This document shows positions 1 to 45,527 of a stretch of DNA of 45,527 nt, one piece after another. Location: contig JAUYKZ010000020.1 of assembly GCA_030704845.1 (NCBI GenBank), positions 1 to 45,527 on the forward strand, in the 5' to 3' direction. The notes beneath the pieces were generated by a model that saw only the letters and a list, made by a program, of their open reading frames with translations, made no database searches and had not been told where the DNA came from. The position numbers and the translations under genes are program-made. Each line of letters opens with the position of its first letter. Position 1 is the stretch's first letter. The stretch comes from an archaeon (GTDB lineage Archaea; Nanobdellota; Nanobdellia; Woesearchaeales; GW2011-AR9).

Positions 1-29
1 TTTTTGTGAACTTTTCGTTGGTATATACA

Positions 30-68
30 AACGCTAAATGAATTAAGTTCCAAATTTCATTTAGCGTT
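30..68. repeat. Perfect 13-bp inverted repeat (hairpin)
   Basis: Arms at 30-42 (AACGCTAAATGAA) and 56-68 are exact reverse complements around a 13-base loop. It lies just before the 69-bp repeat at 73-141 in the gene-free first 184 bases. The loop contains AAGTTCCAAA, which resembles the AAGTTCGAAA in the loop of the neighbouring hairpin, so the two may belong to one composite palindromic element. No gene is visible here; the rest of 1-184 is AT-rich. Confidence 0.75.
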
Positions 69-72
69 GAGT

Positions 73-141
73 ATATATTAACGCATTTTATATATATAAA
101 GTGCAAAAAATAAGTTCGAAAGCTTTGGCACTTTAGTATAA
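73..141 (+). repeat. 69-bp palindromic repeat, copy A
   Basis: This stretch matches 18655-18723 over 69 bases with one mismatch (A at 105, C at 18687). It holds a TATA-like tract (TTTTATATATATAAAG) followed by a hairpin with arms at 98-108 and 124-134 (the right arm is TTTGGCACTTT). The single mismatch falls inside the left arm. It sits next to the 13-bp hairpin at 30-68. It may be a REP-like or MITE-like element or a conserved regulatory RNA; the sequence does not decide between these. Confidence 0.8.
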
Positions 142-184
142 GAATATATTGTAATAAGAATATAATCTGTCTTATAGTTTAAAT

Positions 185-634
185 TCAAATTTTTAAATTT
201 ACCCCTAATAACAGTTCTAATCCGCTTTCTTGAATTACTCTGTTAAACATATCTGTTGCTTGATTAAGTAATAATATTTGTTCGGTTCCACCCATTCTTC
301 TTCGATAACGTCTTAATGGATGAAATACGTTGCCGTTTATATTAGTATCATTAACGGTTATTACTCGTTCAGTTCCACTTATTTTTTCATGTTCTATAAC
401 TAAAACTGGAACCCGAAAAGAAGGAGATAATTGAATAGCATATCTGAAATGGACACCGTTATAAACTGCTTCTTCCATTAGTCCTCCGAAAGTTCGGTGA
501 ATGTGGTATGAATAAAGACCTTCATCTAAAGAATATAACAAAAAAGGATGTCTTTCATTAGCTTTTGGCAACATTTTTTTTCGTTGTAATTCCTCGAGTA
601 ATAACTCGGTTGAAATTATTTTTCTGTATGCCAT
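185..634 (-). CDS. Conserved-looking hypothetical protein
   Basis: A protein of 149 residues that I do not recognise. The open frame extends to 679, but the ATG at 634 (MAYRKIIST) is preferred because it clears the stop codon of the upstream gene at 645-647 and leaves a 10-base gap, as expected for a two-gene operon. The product is mixed alpha/beta with a basic patch (RRYRRRMGG) and has no signal peptide, membrane segment or cysteine motif. It is the second gene of the operon that starts at 1154. The function is unknown. Confidence 0.6.
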   Translation of the reverse strand: MAYRKIISTELLLEELQRKKMLPKANERHPFLLYSLDEGLYSYHIHRTFGGLMEEAVYNGVHFRYAIQLSPSFRVPVLVIEHEKISGTERVITVNDTNINGNVFHPLRRYRRRMGGTEQILLLNQATDMFNRVIQESGLELLLGVNLKI

Positions 635-644
635 CTTTATTGTC

Positions 645-1154
645 CTAGCTGAAAGGATTTCTTTTACTTTGCATATCAAAATATTGTTTCATTAAACTGT
701 GAAGGTTAACTAACTTTGAATAAAGTTGAATGAAATATTCATCAGGGATTTCTGTTTTTAATGGATAGATTTTACCTAACCATCTCATTATTATCTTAGG
801 ATTCTTTTCCGCAAATCCTTGCCAATCATATTCCACTTTCCCGCTAATTTTAATTTCAATTCTGGCATTTGATAATAATCTTTTCCTTCCTGCAACTTCT
901 AATTCAACTTCTTTAAGATCCCACATTTTGATATCAATATTTACAATTAATCGAATATATTCGGTAGCTTCCCTTGTGGCTTGCCAGGATAATTCTTGCT
1001 CAACACTCCCGTTTCTTACTTTATGGACATGTTTTTTTTCAAGCCAGAAGTAATTATACATTTTTGCCCAATCAACGACCATTGCATAAAGTCTATCAAA
1101 ATCGAAAATACCGTTATATCTAATTGTTAATGGGGGAAGTGGATCTTTTGGCAT
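645..1154 (-). CDS. Hypothetical protein, 169 aa
   Basis: A soluble protein that I cannot assign to a family. It has an aromatic-rich N-terminal third (DFDRLYAMVVDWAKMYNYFW) and an acidic and basic helical remainder, with no cysteines that would suggest a metal site. A TATA box centred near 1180 places the start site at the ATG, so the mRNA is probably leaderless. The next gene follows after 10 bases and is probably co-transcribed. The function is unknown; the style (PLTIRYNG...DFD) resembles small orphan proteins of DPANN archaea, but that is only an impression. Confidence 0.6.
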   Translation of the reverse strand: MPKDPLPPLTIRYNGIFDFDRLYAMVVDWAKMYNYFWLEKKHVHKVRNGSVEQELSWQATREATEYIRLIVNIDIKMWDLKEVELEVAGRKRLLSNARIEIKISGKVEYDWQGFAEKNPKIIMRWLGKIYPLKTEIPDEYFIQLYSKLVNLHSLMKQYFDMQSKRNPFS

Positions 1155-1174
1155 AAAGATTAGAAGTAGTTCTA

Positions 1175-1185
1175 TTTATATAAAG
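1175..1185 (-). promoter_or_regulatory. TATA box for the 645-1154 gene
   Basis: Reads CTTTATATAAA on the minus strand, centred about 26 bases upstream of the ATG at 1154. This is the usual archaeal spacing for a leaderless transcript. Confidence 0.6.
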
Positions 1186-1219
1186 ATTTCTTATAATTAG
1201 AAAAGAGTTATCTACTTAT

Positions 1220-4200
1220 TTACTGTTTATTAAACCAAATCTTAAACTCTTGCCCTTTAACGGAGAAAGAACTTTGATGTTCGTATTTTTCTTCAGGGGT
1301 AGTCGATACAATCACCATCTCTTCAGATCCAACTTTCTCTTTAATGTCGTTTTCATGATTTTGTAAAGCTTGCACCATCTCTTGTTCGGAACTAATGAAT
1401 AAAGAAATTCGATCAGTTTTTTGTAATCCTGCCTTTTTTCTACATTCTTGAACTTGTCTCATGACTTCCCGAGCAAATCCTTCCGCTTCAAGTTCAGGAG
1501 ACAATTCTGTATTCACATAAACCTGTCCTCCTTTGAAATCTGAACCCACGAAGGGTTTTGGAGCATCATTTTCAAAAGCAATCATTTCCGGAGTAACTGT
1601 AAATGTATTCTCGCTAACGGTAATATTAAACTCTTTATTCTCTTGGAGTTCTCGCATAACCTTTTCTGGATCTTCTGTGGCTAACATCTCGATAACTGTT
1701 CTTGTATTTTTACCAAAAGCTGGACCAAGTTTTGCATGATTTGGTTTTAAAGTAACTTTAGTTCCTTCCAGATGTTTAACAACTTTGATATTTTTAGTAT
1801 TAATTTGATTCATTAAAATTTCTTTTAATCTGTCAACAGCTTCCCAGACAGAATCTTGTGAACTTACGACAACTATCTCAGAAATAGGCCAACGTAATCC
1901 TCGTTTTGCTTTTTCACGGCCACTTAAAGCAGCTTGGATAATTAACCCGGCAGTATCCATATTCAATTCAAGTTTTTCTTGAATTAAATCTAAGTTAGCT
2001 TCCGGCCAAGAATAATGACTTAAACTATCTTCTTTTAATCCAAATTCTTCTTTAAGATTAAGGTACATAACTTCACAGATGAATGGTGTAACGATATGGA
2101 GCATCTTAAGACATTCTAAGACAACCGTTCCTAATGTATGTAATACGACTTCTTTTTCTTTTCTTGTTCCAATTGAACTTTTATCACGGACAATTTGAAT
2201 ATACGTTCGACTTAATTCAAGGAACAAATTTTCTAATGGAGAAATGATTTCATCAATTCGATATTCTTCCAATAAATTTGTTACTTTTTTAATTGTTGAA
2301 TTTAGTTTTGAAAGGATATATTTCTCTTCATCTTGTAATGAAGTAATCAAGGCATCATTGTCTAGTTTGAATGGATTAATTTCGTTCTCAGTAGAAAGTG
2401 AAATTAATAATTTATGAACATTCCAAAGGATTAATAATTGTCTTTCTTTAACAATACATTCGTCCCAACTGAAATTTATATCTTGACCTGCATTTGTTTG
2501 ACACATATAATATCTAAGAACATCAGCTCCGTGTTTCTCGATAAGTTCATATGGGGAAATGATGTTGCCTAAAGATTTAGACATTTTTACTCCGTGAACG
2601 TCGGTTACAAATCCGTTCATGTAAACATTCTTAAAAGATGGTTTATCAAAAGAAAGGAAAGAAGCTACCATCAACAAATTGAACCATCCTCGGATTTGAT
2701 CTTTTCCTTCTAAAATAAAATCGGCTGGAAATAATTTTTCTAACAGGTCTTTTCTTCGCGGATAATCTAAACAATTCCAGGATGCTGTTCCAGCATCAAT
2801 CCAAACATCTAATACATCGGGTATTCTTTTGTAGATTTTTCCATTTTTTTCGATAACAATTTGATCAATTTCAGGGATATGCATCTGTTCAATTTTTTCT
2901 CCAGATAATTTTTCTAATTCTTCAACGCTACCAACCACAATTACATCTCCGTCTTCAGCTTGCCAAATTGGCACCGGAGTTCCCCAATATCTTTGTTTAG
3001 TGATTGAATTATCGCGAAGATTTTCTAACCAGGATCTGAATGCATGTTTGGCTGTAATTGGGTTCCAAAGAATTTCCTCATTAGCTTTAAGCATTTTTTC
3101 TTTAAGATCTTCTACTTTGAAGAACCATTGTTTTGTCGTCCTGAAAATGACCGGTTCATGACTTCTTTCACCGTAAGGATAATCATGCGCATATGGTTCT
3201 TTTCCAACAATTGCATCAGCCTGATCTAATGCTTCAATGAATTTTTTATCATCAGACTTAGCTTTCCATCCAGTAAATTTTCCAAAATTTTCAAAATATC
3301 CTGCTTCATCAACACAATTAAATGGGGGTATACCGTTACGGTATCCAACTTCATAATCCTCTGGCCCACAGCCGGGAGCAGTATGAACTAATCCTGTACC
3401 TGCAGAATCGTCAACATATTCAGTTGATAGGAGGACAGTAAATAATCCCGGATTTTCTTGAAGATCTTTCGGTAATAATTCTAACGTATTTAATGGGTGG
3501 ATATATTGTTGTCCAGCCAATTCTTTTCCATAAACCTCTTTAATAATCTTAAATTCATCTTTATCAATTCCGGCTTTTTCTAGAACAATTTCTGCTCTTG
3601 ATTTTACTAGAATCCAAGTTTCTCCAATAAACCCGGCTCCGTTAACTTCCACTTCTACATAAGCTAATTCTGGATTTACCATCACTGCTAAATTTAAGGG
3701 GATAGTCCAAGGAGTTGTTGTCCAGATGATAAAAAACTTTTGAGGGTTATCTTTGTGTTGAAATTTAACGTAGATTGAAGTGTCACTTATTCGTCGGTAT
3801 TCTAATTCATGTTTTGCTACTGCTGTTTGTGTTGCGGCATCCCAATGCATGGTTCTTAATCCTTGATATACCCGATCTTTTTCGTAGGCGGTTTTAATCA
3901 ACCACCATTCGGCTTCCATAAATTCTTGAGTTATCGGTCGGTAAGGGTTTGTGAAATCAAGAGTTGCGCCTAATCGTGCAAAATCTATATCCATTTTTTC
4001 CATCATTTCTGTACAGAATAATTCACATTCAACCATAAACTTTTTAAGACCAAACTTAAGAATGTCTTCTTTATTTTCAAGACCTAATTTCTTCATTGTC
4101 TTTTGTTCAGTTGGCAAGCCATGCATATCGTATCCCATCCGATCCCAAACGTTATATCCGCGCATTCTTTTATAACGAAGAATAATATCTTTCAATGCCA

Positions 4201-4375
4201 TGTTCCAGGCATGTCCAAGATGAATTTGTCCGGAAGTATATGGTGGACCTTCTAGGAAATAGAATTTTTGACCGTTTTTATTTCTCTCTCTTAAAGATTC
4301 AACTATCTGTTTATTGTCCCAATGAGCAAGAATTTCTGGTTCAGCTTCTGCATGTTTATAAGTTGGAAATTTCAT
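1220..4375 (-). CDS. ileS: Isoleucyl-tRNA synthetase
   Basis: A class I aminoacyl-tRNA synthetase that charges tRNA-Ile in the cytoplasm. The 1051-residue length is normal for the archaeal/eukaryotic-type enzyme. The HIGH signature is HLGH at residues 52-55 and the KMSKS loop (VKMSKSLGN) lies near residue 595. Between them is the CP1 editing domain, including the GYDMHGLP and TTTPWT segments; KQRYWGTPVPIW is the usual motif before the second half of the active site. The C-terminal part is the helical anticodon-binding domain plus the extra archaeal C-terminal domain. A TATA-like box at 4409-4420 implies a short 5' leader. It faces the same way as the upstream sigma genes but appears to have its own promoter. 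Confidence 0.97.
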   Translation of the reverse strand: MKFPTYKHAEAEPEILAHWDNKQIVESLRERNKNGQKFYFLEGPPYTSGQIHLGHAWNMALKDIILRYKRMRGYNVWDRMGYDMHGLPTEQKTMKKLGLENKEDILKFGLKKFMVECELFCTEMMEKMDIDFARLGATLDFTNPYRPITQEFMEAEWWLIKTAYEKDRVYQGLRTMHWDAATQTAVAKHELEYRRISDTSIYVKFQHKDNPQKFFIIWTTTPWTIPLNLAVMVNPELAYVEVEVNGAGFIGETWILVKSRAEIVLEKAGIDKDEFKIIKEVYGKELAGQQYIHPLNTLELLPKDLQENPGLFTVLLSTEYVDDSAGTGLVHTAPGCGPEDYEVGYRNGIPPFNCVDEAGYFENFGKFTGWKAKSDDKKFIEALDQADAIVGKEPYAHDYPYGERSHEPVIFRTTKQWFFKVEDLKEKMLKANEEILWNPITAKHAFRSWLENLRDNSITKQRYWGTPVPIWQAEDGDVIVVGSVEELEKLSGEKIEQMHIPEIDQIVIEKNGKIYKRIPDVLDVWIDAGTASWNCLDYPRRKDLLEKLFPADFILEGKDQIRGWFNLLMVASFLSFDKPSFKNVYMNGFVTDVHGVKMSKSLGNIISPYELIEKHGADVLRYYMCQTNAGQDINFSWDECIVKERQLLILWNVHKLLISLSTENEINPFKLDNDALITSLQDEEKYILSKLNSTIKKVTNLLEEYRIDEIISPLENLFLELSRTYIQIVRDKSSIGTRKEKEVVLHTLGTVVLECLKMLHIVTPFICEVMYLNLKEEFGLKEDSLSHYSWPEANLDLIQEKLELNMDTAGLIIQAALSGREKAKRGLRWPISEIVVVSSQDSVWEAVDRLKEILMNQINTKNIKVVKHLEGTKVTLKPNHAKLGPAFGKNTRTVIEMLATEDPEKVMRELQENKEFNITVSENTFTVTPEMIAFENDAPKPFVGSDFKGGQVYVNTELSPELEAEGFAREVMRQVQECRKKAGLQKTDRISLFISSEQEMVQALQNHENDIKEKVGSEEMVIVSTTPEEKYEHQSSFSVKGQEFKIWFNKQ

Positions 4376-4408
4376 AGTATTTTTCGGTTAGTGGGTGATA
4401 GTGGTGGG

Positions 4409-4420
4409 ATATTTAAAAAG
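4409..4420 (-). promoter_or_regulatory. TATA box for ileS
   Basis: CTTTTTAAATAT on the minus strand, centred about 39 bases upstream of the ileS ATG, predicting a leader of roughly 12 bases. It lies between the end of the sigma operon and ileS. Confidence 0.5.
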
Positions 4421-4439
4421 GTTGTTGTGCTGTTGGCTA

Positions 4440-6059
4440 TTAGTCTAGAATAATTTCCTTCAATAATTCCTGTAATCTCGGATACTTCCCTAATTTAGCT
4501 TTTATTTTCTTTAATGCAACTGCTTCAATTTGTCTGATTCTTTCACGGGTAAGTCCATACTCTAAGGCAATTTCTTCTAATGTTTGATGTTCCCAGTTTC
4601 GTTTAGTCTCTCTTCTTTTATCTGGAACTCCTTCTTTCTTTTGATATGGTCTTAATCCAAATCTTTGTTCTATAATATCCTTTTCTCTAGGATTAAGAGT
4701 ATCTGATAAAATTTTGTCAAGTTGATCGCGGCTACTTTTTTTCTCAATTTCAGAGAATAATTTTTCAGGTAAATCATCTCTAATCAAATCTTTATAATGG
4801 GAACTGTTTTTACCATCGTAGGCGGAAGTATCTAATCTACTCTCTGGGTTTCCTGCTTGTAGAAGATAAGTTATTTCAAATTCAGTTTCATCTGTTTTTA
4901 GATCCCAATATTTTTGAAAATTATCTGCATTTAATGCAATTTTACTTCTAAAATCATCTAACATAATTCTCTTTCGTTTTGCAAAAATTTTCTCGAAGAT
5001 TTCTTCCAGAGAAGAATCTGGTGATAAATCTTTACATTCTTCTTTTAATCTTTCTAATGCATAAACTCTAGTAAGCTCTTCGGCTATATCACGCATAGTT
5101 GGTTTAGAACAAGTATCTCTTGTTAACTTTTCTCTAGTTTTAATAATTTCACGAATTTTTGCTTGAATATGTACCGGAATACGCACATCCCGGTTATGGT
5201 TTTGGTGATATCGATTTATTTCATGAATAATCCACCAAGAAGCATGAGTGGTAAACTTATTACTTCGTCTGTAATCAAATTTATCTACAGCTCTGATTAA
5301 ACCTATACTTCCGATTGAAAGATTATCTTCTTTATATCCTGCAATTCTTTTTACAAATCGTAGATTATAAGAGACAATTTCGTTACGTTTTGTTCTTATT
5401 CTATCTTCTAAATTATCGATGTATTCTATTTCACTCGCTAATTCTTTCACTTCTCTTCTTTTAATTATTTTAACAACATCTTCTGATTTCAATAGAGACA
5501 AACGGTGGTCACCATAATAAAACTGTTCCAAAACTGAACTGAATTCTTTCTTTGAGATTTCTTTTCTGCGATTATAAAGTTCATCTAGTCTTTGGCGTTT
5601 TTCAGAGTATTCTCCGTGAAGGTCTATCATAACTGCATAAAGAATTTTCTCGCCGTCTCTAGTTTTTAAAAGAGTTCTTACGAGGAACCTATTTCTGATC
5701 TCAGCAATATTTTCCATTGAAAAAACTTGCGGTTTATCTTCCGGAAGAGAAGATTCTGAAAGTTTGTGACAGTATTCTTTTTTTAATTCTCCGGAGTTCC
5801 GACTTATTTTTTGGAGTAATGTTTTAGTTTTTTCATGTTGTTCCCGAAATGATTCATAATTCTCATCAGATCTCTTTTTTTCAAGAGTTTCGCGAATTAT
5901 TTCAGATCCAAGAGATGTCTCCGCAACATATGCCAAAACGTGCCGATATCTTTCTTCTAATTCCTTGAATATTTCTATCTCTTCTTCTCGAGTTAGAATC
6001 CGGTGGTTTAGAACTCGAGTTTCGAGGTAATTTCTTTCCGGGTTTTCTATAAATATCAT
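4440..6059 (-). CDS. Sigma-70 family RNA polymerase sigma factor (first of tandem pair)
   Basis: A bacterial-type sigma factor in an archaeal gene context. Of 539 residues, 10-38 resemble region 1.2 (ILTREEEIEI), about 45-225 form a long charged non-conserved region, 225-297 are region 2 (SIGLIRAVDKFDYRRSNKFT, ASWW, VRIPVH), and 455-525 are region 4 with a textbook helix-turn-helix (TLEEIALEYGLTRERIRQIE). Both melting tryptophans are kept (W275, W276). The residues that read the -35 hexamer in bacteria are all present (R505, E506, R507, Q510). Those reading the -10 differ: H279 and N282 replace the usual Gln and Thr. The region between 3 and 4 is poorly conserved. It follows the second sigma gene by 28 bases and is probably co-transcribed. 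In archaea, promoter recognition is normally by TBP and TFB; this is not TFB, which lacks these motifs. Confidence 0.96.
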   Translation of the reverse strand: MIFIENPERNYLETRVLNHRILTREEEIEIFKELEERYRHVLAYVAETSLGSEIIRETLEKKRSDENYESFREQHEKTKTLLQKISRNSGELKKEYCHKLSESSLPEDKPQVFSMENIAEIRNRFLVRTLLKTRDGEKILYAVMIDLHGEYSEKRQRLDELYNRRKEISKKEFSSVLEQFYYGDHRLSLLKSEDVVKIIKRREVKELASEIEYIDNLEDRIRTKRNEIVSYNLRFVKRIAGYKEDNLSIGSIGLIRAVDKFDYRRSNKFTTHASWWIIHEINRYHQNHNRDVRIPVHIQAKIREIIKTREKLTRDTCSKPTMRDIAEELTRVYALERLKEECKDLSPDSSLEEIFEKIFAKRKRIMLDDFRSKIALNADNFQKYWDLKTDETEFEITYLLQAGNPESRLDTSAYDGKNSSHYKDLIRDDLPEKLFSEIEKKSSRDQLDKILSDTLNPREKDIIEQRFGLRPYQKKEGVPDKRRETKRNWEHQTLEEIALEYGLTRERIRQIEAVALKKIKAKLGKYPRLQELLKEIILD

Positions 6060-6087
6060 TTGTTATTTTTTATCGTTGTTTTTCTAT

Positions 6088-7611
6088 CTAGTTAGAAGTT
6101 TCCTCTAAAAATACGTTGTCGTCGTTGATATATGCTTCAAAAACAGCTCTTAATTCTGGGGCAACTTCCCGAAGTTTTTGAATTGCTTTTCTTTGAATTT
6201 GGTCAATTCTTTGTTTAGAAAGATTAAGTATCTCTGCGAGATCTCCAAGGGTTGTTTCAAGCTCGTTATCTGGTTTCTCTACTCCCCCCTTAACAACAGT
6301 TTTTCTTTTTCCACGAACAATTCCAATTCTGTAGCTGAGGACAAATTTTTCTCTTTCAGTTAAATATTCATCCATCATTTGATTTAATCTTTGATGAAGA
6401 ATTATTGCATCATATCTGTCAAATTCGATTTCGGCTTTAGGATCTGGGATGAAATCTCCTATCGTAGATCCGTCTTCTCCATTGTGCATTCTAACTGGCT
6501 TTTCAAGATTGACTGTTTGGTTCATTAAATCAAACAAATCGGGAACTTGTGTGGTAATTGCTTTTATCTGTCCATCTATGAATGGTCTAATCTCTTTTGA
6601 AGAGAATGAGTAAGGTCTACGAGATCCAGCTAGAGTAAATGTTATTTTAATTTCTCGTTCTTCTAGGTTTTCAACAGTAGAAAGAATTTCTTCTAATTTT
6701 GGAGATTCTGTTTCAAATAGAAATCCTTTGTCTTTCAATATTATTAAGATTTTTCTTCGAGTGTATTCCTCTGCGATATCCTGATAAGATGGTTCTTCTT
6801 CGTTTATCCTTTCTAAATTACTTTTTGCAGCACAGAACGCGTTATATTTTTCAATAACATTGCTTGGCTTTCTAATTGTGTCACAATTATCTTGGATATG
6901 TTTTTGGATAGATTGTTTAATCCACCAAGTTGGGTATGTTGAAAATTTAAATCCTTTACGATGATCAAATTTATCAATAGCTCTTAATAATCCAAAATAA
7001 CCCTCACCAAAGAAATCATCTGATTCAAAGAAGGTATTACTCTTTCTACCTACTTCATCTAAATTTTCTTCTTGCATTAAGATAGCATACTGGATGGCAT
7101 ATTTCCAAACTAACCGTAAGTTTCTTAAAGCAAATTCTTCCTTTTTTCGAGATATTCTCCGAGAACAAGAACGATAAATTTGAATAAACTCTTCGGCTTT
7201 AAGATTTCTTGTTTCAGAGTTGTCATCAACTTCAGTTTCAATTTGAGCATAGATCTCTGTTGCGAGTTCTTCAATTTTCTGTCTATCTACTTCAGTTTTG
7301 TTATCTGGGTGGAAATAATCTAAAGCCACTTTTTCAATAGATTCTTCACTTAACCTTTTTTCTAATCCTTGTTGTTTTTTCTTTCCTAATAACCTAGAAA
7401 AACGCTTTCTTAGATTTTCGTTATTTGGGGCAGCTTCGTTATCTTTTTTGTAATATTCTAATGCAGCTGAAAAAAGTCTTCGATAATATTCATCTATACT
7501 TTTTGATAAGGCAATCTCGCTTTCTCTATTAAGCATTGGAAGACCATCTTGTTTAATGACCTTACCTGTTTCTTTGTAATATTGGCGTGTAATTTCGTCA
7601 ACAGAATCCAT
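6088..7611 (-). CDS. Sigma-70 family RNA polymerase sigma factor (second of tandem pair, first in operon)
   Basis: A second complete sigma-70 protein, 507 residues from the ATG at 7611. The frame opens with a TTG at 7623, but the TATA box centred near 7640 puts the start site at about 7613, so the ATG at 7611 is the likely leaderless start. Numbering from that ATG, 2-36 resemble region 1.2, 161-251 are region 2 (GYFGLLRAIDKFDHRKGFKF, TWWIKQ), 373-393 match the sigma finger of region 3.2 (NGEDGSTIGDFIPDPKA), and 413-486 are region 4 (LSKQRIDQIQRKAIQKLR). W229, W230 and the -10-reading Gln (Q233) are kept. The -35-reading helix differs from the bacterial consensus (K466, Q467, D470), so it probably reads a different upstream element. 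The long non-conserved region is typical of group 1 and 2 sigma factors. Confidence 0.96.
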   Translation of the reverse strand: MDSVDEITRQYYKETGKVIKQDGLPMLNRESEIALSKSIDEYYRRLFSAALEYYKKDNEAAPNNENLRKRFSRLLGKKKQQGLEKRLSEESIEKVALDYFHPDNKTEVDRQKIEELATEIYAQIETEVDDNSETRNLKAEEFIQIYRSCSRRISRKKEEFALRNLRLVWKYAIQYAILMQEENLDEVGRKSNTFFESDDFFGEGYFGLLRAIDKFDHRKGFKFSTYPTWWIKQSIQKHIQDNCDTIRKPSNVIEKYNAFCAAKSNLERINEEEPSYQDIAEEYTRRKILIILKDKGFLFETESPKLEEILSTVENLEEREIKITFTLAGSRRPYSFSSKEIRPFIDGQIKAITTQVPDLFDLMNQTVNLEKPVRMHNGEDGSTIGDFIPDPKAEIEFDRYDAIILHQRLNQMMDEYLTEREKFVLSYRIGIVRGKRKTVVKGGVEKPDNELETTLGDLAEILNLSKQRIDQIQRKAIQKLREVAPELRAVFEAYINDDNVFLEETSN

Positions 7612-7634
7612 TGTAGTGCTCAAAACAGCCGGAA

Positions 7635-7645
7635 CTTTATAAAAA
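7635..7645 (-). promoter_or_regulatory. Archaeal TATA box of the sigma operon
   Basis: TTTTTATAAAG on the minus strand, centred about 29 bases before the ATG at 7611. GGGTGATAG sits directly upstream in the position of a BRE. It implies that the sigma genes are themselves transcribed by the TBP/TFB system, and it decides the start codon of the first sigma gene. Confidence 0.6.
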
Positions 7646-7659
7646 CTATCACCCGTTTT

Positions 7660-8388
7660 TCAATTTTTGAGAATGATTACGTTACTCCTTCCTTTCTTAA
7701 CTTTTTCAACTTTTCCTTTATGTTCTAATTCGGTTACAATCAGGCTAACTTTAGCTTCTGAAAGGTAAGCTAATTCTTTCCTTAATTCTTTCTGAGAAAT
7801 TCTGCCATCATGTTTATTGATAATCTCTATGGCTTTTTCTAAATATCCTGGTTCCTTAGCTAACTCGGCTTTATGTTCTTCTACACTTTTTCTAGCATCA
7901 GCCTTAACTCGTTTACGGAATGCCCCCAGAGGTCCATATTTTTTTCTTGCTCGGTAGAATCTTACTATGGCATAGATAGCAATTAGTCCACCAATTAACC
8001 AAGACCACCAAGGTGTTGTCTCTTCGGTAACATCAGCTTCATTGAAATATTGTTGGTCAGCATCTTGCCATAACTCTTCTTCATCATCAAAAGATGGAAG
8101 AAGGAATAGGTCATACCGAAAAATTCCGTCTTCTTGAATGTTAACTTCTTCAGTAATTTTTAGGAAGCCTTTGGTGGCAGTTAATTGATATGTTCCTTTA
8201 GGCAGATTAAATGAATATTCACCAGTTTTAGATAAATATTTTTGGATGGGAGCAGTATTTACTTCAAGTAGAACATTAGTTTCAGTATCTAAATTAGAGT
8301 TGTATATTGTTCCTTGAAGGGTTGCTGCCGAAATGGAAGGTAAAATGAGTGATAATATAATTAGGCTATAAACTAAAGTTTTGTTCAT
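7660..8388 (-). CDS. Membrane-anchored protein with outside beta domain and cytoplasmic winged helix
   Basis: 242 residues. A cleavable-looking signal peptide (residues 1-21) leads into an extracytoplasmic carboxypeptidase-regulatory-like beta domain (LPKGTYQLTATKG). An acidic linker follows, then one membrane helix around 127-145 (WWSWLIGGLIAIYAIVRF), a basic stop-transfer segment, and a C-terminal winged-helix domain (ISQKELRKELAYLSEAKVSL, HKGKVEKVKKG). The layout suggests a one-component sensor linking the cell surface to DNA, but neither the signal nor the target is known. A TATA box at about 8410-8418 gives a leaderless start. It lies directly upstream of the sigma operon on the same strand, which has its own TATA box. 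Confidence 0.75.
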   Translation of the reverse strand: MNKTLVYSLIILSLILPSISAATLQGTIYNSNLDTETNVLLEVNTAPIQKYLSKTGEYSFNLPKGTYQLTATKGFLKITEEVNIQEDGIFRYDLFLLPSFDDEEELWQDADQQYFNEADVTEETTPWWSWLIGGLIAIYAIVRFYRARKKYGPLGAFRKRVKADARKSVEEHKAELAKEPGYLEKAIEIINKHDGRISQKELRKELAYLSEAKVSLIVTELEHKGKVEKVKKGRSNVIILKN

Positions 8389-8409
8389 TACTGATAACTT
8401 TAAGTGGAA

Positions 8410-8418
8410 ATATAAAAA
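8410..8418 (-). promoter_or_regulatory. TATA box for the membrane winged-helix gene
   Basis: TTTTATATT on the minus strand, centred about 26 bases upstream of the ATG at 8388, fitting a leaderless mRNA. Confidence 0.55.
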
Positions 8419-8434
8419 ACTTGTCCCGAAACAG

Positions 8435-8497
8435 TTACTACTTTGTAGTACTCCCCACCGAAAGATTTATATATTAGCACCTATCCTAAAGTAGTAA
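8435..8497. repeat. 10-bp inverted repeat flanking a TATA box
   Basis: TTACTACTTT at 8435-8444 is the exact reverse complement of AAAGTAGTAA at 8488-8497. The left side also forms a small palindrome of its own (ACTAC TTT GTAGT, 8437-8449). Between the arms lies the TATA box at 8464-8476. The right arm ends at the start site predicted from that box, so this looks like an operator pair around a plus-strand promoter. Confidence 0.6.
8464..8476 (+). promoter_or_regulatory. TATA box of a candidate small RNA
   Basis: GATTTATATATTA, centred near 8470, predicts transcription start at about 8497 on the plus strand. No protein gene follows on that strand; a terminator follows instead at 8517-8552. Confidence 0.5.
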
Positions 8498-8552
8498 ACA
8501 TCTATCACCTCTTTTTCCCCAAGCCAGCCTTCGGGCTGGCAAGGGGTTTTTT
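8497..8552 (+). ncRNA. Candidate small RNA with anti-Shine-Dalgarno segment
   Basis: The stretch between a predicted TATA-driven start (about 8497) and a strong terminator (8517-8552) would make an RNA of about 56 bases without a reading frame of note. Its single-stranded 5' part contains TATCACCTCT, complementary to strong Shine-Dalgarno sites such as the one before the gene starting at 24570. The inverted repeat around its promoter suggests regulation. The minus strand of the same region holds only very short frames. The call is inference from promoter and terminator; no known RNA family is recognised. Confidence 0.4.
8517..8552 (+). terminator. Intrinsic-type terminator, TTCG tetraloop
   Basis: CCCC, AA, GCCAGCC, loop TTCG, GGCTGGC, AA, GGGG: a perfect 7-bp upper stem and a 4-bp lower stem separated by an A/A internal loop. 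Six T follow at 8547-8552. It has the form of a bacterial Rho-independent terminator acting on the plus strand. On the minus strand the hairpin is followed by A rather than T. Confidence 0.75.
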
Positions 8553-8577
8553 CATGACTTCTAGAATGGATAATAAC

Positions 8578-10377
8578 CTACCACCATCTTCTATCCTTAG
8601 ATCCTTTAAGGCCAAGAATTAGAAGGAAGATGACAACTGCAGCTAAGAATCCTTCTAAGCGGTATAACGTCTTTTTTGAGATACTTCCAATCATTACTGT
8701 ATCTCTAAATGTTTTTTCTTCTGGAAAATAAACCTCAAGTTCACTCATCTCTAATGCGTAATCTAAGTAAAGTAATGCGGTATATTGTTCTTCTTCTTGT
8801 AATGCAGAAGAATATTTGTAATAAGAATATCCTAATATTGGAAAGACCCCGTCATTACTATTTTCGGCAATAACTCTTTCAACGGCATGTTTCTTTTCAT
8901 TTAGAACATCTTGAACACTTTCGTTATTTAAACCAAATGAGGTAAGGATAGCACTAGAATCTCCTTTTGCTTGAGAGGCAGTAATCAAACAGAGTTCTAC
9001 TTCGTCATTATCTAAAGCTTCTCGAGCTAGGTTAATTTTTTCTCTAATCCCATTGATAAAAGTTGGACTTATGAAAAATTCTGCATATTGATATCTTTCT
9101 TCGGCTTCTGATATTTTTTGTAAGCATGTTTGTTGTAATGTTTGATTATCAAAGACGAATTTTTTTCCATCCATGGCAAAGAATTCCATCCAAGTTACAG
9201 CCGAGAAATATCTTTCTTCAGCATATGCTAAAAGAGAATAAGTGTCTTGTAATTCTGATGATGGTGGATCGTTAAGATATTTATCAATTTGTTGCTGGGC
9301 ATCTGATAACCTTTCTTTAACAATCATCATTGTTTGAAGATCAGAAATAGTTTCAATTGGTTTCTTGCTAACTTCCCCTTTAGTTTTCTTTACTTCTTCT
9401 TGAAGTTTAGTAAATAATTCTTCAACTTTACTTAACGATGGTTTTTGTTCTTTATAGAAACTATCCTTCAATTGAATATTTGAACCGAAACAGTAACTTG
9501 CAGCTGAATAAAAATCATTATTATAGCTAGCATTAATAGAATTCTCTAATCTTTTTTGCAACTGTTCATTAGTTTCATTATCAATCATTACATCTGATTT
9601 TGCTATTTCCTGTTCAATTTTTTCACGTCTTCCACATAAAGTTTCGGCAACCGTTTTCATGATTTCTTGATACTCTTCATCTTCTTCTAAGATAACCGGT
9701 TTATTGTTTAATTGTTCTCCGGTCAATTGAAATACTACTTCATCAATAGTAAGTACTTCTTCTACGGGCAAACTTAGATTTTGAATAGCATATTCAACTA
9801 AATTTAATTCTGATTCTTCACTATTATTATCTTCATTTTCTGAAATATCAGATGAACTTCCGGATGAACCTTTTGGAATGAGAACTTTTCCTAAACCAGC
9901 TTGAGCAGCAGCTTCTAGTTTTTCCTTAACTCCTCCAACAGGACCAACAATCCCTCCTGAATTAATTGTTCCGGTTACGGCTATATTTTGGTCATAATCT
10001 AAATCTAGAATTGCAATCGTAGTTAGGGCGGCTAAAGCGGCACCAGCACTTGGTCCCCCAATAATATTGGATTTTGCTCGTATGGTGTAAATAAAATCGT
10101 ATTTGTTACAGTTTAATTTGAAATGATTACAGGCAACTTCTTTAGCAAACCTAGTTGAGATTTGGGTGTCTAATCTTGTTAACGGAAATGTTTCCAGGAA
10201 TACTCTTCCGGTTCCTTCCCTTAATTCTAAAAGTAAATCTGCATCGCTACCCGTATATCCATCTTCATCTTCATAAACAGCAAGTAATTTTAATTGATAT
10301 ACTTCACCTTCTTGAGCAACAATCGAGGGTATTAAAGATATTAGGATTATTAATAGAATTATCCCACTTTTTTTCAT
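8578..10377 (-). CDS. Membrane-anchored Lon-like serine protease (S16 family)
   Basis: 599 residues. An N-terminal hydrophobic segment or signal peptide (1-21) is followed by a Lon-type proteolytic domain with the Ser-Lys dyad: S110 in GGPSAGAALA and K151 in GPVGGVKEKL, 41 residues apart (43 in E. coli Lon). There is no AAA+ ATPase domain. The middle is a long acidic helical region, and a C-terminal membrane helix (about 570-590, LEGFLAAVVIFLLILGLKG) ends in KDRRWW. With an N-terminal signal and a C-terminal anchor, the protease domain should face outside the cell. The substrate is unknown. A TATA box near 10404 gives a leaderless start. The neighbours are two other surface proteins. Confidence 0.9.
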   Translation of the reverse strand: MKKSGIILLIILISLIPSIVAQEGEVYQLKLLAVYEDEDGYTGSDADLLLELREGTGRVFLETFPLTRLDTQISTRFAKEVACNHFKLNCNKYDFIYTIRAKSNIIGGPSAGAALAALTTIAILDLDYDQNIAVTGTINSGGIVGPVGGVKEKLEAAAQAGLGKVLIPKGSSGSSSDISENEDNNSEESELNLVEYAIQNLSLPVEEVLTIDEVVFQLTGEQLNNKPVILEEDEEYQEIMKTVAETLCGRREKIEQEIAKSDVMIDNETNEQLQKRLENSINASYNNDFYSAASYCFGSNIQLKDSFYKEQKPSLSKVEELFTKLQEEVKKTKGEVSKKPIETISDLQTMMIVKERLSDAQQQIDKYLNDPPSSELQDTYSLLAYAEERYFSAVTWMEFFAMDGKKFVFDNQTLQQTCLQKISEAEERYQYAEFFISPTFINGIREKINLAREALDNDEVELCLITASQAKGDSSAILTSFGLNNESVQDVLNEKKHAVERVIAENSNDGVFPILGYSYYKYSSALQEEEQYTALLYLDYALEMSELEVYFPEEKTFRDTVMIGSISKKTLYRLEGFLAAVVIFLLILGLKGSKDRRWW

Positions 10378-10398
10378 CTATTTATGAAACTAGAATTG

Positions 10399-10408
10399 AC
10401 TTATAAAA
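10399..10408 (-). promoter_or_regulatory. TATA box for the Lon-like protease
   Basis: GTTTTATAAG on the minus strand, centred about 27 bases upstream of the ATG at 10377. Confidence 0.55.
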
Positions 10409-10409
10409 C

Positions 10410-12602
10410 TTATTGTTCATTTAGGTTTGGAAGGTTAGATACACATTCTGCTTCTCTGACAATCCCCGTAAGACCTTCAGCGATATCATCTCTTTCTTGC
10501 TGATTATTTCTTTCAAAAACTAAATGATATTCACAAGTTTCTCTGATATCGTTATAAAGGCAGCAAAGATCTTCTTCATTTTCCGGAATACAAGCTTGCT
10601 GTCCTCTTGGAAGAATTTGATCATAGGTTTGAACTACAGATCCCGGAAAATCGTCAGCTTGTCTGGGTGAGACTAAATAAACAATTGTTCCAAGTCTTTG
10701 AACAACATTAGCAACATCTTCTTCTTCAAGACCTCTTCCTGATTGTCCGCTTTCATCTCCAAAGACTACAACATATCGAATAGCATCTGGATGAAGATTT
10801 ATATGTACTAATTCTCGGTGATTCTGGAATACTGCTTGATTAGGATCATTAATATCATAATCAAAAACAATTGAATTCCATTCTACGTCTCTCACTATAT
10901 CATCTTCTGCCCAATCCATAATGCCATCATAACTTAATTCGTTTCCAGAGTTAAATACGCCTAATCCTGCAGCCCCTCCAGCATTACTAAAATATTGCAT
11001 AGCAACTAAAAAATTAACATTGTCTTCACTTATTCCCGGCACACAATCGTTTGCTGGAGCAATAAGAAGTGGATCAGTATCACTACCAATTATACCGAGA
11101 CTATAACAAATCCTATTATTAATAATTCCGTCTTGTAAATCGTTTCCGTGAATCTGCTGAATGGCGTTAGTTACAGAAACTATGCCCGTCATCACTTCTT
11201 CTGGTCTCATTGATCCAGAGATGTCTATTAAAAATAATACTTCAACTCTTCCTCCACCATTGAATCCTTCATCAATCTCTCCATCACAATCATCATCTCT
11301 GCCGTTACATCTTTCGGCCATTGCTCTGATTTCTCCAGCACAATCCCAATAATTTGCAACTAATTCACCTAAGTTTAATACCTGTTCACAGACAGCAAAT
11401 CCAGGTCTACATGGTTGTTCTCTTTCAGGAGGATTGCCTCCGTCTTCTAAGACAACCATCTCACCAAGTTCATTATGATAACAAGGGAAGGCAAGAGGAG
11501 CATTAACTTGAGGTGCAGAATTATCAATTAATCCATCACAATCGTCATCAATTCCATTACATGTTTCTGCATGCATTACAAAATCTGGGCTATCACAATC
11601 GCATACCCCGACGCCTTCATCTGTTTCCCCATCACAATCATTGTCGTGGTAATCACATAATTCATCAGCTGGAAAACCTTCGTCAATACATACTGGATTA
11701 TCTATCCCATCACAGGGTTTGTAAGGTTTGCCGCCCTCATCGAGTTCACAACTTGGATCGTACATACATGCCCATCTTCCAGGATGACAATCGCCAAGAT
11801 ATGCGTCAGCGAAATTGGCTAAAGGTCTAGTCGTACACGGAGAACCTAACGGAACGGAACCTTCTTGTAATGGATCTTCAATGAAGATATTATCAATTGC
11901 TCCATCACAATCATCATCAATTCCATTACAGATTTCTCTTCCAGCAGTAACTTGACCATAACAGGTGTCATCTTCTTTAATCTCACCATTAATGCAATAT
12001 CTTCTTCCAGCAGTGCAAATACTTTCTTTTAAAAATGCAGGATTACCATCAAAACATTGTTCAAAGATTCTTTCATAAGCTTCAGGGTTCTCTGCATCGT
12101 AGAAAGGAGAAAAAGTTGGAATCACTTCAACACTATTTCTGGAAGATTCATCAATTCTCCCATCGCAATTATTATCGATACCATCACATATTTCAATTTT
12201 TGGGTGACCGAATCCTTCACATTCAGACCAATATGCTCCATTACATGATCTTGTACCTTCTGCACATGGACCATAATGCAAAATTTCGTCTCTAACATTA
12301 ACTACGCATTTTTCAGTTTCTCCAAGTCTACCACACGGTTCTGGGAGAACAGTAGCATCTTGTGGGAGAGTTCCACCATCCCATTTTGTGACTGGGAGGT
12401 AATCGGTAATCTCTGTATCTGATAGATTACTCCAGTCATCATTAGAATTAATGCCGCCCTCAGATGGAATATTATTATCAACTAATGCGTCTAGTGAAGA
12501 ATTATCAGATTCACTACAACCTAACAATGGAGAAAAACCAGTCAAAGCAGCAGTAACAAGTGTTGCTCTTCTTATTTTTTTGAATTTGTCTATTATAAAC
12601 AC
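10410..12602 (-). CDS. Lipoprotein with MopE-type metal-binding motifs and a von Willebrand A domain
   Basis: 730 residues from a GTG start. The N-terminus is a basic region, a hydrophobic core and a lipobox ending in LLGC (C29), suggesting a lipid-anchored surface protein. Five clear CNGxDxxCDGxID motifs (about 138-152, 224-238, 315-329, 347-361, 431-445) and one degenerate copy (296-308) match the putative metal-binding motif known from MopE-like proteins of bacteria. A von Willebrand A domain starts near 452, with an intact MIDAS start at D460 (DISGSM). Cysteines are abundant, so it probably folds outside the cell. It may bind ions or mediate adhesion. This architecture is common in myxobacteria and related bacteria, so horizontal transfer is plausible. 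ATG starts are lacking early in the frame. Confidence 0.85.
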   Translation of the reverse strand: MFIIDKFKKIRRATLVTAALTGFSPLLGCSESDNSSLDALVDNNIPSEGGINSNDDWSNLSDTEITDYLPVTKWDGGTLPQDATVLPEPCGRLGETEKCVVNVRDEILHYGPCAEGTRSCNGAYWSECEGFGHPKIEICDGIDNNCDGRIDESSRNSVEVIPTFSPFYDAENPEAYERIFEQCFDGNPAFLKESICTAGRRYCINGEIKEDDTCYGQVTAGREICNGIDDDCDGAIDNIFIEDPLQEGSVPLGSPCTTRPLANFADAYLGDCHPGRWACMYDPSCELDEGGKPYKPCDGIDNPVCIDEGFPADELCDYHDNDCDGETDEGVGVCDCDSPDFVMHAETCNGIDDDCDGLIDNSAPQVNAPLAFPCYHNELGEMVVLEDGGNPPEREQPCRPGFAVCEQVLNLGELVANYWDCAGEIRAMAERCNGRDDDCDGEIDEGFNGGGRVEVLFLIDISGSMRPEEVMTGIVSVTNAIQQIHGNDLQDGIINNRICYSLGIIGSDTDPLLIAPANDCVPGISEDNVNFLVAMQYFSNAGGAAGLGVFNSGNELSYDGIMDWAEDDIVRDVEWNSIVFDYDINDPNQAVFQNHRELVHINLHPDAIRYVVVFGDESGQSGRGLEEEDVANVVQRLGTIVYLVSPRQADDFPGSVVQTYDQILPRGQQACIPENEEDLCCLYNDIRETCEYHLVFERNNQQERDDIAEGLTGIVREAECVSNLPNLNEQ

Positions 12603-12704
12603 AGTAACCCAAAATTTTGTTTAAGAAATCACATATTTAATTGTTTTGCAGTTACTTATAGGGGATGAATAAACATTATTAAGCTGGTTATCTTTTACTA
12701 CCAA

Positions 12705-13670
12705 ATGAAGAAAAAAGTAGGACTAGCTTTGGGCGCAGGAGCAGCGCGCGGTTTTATCCATATAGGTGTATTAAAAGTTTTACACAAACATAACATTCTT
12801 CCCGATTTTATTGCTGGAACTTCGATGGGAGCAGCAATAGGTGCATTATATGGGGCAGGTTATTCACCGAATGAAATTAAAGATGTTGCGAAAACAACTA
12901 AATGGAAAGGTGTAGTTGATTTTACGATTCCAAAATCAGGTTTATTGAAAGGAGAATTGGTTGAAGGCAAATTAAGACGAATTTTGAAAAATAAAACTTT
13001 TGACGGCTTATCCTTGCCTTTGCAAGTTGTATCTTATAATATTACCAAAAATAAAACAGTGATATTTTCTAAAGGAGATGTAGCCCGAGCTGTTCGTGCT
13101 TCGATATCTATTCCGGGCATATTTACACCATTAGTTATAGATGGTGATAATTATGTTGATGGAATGTTGGGGAACCCAACACCCTATGATGTTGTTAAAC
13201 GGATGGGGGCAGATATTGTCATTGCGGTTGATTTACATAATGAAAGTGGCGAAATATCTAATATTAAATTAAAACGAGGTAGTTTTTTTCATCAACTAAA
13301 GAAAAAATTAATCCTTGATGAATTGTTTAATGTAAAGAATTATATTTTTCCTAAAAGATGGCCACATCTTTTAAAGAAAATTTTAGATTGGTTTTTTGAT
13401 AAAATCATCTTTTCTAAAAAGGTTCTTAAGGTGATCTTTAGGCAGGAAGTACCAGAAGTTACCAAAGTAATGTATCATTCGTTCATTGCTCTTGCAAGTA
13501 ATTTTGCAATGGAACGAATTAAAAATGCCAAGATAGATATTTTAATCAATCCTTCTTTCAAGAATTTACGGTTATCTGATTTTGATAAGGTGGATGAGTT
13601 TGTTAAGATTGGGGAGAAAGCTATGGAAGAAAAGATGCCTGAATTGAAACGGTTATTGAGAAAGAAATAA
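12705..13670 (+). CDS. Patatin-like phospholipase
   Basis: 321 residues. A patatin/RssA-type serine hydrolase: the oxyanion-hole loop GAGAARG (10-16), the nucleophile elbow GTSMG with S40, and the catalytic aspartate in VDGMLGNPTP (D152). It should hydrolyse acyl esters of membrane lipids or other acyl groups; the true substrate is unknown. The C-terminal third is basic and helical (KKLILDELF..., RWPHLLKKILDWFFDKIIF) and may bind the membrane. It is transcribed divergently from the large lipoprotein gene, with an AT-rich intergenic region of 102 bases. Confidence 0.92.
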   Translation: MKKKVGLALGAGAARGFIHIGVLKVLHKHNILPDFIAGTSMGAAIGALYGAGYSPNEIKDVAKTTKWKGVVDFTIPKSGLLKGELVEGKLRRILKNKTFDGLSLPLQVVSYNITKNKTVIFSKGDVARAVRASISIPGIFTPLVIDGDNYVDGMLGNPTPYDVVKRMGADIVIAVDLHNESGEISNIKLKRGSFFHQLKKKLILDELFNVKNYIFPKRWPHLLKKILDWFFDKIIFSKKVLKVIFRQEVPEVTKVMYHSFIALASNFAMERIKNAKIDILINPSFKNLRLSDFDKVDEFVKIGEKAMEEKMPELKRLLRKK

Positions 13671-13706
13671 GTAAGAAAGAAATAAGTAAATATGTATTAA
13701 CTCTAT

Positions 13707-14159
13707 CTAATTAACTTTCTTTATCAAGCTCATCTCTTTATACTTTAAATGGATTTTTTTACCAGTGTTTAAATTTTGAAGAAATATCTTCCCATCCATC
13801 GATCTTACAAGATATATCTCTCCAAGATATTTAACTTCATCTCCTTTTTTGAATTGAGCTTCTCTAAATAGGACAGTTGTTCTATACAACTCTTTGTTAT
13901 CTTTTTTAGTATGGAGAGTTGCCGTTACTTTAAGTTCTCCGCCAAACTTATCCTGTAATCTTTTTCCTAAAGCTCTGGTTAAACTACTATCGCTACAATA
14001 ATAATCCATTCCCATCTTTAGTTCTTTTTGTTTTGAAACTAGTAATTTAACTCTATCTATTTCATTTTCTGCAAATTCAATTATTTCTGGTGAAACATCT
14101 CTTAATTGAAGAAGAGCTTCGTAGTAATTTGGGTGTTTCCCCTGCATTGAGCGAACCAT
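13707..14159 (-). CDS. NMD3-like ribosome biogenesis protein lacking the zinc-binding N-terminus
   Basis: 150 residues. The segment HPNYYEALLQLRDVSPEIIE followed by GMDYYCSDSSLTRALGKRLQ and a KVTATLHTKK...YRTTVLFR strand pattern matches the middle of archaeal NMD3, the 50S-subunit assembly factor. The C-terminal FKKGDEVKYLGEIYLVRSMD looks like its SH3/OB-like domain. The N-terminal CxxC zinc ribbons that begin other NMD3 proteins are absent. No frame upstream supplies them directly, although a separate zinc-ribbon protein is encoded two genes upstream on the same strand (14946-15137). The family call rests on recalled sequence patterns and is moderately sure. Confidence 0.65.
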   Translation of the reverse strand: MVRSMQGKHPNYYEALLQLRDVSPEIIEFAENEIDRVKLLVSKQKELKMGMDYYCSDSSLTRALGKRLQDKFGGELKVTATLHTKKDNKELYRTTVLFREAQFKKGDEVKYLGEIYLVRSMDGKIFLQNLNTGKKIHLKYKEMSLIKKVN

Positions 14160-14202
14160 AACGTATATATTCGCCTGTTATTTAAAAATAGTTTGTTTCT
14201 AT

Positions 14203-14907
14203 TTAGACTTTTATTGCTTTTATCTTTAATCTCATTACAATGAATGCAACAAAACTTAACCCATATCCTAGAAGGTAAAATATGTCAGAAAGGAATCCTA
14301 GAAACCCATAAATCCCGATAGCTTCCGTATAATGGAACAATAAATCGCCAGCAAGGATACCTATGCTTGCTAAGAACAGGAGAAATAATACTTGTTCAAA
14401 ATCTCCCAAATAACGTGAGAAGAAAATTACACTTAAAGCTGAACTTACAATTAATGCACTAATAATTGGATAAACGTAACCAAATGAATAATTGCTTCCA
14501 CCAACACCAAAGACAATGGCTAAAACTAGGACCGTTAATAATCCTCCGTAAAGCAATTGTTTCATTAACATGCTACTATTGCCATGTTCTTTCATGAGAA
14601 CATTAGTCATGGTAATAAATGAGATTAAGATGAGAAGACCTCCCGCTGTCCAATATAAATCTTGAATTCCGATTTGAGATGCATTCTTAAAAATTACTTG
14701 AGTTAAGTAATAAGAAACTTCACCTAAAGCGTATAAAGAATATCCCGTAACTAAGAAAAAGAAGATGAAATAATTTACATCATTAAATAAATCTTTTAGC
14801 TTATTATGAAAGAAACTTCCTAAATTAATGATTCCTGCACCTGCAGCAAGGGCTGCTACTATTACGATAAGCCCAAACATCATATCGCTGAGAGCATCTA
14901 ACACCAT
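14203..14907 (-). CDS. Polytopic membrane protein, unknown function
   Basis: 234 residues, almost entirely hydrophobic, with about seven predicted membrane helices and short polar loops. The basic C-terminus (MRLKIKAIKV) suggests a cytoplasmic end. No transporter or enzyme motif is recognisable. A TATA box at 14931-14941 gives a leaderless start at the ATG. It lies between the zinc ribbon gene and the NMD3-like gene on the same strand. Confidence 0.7.
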   Translation of the reverse strand: MVLDALSDMMFGLIVIVAALAAGAGIINLGSFFHNKLKDLFNDVNYFIFFFLVTGYSLYALGEVSYYLTQVIFKNASQIGIQDLYWTAGGLLILISFITMTNVLMKEHGNSSMLMKQLLYGGLLTVLVLAIVFGVGGSNYSFGYVYPIISALIVSSALSVIFFSRYLGDFEQVLFLLFLASIGILAGDLLFHYTEAIGIYGFLGFLSDIFYLLGYGLSFVAFIVMRLKIKAIKV

Positions 14908-14930
14908 ACCTTTAGAAAATGAAATGGAGT

Positions 14931-14941
14931 TTATAAAATAT
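14931..14941 (-). promoter_or_regulatory. TATA box for the 14203-14907 gene
   Basis: TATTTTATAAA on the minus strand, centred about 29 bases before the ATG at 14907. Confidence 0.55.
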
Positions 14942-14945
14942 TCTG

Positions 14946-15137
14946 TTACCGGGTTCTGTTTTTACCGCCAGTTTTGTAAGGAGAATATTTAGCTTTTTCT
15001 CGTTGACTGGTTTTCTTATTTAAGTTTTCTATATCTTCTAAATCACTATATCCACATTTATTACATTCAATAAATAATAGATCATCTTCTTCAAGTACAG
15101 TTACATCCGTTGATTTGCATTTAGGGCAGTTATGCAT
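14946..15137 (-). CDS. Small zinc-ribbon protein
   Basis: 63 residues. Two CxxC knuckles (CPKC at 4-7 and CNKC near 25-28) form a single zinc ribbon, followed by a basic, probably disordered tail (SQREKAKYSPYKTGGKNRTR). Such proteins often bind nucleic acid or ribosomes, but the role is not evident here. A TATA-like stretch (AAATTTATC on the minus strand, near 15165) lies about 28 bases upstream of the start. It could in principle supply the zinc ribbon missing from the NMD3-like protein; this is speculation. Confidence 0.7.
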   Translation of the reverse strand: MHNCPKCKSTDVTVLEEDDLLFIECNKCGYSDLEDIENLNKKTSQREKAKYSPYKTGGKNRTR

Positions 15138-15230
15138 GATAGAATAAAACAGTTGGGGTTGATAAATTTTTTCTTATATCATGCTTCCTAGGTCAGATAA
15201 AAAATTAGAGTAATATGCTAATTAGATACT

Positions 15231-15258
15231 AAAAACTATAAATCATTATATAGTTTTT
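15231..15258. promoter_or_regulatory. Inverted repeat spanning the TATA region of prs
   Basis: AAAAACTATA (15231-15240) and TATAGTTTTT (15249-15258) are exact reverse complements with an 8-base loop. The right arm includes the sequence TATATAG, centred about 29 bases before the prs ATG, where the TATA box is expected. GCTAATTA occurs twice nearby (15218 and 15268). It could be an operator or simply a palindromic AT-rich promoter. Confidence 0.45.
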
Positions 15259-15279
15259 TTCGTTTTTGCTAATTAATCT

Positions 15280-16485
15280 ATGCCTGATACAGAATATGAA
15301 AAATCAAGGAGGAAGCAGAGATTAACAGCTCTTTCTAAAGTTGTTTTAATCAATGGCAGATCGGCTGAATCATCTCAAGGTTCTCTTGAAAAAAAACTGA
15401 TGGAAAGAATCGATAAAGAATTTCCTTCTCCGAATAAAAGAGAAAGAGTCGATATTGAAGCGTTAAAAAGAGAGAATATGCATTTTGCTAATAGAAGAAT
15501 TAAACAGCAGAGCGATGGTGAATATTTTATCCAAGTTCAGGAAAATGTTCGAGAAAAAGATATTCATCTCTTTTACAAGTTTAATGATAAAAATCTTGAT
15601 CTGATAGAAATGTTGGTAATGGGTGATACGCTTGTTCGAGCAGGAGTTGGTTCAATAACTCTATATTTACCCTATCTTCCTTATCAGAGACAAGATAAAA
15701 AAGACGAGGGGCGTGTTCCAATCTCAGCGAAATTAATTTTTAATCTATTAATAGCTAGCATGGGGAATCGTTTGAAAAGAATCGTTACATTTGATCTTCA
15801 TGCTAAACAAGCACAGGGCCATTTTGACGGGCCTGTAGATGAATTAAGCGCTATCCCAGAATTTGCGGCTTATTATAGGAATAAGTTTCAAGAAGATTTA
15901 GCAAGAGATTCATCTTCGGTAGTGGTATTTTCACCAGACGCGGGAGGAGCAAAAAGAGCAGAAAAATTAAGTGAACTTCTGCAGGTTCAATATCATGTAC
16001 TTACAAAAAGAAGAGTCGGGCATGGAAAAGCGGAAACAAAATATGATACTAGTGTTAATCTTAATGGAAAAAGAATAATCGTAATTGATGATATGATTGA
16101 TTCAGGGAGTTCTTTAGTTGGAGAATATGAAATTGGTAAGGATGGTCCGGTTCAGTATTTTCAATCTTTAGGGGCAGATGTTTATTGTTGTGCAACTCAT
16201 CATGTCCTTAGTATAAAAAATGGAATTACGGCTGAAGAACGATTAAGAAAATCTGGAGTTCCATTTTTATTCACTGATTCTATTCCTGAGAGGTATCCAG
16301 GATATTATGTGAATAACAAGGATTACATGTCGGTACTTTCTTTAGATCATTCTTTGGCTAAGGCGGTTTATTGCAATGCAGCGGGAGAATCAATTTCTAA
16401 ATTTTTAACAGATCGGGAAGAAAAATTAAAAGCAGATAAGTTAGATTTAATTGTTCAAAGTGATGGGCGGATAGATGTAGAGTAA
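15280..16485 (+). CDS. prs: Ribose-phosphate pyrophosphokinase (PRPP synthetase)
   Basis: 401 residues. Makes PRPP from ribose 5-phosphate and ATP for nucleotide synthesis. The family segments are clear: YLPYLPYQRQDKKDEGRVPI, the FDLHAKQAQGHFDGPVD stretch that contains the catalytic-region histidine, FSPDAGGAKRAEKL, and the PRPP-binding loop VIDDMIDSGSSL. At 401 residues it is longer than the usual 290-320 because of an N-terminal extension of about 45 residues and extra C-terminal sequence. It is therefore either an extended active enzyme or a divergent paralog; the active-site motifs favour activity. Confidence 0.9.
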   Translation: MPDTEYEKSRRKQRLTALSKVVLINGRSAESSQGSLEKKLMERIDKEFPSPNKRERVDIEALKRENMHFANRRIKQQSDGEYFIQVQENVREKDIHLFYKFNDKNLDLIEMLVMGDTLVRAGVGSITLYLPYLPYQRQDKKDEGRVPISAKLIFNLLIASMGNRLKRIVTFDLHAKQAQGHFDGPVDELSAIPEFAAYYRNKFQEDLARDSSSVVVFSPDAGGAKRAEKLSELLQVQYHVLTKRRVGHGKAETKYDTSVNLNGKRIIVIDDMIDSGSSLVGEYEIGKDGPVQYFQSLGADVYCCATHHVLSIKNGITAEERLRKSGVPFLFTDSIPERYPGYYVNNKDYMSVLSLDHSLAKAVYCNAAGESISKFLTDREEKLKADKLDLIVQSDGRIDVE

Positions 16486-16519
16486 GTTTAGGATTCTATC
16501 TAAACTTTCCTTCAGAAAA

Positions 16520-16531
16520 CCTTATAAAAGG
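16520..16531 (+). promoter_or_regulatory. TATA box for the 16551 gene cluster
   Basis: CCTTATAAAAGG, centred about 25 bases before the ATG at 16551, so the transcript carrying prefoldin alpha and ftsY is probably leaderless. Confidence 0.6.
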
Positions 16532-16550
16532 AATCTACTCTCATGACGCC

Positions 16551-16778
16551 ATGGCACTTACACAAAAAGATTTATCGGTTTTGAAGATTTTAGTTGATAA
16601 AGAGTTGGAACATCTTAAGAAAGATGAAGAACAACTTATGATTGTCAATTCTCCTTTTTTAGGGAAATTGGAAGAAGATACAGATCTTTCCTTTCTGCGA
16701 GATGTGGAAAGGTATGAAAGATTTTTGAAAGAATTATTAATGAAACTCGGGACGTCAAATGAACAAGAAGAAGAATGA
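16551..16778 (+). CDS. Small hypothetical protein upstream of prefoldin alpha
   Basis: 75 residues, acidic, predicted to form two or three helices, without cysteines or membrane segments. Its last 20 bases overlap the start of the prefoldin gene, so the two are translationally coupled and real. In many archaea the position before pfdA-ftsY is occupied by ribosomal protein genes such as L18a (LX). I do not see clear similarity to L18a here and leave the function open. Confidence 0.75.
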   Translation: MALTQKDLSVLKILVDKELEHLKKDEEQLMIVNSPFLGKLEEDTDLSFLRDVERYERFLKELLMKLGTSNEQEEE

Positions 16779-17181
16779 AGATAATTTAAAGGACAGATTC
16801 ATGCAGTTCCAGATGTTACAGAAACAAATGGAACAAATTAACGAGCATGTTGAATTAATTCAGCGGCAGCGGGGAGAAGTTATCGATTCCATTGATGCTT
16901 TGGAAGGATTAGAACAGGTTAAAGAAGGCACGGAAGTTTTTGCCCCAATTGCAACTGGTGTTTTCATTAAGGCATCTTTTAAAGATACAAAAAATCTTTT
17001 AATTAATGTTGGAGCGGATACGGTGGTTGAACGTTCTGTAAAAGATGTAATCGGTTTATTGAAACAGCAAGATGAAGGATTGCAAGAGAAAATGCGACAA
17101 GCTGGAGAAATTCTGGAACATTTACAAGAACAAGCAATGCAAATTTATCGTCAAGTGGAAGCGGTAGAGGCAGAGGAATAA
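16759..17181 (+). CDS. pfdA: Prefoldin subunit alpha
   Basis: 140 residues. Subunit of the jellyfish-shaped chaperone that hands unfolded proteins to the thermosome. Two coiled-coil arms (about 8-50 and 100-138) flank the beta-hairpin core with EVFAPIATGVFIKASFKD and NVGADTVVERSVKD, typical of the alpha class. It overlaps the preceding gene by 20 bases and ends 5 bases before ftsY. The pfdA-ftsY pair is a common archaeal arrangement. Confidence 0.93.
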   Translation: MNKKKNEDNLKDRFMQFQMLQKQMEQINEHVELIQRQRGEVIDSIDALEGLEQVKEGTEVFAPIATGVFIKASFKDTKNLLINVGADTVVERSVKDVIGLLKQQDEGLQEKMRQAGEILEHLQEQAMQIYRQVEAVEAEE

Positions 17182-17186
17182 GTATC

Positions 17187-18617
17187 ATGTTTGGGAAATT
17201 AAAAGACAAATTAAAAGGAGCTCTTTCTGTATTCTCTAAAAAGGCTGAAGAAGAAGTCTTAGAAGAAAAATCCGAAGAAATTTTAGAAGAACCTAAGGAA
17301 GAGGTTAAGGAAAAAAAGAAAGTTACTTCTGATAAAAGTTTAAAGGAAAAACCCGTAGGAAAAGAATCGGTTAAGAAGGAAAAAGAGATGGTTTCTGAGA
17401 AAAAAGTTATTGTTAAAAAAGAGAAAAAAACATCTAAGGAAGAAAAGAAGAAAGAATCAAAAATCCAGAATACAGAAAAGAAAGTTGAAACTGTTGAAAC
17501 AGTTGAGGAACAGGAAACTGTAATCCCTGAAACCACAGAAGAAGAAATTAAAGAGATTGCTGAAGAACAGCCTAAAGAAGAAAAGAAAGGTTTCTTTGGA
17601 AAATTATTTACTAAAAAGAAAGAAGAAAAAATTGAAGAACCTGTTGAAGAATTAAAAGAATTAAAAGAAACTGTTCAGGCTGAGATACCGGTAGCTGAAG
17701 AAACTAAAGAGACGGAAGAAACGGAAGAATCCAAAGAAAAATCAGAAGAAAAATCTTTCTTGGGGAAAATAAAACAATCCTTTACTACAAAAACTATTTC
17801 TGAAGAAAAATTTAATGATCTATTCTGGGAATTAGAAATTGTTCTATTAGAAAATAATGTGTCGGTGGAAGTTATTGAAAGAATTAAAGATGATCTTAAA
17901 AAAGAATTGGTTGATAAACTTCTTCCAAGAGATGTTGCTGGTAAAATTCAAGATACTTTACAGAAGACTTTGCATGAGATTCTCACGGCTGGAGAACAGA
18001 TAGATCTTTTATCTTTTGATAAGAAACCATTGATAATTGCTTTCTTTGGAATTAACGGAACTGGAAAAACTACATCTATCGCTAAATTAACGCATTATTT
18101 TCAAGAAAATGGCAAAACCGTTGTTTTAGCTGCTTGTGATACTTTTAGAGCAGCCGCAATACAACAGTTAGAAGAACACGCTAATAAACTTAATGTTAAA
18201 ATAATTAAACATGATTACGGTTCAGATGCTGCCGCAGTTGCTTTTGACGCGATAAAGTATGCTGAAAAAAATAATATCGATGTTGTCTTAATTGATACTG
18301 CGGGAAGATTACATTCAAATACTAATTTAATGGCAGAATTGGAAAAGATAATTCGAGTTACTAAACCTGATTTGAAAATTTTTGTAGGGGAAAGTATTAC
18401 TGGTAACGATTGTATTGAACAAGCTAGAAGATTTAACGAGTTGGTTGAAATGGATGGAGCAATTCTTACTAAGGCCGATGTTGACGAGAAAGGCGGCGCA
18501 CCATTATCAATATCTTACGTGATTAAAAAACCAATATTATTTCTAGGGATGGGACAAGAATATAAAGATCTTGAAAAGTTTGATGCTGAGAAAATGTTAA
18601 AACGATTAGGATTCTAG
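17187..18617 (+). CDS. ftsY: Signal recognition particle receptor FtsY
   Basis: 476 residues. GTPase that docks SRP-ribosome complexes at the membrane. The first 190 or so residues form a very charged Lys/Glu-rich extension with two similar lipid-binding-like segments (FGKLKDKLKGALSVFSKK and FGKLFTKKKEE). The N domain follows (ISEEKFNDLFWELEIVLLEN), then the G domain with the P-loop GINGTGKTTS starting at residue 288, DTFRAAA, DTAGR and TKAD. The closing FLGMGQEYKDLEKFD is the usual FtsY end. Length and extension resemble those of other archaeal FtsY proteins with acidic leaders. Confidence 0.97.
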   Translation: MFGKLKDKLKGALSVFSKKAEEEVLEEKSEEILEEPKEEVKEKKKVTSDKSLKEKPVGKESVKKEKEMVSEKKVIVKKEKKTSKEEKKKESKIQNTEKKVETVETVEEQETVIPETTEEEIKEIAEEQPKEEKKGFFGKLFTKKKEEKIEEPVEELKELKETVQAEIPVAEETKETEETEESKEKSEEKSFLGKIKQSFTTKTISEEKFNDLFWELEIVLLENNVSVEVIERIKDDLKKELVDKLLPRDVAGKIQDTLQKTLHEILTAGEQIDLLSFDKKPLIIAFFGINGTGKTTSIAKLTHYFQENGKTVVLAACDTFRAAAIQQLEEHANKLNVKIIKHDYGSDAAAVAFDAIKYAEKNNIDVVLIDTAGRLHSNTNLMAELEKIIRVTKPDLKIFVGESITGNDCIEQARRFNELVEMDGAILTKADVDEKGGAPLSISYVIKKPILFLGMGQEYKDLEKFDAEKMLKRLGF

Positions 18618-18635
18618 ATTTCTGTTTAATATACT

Positions 18636-18671
18636 AAAATGCGTTAGATTTCGAATATATTAACGCATTTT
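18636..18671. repeat. 11-bp perfect inverted repeat behind ftsY
   Basis: AAAATGCGTTA at 18636-18646 and TAACGCATTTT at 18661-18671 are exact reverse complements. The right arm overlaps the 69-bp repeat copy B. The corresponding right arm also exists in copy A (79-89) but there lacks its partner, being preceded by a different hairpin. Confidence 0.65.
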
Positions 18672-18723
18672 ATATATATAAAGTGCCAAAAATAAGTTCG
18701 AAAGCTTTGGCACTTTAGTATAA
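18655..18723 (+). repeat. 69-bp palindromic repeat, copy B
   Basis: The same 69 bases as at 73-141 with one difference. The hairpin with arms AAAGTGCCAAA (18680-18690) and TTTGGCACTTT (18706-18716) is perfect here. It is preceded by TTTTATATATATAAAG and by the 11-bp hairpin. It lies between ftsY and a small zinc-ribbon gene, in the same orientation as both. Confidence 0.8.
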
Positions 18724-18773
18724 ACCAAAGGCTTTATAAAGAATCGTCCAAGTTTATATACTGGAATTTTATA

Positions 18774-18920
18774 ATGGTCGAATATAATGTTGTTAAATAT
18801 TGTTTAAGGTGTAAGAAGAGATTTGTTGTTGAAAAAAAGAATCGACGAAACATTTATTGTCCTTTGTGCAGAGTTAAGGTTGAAGCCGAGAAAGAAGCGC
18901 AAGAAGACGAAGAAGATTAA
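18774..18920 (+). CDS. Small zinc-ribbon protein, 48 aa
   Basis: A short gene: MVEYNVVKYC, CLRCKKRF, then IYCPLCRVKV, ending in an acidic tail (EAQEDEED). The four cysteines (C10, C13, C29, C32) form one treble-clef-like or ribbon zinc site with a basic linker. A TATA box (CTTTATAAAG) lies 38 bases upstream of the ATG. Similar one-ribbon proteins occur in archaeal information-processing operons; a specific role cannot be given. The following 139 bases are AT-rich and contain a 14-bp tandem repeat at 18977-19004. Confidence 0.7.
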   Translation: MVEYNVVKYCLRCKKRFVVEKKNRRNIYCPLCRVKVEAEKEAQEDEED

Positions 18921-18976
18921 GCCATAGTTTTCATATTTTTGAAATATTTTTATTTTTTAATATAATCTACTTTTTT

Positions 18977-19004
18977 AAGATTAATTTTTCAAGATTAATT
19001 TTTC
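18977..19004 (+). repeat. 14-bp tandem duplication
   Basis: AAGATTAATTTTTC occurs twice in direct succession and is followed by a partial third copy (AAGATAAAGATTC). It lies in the AT-rich spacer before the methylthiotransferase promoter. It is probably slippage; no function is evident. Confidence 0.6.
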
Positions 19005-19027
19005 AAGATAAAGATTCTTCTCAATAA

Positions 19028-19041
19028 GTTTTATAAAATAC
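19028..19041 (+). promoter_or_regulatory. TATA box for the methylthiotransferase gene
   Basis: AGTTTTATAAAATA centred about 26 bases before the ATG at 19060, giving a leaderless mRNA. Nearly the same promoter (AAGTTTTATAAAATAC) occurs at 35134-35147. Confidence 0.65.
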
Positions 19042-19059
19042 TAATCTTCCAAGAACCTT

Positions 19060-20364
19060 ATGACCTCGTTTTTCATTGAAACTTATGGTTGCATCCACAA
19101 TTTTGCTGAATCTGAGAGGATGGCAGGATTATTACAGGAAGCAAAGTTTGAACCAGCTGAAACTTTAGAACAAACAGATATTATCATTTTTAACGTTTCA
19201 CCGATTAGTGGCCCAACCGAAGATGCTTTTTTTGCAAGATTAGATAGTATTGATAAAGAATATCCTTACAAATCCATCATTATTTGTGGATGTATTGCTC
19301 AGACTGAGAAAAAAAGATTGCAGAAATATTCTTTAATCGGATCAAAACAGATTCATCAAATCGTGGAAGTTGTTGAAGAAACAATCAACAATAATACTGT
19401 TCAATTTCTTGAGATTAGTGAAATGCCCCCATTAAATCTTCCAAAGATTAGAAAAAATTATTTGGTAGAAATTATTCCTATTAGTTTAGGTTGTTTAAGC
19501 GCGTGTGTATTCTGTAAATCAAAACAAACTAAAGAAATGTTAGAATCATATCCTGTTGAAGATATAATTGCGGTTGCTCAGCAGGCTATAAAAGAAGGGG
19601 TGAAAGAAATTTGGTTGACATCTCAAGATACGTTCTGTTACGGATTTGATATTGGAACTAATTTGGCAAACTTACTGAAACAGTTGATTCAACTTCCTGG
19701 AAACTTTATTATTCGAGTTGGCAGGGGCAATCCGGTTAATTTGTTAAAAATTAAAAATGAACTTCTACCATTATTTAATCATCCAAAAGTGTTTAAATTT
19801 ATTCATGTGCCAATGCAAGCAGGGAGTGATAAAGTTTTAAAAGATATGAAGCGAGGGAATACTATCGCAGAATTTATTTCTTTAGTAGCTACTATCAAAG
19901 AAACAATTCCCTTAGTTACTTTAGCTACAGATATTATTATTGGATTTCCAACGGAAACTGAAGATGATTTCTGGCAAACATTGGAGGTTGTTAGAAAAAT
20001 TAATCCGGATGTAATTAACATCTCAAAATTCTGGTCAAAATCAAATACTTCCGCAAAAAAAATCGAACAGATATTACCAGAAGAAGTTGAAAGACGAACA
20101 AAAGTTCTCACGGATATTTTTCAGAATATTTCCACTTTACAGAATGAACGATGGATTGGTTGGGAAGGTGAAATTCTAATTACTGAAAAAGGTATCCAAG
20201 ACGGTCAATTGGTTGGTCGAAATCCGGCGTATAAACCGGTAGTGGTAGATGGACAATTTTCGTTAGGAAATATTGTTCCTGTGAAAATTACAAGAACAAA
20301 TACCTTCGATTTACGGGGAGAGGTTATTGTTAAAAAGCCAGAGGTAAAAATTTACCGTGATTGA
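19060..20364 (+). CDS. tRNA t6A37 methylthiotransferase (e-MtaB type)
   Basis: 434 residues. A radical SAM enzyme that would convert t6A37 of tRNA to its methylthio form. Domains in order: UPF0004 domain (1-125), radical SAM domain with CxxxCxxC at C145, C149 and C152, and a C-terminal TRAM domain (about 370-425). Of the three cysteines that normally hold the auxiliary cluster, C11 (ETYGC) and C78 (CGCIAQ) are present. The middle one, usually in an NTC motif, is replaced: the sequence reads N45-V46-S47 just before GPTEDAF. C76 is an extra cysteine next to C78. The gene overlaps the following acetyltransferase by 8 bases. Kae1 at 35880 makes the t6A substrate. Confidence 0.88.
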   Translation: MTSFFIETYGCIHNFAESERMAGLLQEAKFEPAETLEQTDIIIFNVSPISGPTEDAFFARLDSIDKEYPYKSIIICGCIAQTEKKRLQKYSLIGSKQIHQIVEVVEETINNNTVQFLEISEMPPLNLPKIRKNYLVEIIPISLGCLSACVFCKSKQTKEMLESYPVEDIIAVAQQAIKEGVKEIWLTSQDTFCYGFDIGTNLANLLKQLIQLPGNFIIRVGRGNPVNLLKIKNELLPLFNHPKVFKFIHVPMQAGSDKVLKDMKRGNTIAEFISLVATIKETIPLVTLATDIIIGFPTETEDDFWQTLEVVRKINPDVINISKFWSKSNTSAKKIEQILPEEVERRTKVLTDIFQNISTLQNERWIGWEGEILITEKGIQDGQLVGRNPAYKPVVVDGQFSLGNIVPVKITRTNTFDLRGEVIVKKPEVKIYRD

Positions 20365-20995
20365 AGAAGTGGTAATTGAAGAAGTTCAGGAGAACGATTG
20401 GGGCGATATTAGGTGGTTATATTTTAATGGTTTTAGTACTATTTTCGGCGATAAAACAGTCCAGAATTACAATCATTCAAGGCGTCAAAATCATCTTGTT
20501 GCAAGGATTGGTCAATGTTTGGTTGGATTTGGTTCTTATTGTTCAGGTAGTGATGATTTAGACCTTTCAATGAGATCTTTCTCAGAACTTAAAGCGGTTC
20601 ATGATTGTGATAAAGATAGAATAAATAAATTTCTTCAAGGTTATGTTGAGATGATTAGATATGGCGGGGAAGTCTCAGTTGAGTTGTATGATAATGAGGT
20701 TACCCAAAGCTTATCAAATAGGGATTTAGCAGAAATAATAATCCGCGGACAAGATTTTTACTTGACTAATCTGGTTGTATCTCCTAGATTTCAACGAAGA
20801 GGTATCGGAAAAAAATTAGCTGAAGAAAGGATCAAAATAGCTAAAAAATCCGGTTCAAAGATAGCGTATGTATCTTGTATTGAAGGCCGTCATTCTTTAT
20901 CCATATATCAAAGATTAGGTTTTTCTCCAGTTATTCGTTTAAAACCAGGTTATCCGGATGGTTCTGCCGCGGTTAGACTGCTTAAAATCCTTTAG
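20357..20995 (+). CDS. GNAT family N-acetyltransferase
   Basis: 212 residues from a GTG start that overlaps the end of the methylthiotransferase gene by 8 bases. The acetyl-CoA binding motif is LTNLVVSPRFQRRGIGKKLA, followed by SIYQRLGFSPV. An insert of about 60 residues sits between the first strands and the motif (SFSELKAVHDCDKDRINKFL). The substrate is unknown; tight coupling to a tRNA-modifying enzyme suggests, but does not show, a translation-related role. Confidence 0.88.
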   Translation: MIEEVVIEEVQENDWGDIRWLYFNGFSTIFGDKTVQNYNHSRRQNHLVARIGQCLVGFGSYCSGSDDLDLSMRSFSELKAVHDCDKDRINKFLQGYVEMIRYGGEVSVELYDNEVTQSLSNRDLAEIIIRGQDFYLTNLVVSPRFQRRGIGKKLAEERIKIAKKSGSKIAYVSCIEGRHSLSIYQRLGFSPVIRLKPGYPDGSAAVRLLKIL

Positions 20996-21039
20996 AACTG
21001 CCGAAATACATAAAAACTACCTCAATAATCTTCTATGAT

Positions 21040-22794
21040 ATGAATCCAAAAGATTTACTTAAAAAATATCTTGAATTCTTTACAAAGAAAGGTCATAAGA
21101 CTATTCCTTCCGCTTCTTTAATCCCTCAAAATGATGCATCTGTTCTATTTAACACGGCAGGTATGCAACCTTTAGTACCTTATTTACTTGGAACAAAACA
21201 TCCTTCTGGGAAAAGATTGGTTAATGTTCAAAAATGTTTACGGACGGTAGACTTTGAGAATATTGGGGATAATACTCATCATACCTTCTTTCAGATGCTT
21301 GGCAATTGGTCACTAGGTGACTATTTTAAACAGGAAGCTATTGAATGGAGTTTTGAATTTTTAACCTCAAAACAATGGCTTAACATTCCATTGAAAATGC
21401 TTGCTGTTACAGTTTATGAAGGAGATAAAACAGTTCCAAAAGATGAAGAATCATTTAATTACTGGAAACAGTTAGGAGTTCCAAAAGAACGTATTGCTTA
21501 TTTTGGCAAAGATAATTTCTGGTCAGCCGGCGATACTGGTCCATGCGGCCCAAGTTCTGAAATGTTTTATTGGTCAGGCGAAGGAGAAGCGCCAAAGGTG
21601 TTTGATCCTCATGATGAAAAATGGGTTGAAATCTGGAACGATGTTTTCATGACTTATAACAAGGATAACGGCGGGAAATTAACACCTTTAAAACAGAAAA
21701 ATGTTGACACTGGGATGGGGCTGGAAAGAACAGCGGCAGTTTTAAATGGTAAAAAGAGTGCTTACGAAACAGAACTTTTCCAGTCGATAATCAAAAAGAT
21801 TGAAAAATTGAGTGGTTCATCTTACAAAGAAAAAATTCGTGAGATGAGAATTATTGCGGATCATCTTAGAGCGGCTGTTTTTGTTCTTGGAGATGAAAAT
21901 GCGGTAACTCCATCTAATGTTGATAGGGGATATATCCTTAGAAGATTAATTAGAAGAGCTATCCGTTATGGTAAATTGATTGGTATTCAAGATTATTTCT
22001 CGGCTGAAATTGGTAAAGTTGTGATTAAGATTTATGGAGATTTTTATCCTGAATTAGAGAAAAATCAGCTATCTATTTTATCAGAGTTAGAAAAGGAAGA
22101 AGAAAAATTTGCTCTTACTTTAGAGAAAGGATTGAAAATATTTGAAAAACTTTCTGCTGAGAATGACATGATTTCTGGTGCAGATGCATTTTTGTTATTT
22201 CAAAGTTATGGGTTCCCATTGGAAATGACCCAAGAGTTGGCGTTAGAGCAAGATATCTCTGTTGATGAAGAAGGATTCAAGGAAGAGTTTGAAAAGCATC
22301 AGGAACTGTCAAGAACGGCTTCTGCAGGCAAATTTAAAGGTGGCTTAAGTGAGAATTCTCCAGAAACCACAAGATTACACACCGCAACTCATCTTCTCAA
22401 CGAAGCATTAAGGAAAGTTATAGATCCCGAGATTAAACAACGCGGAAGTAATATCACTCCGGAAAGATTAAGGTTTGATTTTAGTTTTGATAGAAAATTA
22501 ACCGCAGATGAAATTAAAAAAATTGAAACTGAAGTAAATCGTGTTATAAAGATGGCTTTACCGGTAAGAAGAGAAGAAATGACTAAAGAAGAAGCAATAA
22601 AATCTGGAGCTCAGATGGAATTTGGGGCAAAATATCCAGATAAAGTCAGTGTTTATTTTGTAGGTGATTATTCTAAAGAGTTTTGTGGCGGTCCTCATGT
22701 TGAGAATACAAAAGAGTTAGTTAAATTTAAGATTATTAAAGAAGAATCAAGTTCTGCTGGTGTTAGGCGGATTAAAGCTGTTCTAGAAGATTAA
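21040..22794 (+). CDS. alaS: Alanyl-tRNA synthetase, short bacterial (CPR-like) form
   Basis: 584 residues against about 870-900 for most AlaRS. The class II catalytic domain (1-240: NTAGMQPLVPYLLG, THHTFFQMLGNWSLGDYF, VDTGMGLERT) and tRNA-binding domain are followed by the editing domain. Its zinc ligands are intact: H447 and H451 (HTATH), C549 and H553 (CGGPH). The C-terminal C-Ala domain is absent; the frame ends soon after the SSSAGVRRIKAV motif. The wording of the catalytic core resembles CPR-bacterial AlaRS rather than archaeal enzymes, suggesting transfer. A TATA-like box lies 28 bases upstream. With all catalytic and editing residues kept, it is probably the working enzyme. Confidence 0.93.
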   Translation: MNPKDLLKKYLEFFTKKGHKTIPSASLIPQNDASVLFNTAGMQPLVPYLLGTKHPSGKRLVNVQKCLRTVDFENIGDNTHHTFFQMLGNWSLGDYFKQEAIEWSFEFLTSKQWLNIPLKMLAVTVYEGDKTVPKDEESFNYWKQLGVPKERIAYFGKDNFWSAGDTGPCGPSSEMFYWSGEGEAPKVFDPHDEKWVEIWNDVFMTYNKDNGGKLTPLKQKNVDTGMGLERTAAVLNGKKSAYETELFQSIIKKIEKLSGSSYKEKIREMRIIADHLRAAVFVLGDENAVTPSNVDRGYILRRLIRRAIRYGKLIGIQDYFSAEIGKVVIKIYGDFYPELEKNQLSILSELEKEEEKFALTLEKGLKIFEKLSAENDMISGADAFLLFQSYGFPLEMTQELALEQDISVDEEGFKEEFEKHQELSRTASAGKFKGGLSENSPETTRLHTATHLLNEALRKVIDPEIKQRGSNITPERLRFDFSFDRKLTADEIKKIETEVNRVIKMALPVRREEMTKEEAIKSGAQMEFGAKYPDKVSVYFVGDYSKEFCGGPHVENTKELVKFKIIKEESSSAGVRRIKAVLED

Positions 22795-22838
22795 TTAAAA
22801 GTGAATCAAGGATTATTAGATATTAATGAGAAAATGAA

Positions 22839-22928
22839 TGCGGTAGCGGGGACTCGAACCCCGGTCACAGCCTTGGCAAGGCCGTATATTGGTCGATATT
22901 AAATCTCTAACCACTATACTACTACCGC
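22839..22928 (-). tRNA. tRNA-Gly (GCC) with an 18-base D-arm insert
   Basis: Acceptor GCGGTAG pairs with CTACCGC, discriminator A. The anticodon loop TTGCCAA (anticodon GCC) sits on a CGGCC/GGCTG stem. The T-arm CGGGG TTCGAGT CCCCG is perfect. The genomic sequence is 90 bases; removing 18 bases at 22890-22907 (between positions 21 and 22) restores a normal 72-base tRNA with a GTAT/ATAT D-stem. The insert can pair TGGT/ACCA and GAT/ATC around the junctions, so it is probably a small intron at a non-canonical place. Confidence 0.9.
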
Positions 22929-22989
22929 ATTAGGTTTGCAGAAAAATAAGAGATTAATAAATGTTTTGAAAGAATTTAATCTAGTTCTC

Positions 22990-24066
22990 CTAATTCCTCG
23001 CTCTAGATTTACTTTTTAATCTCGTTTCAATAGAACCTAATAGATTTCTTGAACGTTCTATATCAGTAATACTATATCCCTTGTTATTGTCTGATTTAAG
23101 TAATATATCCAGAAATCTTCCGGCCGTAGCATCAAAAATCATTCCCTTGTCTGTACTATCTTCAATAAAATCGAGAGTTTCGGGAAGAGTATCTTTATTC
23201 TCAAATGCTCGAACGGTTAATGCACGTAACAAATATTCTCCTCTTTCATCAAATTCACGAAGAACATTAATTGCTTCATCTGAATCAGATATACGCGATA
23301 ATTCAAAAAGAATAACTTCCTCAGATTTCACACCATTATTTTGAAATAATACCTCGGATGGCTTTTCTTTAAACTCTTCAAGAGCTTTTCTAGCTAAATC
23401 AATTCTATCGCGAAGATCTTTCCCTTCTAAATCAACAGTGTGAGATTTTCCAGATTCTAATGCATAAGCCGCAGCGTTACTATGCCCATTAATACATTCT
23501 AATGCTTGATTAATCATATCTTCATCTAATGCAAGAACTTTAGCAAATTCAGGATCGGGATTTGAATGAAATATGTTTGTTCCGTAGGCACGTTCAATGT
23601 CATATAAGAAGGCAGATACTCTTTTTTGGTTTGAACAAACTATTTCTGTTTTATATGATTCATCAAGTTCATCGGTTCGGTATATTGCTTCTCCTCTTTT
23701 AGAACGGACTTTTATCGGGATTTCTATAATATCTTTTCTATTTCCATAGTTTGTAAATACGGTAATCTCTTCTAATCCACAAATAACTTCAAAATCAAAT
23801 TCATTAATACATGATTCTAGCTTTTTTTCAATAGATTCTTCATCATTTTTAGATTCTTCAAAAATACCTTCGGGAAACAATCTTCTAGCTCGGACCATGT
23901 TTTGACGCAGAGTCTCATTAATATATGGCTGATTATTGGGTTTATTATACTCTTGTTTGGTTACTTCAACTGGTTTATATTCTTCTACAGAACGAATTGA
24001 AGGCTTGTAAAGTCCCATAAACAGCAAACCAGCTGCGATTCCAAATGCTTTCAGCTTATTATCCAT
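22990..24066 (-). CDS. Hypothetical membrane-anchored protein
   Basis: 358 residues, not recognised. One N-terminal hydrophobic segment (about 6-22, LKAFGIAAGLLFMGLY) looks like an uncleaved anchor. The rest is acidic, mostly helical and apparently soluble. Only two cysteines sit in the folded part around 92-100 (CINEFDFEVICGLEE). A TATA box at 24086-24098 gives a leaderless start, and a 22-bp palindrome lies immediately upstream (24106-24127), so regulation is likely. Confidence 0.65.
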   Translation of the reverse strand: MDNKLKAFGIAAGLLFMGLYKPSIRSVEEYKPVEVTKQEYNKPNNQPYINETLRQNMVRARRLFPEGIFEESKNDEESIEKKLESCINEFDFEVICGLEEITVFTNYGNRKDIIEIPIKVRSKRGEAIYRTDELDESYKTEIVCSNQKRVSAFLYDIERAYGTNIFHSNPDPEFAKVLALDEDMINQALECINGHSNAAAYALESGKSHTVDLEGKDLRDRIDLARKALEEFKEKPSEVLFQNNGVKSEEVILFELSRISDSDEAINVLREFDERGEYLLRALTVRAFENKDTLPETLDFIEDSTDKGMIFDATAGRFLDILLKSDNNKGYSITDIERSRNLLGSIETRLKSKSRARN

Positions 24067-24085
24067 AAACGATTTGGCATGAGCT

Positions 24086-24098
24086 TATTTATAAATCT
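24086..24098 (-). promoter_or_regulatory. TATA box for the 22990-24066 gene
   Basis: GATTTATAAATAA on the minus strand, centred about 26 bases upstream of the ATG at 24066. Confidence 0.6.
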
Positions 24099-24105
24099 TT
24101 CGCAA

Positions 24106-24127
24106 GTTGACACTGGACAGTGACAAC
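24106..24127. promoter_or_regulatory. 22-bp palindrome upstream of TATA: candidate operator
   Basis: GTTG-A-CACTG-GA-CAGTG-A-CAAC: two 10-base half sites with one mismatch each, directly upstream of the TATA/BRE of the gene at 22990-24066. The dyad symmetry and position suit a dimeric helix-turn-helix regulator, probably an activator or a repressor that blocks TFB. It is too GC-balanced and ordered to be a chance AT palindrome, but no regulator is identified. Confidence 0.6.
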
Positions 24128-24204
24128 AACAGGGATGGGTTAAGACAATCTAGTCAGCTTTTTAAGATTAAAAGAAAAATAAAAAAAAGAAAAAAATAAC
24201 TAAT

Positions 24205-24570
24205 TTATCGTCTTGCAAGAACAAATACAGCTCTTAAAGCAACAATAATTGTAGCTGGGACGAACAATGTTAGGATTCCTCTTAACACATTTGCTAAAAC
24301 TGGGGCAACGCCTTCAAATACTCCTACCTGTACTCCTAGGAAGGATACTAATACTAACACGGTTCCGCTGGTTAAAAATTTTGATACTTCACCAACAGCT
24401 ACGTTTAATATCCCTACAACTAGGCCTAGGAGAAATACAACCCACAGTAGTGTTCCTTGGTATGGTCCAGTTAAACCTAATCCTAACAGAACTGCTAAAA
24501 TTAGTCCAATTAGAAATGACCAACTACCAATAGAATTACCGGATATGCTTTTTTTTCCTTTTCTAGCCAT
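24205..24570 (-). CDS. Small membrane protein, 121 aa
   Basis: After a basic N-terminus (ARKGKKSIS), three or four membrane helices fill the remainder, ending in RAVFVLARR. No transporter motif. An unusually strong Shine-Dalgarno (GAGGTGAT) precedes the ATG, so unlike most genes here the mRNA has a leader. It is the only gene in its unit; the next gene downstream has its own promoter and operator. Confidence 0.75.
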   Translation of the reverse strand: MARKGKKSISGNSIGSWSFLIGLILAVLLGLGLTGPYQGTLLWVVFLLGLVVGILNVAVGEVSKFLTSGTVLVLVSFLGVQVGVFEGVAPVLANVLRGILTLFVPATIIVALRAVFVLARR

Positions 24571-24575
24571 TCAAT

Positions 24576-24583
24576 ATCACCTC
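24576..24583 (-). promoter_or_regulatory. Strong Shine-Dalgarno site
   Basis: GAGGTGAT five bases before the ATG at 24570, matching the 3' end of 16S rRNA well. It contrasts with the leaderless genes around it and is complementary to the single-stranded part of the candidate small RNA at 8497-8552 (TATCACCTCT). Confidence 0.8.
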
Positions 24584-24698
24584 TCTTTTTTTAAAAAAGT
24601 TCTAAAAGGAAACCTTTCTTCACCTTTTTTATCAGGATTCTTACTCCTAAGTAAATTTTCATGCTTTAAAAGACTTTTGTTTTTGAAATGACACAAAG

Positions 24699-24709
24699 TT
24701 TTATAAATA
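24699..24709 (+). promoter_or_regulatory. TATA box for tRNA-Tyr
   Basis: TTTTATAAATA centred 27 bases before the 5' end of tRNA-Tyr at 24731, so transcription should start at or next to the mature 5' end. Confidence 0.65.
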
Positions 24710-24730
24710 TCTGACTTGTCACACGTTTAC

Positions 24731-24890
24731 CCCTCCTTAGTTCAGTGGCTAGAACGCTCGGCTGTAGCAGTTGTTTGACAACCGTCTATGTGACGTCTGG
24801 ATGAAAAACAATCAGTCTGTAGTCACCGAGAGATCCCCGGTGGATGTTGGTAAATCCTTCATCCGGGGAATTCAAATCCGGGAGGGGGGA
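24731..24890 (+). tRNA. tRNA-Tyr (GTA) with two introns
   Basis: Acceptor CCCTCCT pairs with AGGGGGG (one wobble), discriminator A. D-arm GTTC AGTGGCTA GAAC. Anticodon stem CTCGG/CCGAG with loop CTGTAG + A, anticodon GTA. Two insertions must be removed to fold it: 24768-24824 (57 bases) at the canonical position 37/38, and 24841-24870 (30 bases) between the T-stem CCCGG and the T-loop TTCAAAT. The second can form a GGATG/CATCC hairpin. Without them the tRNA is a normal 73 bases. Confidence 0.9.
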
Positions 24891-24894
24891 CTTT

Positions 24895-24926
24895 GGCTGA
24901 GTATACGTTCTTACTCAGCCTTTTTT
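24895..24926 (+). terminator. Intrinsic-type terminator after tRNA-Tyr
   Basis: GGCTGAGTA and TACTCAGCC form a perfect 9-bp stem with an 8-base loop, followed by six T (24921-24926). It begins four bases after the tRNA. It looks like a Rho-independent terminator; hairpins are not required for archaeal termination, which makes it noteworthy. Confidence 0.75.
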
Positions 24927-24975
24927 CTTCATATAAATCATCAACAACCCCTGGCAAGTACTAAAACAACCGCAA

Positions 24976-25137
24976 CTTTTATAAAGAGGTCATCGTTTCA
25001 GAGGCAAATGGCTGCTAAATTATTTCTACACGTGCAAATTTAATGATTTTGTTGTGTAGAAGATGGTATGTCATAATAGGCAAAAAAAAGAAGCTCTGGT
25101 GTGTTCCATAGGGAATATTTTCAGGCTTTAAAAAAAA
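24976..25137 (+). ncRNA. Possible leader RNA or mini-ORF upstream of tRNA-Asp
   Basis: A TATA box (CTTTTATAAAG, centred near 24981) predicts a start at about 25008, exactly at an ATG that opens an 11-codon frame (MAAKLFLHVQI). The sequence can form an 8-bp hairpin (TTCTACAC with GTGTAGAA, 25022-25062). No better promoter is seen directly before tRNA-Asp at 25138, so this may be the leader of a tRNA-Asp, tRNA-Lys and perhaps rpo transcript. Otherwise the stretch holds nothing recognisable. Confidence 0.3.
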
Positions 25138-25270
25138 GCCCTGGTGGTGTAGCTCGGCCTAGCATGTTGCCCTGTCGAGGTGGTTTATAGCTACCACGGA
25201 TAGGCAACGACCCGGGTTCAAAAGGGTCTCAGAGTCTATCTCCGAGTCCATGAATGTCCCGGCCAGGGCG
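25138..25270 (+). tRNA. tRNA-Asp (GTC) with two introns
   Basis: Acceptor GCCCTGG/CCAGGGC with discriminator G. Anticodon stem TTGCC/GGCAA with loop CTGTCG + A, anticodon GTC. Removing 25178-25201 (24 bases, position 37/38) and 25223-25256 (34 bases, between T-loop positions 59 and 60) gives a normal 75-base tRNA with T-stem CCGGG/CCCGG and loop TTCAAA + T. The first intron has a GGTGG/CTACC hairpin. Confidence 0.92.
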
Positions 25271-25273
25271 TAC

Positions 25274-25406
25274 GGGCCGGTAGCTTAGTCTGGTAGAGCG
25301 CCTGACTTTTAATAAGTCATGAGAAGATATCAGGCGGTCGAGGGTTCAAATTAGATCTTCCTGATTTGTATAAGATTGGGGGTCTGGGAAAGTCCCTTCC
25401 GGCCCG
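25274..25406 (+). tRNA. tRNA-Lys (TTT) with two introns
   Basis: Acceptor GGGCCGG/CCGGCCC with discriminator G, three bases after tRNA-Asp. Anticodon stem CCTGA/TCAGG with loop CTTTTA + A, anticodon TTT. Removing 25312-25328 (17 bases, position 37/38) and 25351-25392 (42 bases, T-loop position 59/60) leaves 74 bases with T-stem GAGGG/CCCTT and loop TTCAAA + T. The T-loop intron is at the same position as in tRNA-Asp. Confidence 0.92.
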
Positions 25407-25424
25407 CTCTTTTCCCAAAAAGAG
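25405..25424 (+). other. Hairpin between tRNA-Lys and rpoH
   Basis: GCTCTTTT, loop CCCA, then AAAAGAGC directly after the tRNA. It lacks a T-tract on the plus strand, so it is more likely a processing or spacing structure than a terminator, and the tRNAs may be co-transcribed with rpoH. Confidence 0.35.
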
Positions 25425-25458
25425 CGAAAATAAATAAAAATACAATCATAAATTCACA

Positions 25459-25695
25459 ATGACCATGGATGCCTTAAAACACAGTCTTGTACCAAAGCAC
25501 TCAAAACTAAGTGATAATGAAAAAGCAGTTCTTCTTGAAAAGTATGCTGCTGAATTAAAACAATTACCAAGAATCTATGGCAGTGATCCTGCACTTTCTT
25601 CTCTTTCTGTTAAAGAAGGAGATATTATTAAAATTGAGAGGGCAAGTAAAACCGCGGGTATTTTTGCATATTATCGCGTAGTTACAGGAAATTAA
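25459..25695 (+). CDS. rpoH: DNA-directed RNA polymerase subunit H (Rpo5)
   Basis: 78 residues, the normal archaeal length, equivalent to the C-terminal domain of eukaryotic Rpb5. HSLVPKHSKLSDNEKAVLLE, LPRIYGSDPA and KEGDIIKIERASKTAG are the family motifs. It starts the polymerase operon and ends one base before rpoB''. It builds the lower jaw of the polymerase. Confidence 0.97.
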   Translation: MTMDALKHSLVPKHSKLSDNEKAVLLEKYAAELKQLPRIYGSDPALSSLSVKEGDIIKIERASKTAGIFAYYRVVTGN

Positions 25696-25696
25696 C

Positions 25697-27175
25697 ATGA
25701 CAGATAAATCAATTTTAGTGCGAAAATATTTTGAAGAAAATAAATTTGTAGCAAGCAATATTCAATCTTTTAATCATCTTCTTGAAAAAGGATTACAGGA
25801 AGTAATCGAAGAAAACAAAGAAGCTGAACCAACTATTATTCCACATAATATTGAGAAATTCAAAATCAGATTTGGTAGAATCACCGTTGGAAAACCAGAA
25901 ATTACCGAAGCAGATGGAAGTAAAAGACCAATTTATCCAATGGAAGCTCGGTTGAGAAAAATAACTTATCATGCTCCAATCTTTCTTGAAGTAAGTACTT
26001 ACATTAATGATGTACAAAGAGAAAATTTTGTAACTCAAGTTGGAAAGATGCCAATTATGCTTAAGAGTAAATTTTGTAATTTAGATGCATTAAATAGAGA
26101 AGAATTAATGAAATTCGGTGAAGATCCATCTGATCCAGGTGGATATTTTATAATTAATGGTACTGAAAGAACCATTGTTAATGTAGAAGATCTTGCTGCA
26201 AACAATTTCATGATTGAAGAAGCTAAGGGCGGAGAATTCTCTGGAAGATTCTTTGCAGCTCGTGGTTCTTACAAAATACCTCATTCTTTTGAGAAAAAGA
26301 AAGATGGAATCTATTACATGTCTTTCACTAGAGTAAAACAAATGCCAATAGTAATTGTTCTAAAAGCATTAGGAATGGTAAAAGATGAAGATATCATGAA
26401 AGCTATCTCTACTGAGAAAAGTTATGATGAAATGATTCTTAATTTATACGAATTCGTTGACATAAAAACTCAGGAAGATGCGATAGATTTTATTGCACGA
26501 AGAGTTGGTGCTGGTCAATCTAAAGAAGTTAGAATGGAAAGAACTGTTGACATTCTAGATAGATATTTACTCCCAAATATTGGTGTTGACTTAAATTCAA
26601 GAGCAGAGAAAGCTAAAAATATTGGTAAGATGCTCAAACGGTTAATTGATGTTTATCAAGGAACAAGAGCTCCAGATGATAAAGATCATTACATGAATAA
26701 ACGTATTAGGATGAGTGGTGATCTGTTATTAGATTTATTTAGAGTTAACTTTAAAGTTTTAGTTGGAGATATTCTCTACAATTTCCAAAGAATTATCAAA
26801 AGAGGAAAACTTCCTTCAATAAGAGTTATTATCCGTGATAAATTATTGACCTCTAGATTATATTCTGCTATGGCAACCGGTGAATGGGTTGGTGGAAGAC
26901 AAGGGGTATCTCAAAGAATGGATAGATCAAATTATTTATCTATGGTTTCACATTTACAAAGAGTTGCAAGTCCTTTAGCGACTTCGCAAGAAAACTTTGA
27001 TGCACGAGCATTACATTGTACTCATTTAGGAAGATTATGTCCGATTGAAACTCCAGAAGGTACTAACATTGGTCTTCGTAAAAATTTGGCAATGCTATGT
27101 TCATTATCACAACGTGCAGACGAAAAAGAAGTAATGGAAAAATTACAAAATCTTGGGTTGAGGGAGACAATATAA
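25697..27175 (+). CDS. rpoB2: RNA polymerase subunit B'' (Rpo2 N-terminal part)
   Basis: 492 residues, the N-terminal half of the second-largest subunit. It covers the protrusion and lobe (GKMPIMLKSKFCNL, GGYFIINGTERTIVNVEDLA) and ends after the fork region (SRLCPIETPEGT-type motif, here GRLCPIETPEGTNIGL). The split into B'' and B' is normal for many archaea. The stop codon is one base from the start of rpoB'. Confidence 0.97.
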   Translation: MTDKSILVRKYFEENKFVASNIQSFNHLLEKGLQEVIEENKEAEPTIIPHNIEKFKIRFGRITVGKPEITEADGSKRPIYPMEARLRKITYHAPIFLEVSTYINDVQRENFVTQVGKMPIMLKSKFCNLDALNREELMKFGEDPSDPGGYFIINGTERTIVNVEDLAANNFMIEEAKGGEFSGRFFAARGSYKIPHSFEKKKDGIYYMSFTRVKQMPIVIVLKALGMVKDEDIMKAISTEKSYDEMILNLYEFVDIKTQEDAIDFIARRVGAGQSKEVRMERTVDILDRYLLPNIGVDLNSRAEKAKNIGKMLKRLIDVYQGTRAPDDKDHYMNKRIRMSGDLLLDLFRVNFKVLVGDILYNFQRIIKRGKLPSIRVIIRDKLLTSRLYSAMATGEWVGGRQGVSQRMDRSNYLSMVSHLQRVASPLATSQENFDARALHCTHLGRLCPIETPEGTNIGLRKNLAMLCSLSQRADEKEVMEKLQNLGLRETI

Positions 27176-27176
27176 T

Positions 27177-28982
27177 ATGGCAGATGTATATCTTAATTCA
27201 AATATTGTAGGCGTTGTAGATAATCCATTAACTTTTGTTTCAGATATCAAAGATCTTCGTCGTAAAGGAGCAATTCAAATTGACGTTAATGTTTTCTTTA
27301 ATGAAGAAGCAAATGAAATTTCTATTTATACTGATGAAGGAAGAGCAAGAAGACCATTAATTGTTGTTAAAGATGGTAGATCATTATTAACTGAAAAACA
27401 TCTTGATCAATTGAAAGGTGGCGAATTATCTTGGATGGATCTTGTTAGACAAGGGGTAGTTGAATATTTAGATGCAGCAGAGGAAGAAAATTCTTTGATT
27501 GCTTTCAATGATATTGAAATTACCGTTGAACACACTCATCTGGAAGTTAGTCCGGGAGTAATCACGGGAGTTACAACTTCTCTTGTTCCTTTTGGTAATT
27601 ACTTATTATCTACTCGTTTAAATGGTGGTTCTAAAAACCAGAAACAAGCATTAGGATTTTATGCAGCTAATTATCATTTAAGATTAGACATGGATGCAAA
27701 TATTTTACATTATCCTCAAAATCCTTTAGTTAAAACAAAAATTCATGATGTAATTGATTACTCAGAACATCCTTCTGGGCAGAACATGGTTGTAGCAATC
27801 ATGTGTTACGACGGTTACAACATGGAAGATGGGGTTATACTTAACAAAACTTCAATCCAGCGTGGACTTGCAAGAAGTACTTACTTCCACCCAATTTCTG
27901 CTGAAGAATTACGTTATTCTGGTGGATTAATTGATGAAATTTCTGTCCCAGATAAAGATGTTAAGGGATATAGAAGTGAACAGGATTACCGATTCTTAGA
28001 AACAGATGGTATTGTTTATCCAGAAGCGAAAGTTGACGAAGGAGATGTTATTATTGGAAGAACAAGTCCTCCTAGATTCTTAAGTAGCATGGATGAATAC
28101 AATTTATCTGCAGCAACACGCCGTGAAAGTTCTTTAAATCTTAAACATGGCCAGAAAGGTGTTGCCGATTTAGTTATTCTTACTGAAAATGAAGAAGGAA
28201 ATAGATTAGTTCAGGTAAGATTAAGAGAAGAAAGAATTCCAGAGATTGGTGATAAATTTACCAGTCGTCATGGTCAAAAAGGAGTTACCGGTATTTTAAT
28301 TCCTCAACAAGATATTCCGTTCTCTGCATCAGGAATTGTTCCAGACCTAATTTTCACACCACATGGTATTCCTTCAAGGATGACTATTTCACATTTAATT
28401 GAATTGATTGGGGCAAAAGTAGGAGCTCTATCTGGAAGATACATTGATGGAACTTTATTCCAAAGTGAATATGAAAAAGATTTAAGAAAAGAATTACAAG
28501 AACGCGGTTTCCGTGAAGATGGAACAGAAGTATTCTATGACGGAAGAACCGGTAAACAAATGCTTGCTCGTATTTATGTTGGTAACATGTATTATCTTCG
28601 TCTTAGACACATGGTTGCGAACAAAATGCAATCTCGTGCACGTGGACCAATCCAGCTTCTTACTCGTCAGCCAACTGAAGGTAAGGCTAAGGAAGGAGGT
28701 CTACGTTTAGGAGAGATGGAGAAGGATACCTTTATCGCGCACGGTGCTTCTCTTTTACTTAAAGAAAGATTTGATTCAGATCAAGTAGTTATTCCTATTT
28801 GTGAAAAATCTGGATTGATGGGTTATTATGATCTTCGTCAAAATGGAAAAGCTATCTCGCCATTGTATGGAGAAAACTCCGAGATGTCAGAAGTAGAAAT
28901 GAGTTATGCCTTTAAATTATTACTTGACGAAATAAGAAGTATGGGAATTTACGTAAAATTAAATTTGGAGAATAAATACTAA
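27177..28982 (+). CDS. rpoB1: RNA polymerase subunit B' (Rpo2 C-terminal part)
   Basis: 601 residues containing the hybrid-binding, wall/flap and anchor domains. The characteristic motifs are NMEDGVILNK, the basic stretch KFTSRHGQKGVTG, and the C-terminal ARGPIQLLTRQPTEG with RLGEMEKD. In sigma-using bacteria the matching flap holds sigma region 4; whether this flap could do so is not visible from motifs. One base separates it from rpoA'. Confidence 0.97.
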   Translation: MADVYLNSNIVGVVDNPLTFVSDIKDLRRKGAIQIDVNVFFNEEANEISIYTDEGRARRPLIVVKDGRSLLTEKHLDQLKGGELSWMDLVRQGVVEYLDAAEEENSLIAFNDIEITVEHTHLEVSPGVITGVTTSLVPFGNYLLSTRLNGGSKNQKQALGFYAANYHLRLDMDANILHYPQNPLVKTKIHDVIDYSEHPSGQNMVVAIMCYDGYNMEDGVILNKTSIQRGLARSTYFHPISAEELRYSGGLIDEISVPDKDVKGYRSEQDYRFLETDGIVYPEAKVDEGDVIIGRTSPPRFLSSMDEYNLSAATRRESSLNLKHGQKGVADLVILTENEEGNRLVQVRLREERIPEIGDKFTSRHGQKGVTGILIPQQDIPFSASGIVPDLIFTPHGIPSRMTISHLIELIGAKVGALSGRYIDGTLFQSEYEKDLRKELQERGFREDGTEVFYDGRTGKQMLARIYVGNMYYLRLRHMVANKMQSRARGPIQLLTRQPTEGKAKEGGLRLGEMEKDTFIAHGASLLLKERFDSDQVVIPICEKSGLMGYYDLRQNGKAISPLYGENSEMSEVEMSYAFKLLLDEIRSMGIYVKLNLENKY

Positions 28983-28983
28983 A

Positions 28984-31557
28984 ATGAAACGACTCGTAAG
29001 AAAAAAAATTAGCAGTATCTCTTTTGGAATTTTTTCACCAAAACAAGTTGTTGAAGCTTCGACAGCGAAAATTGTAACTCCAGAATTATATGATCGTGAA
29101 GGATACCCTGTTGACGGCGGTTTAATGGATTTAAGATTAGGAGTTATTGATCCTGGTCTTCGTTGTAAAATTGATGGCGGTAAATTAAAAGAATCCTTTG
29201 GTCATTTTGGTTACATTGAACTTGCTCGCCCAGTTGTACACATTAAATTTGTTAGAACTATTTTAGATATTTTAAGATCAACCTGTAAATCTTGTGGTCA
29301 TATTTTAATTCCAGTTGAGAATGCAAAAAGATACATGGCTATTCTTGATAAAGTTGGAGAAGAACTTGGTTTCGAAGCACGAAGAAGAAAGATTAAAGTT
29401 ATTGTAGCAAAATACAGAGCTAAAGATAAATGCCCTCATTGTTCTGCTAAACAAGGAAAAATAAAATTATCCAAACCTTACAATTATTATGAAGACGAAA
29501 TTCGTTTAAGTCCAATTGAAGTTCGTGCACGTCTTGAAAAGATTCCCGAGGAAGATTTACCAATCTTTGGATTTAAATCGGGAGAATTTAGACCAGAATG
29601 GTTAGTTCTTACAATAATGCAGATTCCACCGGTAACTATGCGTCCTAGTATCACTCTAGAATCTGGAGAAAGATCTGAAGATGATTTAACTCATAAATTA
29701 GGAGATATCGTGCGGATTAATCAGCGATTATTTGAAAATATTAATGCTGGTGCACCAGAAGTAATCATTGAAGATTTATGGGACTTATTGCAATATCATG
29801 TTACAACGTTCTTTGATAATGCTATCGCTCAACTCCCTCCTGCTAGACATCGTGGTGGTCAAGTTTTGAAAACGTTAGCGAACAGAATCAGCAGTAAAGA
29901 CGGTAGGATTCGTCACAACCTTGCTGGTAAGAGAACAGATTTCTCGGCACGTACAGTTATCAGTCCAGATCCATTAATTGGAGTAAACGAAGTAGGAGTT
30001 CCAGAATTAATGGCTCAAAGTTTAACAGTTCCAGAAAGAGTTACCGAATGGAACAAAGAATATTTAAGAAAATTTGTGGTGAATGGGCCAAAGAAATATC
30101 CTGGAGCTAATTATATTATCAAGCCTGATGGAAAACGTAAAACAATTACTAATGAAACTAAAGATGAAATTTTAGAAGAGTTAGATGTTGATTACGTTGT
30201 AGAAAGACATCTTCTTAACGGAGATATTGCTCTTTTCAACAGGCAACCATCCTTGCACAGAATGAGTATGATGTGTCACCGAGTTAAAGTTTTACCTGGT
30301 AAAACGTTCCGTTTAAATCCAGCTGTATGTAATCCATACAACGCAGATTTCGACGGTGATGAGATGAACCTACATATCCCTCAAACTGAAGAAGCAAGAT
30401 CTGAAGCATTAATTTTAATGTTAGTGGAAACTCAATTAATGAGTCCAAGAAGCGGTTTAAGTATTGTTGGATGTATTCAGGATGCAATTACTGGTAACTA
30501 TTTGTTAACTAAAGAGTTAGTTATGTCTAGAGAAGAAGCAATCAATCTATTATTTTCTTGTGGCGTTCAAGATTTCTCTACTTTGGCAAATAAAGAAAAA
30601 GTTAATGGGAAGGAAATCTTCTCAGTGCTTCTTCCAAAAGATTTCAACTTTAAAGGAAAAGATAAGAGCGGAAATGACGTTGAAATTGTTAACGGAGAAT
30701 TAAATTCCGGAATCATGGATAAAGCTAACCTTGGTCAAGAAAGCGGTTTAATGTTAAGAAACATCTATGAAAAATATGGCCCATCTTACACTGCAACATT
30801 CCTTGGACAAATTTCTAAACTGGGAATTGGTGTACTTTCACGTAGAGGATTTTCAATTGGTTTAGCTGACGTAGATTTGTCTGACGAAGCAATGGAAGAA
30901 ATCAGAGAAGTAGTTAGAAAAGCTGAAGAAGAAGCTTACAAATTAATTGACATGTATTCTGAAGGTAAACTAGAAGCATTACCTGGAAGATCATTACACG
31001 AAACTGTAGAATTAAGAATTCTTGAAGCTCTTAACAAGGCAAGGAATAAAGGTGGTGACATTGGAATGCGTCAAACTAAAGAAAATGCTGCTTTAGTGAT
31101 GGCAAGAAGCGGTTCCAGAGGTAACGCTTTATATATCGCTCAGATGACTGCAGTTGTTGGTCAGCAATCACTTCGTGGTAAACGTATTAGTTCAGGATAC
31201 AAACAAAGAACATTGTCCTATTTCAAGAAAAACGATTTAAGTCCAGCAGCTAGAGGATTTATTAAAAATAATTTCAAAAGTGGTTTAACTCCATACGAAT
31301 TTTTCTTTGGAGCAATGACTGGAAGAGACGCTTTGATGGATACTGCATTACGTACGCCTAAATCTGGTTATTTGTATAGAAGATTATCTAACGCAATGCA
31401 AGATCTTAAAGTGAATTATGATGGTACTGTTAGAGATGCTAGTAGCAAAATTGTTCAATTTGTCTACGGTGAAGATGGTCTTGATGTTTCAAAAACTAAA
31501 GGCGGAGAACTGGACGTACAGAAAGCTGTTGAATCAGCTATAGAGGGCAAAAAATGA
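28984..31557 (+). CDS. rpoA1: RNA polymerase subunit A' (Rpo1 N-terminal part)
   Basis: 857 residues. It contains the catalytic magnesium-binding loop [10 protein letters not shown] at 453-462, the clamp zinc site (CKSCGHI ... CPHCSAK), the [10 protein letters not shown] motif and the bridge-helix region. The clamp-helix segment around residues 255-290 ([20 protein letters not shown]) is archaeal in style. It overlaps rpoA'' by four bases (ATGA). Confidence 0.98.
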
Positions 31558-32696
31558 AAAAAGAACATCAAGATATTATAGATCAATATTCAGAAATATT
31601 GCCTCCTTATATCCTTGGACAGATTGATCAGTATTTACCAAGTTCATCTACTAAAGTCCAAGTAGAAAAAGTTTTGTCTAAGGTTATTGAAGCTTTTGAA
31701 ACTGCTAAAGTTAATCCAGGAGAATGTGTAGGTTTAGTTAGCGCAGAAAGTATTGGTGAACCAGGTACCCAGATGACACTTAACACTTTCCATTTGGCTG
31801 GGGTAGCAGAAGTACAAGTTACTACGGGTCTTCCAAGAATTATCGAAATTTTTGATGCTCAGAAATCTATCAAAACTCCGATGATGGAAATTTATCTTAA
31901 AGATTCACATAATTCCGTAGACGCGGTAAGAAAATTTGCAGCAAAAATTAAATCTACTCTTTTCGGAGAATTTGCTAAAGAATATTCTTTAGACATTTTT
32001 GATCAAAAATTGCAAGTTTTATTAAATAAAGAATTCCTTGCAGATCACGAAATTACCGCAAAAGATTTAGCTAAATCTATTAAATTAAAATCTAAAGGAT
32101 TTGTGATTGTTGTCGAAGATGATAGAATTATTTTCGAACATAAAGGCAAACCTGAAGAAATTAAAGAATTATATAATCTTAAAAACAAAATCAGACTAGT
32201 TAAAGTTAAAGGACTTAAAGGAATTACTCAAGTTCTACCTGTTAAACGAGGAGAAAAGTATTTGGTATTAACTGCAGGTACAAATCTTAAAGACGTGTTA
32301 GATTTACCAGAAGTTGATGTAACCAGAACAACTAGTAATGACATTCATGAAGTATACTCTGTTCTTGGAGTAGAAGCAGCAAGACAAATAATCATTAATG
32401 AAGTTTTCAAAGTTATTGAATCACAAGGTTTGAATGTTGATTTACGTCATATCATGCTTGTAGCTGATATCATGTGTGTTGGTGGAAACATTAAAGGTAT
32501 AACTAGGTATGGAGTTGTTAGCGAGAAAGCAAGCGTACTTGCAAGAGCTTCATTCGAAACACCAGTTAAACATATTATTAATGCTGCACTAGAAGGAGAA
32601 GTGGATTATCTTACTTCAGTAGTTGAAAATGTGATGATTAATCAACCTGTACCTTTAGGAACTGGGTTACCTGGTTTGATAACTAAACTTAAATAA
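31554..32696 (+). CDS. rpoA2: RNA polymerase subunit A'' (Rpo1 C-terminal part)
   Basis: 380 residues with the trigger-loop region ([20 protein letters not shown]), the [13 protein letters not shown] motif, the cleft/jaw, and a C-terminal [20 protein letters not shown]. Start overlaps the end of rpoA'. The A'/A'' split is universal in archaea, a strong sign of the host domain. Confidence 0.98.
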
Positions 32697-32749
32697 GGAT
32701 AAAATTAAAATAGGAGTTCATAGTTAAGAATTTACTTGAGGGATAAACA

Positions 32750-33031
32750 ATGGCAAAGAAAGAAGTCAGTGAAGAATTAAAAGAATTACGTAGTAAAATT
32801 CAGGATGGTAAAGTAATCATCGGTTTAGATCGAGTAATAAAAGCTGTAAAGGCTAAAAAAATTGAAAAAGTATTTGTATCTAGTAATTGTCCGCAAAAAA
32901 CCGTAGAGGATTTACAATATTACGCAAATCTTGCAGGAGTAGAAGTAGCTAAGCTTGATTTCGATAACGAGGAGTTAGGTGTTTTCTGTAGAAAGAACTT
33001 CTTTATTTCTGTACTTGGTGTATCAGCATAA
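32750..33031 (+). CDS. rpl30e: Ribosomal protein L30e
   Basis: 93 residues with the L7Ae/L30e fold (GKVIIGLDRVIKAVKAKKIE, KVFVSSNCPQKTVEDLQYYA). It usually sits between rpoA'' and the NusA-like gene in archaea, as here. A purine-rich site (GAGGGATAA) precedes the ATG. Confidence 0.93.
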   Translation: MAKKEVSEELKELRSKIQDGKVIIGLDRVIKAVKAKKIEKVFVSSNCPQKTVEDLQYYANLAGVEVAKLDFDNEELGVFCRKNFFISVLGVSA

Positions 33032-33032
33032 A

Positions 33033-33452
33033 TTGGCACGGCTTAAACTTGATCAAGATGCACTAGGGCTTTCATCCCTCCTTGAAAGAATTGCTCACGT
33101 GCAGGTTAAAGATTGTTTTCAGGATGAGGATACGGTTTATTATATCGTAGAGACTGGTCAGGTAGGTAAGGCAATAGGCAAGAAGGCTGAAAATATTCAT
33201 CGGATTCAGGAAGATCTTGGTAAAAGGGTAAAAGTCATAGAATTTAAGGAAAGAGTGGAAGATTTTGTGAAAAGTATAGCTTACCCTTTAGAAATTGAAG
33301 AAGTAGTTCTAAACGATGAAGGTTTCGTGGAAATAAGAGATAGCAGAAAAAAAGCAAAAAGTTTATTAATAGGTAGGGGAGGCAAGAACTTACAGCTCAT
33401 AAATCGGGCGGTAAGACGTTTTTTTAACGTCGAAGTTAAGGTAATTCAATAA
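33033..33452 (+). CDS. nusA: NusA-like KH-domain protein
   Basis: 139 residues from a TTG start ([12 protein letters not shown]), chosen because it follows the L30e stop by one base and gives the length of archaeal NusA-like proteins; the longer frame from 32979 would overlap L30e by 53 bases and adds unrelated residues. Two KH domains are present ([20 protein letters not shown] and [20 protein letters not shown]). It has no S1 domain, in contrast to bacterial NusA. It probably binds RNA during transcription or ribosome assembly. It overlaps the uS12 start by one base. Confidence 0.93.
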
Positions 33453-33871
33453 TGGGAAAGAAAGCTAGAGGATTAGGAGCAGCGAAAAAACTGCAGAAGA
33501 GAAGAAAAACCTTCAAACTAGTAAATAGAACTAAATTGAAGAAGAAAGTAGATCCCTTAGCAGGTTCATCTCAAGCAAAAGCAATTGTTTTAGAAAAGAT
33601 TCAAATTGAAGCAAAACAGCCAAACTCAGCAATGAGAAAGTGTGCTAGAGTACAGCTAGTTAAAAATGGAAAACAAATTACCGCATTCATGCCTGGCGAT
33701 GGAGCACAAAAATTAATTAACGAGCATGATGAAGTAATCGTTGAATGTATCGGTGGTAAGATGGGAAGAGCTAAAGGAGATATTCCCGGTGTTCGTTGGC
33801 AAGTTATAAAAGTTAATGATCAAAGCCTTAATGCGTTATTAGGTGGTAAATTAGAGAAAGCAAGGAGATAA
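33452..33871 (+). CDS. rps12: Ribosomal protein uS12
   Basis: 139 residues. [20 protein letters not shown] and ITAFMPGDG are the decoding-centre motifs of S12. Archaeal length, located before uS7. One base separates it from the uS7 start. Confidence 0.98.
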
Positions 33872-33872
33872 A

Positions 33873-34472
33873 ATGGCAGAAGTTCAATTTTTCAATAGAT
33901 GGAGTGCGGAAGGTATCGGTGTAGAAGATCCAGGATTGGCAGACTATATCACCTTGCAACCTAAAATCATTCCGAAAACTGGCGCTAGATATGCTGGTAA
34001 TAGATTCCATAAATCAAACACTTTCATTGTTGAACGTCTTGCATCAAAATTAATGGGTTCAGGACATAAAAGTAAGAAACATTTCATGAGTTCTGGTCAC
34101 AATACTGGTAAGAAAAGTAAAGCTCTTGGAATTGTTGAAAATTCTTTAGCAATTATTGAGAAAAAAATTAATTTAAATCCTTTAGCAATTCTGGTTAGAG
34201 CTATCGAGAATGCTGCTCCTAGAGAAGAAGTAATCGCTGTAGAATATGGTGGAGCAAGATATCCGAAAGCAGTAGATGTTGCTCCTCAAAGAAGAGTTGA
34301 TCTTGCTTTAAGATTAATGACTCAAGGTGCTTATTTACGTTCTTTCAATAAAAAAATGAAAATCGAAGATGCTTTAGCGGAAGAAATAATCAATGCATAT
34401 CATTCATCTGCAAAAAGTAGTGCTGTTGCTAAGAAAAGAGATTTAGAACGGCAGGCTGCAAGCAGTAAATAA
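33873..34472 (+). CDS. rps7: Ribosomal protein uS7
   Basis: 199 residues. Family motifs include MGSGHKSKKHFMSSGHNTGK, NPLAILVRAIENAAPREEV and GGARYPKAVDVAPQRRVDLA. The C-terminal tail KKRDLERQAASSK is encoded again, with different codons, at 35042-35083. That suggests the 3' end of this gene was replaced when the neighbouring segment was inserted. Confidence 0.97.
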   Translation: MAEVQFFNRWSAEGIGVEDPGLADYITLQPKIIPKTGARYAGNRFHKSNTFIVERLASKLMGSGHKSKKHFMSSGHNTGKKSKALGIVENSLAIIEKKINLNPLAILVRAIENAAPREEVIAVEYGGARYPKAVDVAPQRRVDLALRLMTQGAYLRSFNKKMKIEDALAEEIINAYHSSAKSSAVAKKRDLERQAASSK

Positions 34473-34504
34473 GACGTTATAGATCTCTATTGGGGTGGGA
34501 CAAA

Positions 34505-35041
34505 ATGACCGGAAGATTGACAGAAATTTTATTGGCAGGAGCTTTGGCTTTGAGCGGGTGTGGTGGAGTTAAACCTATTATTTCTGATGAACGATATCAG
34601 ATTACTATTCCTGGTGTTAAATATAAGACACCTGATGGTTCGGTTATCGTTGGGGATGAACATCTAGAACTTTACACTTATAACGGTGGCCATGATCCTC
34701 TTTTGTTTGTTAAAAGACCAGATGGTGGCATAATAATATATAGTGATTACGATGGTGATTTTAAAATAGATAAAGTGCATATCTTCAGAAATGATAATAA
34801 AGGATCACAGACAATCTATGAGCGTAGTGAGTTTGGAAATATTGATATCCATATAGAAGGATATTATAAAGGTGAACATTTCTGGGAAGAGCTTTCTGGA
34901 AATAATATTGGTCAGGTTGGAAATATTGATCAGGTTGGAGAAAGAGTTCTTAGGGTGGGACAATCACAATTTGATGAATACATTCTTAGAATTAATGAAG
35001 CGAGACGAACAGAAGGTTTGAATGATATTAGTAAGGAATAA
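34505..35041 (+). CDS. Putative lipoprotein, unknown function
   Basis: 178 residues from the ATG at 34505, chosen over an upstream TTG because GGGGTGGGA stands as a ribosome site just before it. The N-terminus is a signal peptide with a lipobox (ALALSGC, C19), predicting a lipid-anchored surface protein. The body is rich in beta strands and glycine/aspartate (YSDYDGDFKIDKVHIFRN). A short repeated phrase NIGQVGNIDQVG lies near the end. It is enclosed between the two uS7 tails and appears to be a recent insertion in the ribosomal operon. Confidence 0.7.
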   Translation: MTGRLTEILLAGALALSGCGGVKPIISDERYQITIPGVKYKTPDGSVIVGDEHLELYTYNGGHDPLLFVKRPDGGIIIYSDYDGDFKIDKVHIFRNDNKGSQTIYERSEFGNIDIHIEGYYKGEHFWEELSGNNIGQVGNIDQVGERVLRVGQSQFDEYILRINEARRTEGLNDISKE

Positions 35042-35083
35042 AAGAAAAGAGATCTGGAAAGACAAGCAGCAAGTAGTAAGTAG
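35042..35083 (+). pseudogene. Displaced second copy of the uS7 C-terminal tail
   Basis: This stretch encodes KKRDLERQAASSK plus stop, identical in all 13 residues to the end of uS7 (34431-34472). Six sense codons and the stop differ synonymously (for example TTA/CTG, CGG/AGA, TAA/TAG). The first 12 bases (AAGAAAAGAGAT) are identical in both and could be the crossover or attachment core. No start codon precedes it, so it is a gene remnant. Confidence 0.85.
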
Positions 35084-35133
35084 ATAACTATCTATTTTAT
35101 ATTTTTTTTAATAAAATTTAATTCTTACTGATA

Positions 35134-35147
35134 AGTTTTATAAAATA
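35134..35147 (+). promoter_or_regulatory. TATA box for the 35167 gene
   Basis: AGTTTTATAAAATA centred about 26 bases before the ATG at 35167; near-identical to the promoter at 19028-19041. Confidence 0.65.
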
Positions 35148-35166
35148 CACTCTCTAATCTATATAC

Positions 35167-35844
35167 ATGAGTATAGATCTAGTTGTAAATGAAATAGAAC
35201 AGTTTATCCCTTTAATAAAAACTAAGCAAGAAGGAAGATTTCTAATTTACCGCTTGGACGGTGGGAGAAATCTTTCTGTTTACATTGATCTTGCAACAGT
35301 CGAATTTAATTTTGATCAATTTTCTAGAAATCATCCTGATGCTGAAGAAAGTGACATTTTGGGTGGCGGTTTTCTTAGGATAAACTATAAGGCTAAACGT
35401 GAAGTGGAATATGTCCATCATTGCGGAAAATGTAATTCTAAATATCCGGTGGGAGATAAAGCAATTAATGATGGTTGTAGTTGTGGTTCACGAATGTTTA
35501 TAACAACAGCAATTAAGGGAGAATTAGATCATAAGTATAATCCGGATGATGATTATGATTTGTTTTTCTTAGGCTGTTCTAAACAATATGGTGGAATTCC
35601 GGAAGATATTGCTGAAGAAGTAATATCTAAAATAACTAACGCCTTTAAACATTATGAGGAAGAAAGAGAAAAAAAATATAATCCTTCAATAATTCTAAGA
35701 TTGTGTTCATATATTTGGCCGTTTACTAAAGAAAATCTCGACAATTCATTTAGGAAAAGAAATGTAACGCCACAGAATTATCTTTTTGATAGATATAATT
35801 CTAGGAATCGTTCTTGCTGGGAGAATTGGCGTAAAGAATGCTAA
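35167..35844 (+). CDS. Zinc-ribbon-containing hypothetical protein
   Basis: 225 residues. An N-terminal domain of about 75 residues (DLVVNEIEQFIPLIKTKQEG, LSVYIDLATVEFNFD) is followed by a zinc ribbon (CGKC near 87-90 and CSCG near 104-107) and a helical C-terminal part with a short hydrophobic segment (IILRLCSYIWPF) and basic end. Not recognised. The leaderless start and separate promoter suggest a monocistronic gene between the inserted lipoprotein and Kae1. Confidence 0.7.
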   Translation: MSIDLVVNEIEQFIPLIKTKQEGRFLIYRLDGGRNLSVYIDLATVEFNFDQFSRNHPDAEESDILGGGFLRINYKAKREVEYVHHCGKCNSKYPVGDKAINDGCSCGSRMFITTAIKGELDHKYNPDDDYDLFFLGCSKQYGGIPEDIAEEVISKITNAFKHYEEEREKKYNPSIILRLCSYIWPFTKENLDNSFRKRNVTPQNYLFDRYNSRNRSCWENWRKEC

Positions 35845-35847
35845 AAA

Positions 35848-35859
35848 TATATTTAAAGT
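35848..35859 (+). promoter_or_regulatory. TATA box for kae1
   Basis: ATATATTTAAAG centred about 27 bases before the ATG at 35880; this supports the first of the two possible ATG starts. Confidence 0.6.
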
Positions 35860-35879
35860 GATTAAAAAATATTATACTT

Positions 35880-36836
35880 ATGAATAAAATGATTATTATC
35901 GGAGTAGAAAGTACCGCCCATACTTTTGGGGTGGGTATCATCACAAAAGACGGAAAAATTCTTGCTAATGTTAAAGATAGTTATACTTCTCTTAATGCAG
36001 GGATGATTCCTGATGAGGTAGCAGATCATCATAATACAGTTGCTGAGGAGATAAGAGAAAAAGCGTTTAATGAAGCAAGAATTACTTGGGGCGAGGTAGA
36101 TTTTATTTCTTATTCTGCCGGTCCAGGGTTAGATCCAGCATTGTGGGCGGGATATAACATTGTAAAATCCTGGTCTGAAAAAAATGGTAAACAGTTAGTT
36201 GGAGTAAATCATTGTTGTGCTCACTTAAGTATCGGAAAATTATGGAATAAATTGAAAGATCCTTGTTACCTTTATGTTTCCGGTGTTAACACTCAAATTA
36301 TCGTGCAGAAAGAAGGGAAATATCGAATAATGGGTGAAACTCTAGATATTGGTCTAGGAAATCTTCTAGACAAATTTGGAAGAGTGGTCGGTTTAGGATT
36401 TCCAGCTGGTTCAAAAATTGAAGAATTAGCTAAAAAAGGGAAATATGTTGAATTGCCTTACACCGTTAAAGGGATGGATATGTCATTCTCAGGTATTTTA
36501 ACGAAAGTTCAGCAATTGCATGGAAAAGGTGTTCCGGTTGAAGATTTATGTTTCTCATTACAAGAAACTTGTTTCGCAATGTTAGCTGAGGTTGTAGAAA
36601 GAGCAATGGCTCATACCGGTAAGCAAGAATTATTATTAGTTGGCGGAGTTGGAGCTAACAAAAGGTTCTGTGAAATGCTTGATATTATGTGTAAAGAAAG
36701 AGACGCTGTATTTTACAAAGTTCCAATGGATCTTGCTGGAGATCAAGGTGCGATGATTGCTTGGGAAGGTTTTCTAAGAAAAAATGAATCCGGAGATATT
36801 GAAGTTAATCCTCATTGGCGAACTGATGAGGTTTGA
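35880..36836 (+). CDS. kae1: tRNA threonylcarbamoyladenosine biosynthesis protein Kae1
   Basis: 318 residues. The ASKHA-fold subunit of the KEOPS complex that transfers the threonylcarbamoyl group to A37 of tRNA. GVESTAHTFGVGI, the metal-binding HCCAH (H111, H115), DIGLGNLLDKFGR, VGGVGANKRF and the C-terminal GDQGAMIAW motif are all present. It is not fused to the kinase Bud32, which must be elsewhere. It makes the substrate of the methylthiotransferase at 19060. Confidence 0.96.
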   Translation: MNKMIIIGVESTAHTFGVGIITKDGKILANVKDSYTSLNAGMIPDEVADHHNTVAEEIREKAFNEARITWGEVDFISYSAGPGLDPALWAGYNIVKSWSEKNGKQLVGVNHCCAHLSIGKLWNKLKDPCYLYVSGVNTQIIVQKEGKYRIMGETLDIGLGNLLDKFGRVVGLGFPAGSKIEELAKKGKYVELPYTVKGMDMSFSGILTKVQQLHGKGVPVEDLCFSLQETCFAMLAEVVERAMAHTGKQELLLVGGVGANKRFCEMLDIMCKERDAVFYKVPMDLAGDQGAMIAWEGFLRKNESGDIEVNPHWRTDEV

Positions 36837-37409
36837 TTACGACTTTCTTCGTTGAATATAATCTTTATTATCTTTTCTCTTTATTCTCGTAACTTCTAAA
36901 TTTTCCTCTATCCTCTGACCATTAAACTCCACGTAAGATATAGTATGAAACTCCATGCCACTTATTTTCTGAACGTCAAATTTGTAACTATTCATTTTTT
37001 TTGGTTCGAATTCTATCCCCAGATATTCCCTTGCTTCTTCTAATTGCGAGTTTAGATCTATGGGAACTCTTCTTATTCTATCCCCTTTAATGTACGTTCC
37101 ATCGGGCATTGGGATTATTACCCCAGATTTTACAATCTCTTCTCGATAGTACTCTTTGTCGAGATGTCTTAACAGCTCTTTTCCAATGTCAATGAAAAAT
37201 GGTTTCATTAATCCTCCAAAGATTTTCACTTCATGCCCCACTAATCTTTCTAAAGGTTGGTCTGGGGGAAATCGTTCTTCGAAATCAAGCAGTTTACGTA
37301 TATTTTTTTTGTCAGTTACTCTTTCATCTTCTAGAAGTTCTCGATAATGAACACGATTATCGGGACGATTTTCTTGACGTTCAAAAAATCCATAATATCT
37401 GTAACTCAT
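36837..37409 (-). CDS. Hypothetical protein, 190 aa
   Basis: Convergent with kae1 and directly abutting its stop. Highly charged, predicted mixed alpha/beta, no cysteine motif, signal or membrane helix. A TATA-like box centred near 37436 lies 27 bases before the ATG, which supports expression. The family is not recognised. Confidence 0.65.
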   Translation of the reverse strand: MSYRYYGFFERQENRPDNRVHYRELLEDERVTDKKNIRKLLDFEERFPPDQPLERLVGHEVKIFGGLMKPFFIDIGKELLRHLDKEYYREEIVKSGVIIPMPDGTYIKGDRIRRVPIDLNSQLEEAREYLGIEFEPKKMNSYKFDVQKISGMEFHTISYVEFNGQRIEENLEVTRIKRKDNKDYIQRRKS

Positions 37410-37449
37410 AAATTGATTAAATGGGGGCTTGTTTTTTAAAATGTTCTGA

Positions 37450-40788
<3,339 letters not shown>

Positions 40789-40789
40789 A

Positions 40790-41053
40790 GTGGAAGAAGC
40801 TACTAATTATAAACGTTATTCTGAACTAAGCCGAGAAGAAGAAAAACTGAGAATGCATTACGAGCGTTTCTATGAGAGAGTTCTAGTTTGGTATGGTGGC
40901 GGTACTTTATGCATGTTTCTTGCTCATTGGTCGTTAGGATTAGTTGCAGGAATTGGTTCTTTGTATGCTTTGAATGAAGATTTTAAAATTTCTAAAGAAT
41001 ATGAGAATATTAAATCTGAGATGAGCGAATTAGAGAAAAAGATTGATTTTTAG
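40790..41053 (+). CDS. Small membrane-associated protein, 87 aa
   Basis: GTG start one base after the gyrB stop, so co-translated with it. An N-terminal charged helix (SREEEKLRMHYERFYERV), one or two hydrophobic segments around 33-60 (VWYGGGTLCMFLAHWSLGLV) and a C-terminal coiled coil. Not recognised; the position makes a real gene likely. Confidence 0.65.
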   Translation: MEEATNYKRYSELSREEEKLRMHYERFYERVLVWYGGGTLCMFLAHWSLGLVAGIGSLYALNEDFKISKEYENIKSEMSELEKKIDF

Positions 41054-41154
41054 ACTTAAGAAATAATTTTAAAAAAATTCGCAGTTAACTTTATATCATT
41101 TAATCTTCGTAATTACTAAGAATTTTAGTAGTAATTTAATTGTTAGTTTTGGTT

Positions 41155-41799
41155 TTATTTGGCATATTCTATAAAATCTGGATAATTTGAAATTTCTTTA
41201 AATCCATAATTTGGTGCCAGTTCTTCGACTATTTCTTTAAGTCTTTTTGAACCAGGCCTTTTTTTTGGATGTTCAAAACGTTTTAATTCTGGAAATTCTT
41301 TAAAGAACATTTTAATCAAATGGTGGCCAGCACCCATATATTTTGATGCTAAAGAACGGGTTAATTCTTCTGGATTTCCTTGTCTGAAACAGTTTTGCAG
41401 ATAATTAATTCGTGCATATTTCGGCTTACTTCCAAAATTTTTTAACAAACTTAGTAAATAACTTTTTGAGTTTGTAGGGCAGATGAAACTTAATACTGCA
41501 ATGCTTCCTGGGAAATCATCTTGCGGACCACCCATTAAAACTTTAGATTTGGAAAAAATATCCGCGTGGTCAAGGTTATTTGAATAATATACAAATCTGA
41601 ATTGAATACCTATTTCCTTGTAGAATCTCTTTTGTTCAACGATAAACCCTTTCTCTTCTTCATGAATGACCTGGATTTTAGGTAAACAAGTATAACGCAG
41701 GGACCCTTCACAATTAACCCATCTAACTTCTTGATTACGCTTGATCTTTTCCATATTCATTAATTTAGTTATATATTCTGATACAGTTAATTCATGCAT
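41155..41799 (-). CDS. Hypothetical protein, 214 aa
   Basis: Two close ATGs exist at 41805 and 41799. The second (MHELTVSEYITK) fits the TATA-like box centred near 41826 (27 bases) as a leaderless start. The protein is soluble with a basic C-terminal third (KRFEHPKKRPGSKRLKEIVE); a segment GSIAVLSFICPTNSKSY looks like a buried strand. No family is recognised. It follows smc on the same strand but has its own promoter. Confidence 0.65.
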   Translation of the reverse strand: MHELTVSEYITKLMNMEKIKRNQEVRWVNCEGSLRYTCLPKIQVIHEEEKGFIVEQKRFYKEIGIQFRFVYYSNNLDHADIFSKSKVLMGGPQDDFPGSIAVLSFICPTNSKSYLLSLLKNFGSKPKYARINYLQNCFRQGNPEELTRSLASKYMGAGHHLIKMFFKEFPELKRFEHPKKRPGSKRLKEIVEELAPNYGFKEISNYPDFIEYAK

Positions 41800-41838
41800 A
41801 ATCATATAATTAGAGTAATTCTTTAAAAAACTTAACTA

Positions 41839-44800
41839 TCAAATCCTCAAACTAGTAACCTTACTTACACCATCTTTCATGCTGACTCCATAAAGAGTAT
41901 CGGCTTCAGAAATCAAAGAATCATTGTGAGAAATCACGATATATTGAGCTTGTTCTGAATAAGATCTAATTAGTTTTGCTAAAGTTTCTGCGTTATGTTT
42001 ATCTAAAGCCGCATCAATTTCGTCAAGGATGTAGAATGAAGCTGGTTGATATTCTTGGATAGCAAAAATAAATGAAAGGGCAGTAAGAGTTTTCTCTCCA
42101 CCGGAAAGAGATTTAAGATCCATATATCTATTTCCAGAAATTTTAACTTTAATACTTAAACCGTCATCAAATGGGTTTTTAGGATTATCTAACTGTAGGA
42201 AAGCATTTCCTTTCTTGAATAAACTAGAGAATACTTTCGTGAAATGTTGGTTAGCTTTATCGAATGTTTTCATAAAATGATCAGTTTTTCTAGTTTCTAT
42301 CTCATTCATTAAAGTATGGACATCAGTTTGTTCTCTAACTAACGATTCTCTTTTTTCGGTAAGTTTGTTATACTCAGTTTCTACTTCTTCATAAACTTCT
42401 AAAGCTTTCATGTTAACTGCTGACATCTGGCCAAGCATAACTTCAAATTTGCTGATCTCTTGTCGTAATTCATCCACGGATTTATTTTTAAGTAACGGGA
42501 CATCTTTAAATCTTGAAAATTCTTCTTCCAATCCTGCCAATCTTGCTTTAGCTTCCGCATTCTTAAGTGAAATTAAATTAATTTGCTGTTCATTGGATCT
42601 AGATTTTTCTCTTAGTGATTCAATTTCATTTTCTGATTTGCTTATTTTTCCAGAGAACACTTCTCTATTTGCGAAAAGTTGTCTATATTTAGTATAAAAC
42701 TCTGTGCTAGCTTTTTCTCTTTGAACCAATTCTTTATCTTGATTGACAATAGTTTCAGTAAGCTTGATGATCTCTTCTTTAAACTGCACTTCTTCTTTCT
42801 CGTGCTGTTTTAAAATTTCTTGAATTTTGTTTCGTTCTGGAGCAACTAATTGTTCGGATTGAGTGTTGCTGTTTTTCATATCTGATTCAGAACGAAGAAT
42901 ATCTTCTCTTAATTTCTGTCTTGATTCTTCGAAAGCACTTAATTGAGCAAGTAAGCGTGGATCTCTTAATTGGCTGATTTGGGTTCTTAAAATTTGTTTA
43001 GACGATTTAAAATTAGTTAAATCGCGGTTTGTGATAGTAAGATCTTTCTGAACAGTTGATAATTCATCGTTAATTATTTTAAGGTTTTCTTGCAATTCTT
43101 TCTTAAGGTTACTTGTTGCCTCTAAATCTCCGGTTTCTAAATGTAATGTTTTTTCAAGTTTGATGATATCTCCTTCCAATTCAGATTTTAAATTTCTAAG
43201 AGAGTTTATTTCTTGTAAATTTGTTTCTCGCTTAACTTCAATGTTTTTTATAACCCCTTGAAGTTGAGATAATTGGCCTTCGATTTTTTCAAGTTCTTCT
43301 AATGAATCTCTTTCCCTGAAACCACCGCCAGATCTTCTTCCCATAAATCCACCACGCATAACTCCGCTAGATTCTACTGCATTTCCATCTAAGGTAGCCA
43401 TTCTGATTTTTCCGACTCCTACTTTACGAGCGACTTCAATATCATCAACAATTAAGGTATTTCCAAATACATAAGAAAAAGCTTTCTTGAATTGAGGTTG
43501 AAATGATACTAAATTAATTGCAAAATTTTGTACTCCGTTTTGTTTACTAAATTTCTTATCTTCTTCTGAAATATCTCGGCTTTGAATTTTGTTTAATGGA
43601 ATGAATGAGGCACTTCCTAATTTATTTTTTTGGAGGAAATTTATACAATCGGATGCAGTTTTATCTGAATCAACCACGATATGTTGTAATTTTCCACTTG
43701 CAGCAGTTTCAAGGGCGGTAGAATATTTCTTTTGAACTTGTCCAAGTTCTGCAACAGTTCCAAAAATTCCACCTATCTTTTTCTTGTTATCAATAATTCC
43801 TTTTACAGCTTGATTACCCGAGATTTGAGCTTGAATCGACATTGCTTTTGCGTTAATTTTCGCATGTTCTTCTTGGGCCTCACTCAAATTTCTTCGGGCA
43901 TTAGCTAATTGAGATGCAAAACCGCTATCTTCATTAAGACATTTATTTAGTTTTAAGGTGGCAGTTTTGAAATTATCCTTAATTGATTGTAATTGTTTCA
44001 GTTGATCTTTATTTTCTCTTTCAACTTCTCTAACTTTACGGATTCTTTCATCGATAGTTTCTAATTGGTACTCCAATTTGTCTTTTTCACGTAGAAGTTC
44101 TTGTTGTTTTTGTCTAGATTTCTGTACGTCTTCTTGTTTCTGTTCAATAATCTTATCTTTTTCATCAATCTCTTGTTCCATCTCTTGAGAAGATTCGATT
44201 TTGTTCTTTTTCTTAAAATCAGCAATACTTTTTTCAACGGCCTCAAGTTCTTTTTGTTTTCTTAAAATGGTTTGTTGTAACTCTTTACCTTTTTGAGAAT
44301 AATTACTTAATTTTTCACCTAATTCTTTTAGTTCTTCAGTAAATTGATCTTTCCTTTGTTTAATCTTACCAATTTCGTCTTTTAATGTTGAAACTCGAGT
44401 TTTATTTTTAGCTATCTCAACTTTTGACTCTTCAATTTCACGGTGAACTTTAATCTGTTCTTTCTCTCCTTTCTGTTCGATTTCGTTGTTAATTTTAGAA
44501 ATTTCATTTTTATGTTCAGTTATCTTTTGTCTTAATTCCTCGATTTTTTTCTCTGCATCATCCAACTTTTCTTTATGTTTACCAACTTCAGCATCGAGTT
44601 TATCTTTAATCTCTTGCTTTTCTTTCATCTGAAGATGGACAAATGTTGCTTTGTTAGAATCAACTCGGTCTCTCAATTCTTTAAATTTTAAAGCTTGATC
44701 CCGATCACTTTTAAGCTCTTTAAGATATGTTTTTCTTTCTTTAAGAATGATTTCAGCATTATTTAATTTCTCTTCAACTTTTTGTAATTCAAGAAGTGCT

Positions 44801-45330
44801 TTATGTTTCTTCTCTTCATATAAAGAAACGTCGCTGATCTCTTCAATTATTTTTCTTCTATCTAATGAAGACATAGTTACAAATCGAGTAATATCTCCCT
44901 GTAAAATGATGTTATAACCGTCCGGGTTAATCTTTGCATGAGAAAGAAGATCGATAATTTCTGTTCTGGTTTTCTTTTCGTTGTTCACCCTATAAATACT
45001 AATCCCTGTTTTAGTTATGGTTCTGCTAACAACTACTTCTTTATCTTTTAATGGAAAAATTCCTTTACTGTTATCAAATCCGATTTCTACCGTACCGGAA
45101 GATGCCGGTTTTTTGTTTTTACCACCATTAAAAATAAGGTTAGCTGCTTTCTCAGCCCTCATTGATTTTGCAGAAAGTCTTCCAAGAACAAAACAGAGTG
45201 CATCGCCAATGTTACTTTTACCAGATCCGTTTGGGCCAAGAACACAGTTAAACTTGTTGTCAAAAGGTATTTCTGTCTTGTGTGCGAAGCTCTTAAATCC
45301 CTGAATTTTTAGATGGTTAATCTTCGTCAT
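41839..45330 (-). CDS. smc: Chromosome segregation protein SMC
   Basis: 1163 residues, the normal SMC length. Walker A GPNGSGKS at 32-39, two long coiled-coil arms, a hinge domain around 500-660 (GIFGTVAELGQVQKKYSTAL, glycine-rich end RGGFMGRRSGGGF), the ABC signature LSGGEK from 1075, and Walker B FYILDEID from 1099. It organises and segregates the chromosome; the partner ScpA/ScpB genes are not in the window. A TATA box near 45363 gives a very short leader. Confidence 0.97.
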   Translation of the reverse strand: MTKINHLKIQGFKSFAHKTEIPFDNKFNCVLGPNGSGKSNIGDALCFVLGRLSAKSMRAEKAANLIFNGGKNKKPASSGTVEIGFDNSKGIFPLKDKEVVVSRTITKTGISIYRVNNEKKTRTEIIDLLSHAKINPDGYNIILQGDITRFVTMSSLDRRKIIEEISDVSLYEEKKHKALLELQKVEEKLNNAEIILKERKTYLKELKSDRDQALKFKELRDRVDSNKATFVHLQMKEKQEIKDKLDAEVGKHKEKLDDAEKKIEELRQKITEHKNEISKINNEIEQKGEKEQIKVHREIEESKVEIAKNKTRVSTLKDEIGKIKQRKDQFTEELKELGEKLSNYSQKGKELQQTILRKQKELEAVEKSIADFKKKNKIESSQEMEQEIDEKDKIIEQKQEDVQKSRQKQQELLREKDKLEYQLETIDERIRKVREVERENKDQLKQLQSIKDNFKTATLKLNKCLNEDSGFASQLANARRNLSEAQEEHAKINAKAMSIQAQISGNQAVKGIIDNKKKIGGIFGTVAELGQVQKKYSTALETAASGKLQHIVVDSDKTASDCINFLQKNKLGSASFIPLNKIQSRDISEEDKKFSKQNGVQNFAINLVSFQPQFKKAFSYVFGNTLIVDDIEVARKVGVGKIRMATLDGNAVESSGVMRGGFMGRRSGGGFRERDSLEELEKIEGQLSQLQGVIKNIEVKRETNLQEINSLRNLKSELEGDIIKLEKTLHLETGDLEATSNLKKELQENLKIINDELSTVQKDLTITNRDLTNFKSSKQILRTQISQLRDPRLLAQLSAFEESRQKLREDILRSESDMKNSNTQSEQLVAPERNKIQEILKQHEKEEVQFKEEIIKLTETIVNQDKELVQREKASTEFYTKYRQLFANREVFSGKISKSENEIESLREKSRSNEQQINLISLKNAEAKARLAGLEEEFSRFKDVPLLKNKSVDELRQEISKFEVMLGQMSAVNMKALEVYEEVETEYNKLTEKRESLVREQTDVHTLMNEIETRKTDHFMKTFDKANQHFTKVFSSLFKKGNAFLQLDNPKNPFDDGLSIKVKISGNRYMDLKSLSGGEKTLTALSFIFAIQEYQPASFYILDEIDAALDKHNAETLAKLIRSYSEQAQYIVISHNDSLISEADTLYGVSMKDGVSKVTSLRI

Positions 45331-45396
45331 TATTATGATACGAATGTTTTGTTTTTGGTTTATAAAAGTTTCTATGGCTTGATGCTGTGTTCTATC

Positions 45397-45527
45397 CTAT
45401 ATTGAGTTTACACCTAAATAAACATGTGCGGGTGTTTCATAACCTAATGACTGATGAATCCTTTCATAGTTATAATAATTTACATATGAAAGGCAATCAT
45501 GGACTTTTTCATAGTTCATTCTTTGGA
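45397..45527 (-). CDS. Transposase C-terminal end (integrase core), cut by window edge
   Basis: The last 43 codons run to a TAG at 45397-45399. YYNYERIHQSLGYETPAHVY is the typical end of an rve-type (IS3/IS481-like) transposase domain. The start lies beyond the window. It indicates an insertion sequence next to smc. Terminal inverted repeats could not be identified from the visible part. Confidence 0.85.
   Translation of the reverse strand, partial: QRMNYEKVHDCLSYVNYYNYERIHQSLGYETPAHVYLGVNSI

Follow-up and report, generated by a model that had tools for sequence, protein, structure and literature searches.

How could a sigma-70 factor operate in a cell whose RNA polymerase (RNAP) is archaeal? 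This question is raised by a contig of 45,527 nucleotides from a Woesearchaeales archaeon (GenBank assembly GCA_030704845.1, contig JAUYKZ010000020.1; hereafter the window), on which two tandem open reading frames of the minus strand, S1 and S2, encode proteins of bacterial sigma type. We therefore asked whether these proteins are genuine sigma factors of the archaeon, how their locus arose, and which polymerase they might serve.

Pfam searches revealed region 2 (PF04542) and region 4 (PF04545) above the gathering cut-offs in both proteins, with E-values of 2.1e-8 (Sigma70_r2) and 3.3e-14 (Sigma70_r4) for S1 and of 1.6e-11 and 2.8e-7, respectively, for S2 (6088-7623). Region 2 is responsible for core binding, -10 recognition and melting, and region 4 contains the -35 helix-turn-helix. 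A preliminary description of the locus had assigned regions 1.2, 2 and 4 to both proteins and named the Pfam models r1_2, r2, r3 and r4 for verification; r2 and r4 pass in both, and r1_2 and r3 match neither. A purpose-built HMM detected region 1.2 significantly in S2 (1.6e-5) and only marginally in S1 (0.02), so that this part of the assignment is supported for S2. The best match of both proteins in a phmmer search of PDB sequences is SigA/RpoD (E ~1e-25), and the top PDB matches given by Foldseek for AlphaFold models of moderate confidence (pLDDT 69 for S1 and 75 for S2) are all sigma-70/SigA (E = 5.5e-12 and 4.5e-11). The melting tryptophans described earlier are present in both proteins (SWWII in S1 and TWWIK in S2). 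The sigma finger reported for S2 is clear in the phmmer alignment to the PDB, where GEDGSTIGDFIPD aligns with EDDSHLGDFIED, and is weak or degenerate in S1. The -35 helix, of the RERRQ type, is intact in S1 and partly changed in S2. S1 and S2 are thus genuine members of the sigma-70 family encoded by a Woesearchaeota archaeon. They share regions 2 and 4, region 1.2 and the finger in part, fold, melting tryptophans and, in S1, the -35 helix with the bacterial group 1/2 factors (RpoD/SigA, RpoS), but differ from them in an identity of only ~20-25% in structural alignments, in a partly lost docking motif, in residing in a cell with an archaeal RNAP, and in having no apparent region 1.1, as both proteins begin close to region 1.2.

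Table 1. Features of the sigma locus and the polymerase genes in the window
Feature	Position	Strand	Remark
IleRS, bordering the sigma slot opposite c3	1220..4375	-	box TTTTTAAATA at 4410-4419
S1, sigma-70 family protein, 539 aa	4440..6059	-	Pfam, phmmer, Foldseek
S2, sigma-70 family protein	6088..7611	-	507 aa from ATG 7611; 511 aa from TTG 7623
TATA-like box of S2, TTTTTATAAA	7636..7645	-	leaderless spacing: first T of TATAAA 30 nt upstream of ATG 7611
c3: from an apparent signal peptide via extracytoplasmic domain and TM to a cytosolic DUF7343 winged helix	7660..8388	-	read from sequence
TATA-like box of c3, TTTTTTATA	8411..8419	-	23-31 nt upstream of c3 ATG; read from sequence
Protein with a Lon-type protease domain, conserved upstream of c3	8578..10377	-	
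RpoB'', RpoB', RpoA', RpoA'', archaeal RNAP large-subunit genes	25697..32696	+	same contig as S1/S2

The source genome also encodes a third sigma on another contig (C21), a short 256-aa frame (L028:8337-9053) with regions 2, 3 and 4. Its neighbours are a TatD-family nuclease and a RelA/SpoT HD-like protein, and the same genes adjoin a FliA-like sigma in another genome (G005, L031).

The bacterial type of the proteins is the sole point in favour of an assembly chimera or bin contamination, an explanation whose probability we consider negligible. The sigma genes lie on one 45-kb contig with archaeal RNAP genes, their flanks are kept in independent assemblies, and their codon use and GC resemble those of the genome and the neighbouring genes. 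The source genome (1.02 Mb) is 97% complete with 0.57% contamination, and the named relatives of loci carrying c3, the gene next to S2, are Candidatus Woesearchaeota/Nanoarchaeota MAGs. Furthermore, sigma and archaeal RpoA' share a 1.47-Mb contig in G022 and a 256-kb contig in G044, and sigmas are present in two single-contig genomes, G179 (scored 100% complete) and G267 (96%). Given such carriers, contamination does not explain the spread of the sigmas either. We accordingly rejected a chimeric or contaminant origin, in agreement with the earlier view that this is not a bacterial contig. A complete archaeal RNAP had also been ascribed to the window; its four large-subunit genes were confirmed, its completeness was not. 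A search for the archaeal factors, likewise suggested there, found one TBP and one TFB in the genome, plus one TFE. Two further observations on the window are an RpoB encoded by separate genes for RpoB'' and RpoB' (25697-28982) and a DNA gyrase B with an intein (37546-40788).

Sigma70_r2 matches are carried by 40 of the 49 family genomes, by 100 of 242 in the order and by 127 of 371 in a sample of the phylum, and their presence or absence varies within genera. The spread had thus been greatly understated as a few DPANN single-cell genomes. Sigma-70 in Woesearchaeota is a published phenomenon: in the part of Castelle et al. 2021 (PMC8204110) on fam00359, sigma-70 is described as prevalent alongside TBP, TFB and TFE, with mis-binning excluded, no anti-sigma factors found and the mechanism unclear. 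That passage does not treat promoters, individual residues, the polymerase side, how the locus developed or a tree of origins. New here are the archaeal TATA promoters, the multiple acquisitions, the variable slot, and slowly evolving docking and -35 sites set against archaeal features of the RNAP.

Comparison with relatives revealed a conserved gene order of Lon-like gene, c3, a slot and IleRS, in which the slot holds 0-3 sigma genes or unrelated cargo. It is empty in nine loci (L090, L091, L092, L099, L100, L105, L107, L112 and L117), and in L089 it is occupied by unrelated genes with an apparent AbrB/PIN pair. Because the slot may be empty, sigma-filled or cargo-filled, the S1/S2 tandem is one state of a variable slot, and c3 is its ancestral neighbour and no dedicated sigma partner. 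As a candidate anti-sigma or partner, c3 was rejected: it immediately precedes sigma in many relatives, yet in others it adjoins IleRS with no sigma between. The archaeal IleRS flank was correctly described. In G040, a tandem sigma pair adjoins an intein-containing archaeal primase whose small and large subunits are fused (L041:10846-13665).

The sigma genes appear to be expressed in the archaeal manner. In upstream regions genome-wide, TATAA/TTTATA peaks 21-30 nt before start codons, with 41 TATAA matches at the peak against ~8 per bin in the source genome, a leaderless archaeal pattern. Upstream of 57 archaeal sigma genes, 69 TATA-like words fall at -25 to -32, against 1-12 per 8-bp bin elsewhere. 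To judge from these motifs, the sigma genes carry native archaeal TATA promoters, mostly their own. In the window, boxes occur at S2, c3 and IleRS, consistent with the archaeal TATA promoters noted previously around the sigma genes. The box 30 nt upstream makes ATG 7611 a more likely start of S2 than TTG 7623. No TATA-like box of that kind precedes S1, which is therefore probably read together with S2.

The archaeal sigmas are scattered in a 69-row tree among RpoD-, RpoS-, FliA- and sigma-32-like bacterial sequences. Since the tree has many long branches and its bootstrap has not settled, we claim only multiple origins; going by its starred branches, no fewer than 5 changes are needed for the family label and 8 for the rest, which suggests that archaeal sigmas were acquired several times. 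S1 and S2 fall into different, weakly supported groups, and the tree gives no sign of a recent duplication linking them. With a slot of 0-3 sigmas or other cargo, a promoter of its own for S2 and this weakly supported separation, the dedicated two-gene operon proposed earlier is doubtful. The proposal of a maintained system is supported: several related genomes likewise carry sigma genes in tandem, an archaeal promoter of its own precedes most sigma genes, and the sigmas of a congeneric pair show a dN/dS of 0.21-0.37 (0.09 for c3). These ratios are rough, since dS for the sigmas is 0.8-0.94, near saturation. In two congeneric genomes, orthologous sigmas are 53-70% identical where RpoA' is 95% identical. 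A first scan of genome contigs with S2 as query gave no match. A single-sequence scan found no close phage source for S2, and the viral sigmas retrieved with a profile share 24-45% identity, a level to be expected within the superfamily; a close phage source was thus rejected.

Among known systems, the sigma-like MzaA of the MZA anti-phage system is the best NCBIfam match of S1 (7e-38) and a PADLOC match of S1 and S2. However, S1 and S2 score 130.9 and 106.7 bits against an NCBIfam cut-off of 800, and no MZA partner genes were identified beside them. MZA defence was rejected, the likeness arising only through the shared sigma domain.

Some sigmas in relatives are linked to unusual genes. A C-terminal domain of ~80 aa is common to three large co-directional genes (L029:11065-13446, L032:4946-7126 and L052:12405-16514), one of which also has an N-terminal GHKL ATPase. 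These genes adjoin RpoD-like sigmas in G022 and G044 and lie near the tandem sigmas of G223; elsewhere among 242 genomes the domain occurs once, in G222, with no sigma within the 2.8 kb covered there. A 190-aa C-terminal domain, found in no other of the 242 genomes, is shared by L051:10061-11305 and L030:9504-11444, which immediately follow sigma in G005 and G223, of two families. As the seed genes were picked as sigma neighbours, it is the shared domain, not the adjacency of the seeds, that counts as evidence. S1 and S2 have no such domain-sharing neighbour. Two unusual frames were also seen, namely a single 1502-aa ORF in which sigma region 2 occurs three times, region 4 once and HTH-like stretches several times (L217:2196-6704, G042), and a 1032-aa ORF combining a helicase C-terminal domain with sigma regions 2 and 4, a possible frame artefact near a contig end (L218:563-3661, G047).

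In bacteria, D403, Q406, E407 and N409 (E. coli sigma-70 numbering) contact the beta' coiled coil; these residues are typical of RpoD-like sigmas and variable in others. The motif is degenerate in S1, which keeps only D403 (Q406S, E407I and N409S), and partly changed in S2, which keeps D403 and E407 (Q406G and N409Y). The conserved docking residues of a bacterial-type holoenzyme-forming sigma are thus incomplete in S1 and S2, whereas most archaeal relatives keep them: among 56 archaeal sigmas, D403 is retained in 91%, Q406 in 68%, E407 in 73% and N409 in 61%, and the -35 helix residues at ~80-89%; a sample of 12 bacterial sequences gives similar values. When site rates were fitted to the archaeal sequences only, core-docking sites proved to evolve slowly, both in 52 archaeal sigmas (p 0.002) and in the subset of 19 linked to the slot (p 0.002). 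The -35 helix sites are slower still (p 0.0003 in the 52; also slow in the 19) and are the slowest of all, with a mean rank of 0.06. D403 and Q406 could be kept for structural reasons.

The polymerase side differs. In 30 clean RpoA' sequences (31 aligned, one misaligned and disregarded), the host coiled coil departs from the bacterial one, with altered charges at residues that hold sigma in bacteria, by R275I, R281E, R293E, E295L, R297D and A302H in 29 or 30 of 30; of the residues compared, only R278 and Q300 are common to both, and the host residues equal those of Thermococcus except at 281. Moreover, the RpoB' of the window has no counterpart of the flap-tip helix region in E. coli beta. No bacterial-like adaptation was thus seen in the coiled coil of the host RNAP. 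Nearly all genomes have one RpoA', two matches in G002 looking like fragments on separate contigs, so a second, bacterial-type polymerase was not seen. TTGACA-N16/18-TATAAT shows no excess upstream of genes in the two genomes scanned (5 against 8.8 shuffled in the source genome, G000; 7 against 7.9 in G022), a crude test by which a small regulon would be missed. It is therefore unlikely that the sigmas form an ordinary holoenzyme of bacterial style with the host polymerase, and the puzzle of the partner polymerase is sharpened, because the host enzyme has neither of the two main sigma-docking features.

We tentatively favour the reading that S1 and S2, domesticated by the archaeon, are accessory initiation or regulatory factors acting on the archaeal RNAP through altered contacts at a small set of promoters, with a probability of about 0.45; the weights given to all readings are our judgement. 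Region 4 would read a -35-like element, and region 2 would grip and melt a -10-like element. The host's single archaeal RNAP would be recruited through contacts other than those made with the bacterial beta' coiled coil and flap tip, while the normal TBP/TFB/TFE system would work alongside and serve nearly all genes. We infer the action in initiation, the partner polymerase and the target promoters from the sigma regions and fold, the shared archaeal contig and its synteny, native promoters and codon use, the dN/dS ratios, the slow docking and -35 sites, and the single RpoA' in nearly all genomes. The changed coiled coil, the missing flap-tip helix and the absence of a -35/-10 promoter excess argue against action through altered contacts, as do the fast divergence of orthologues, unlike that of core machinery, and the lack of an anti-sigma reported by Castelle et al. 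2021 (PMC8204110).

The same mismatch with the host RNAP would suit sigmas that act as DNA-binding regulators off the polymerase. Free of an inhibitory region 1.1, region 4, perhaps with region 2, would bind bacterial-like sites and block or mark DNA, or act via TBP/TFB. S1 retains the -35 helix but has lost three of four docking residues, the -35 helix sites evolve slowest, and a number of relatives are large and carry additional HTH domains; yet D403 and Q406 are also among the slowest sites in most archaeal sigmas, and finger and melting tryptophans persist, leaving such a role possible but doubtful. It seems quite improbable that the sigmas target the bacterial polymerase of a partner, prey or bacterial mobile element and redirect transcription there. 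Their docking residues fit bacterial beta' and mismatch the host coiled coil, several bacterial sigma classes were repeatedly drawn upon, the sigmas evolve fast, and host genes have no matching promoters. Against this, no secretion signal or export route was seen, the bacterial docking motif is partly gone from S1 and S2 themselves, and cultivated DPANN have archaeal hosts according to PMC11291902. A status as accessory cargo is about as improbable; in this reading the sigmas would be bacterial genes that arrive again and again and decay, doing little or nothing for the archaeon that carries them. The variable slot, the patchy presence within genera and several degenerate copies would be expected of cargo; long open frames, purifying selection with constrained functional sites, own archaeal promoters and the 40 of 49 family genomes with sigma would not.

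Bacterial and archaeal initiation are regarded as separate systems that share one polymerase core. If the sigmas did target a bacterial polymerase, an archaeon would make bacterial-type sigmas from archaeal promoters and redirect the transcription of a partner or element. Lineage-wide, constrained sigma-70 proteins with archaeal promoters would represent a hybrid initiation system that arose in nature or else a tool for transcription across domains. Both possibilities are open to direct test, as opposite predictions follow from the polymerase (coiled coil and flap tip) and from the sigmas (docking motif and -35 helix).
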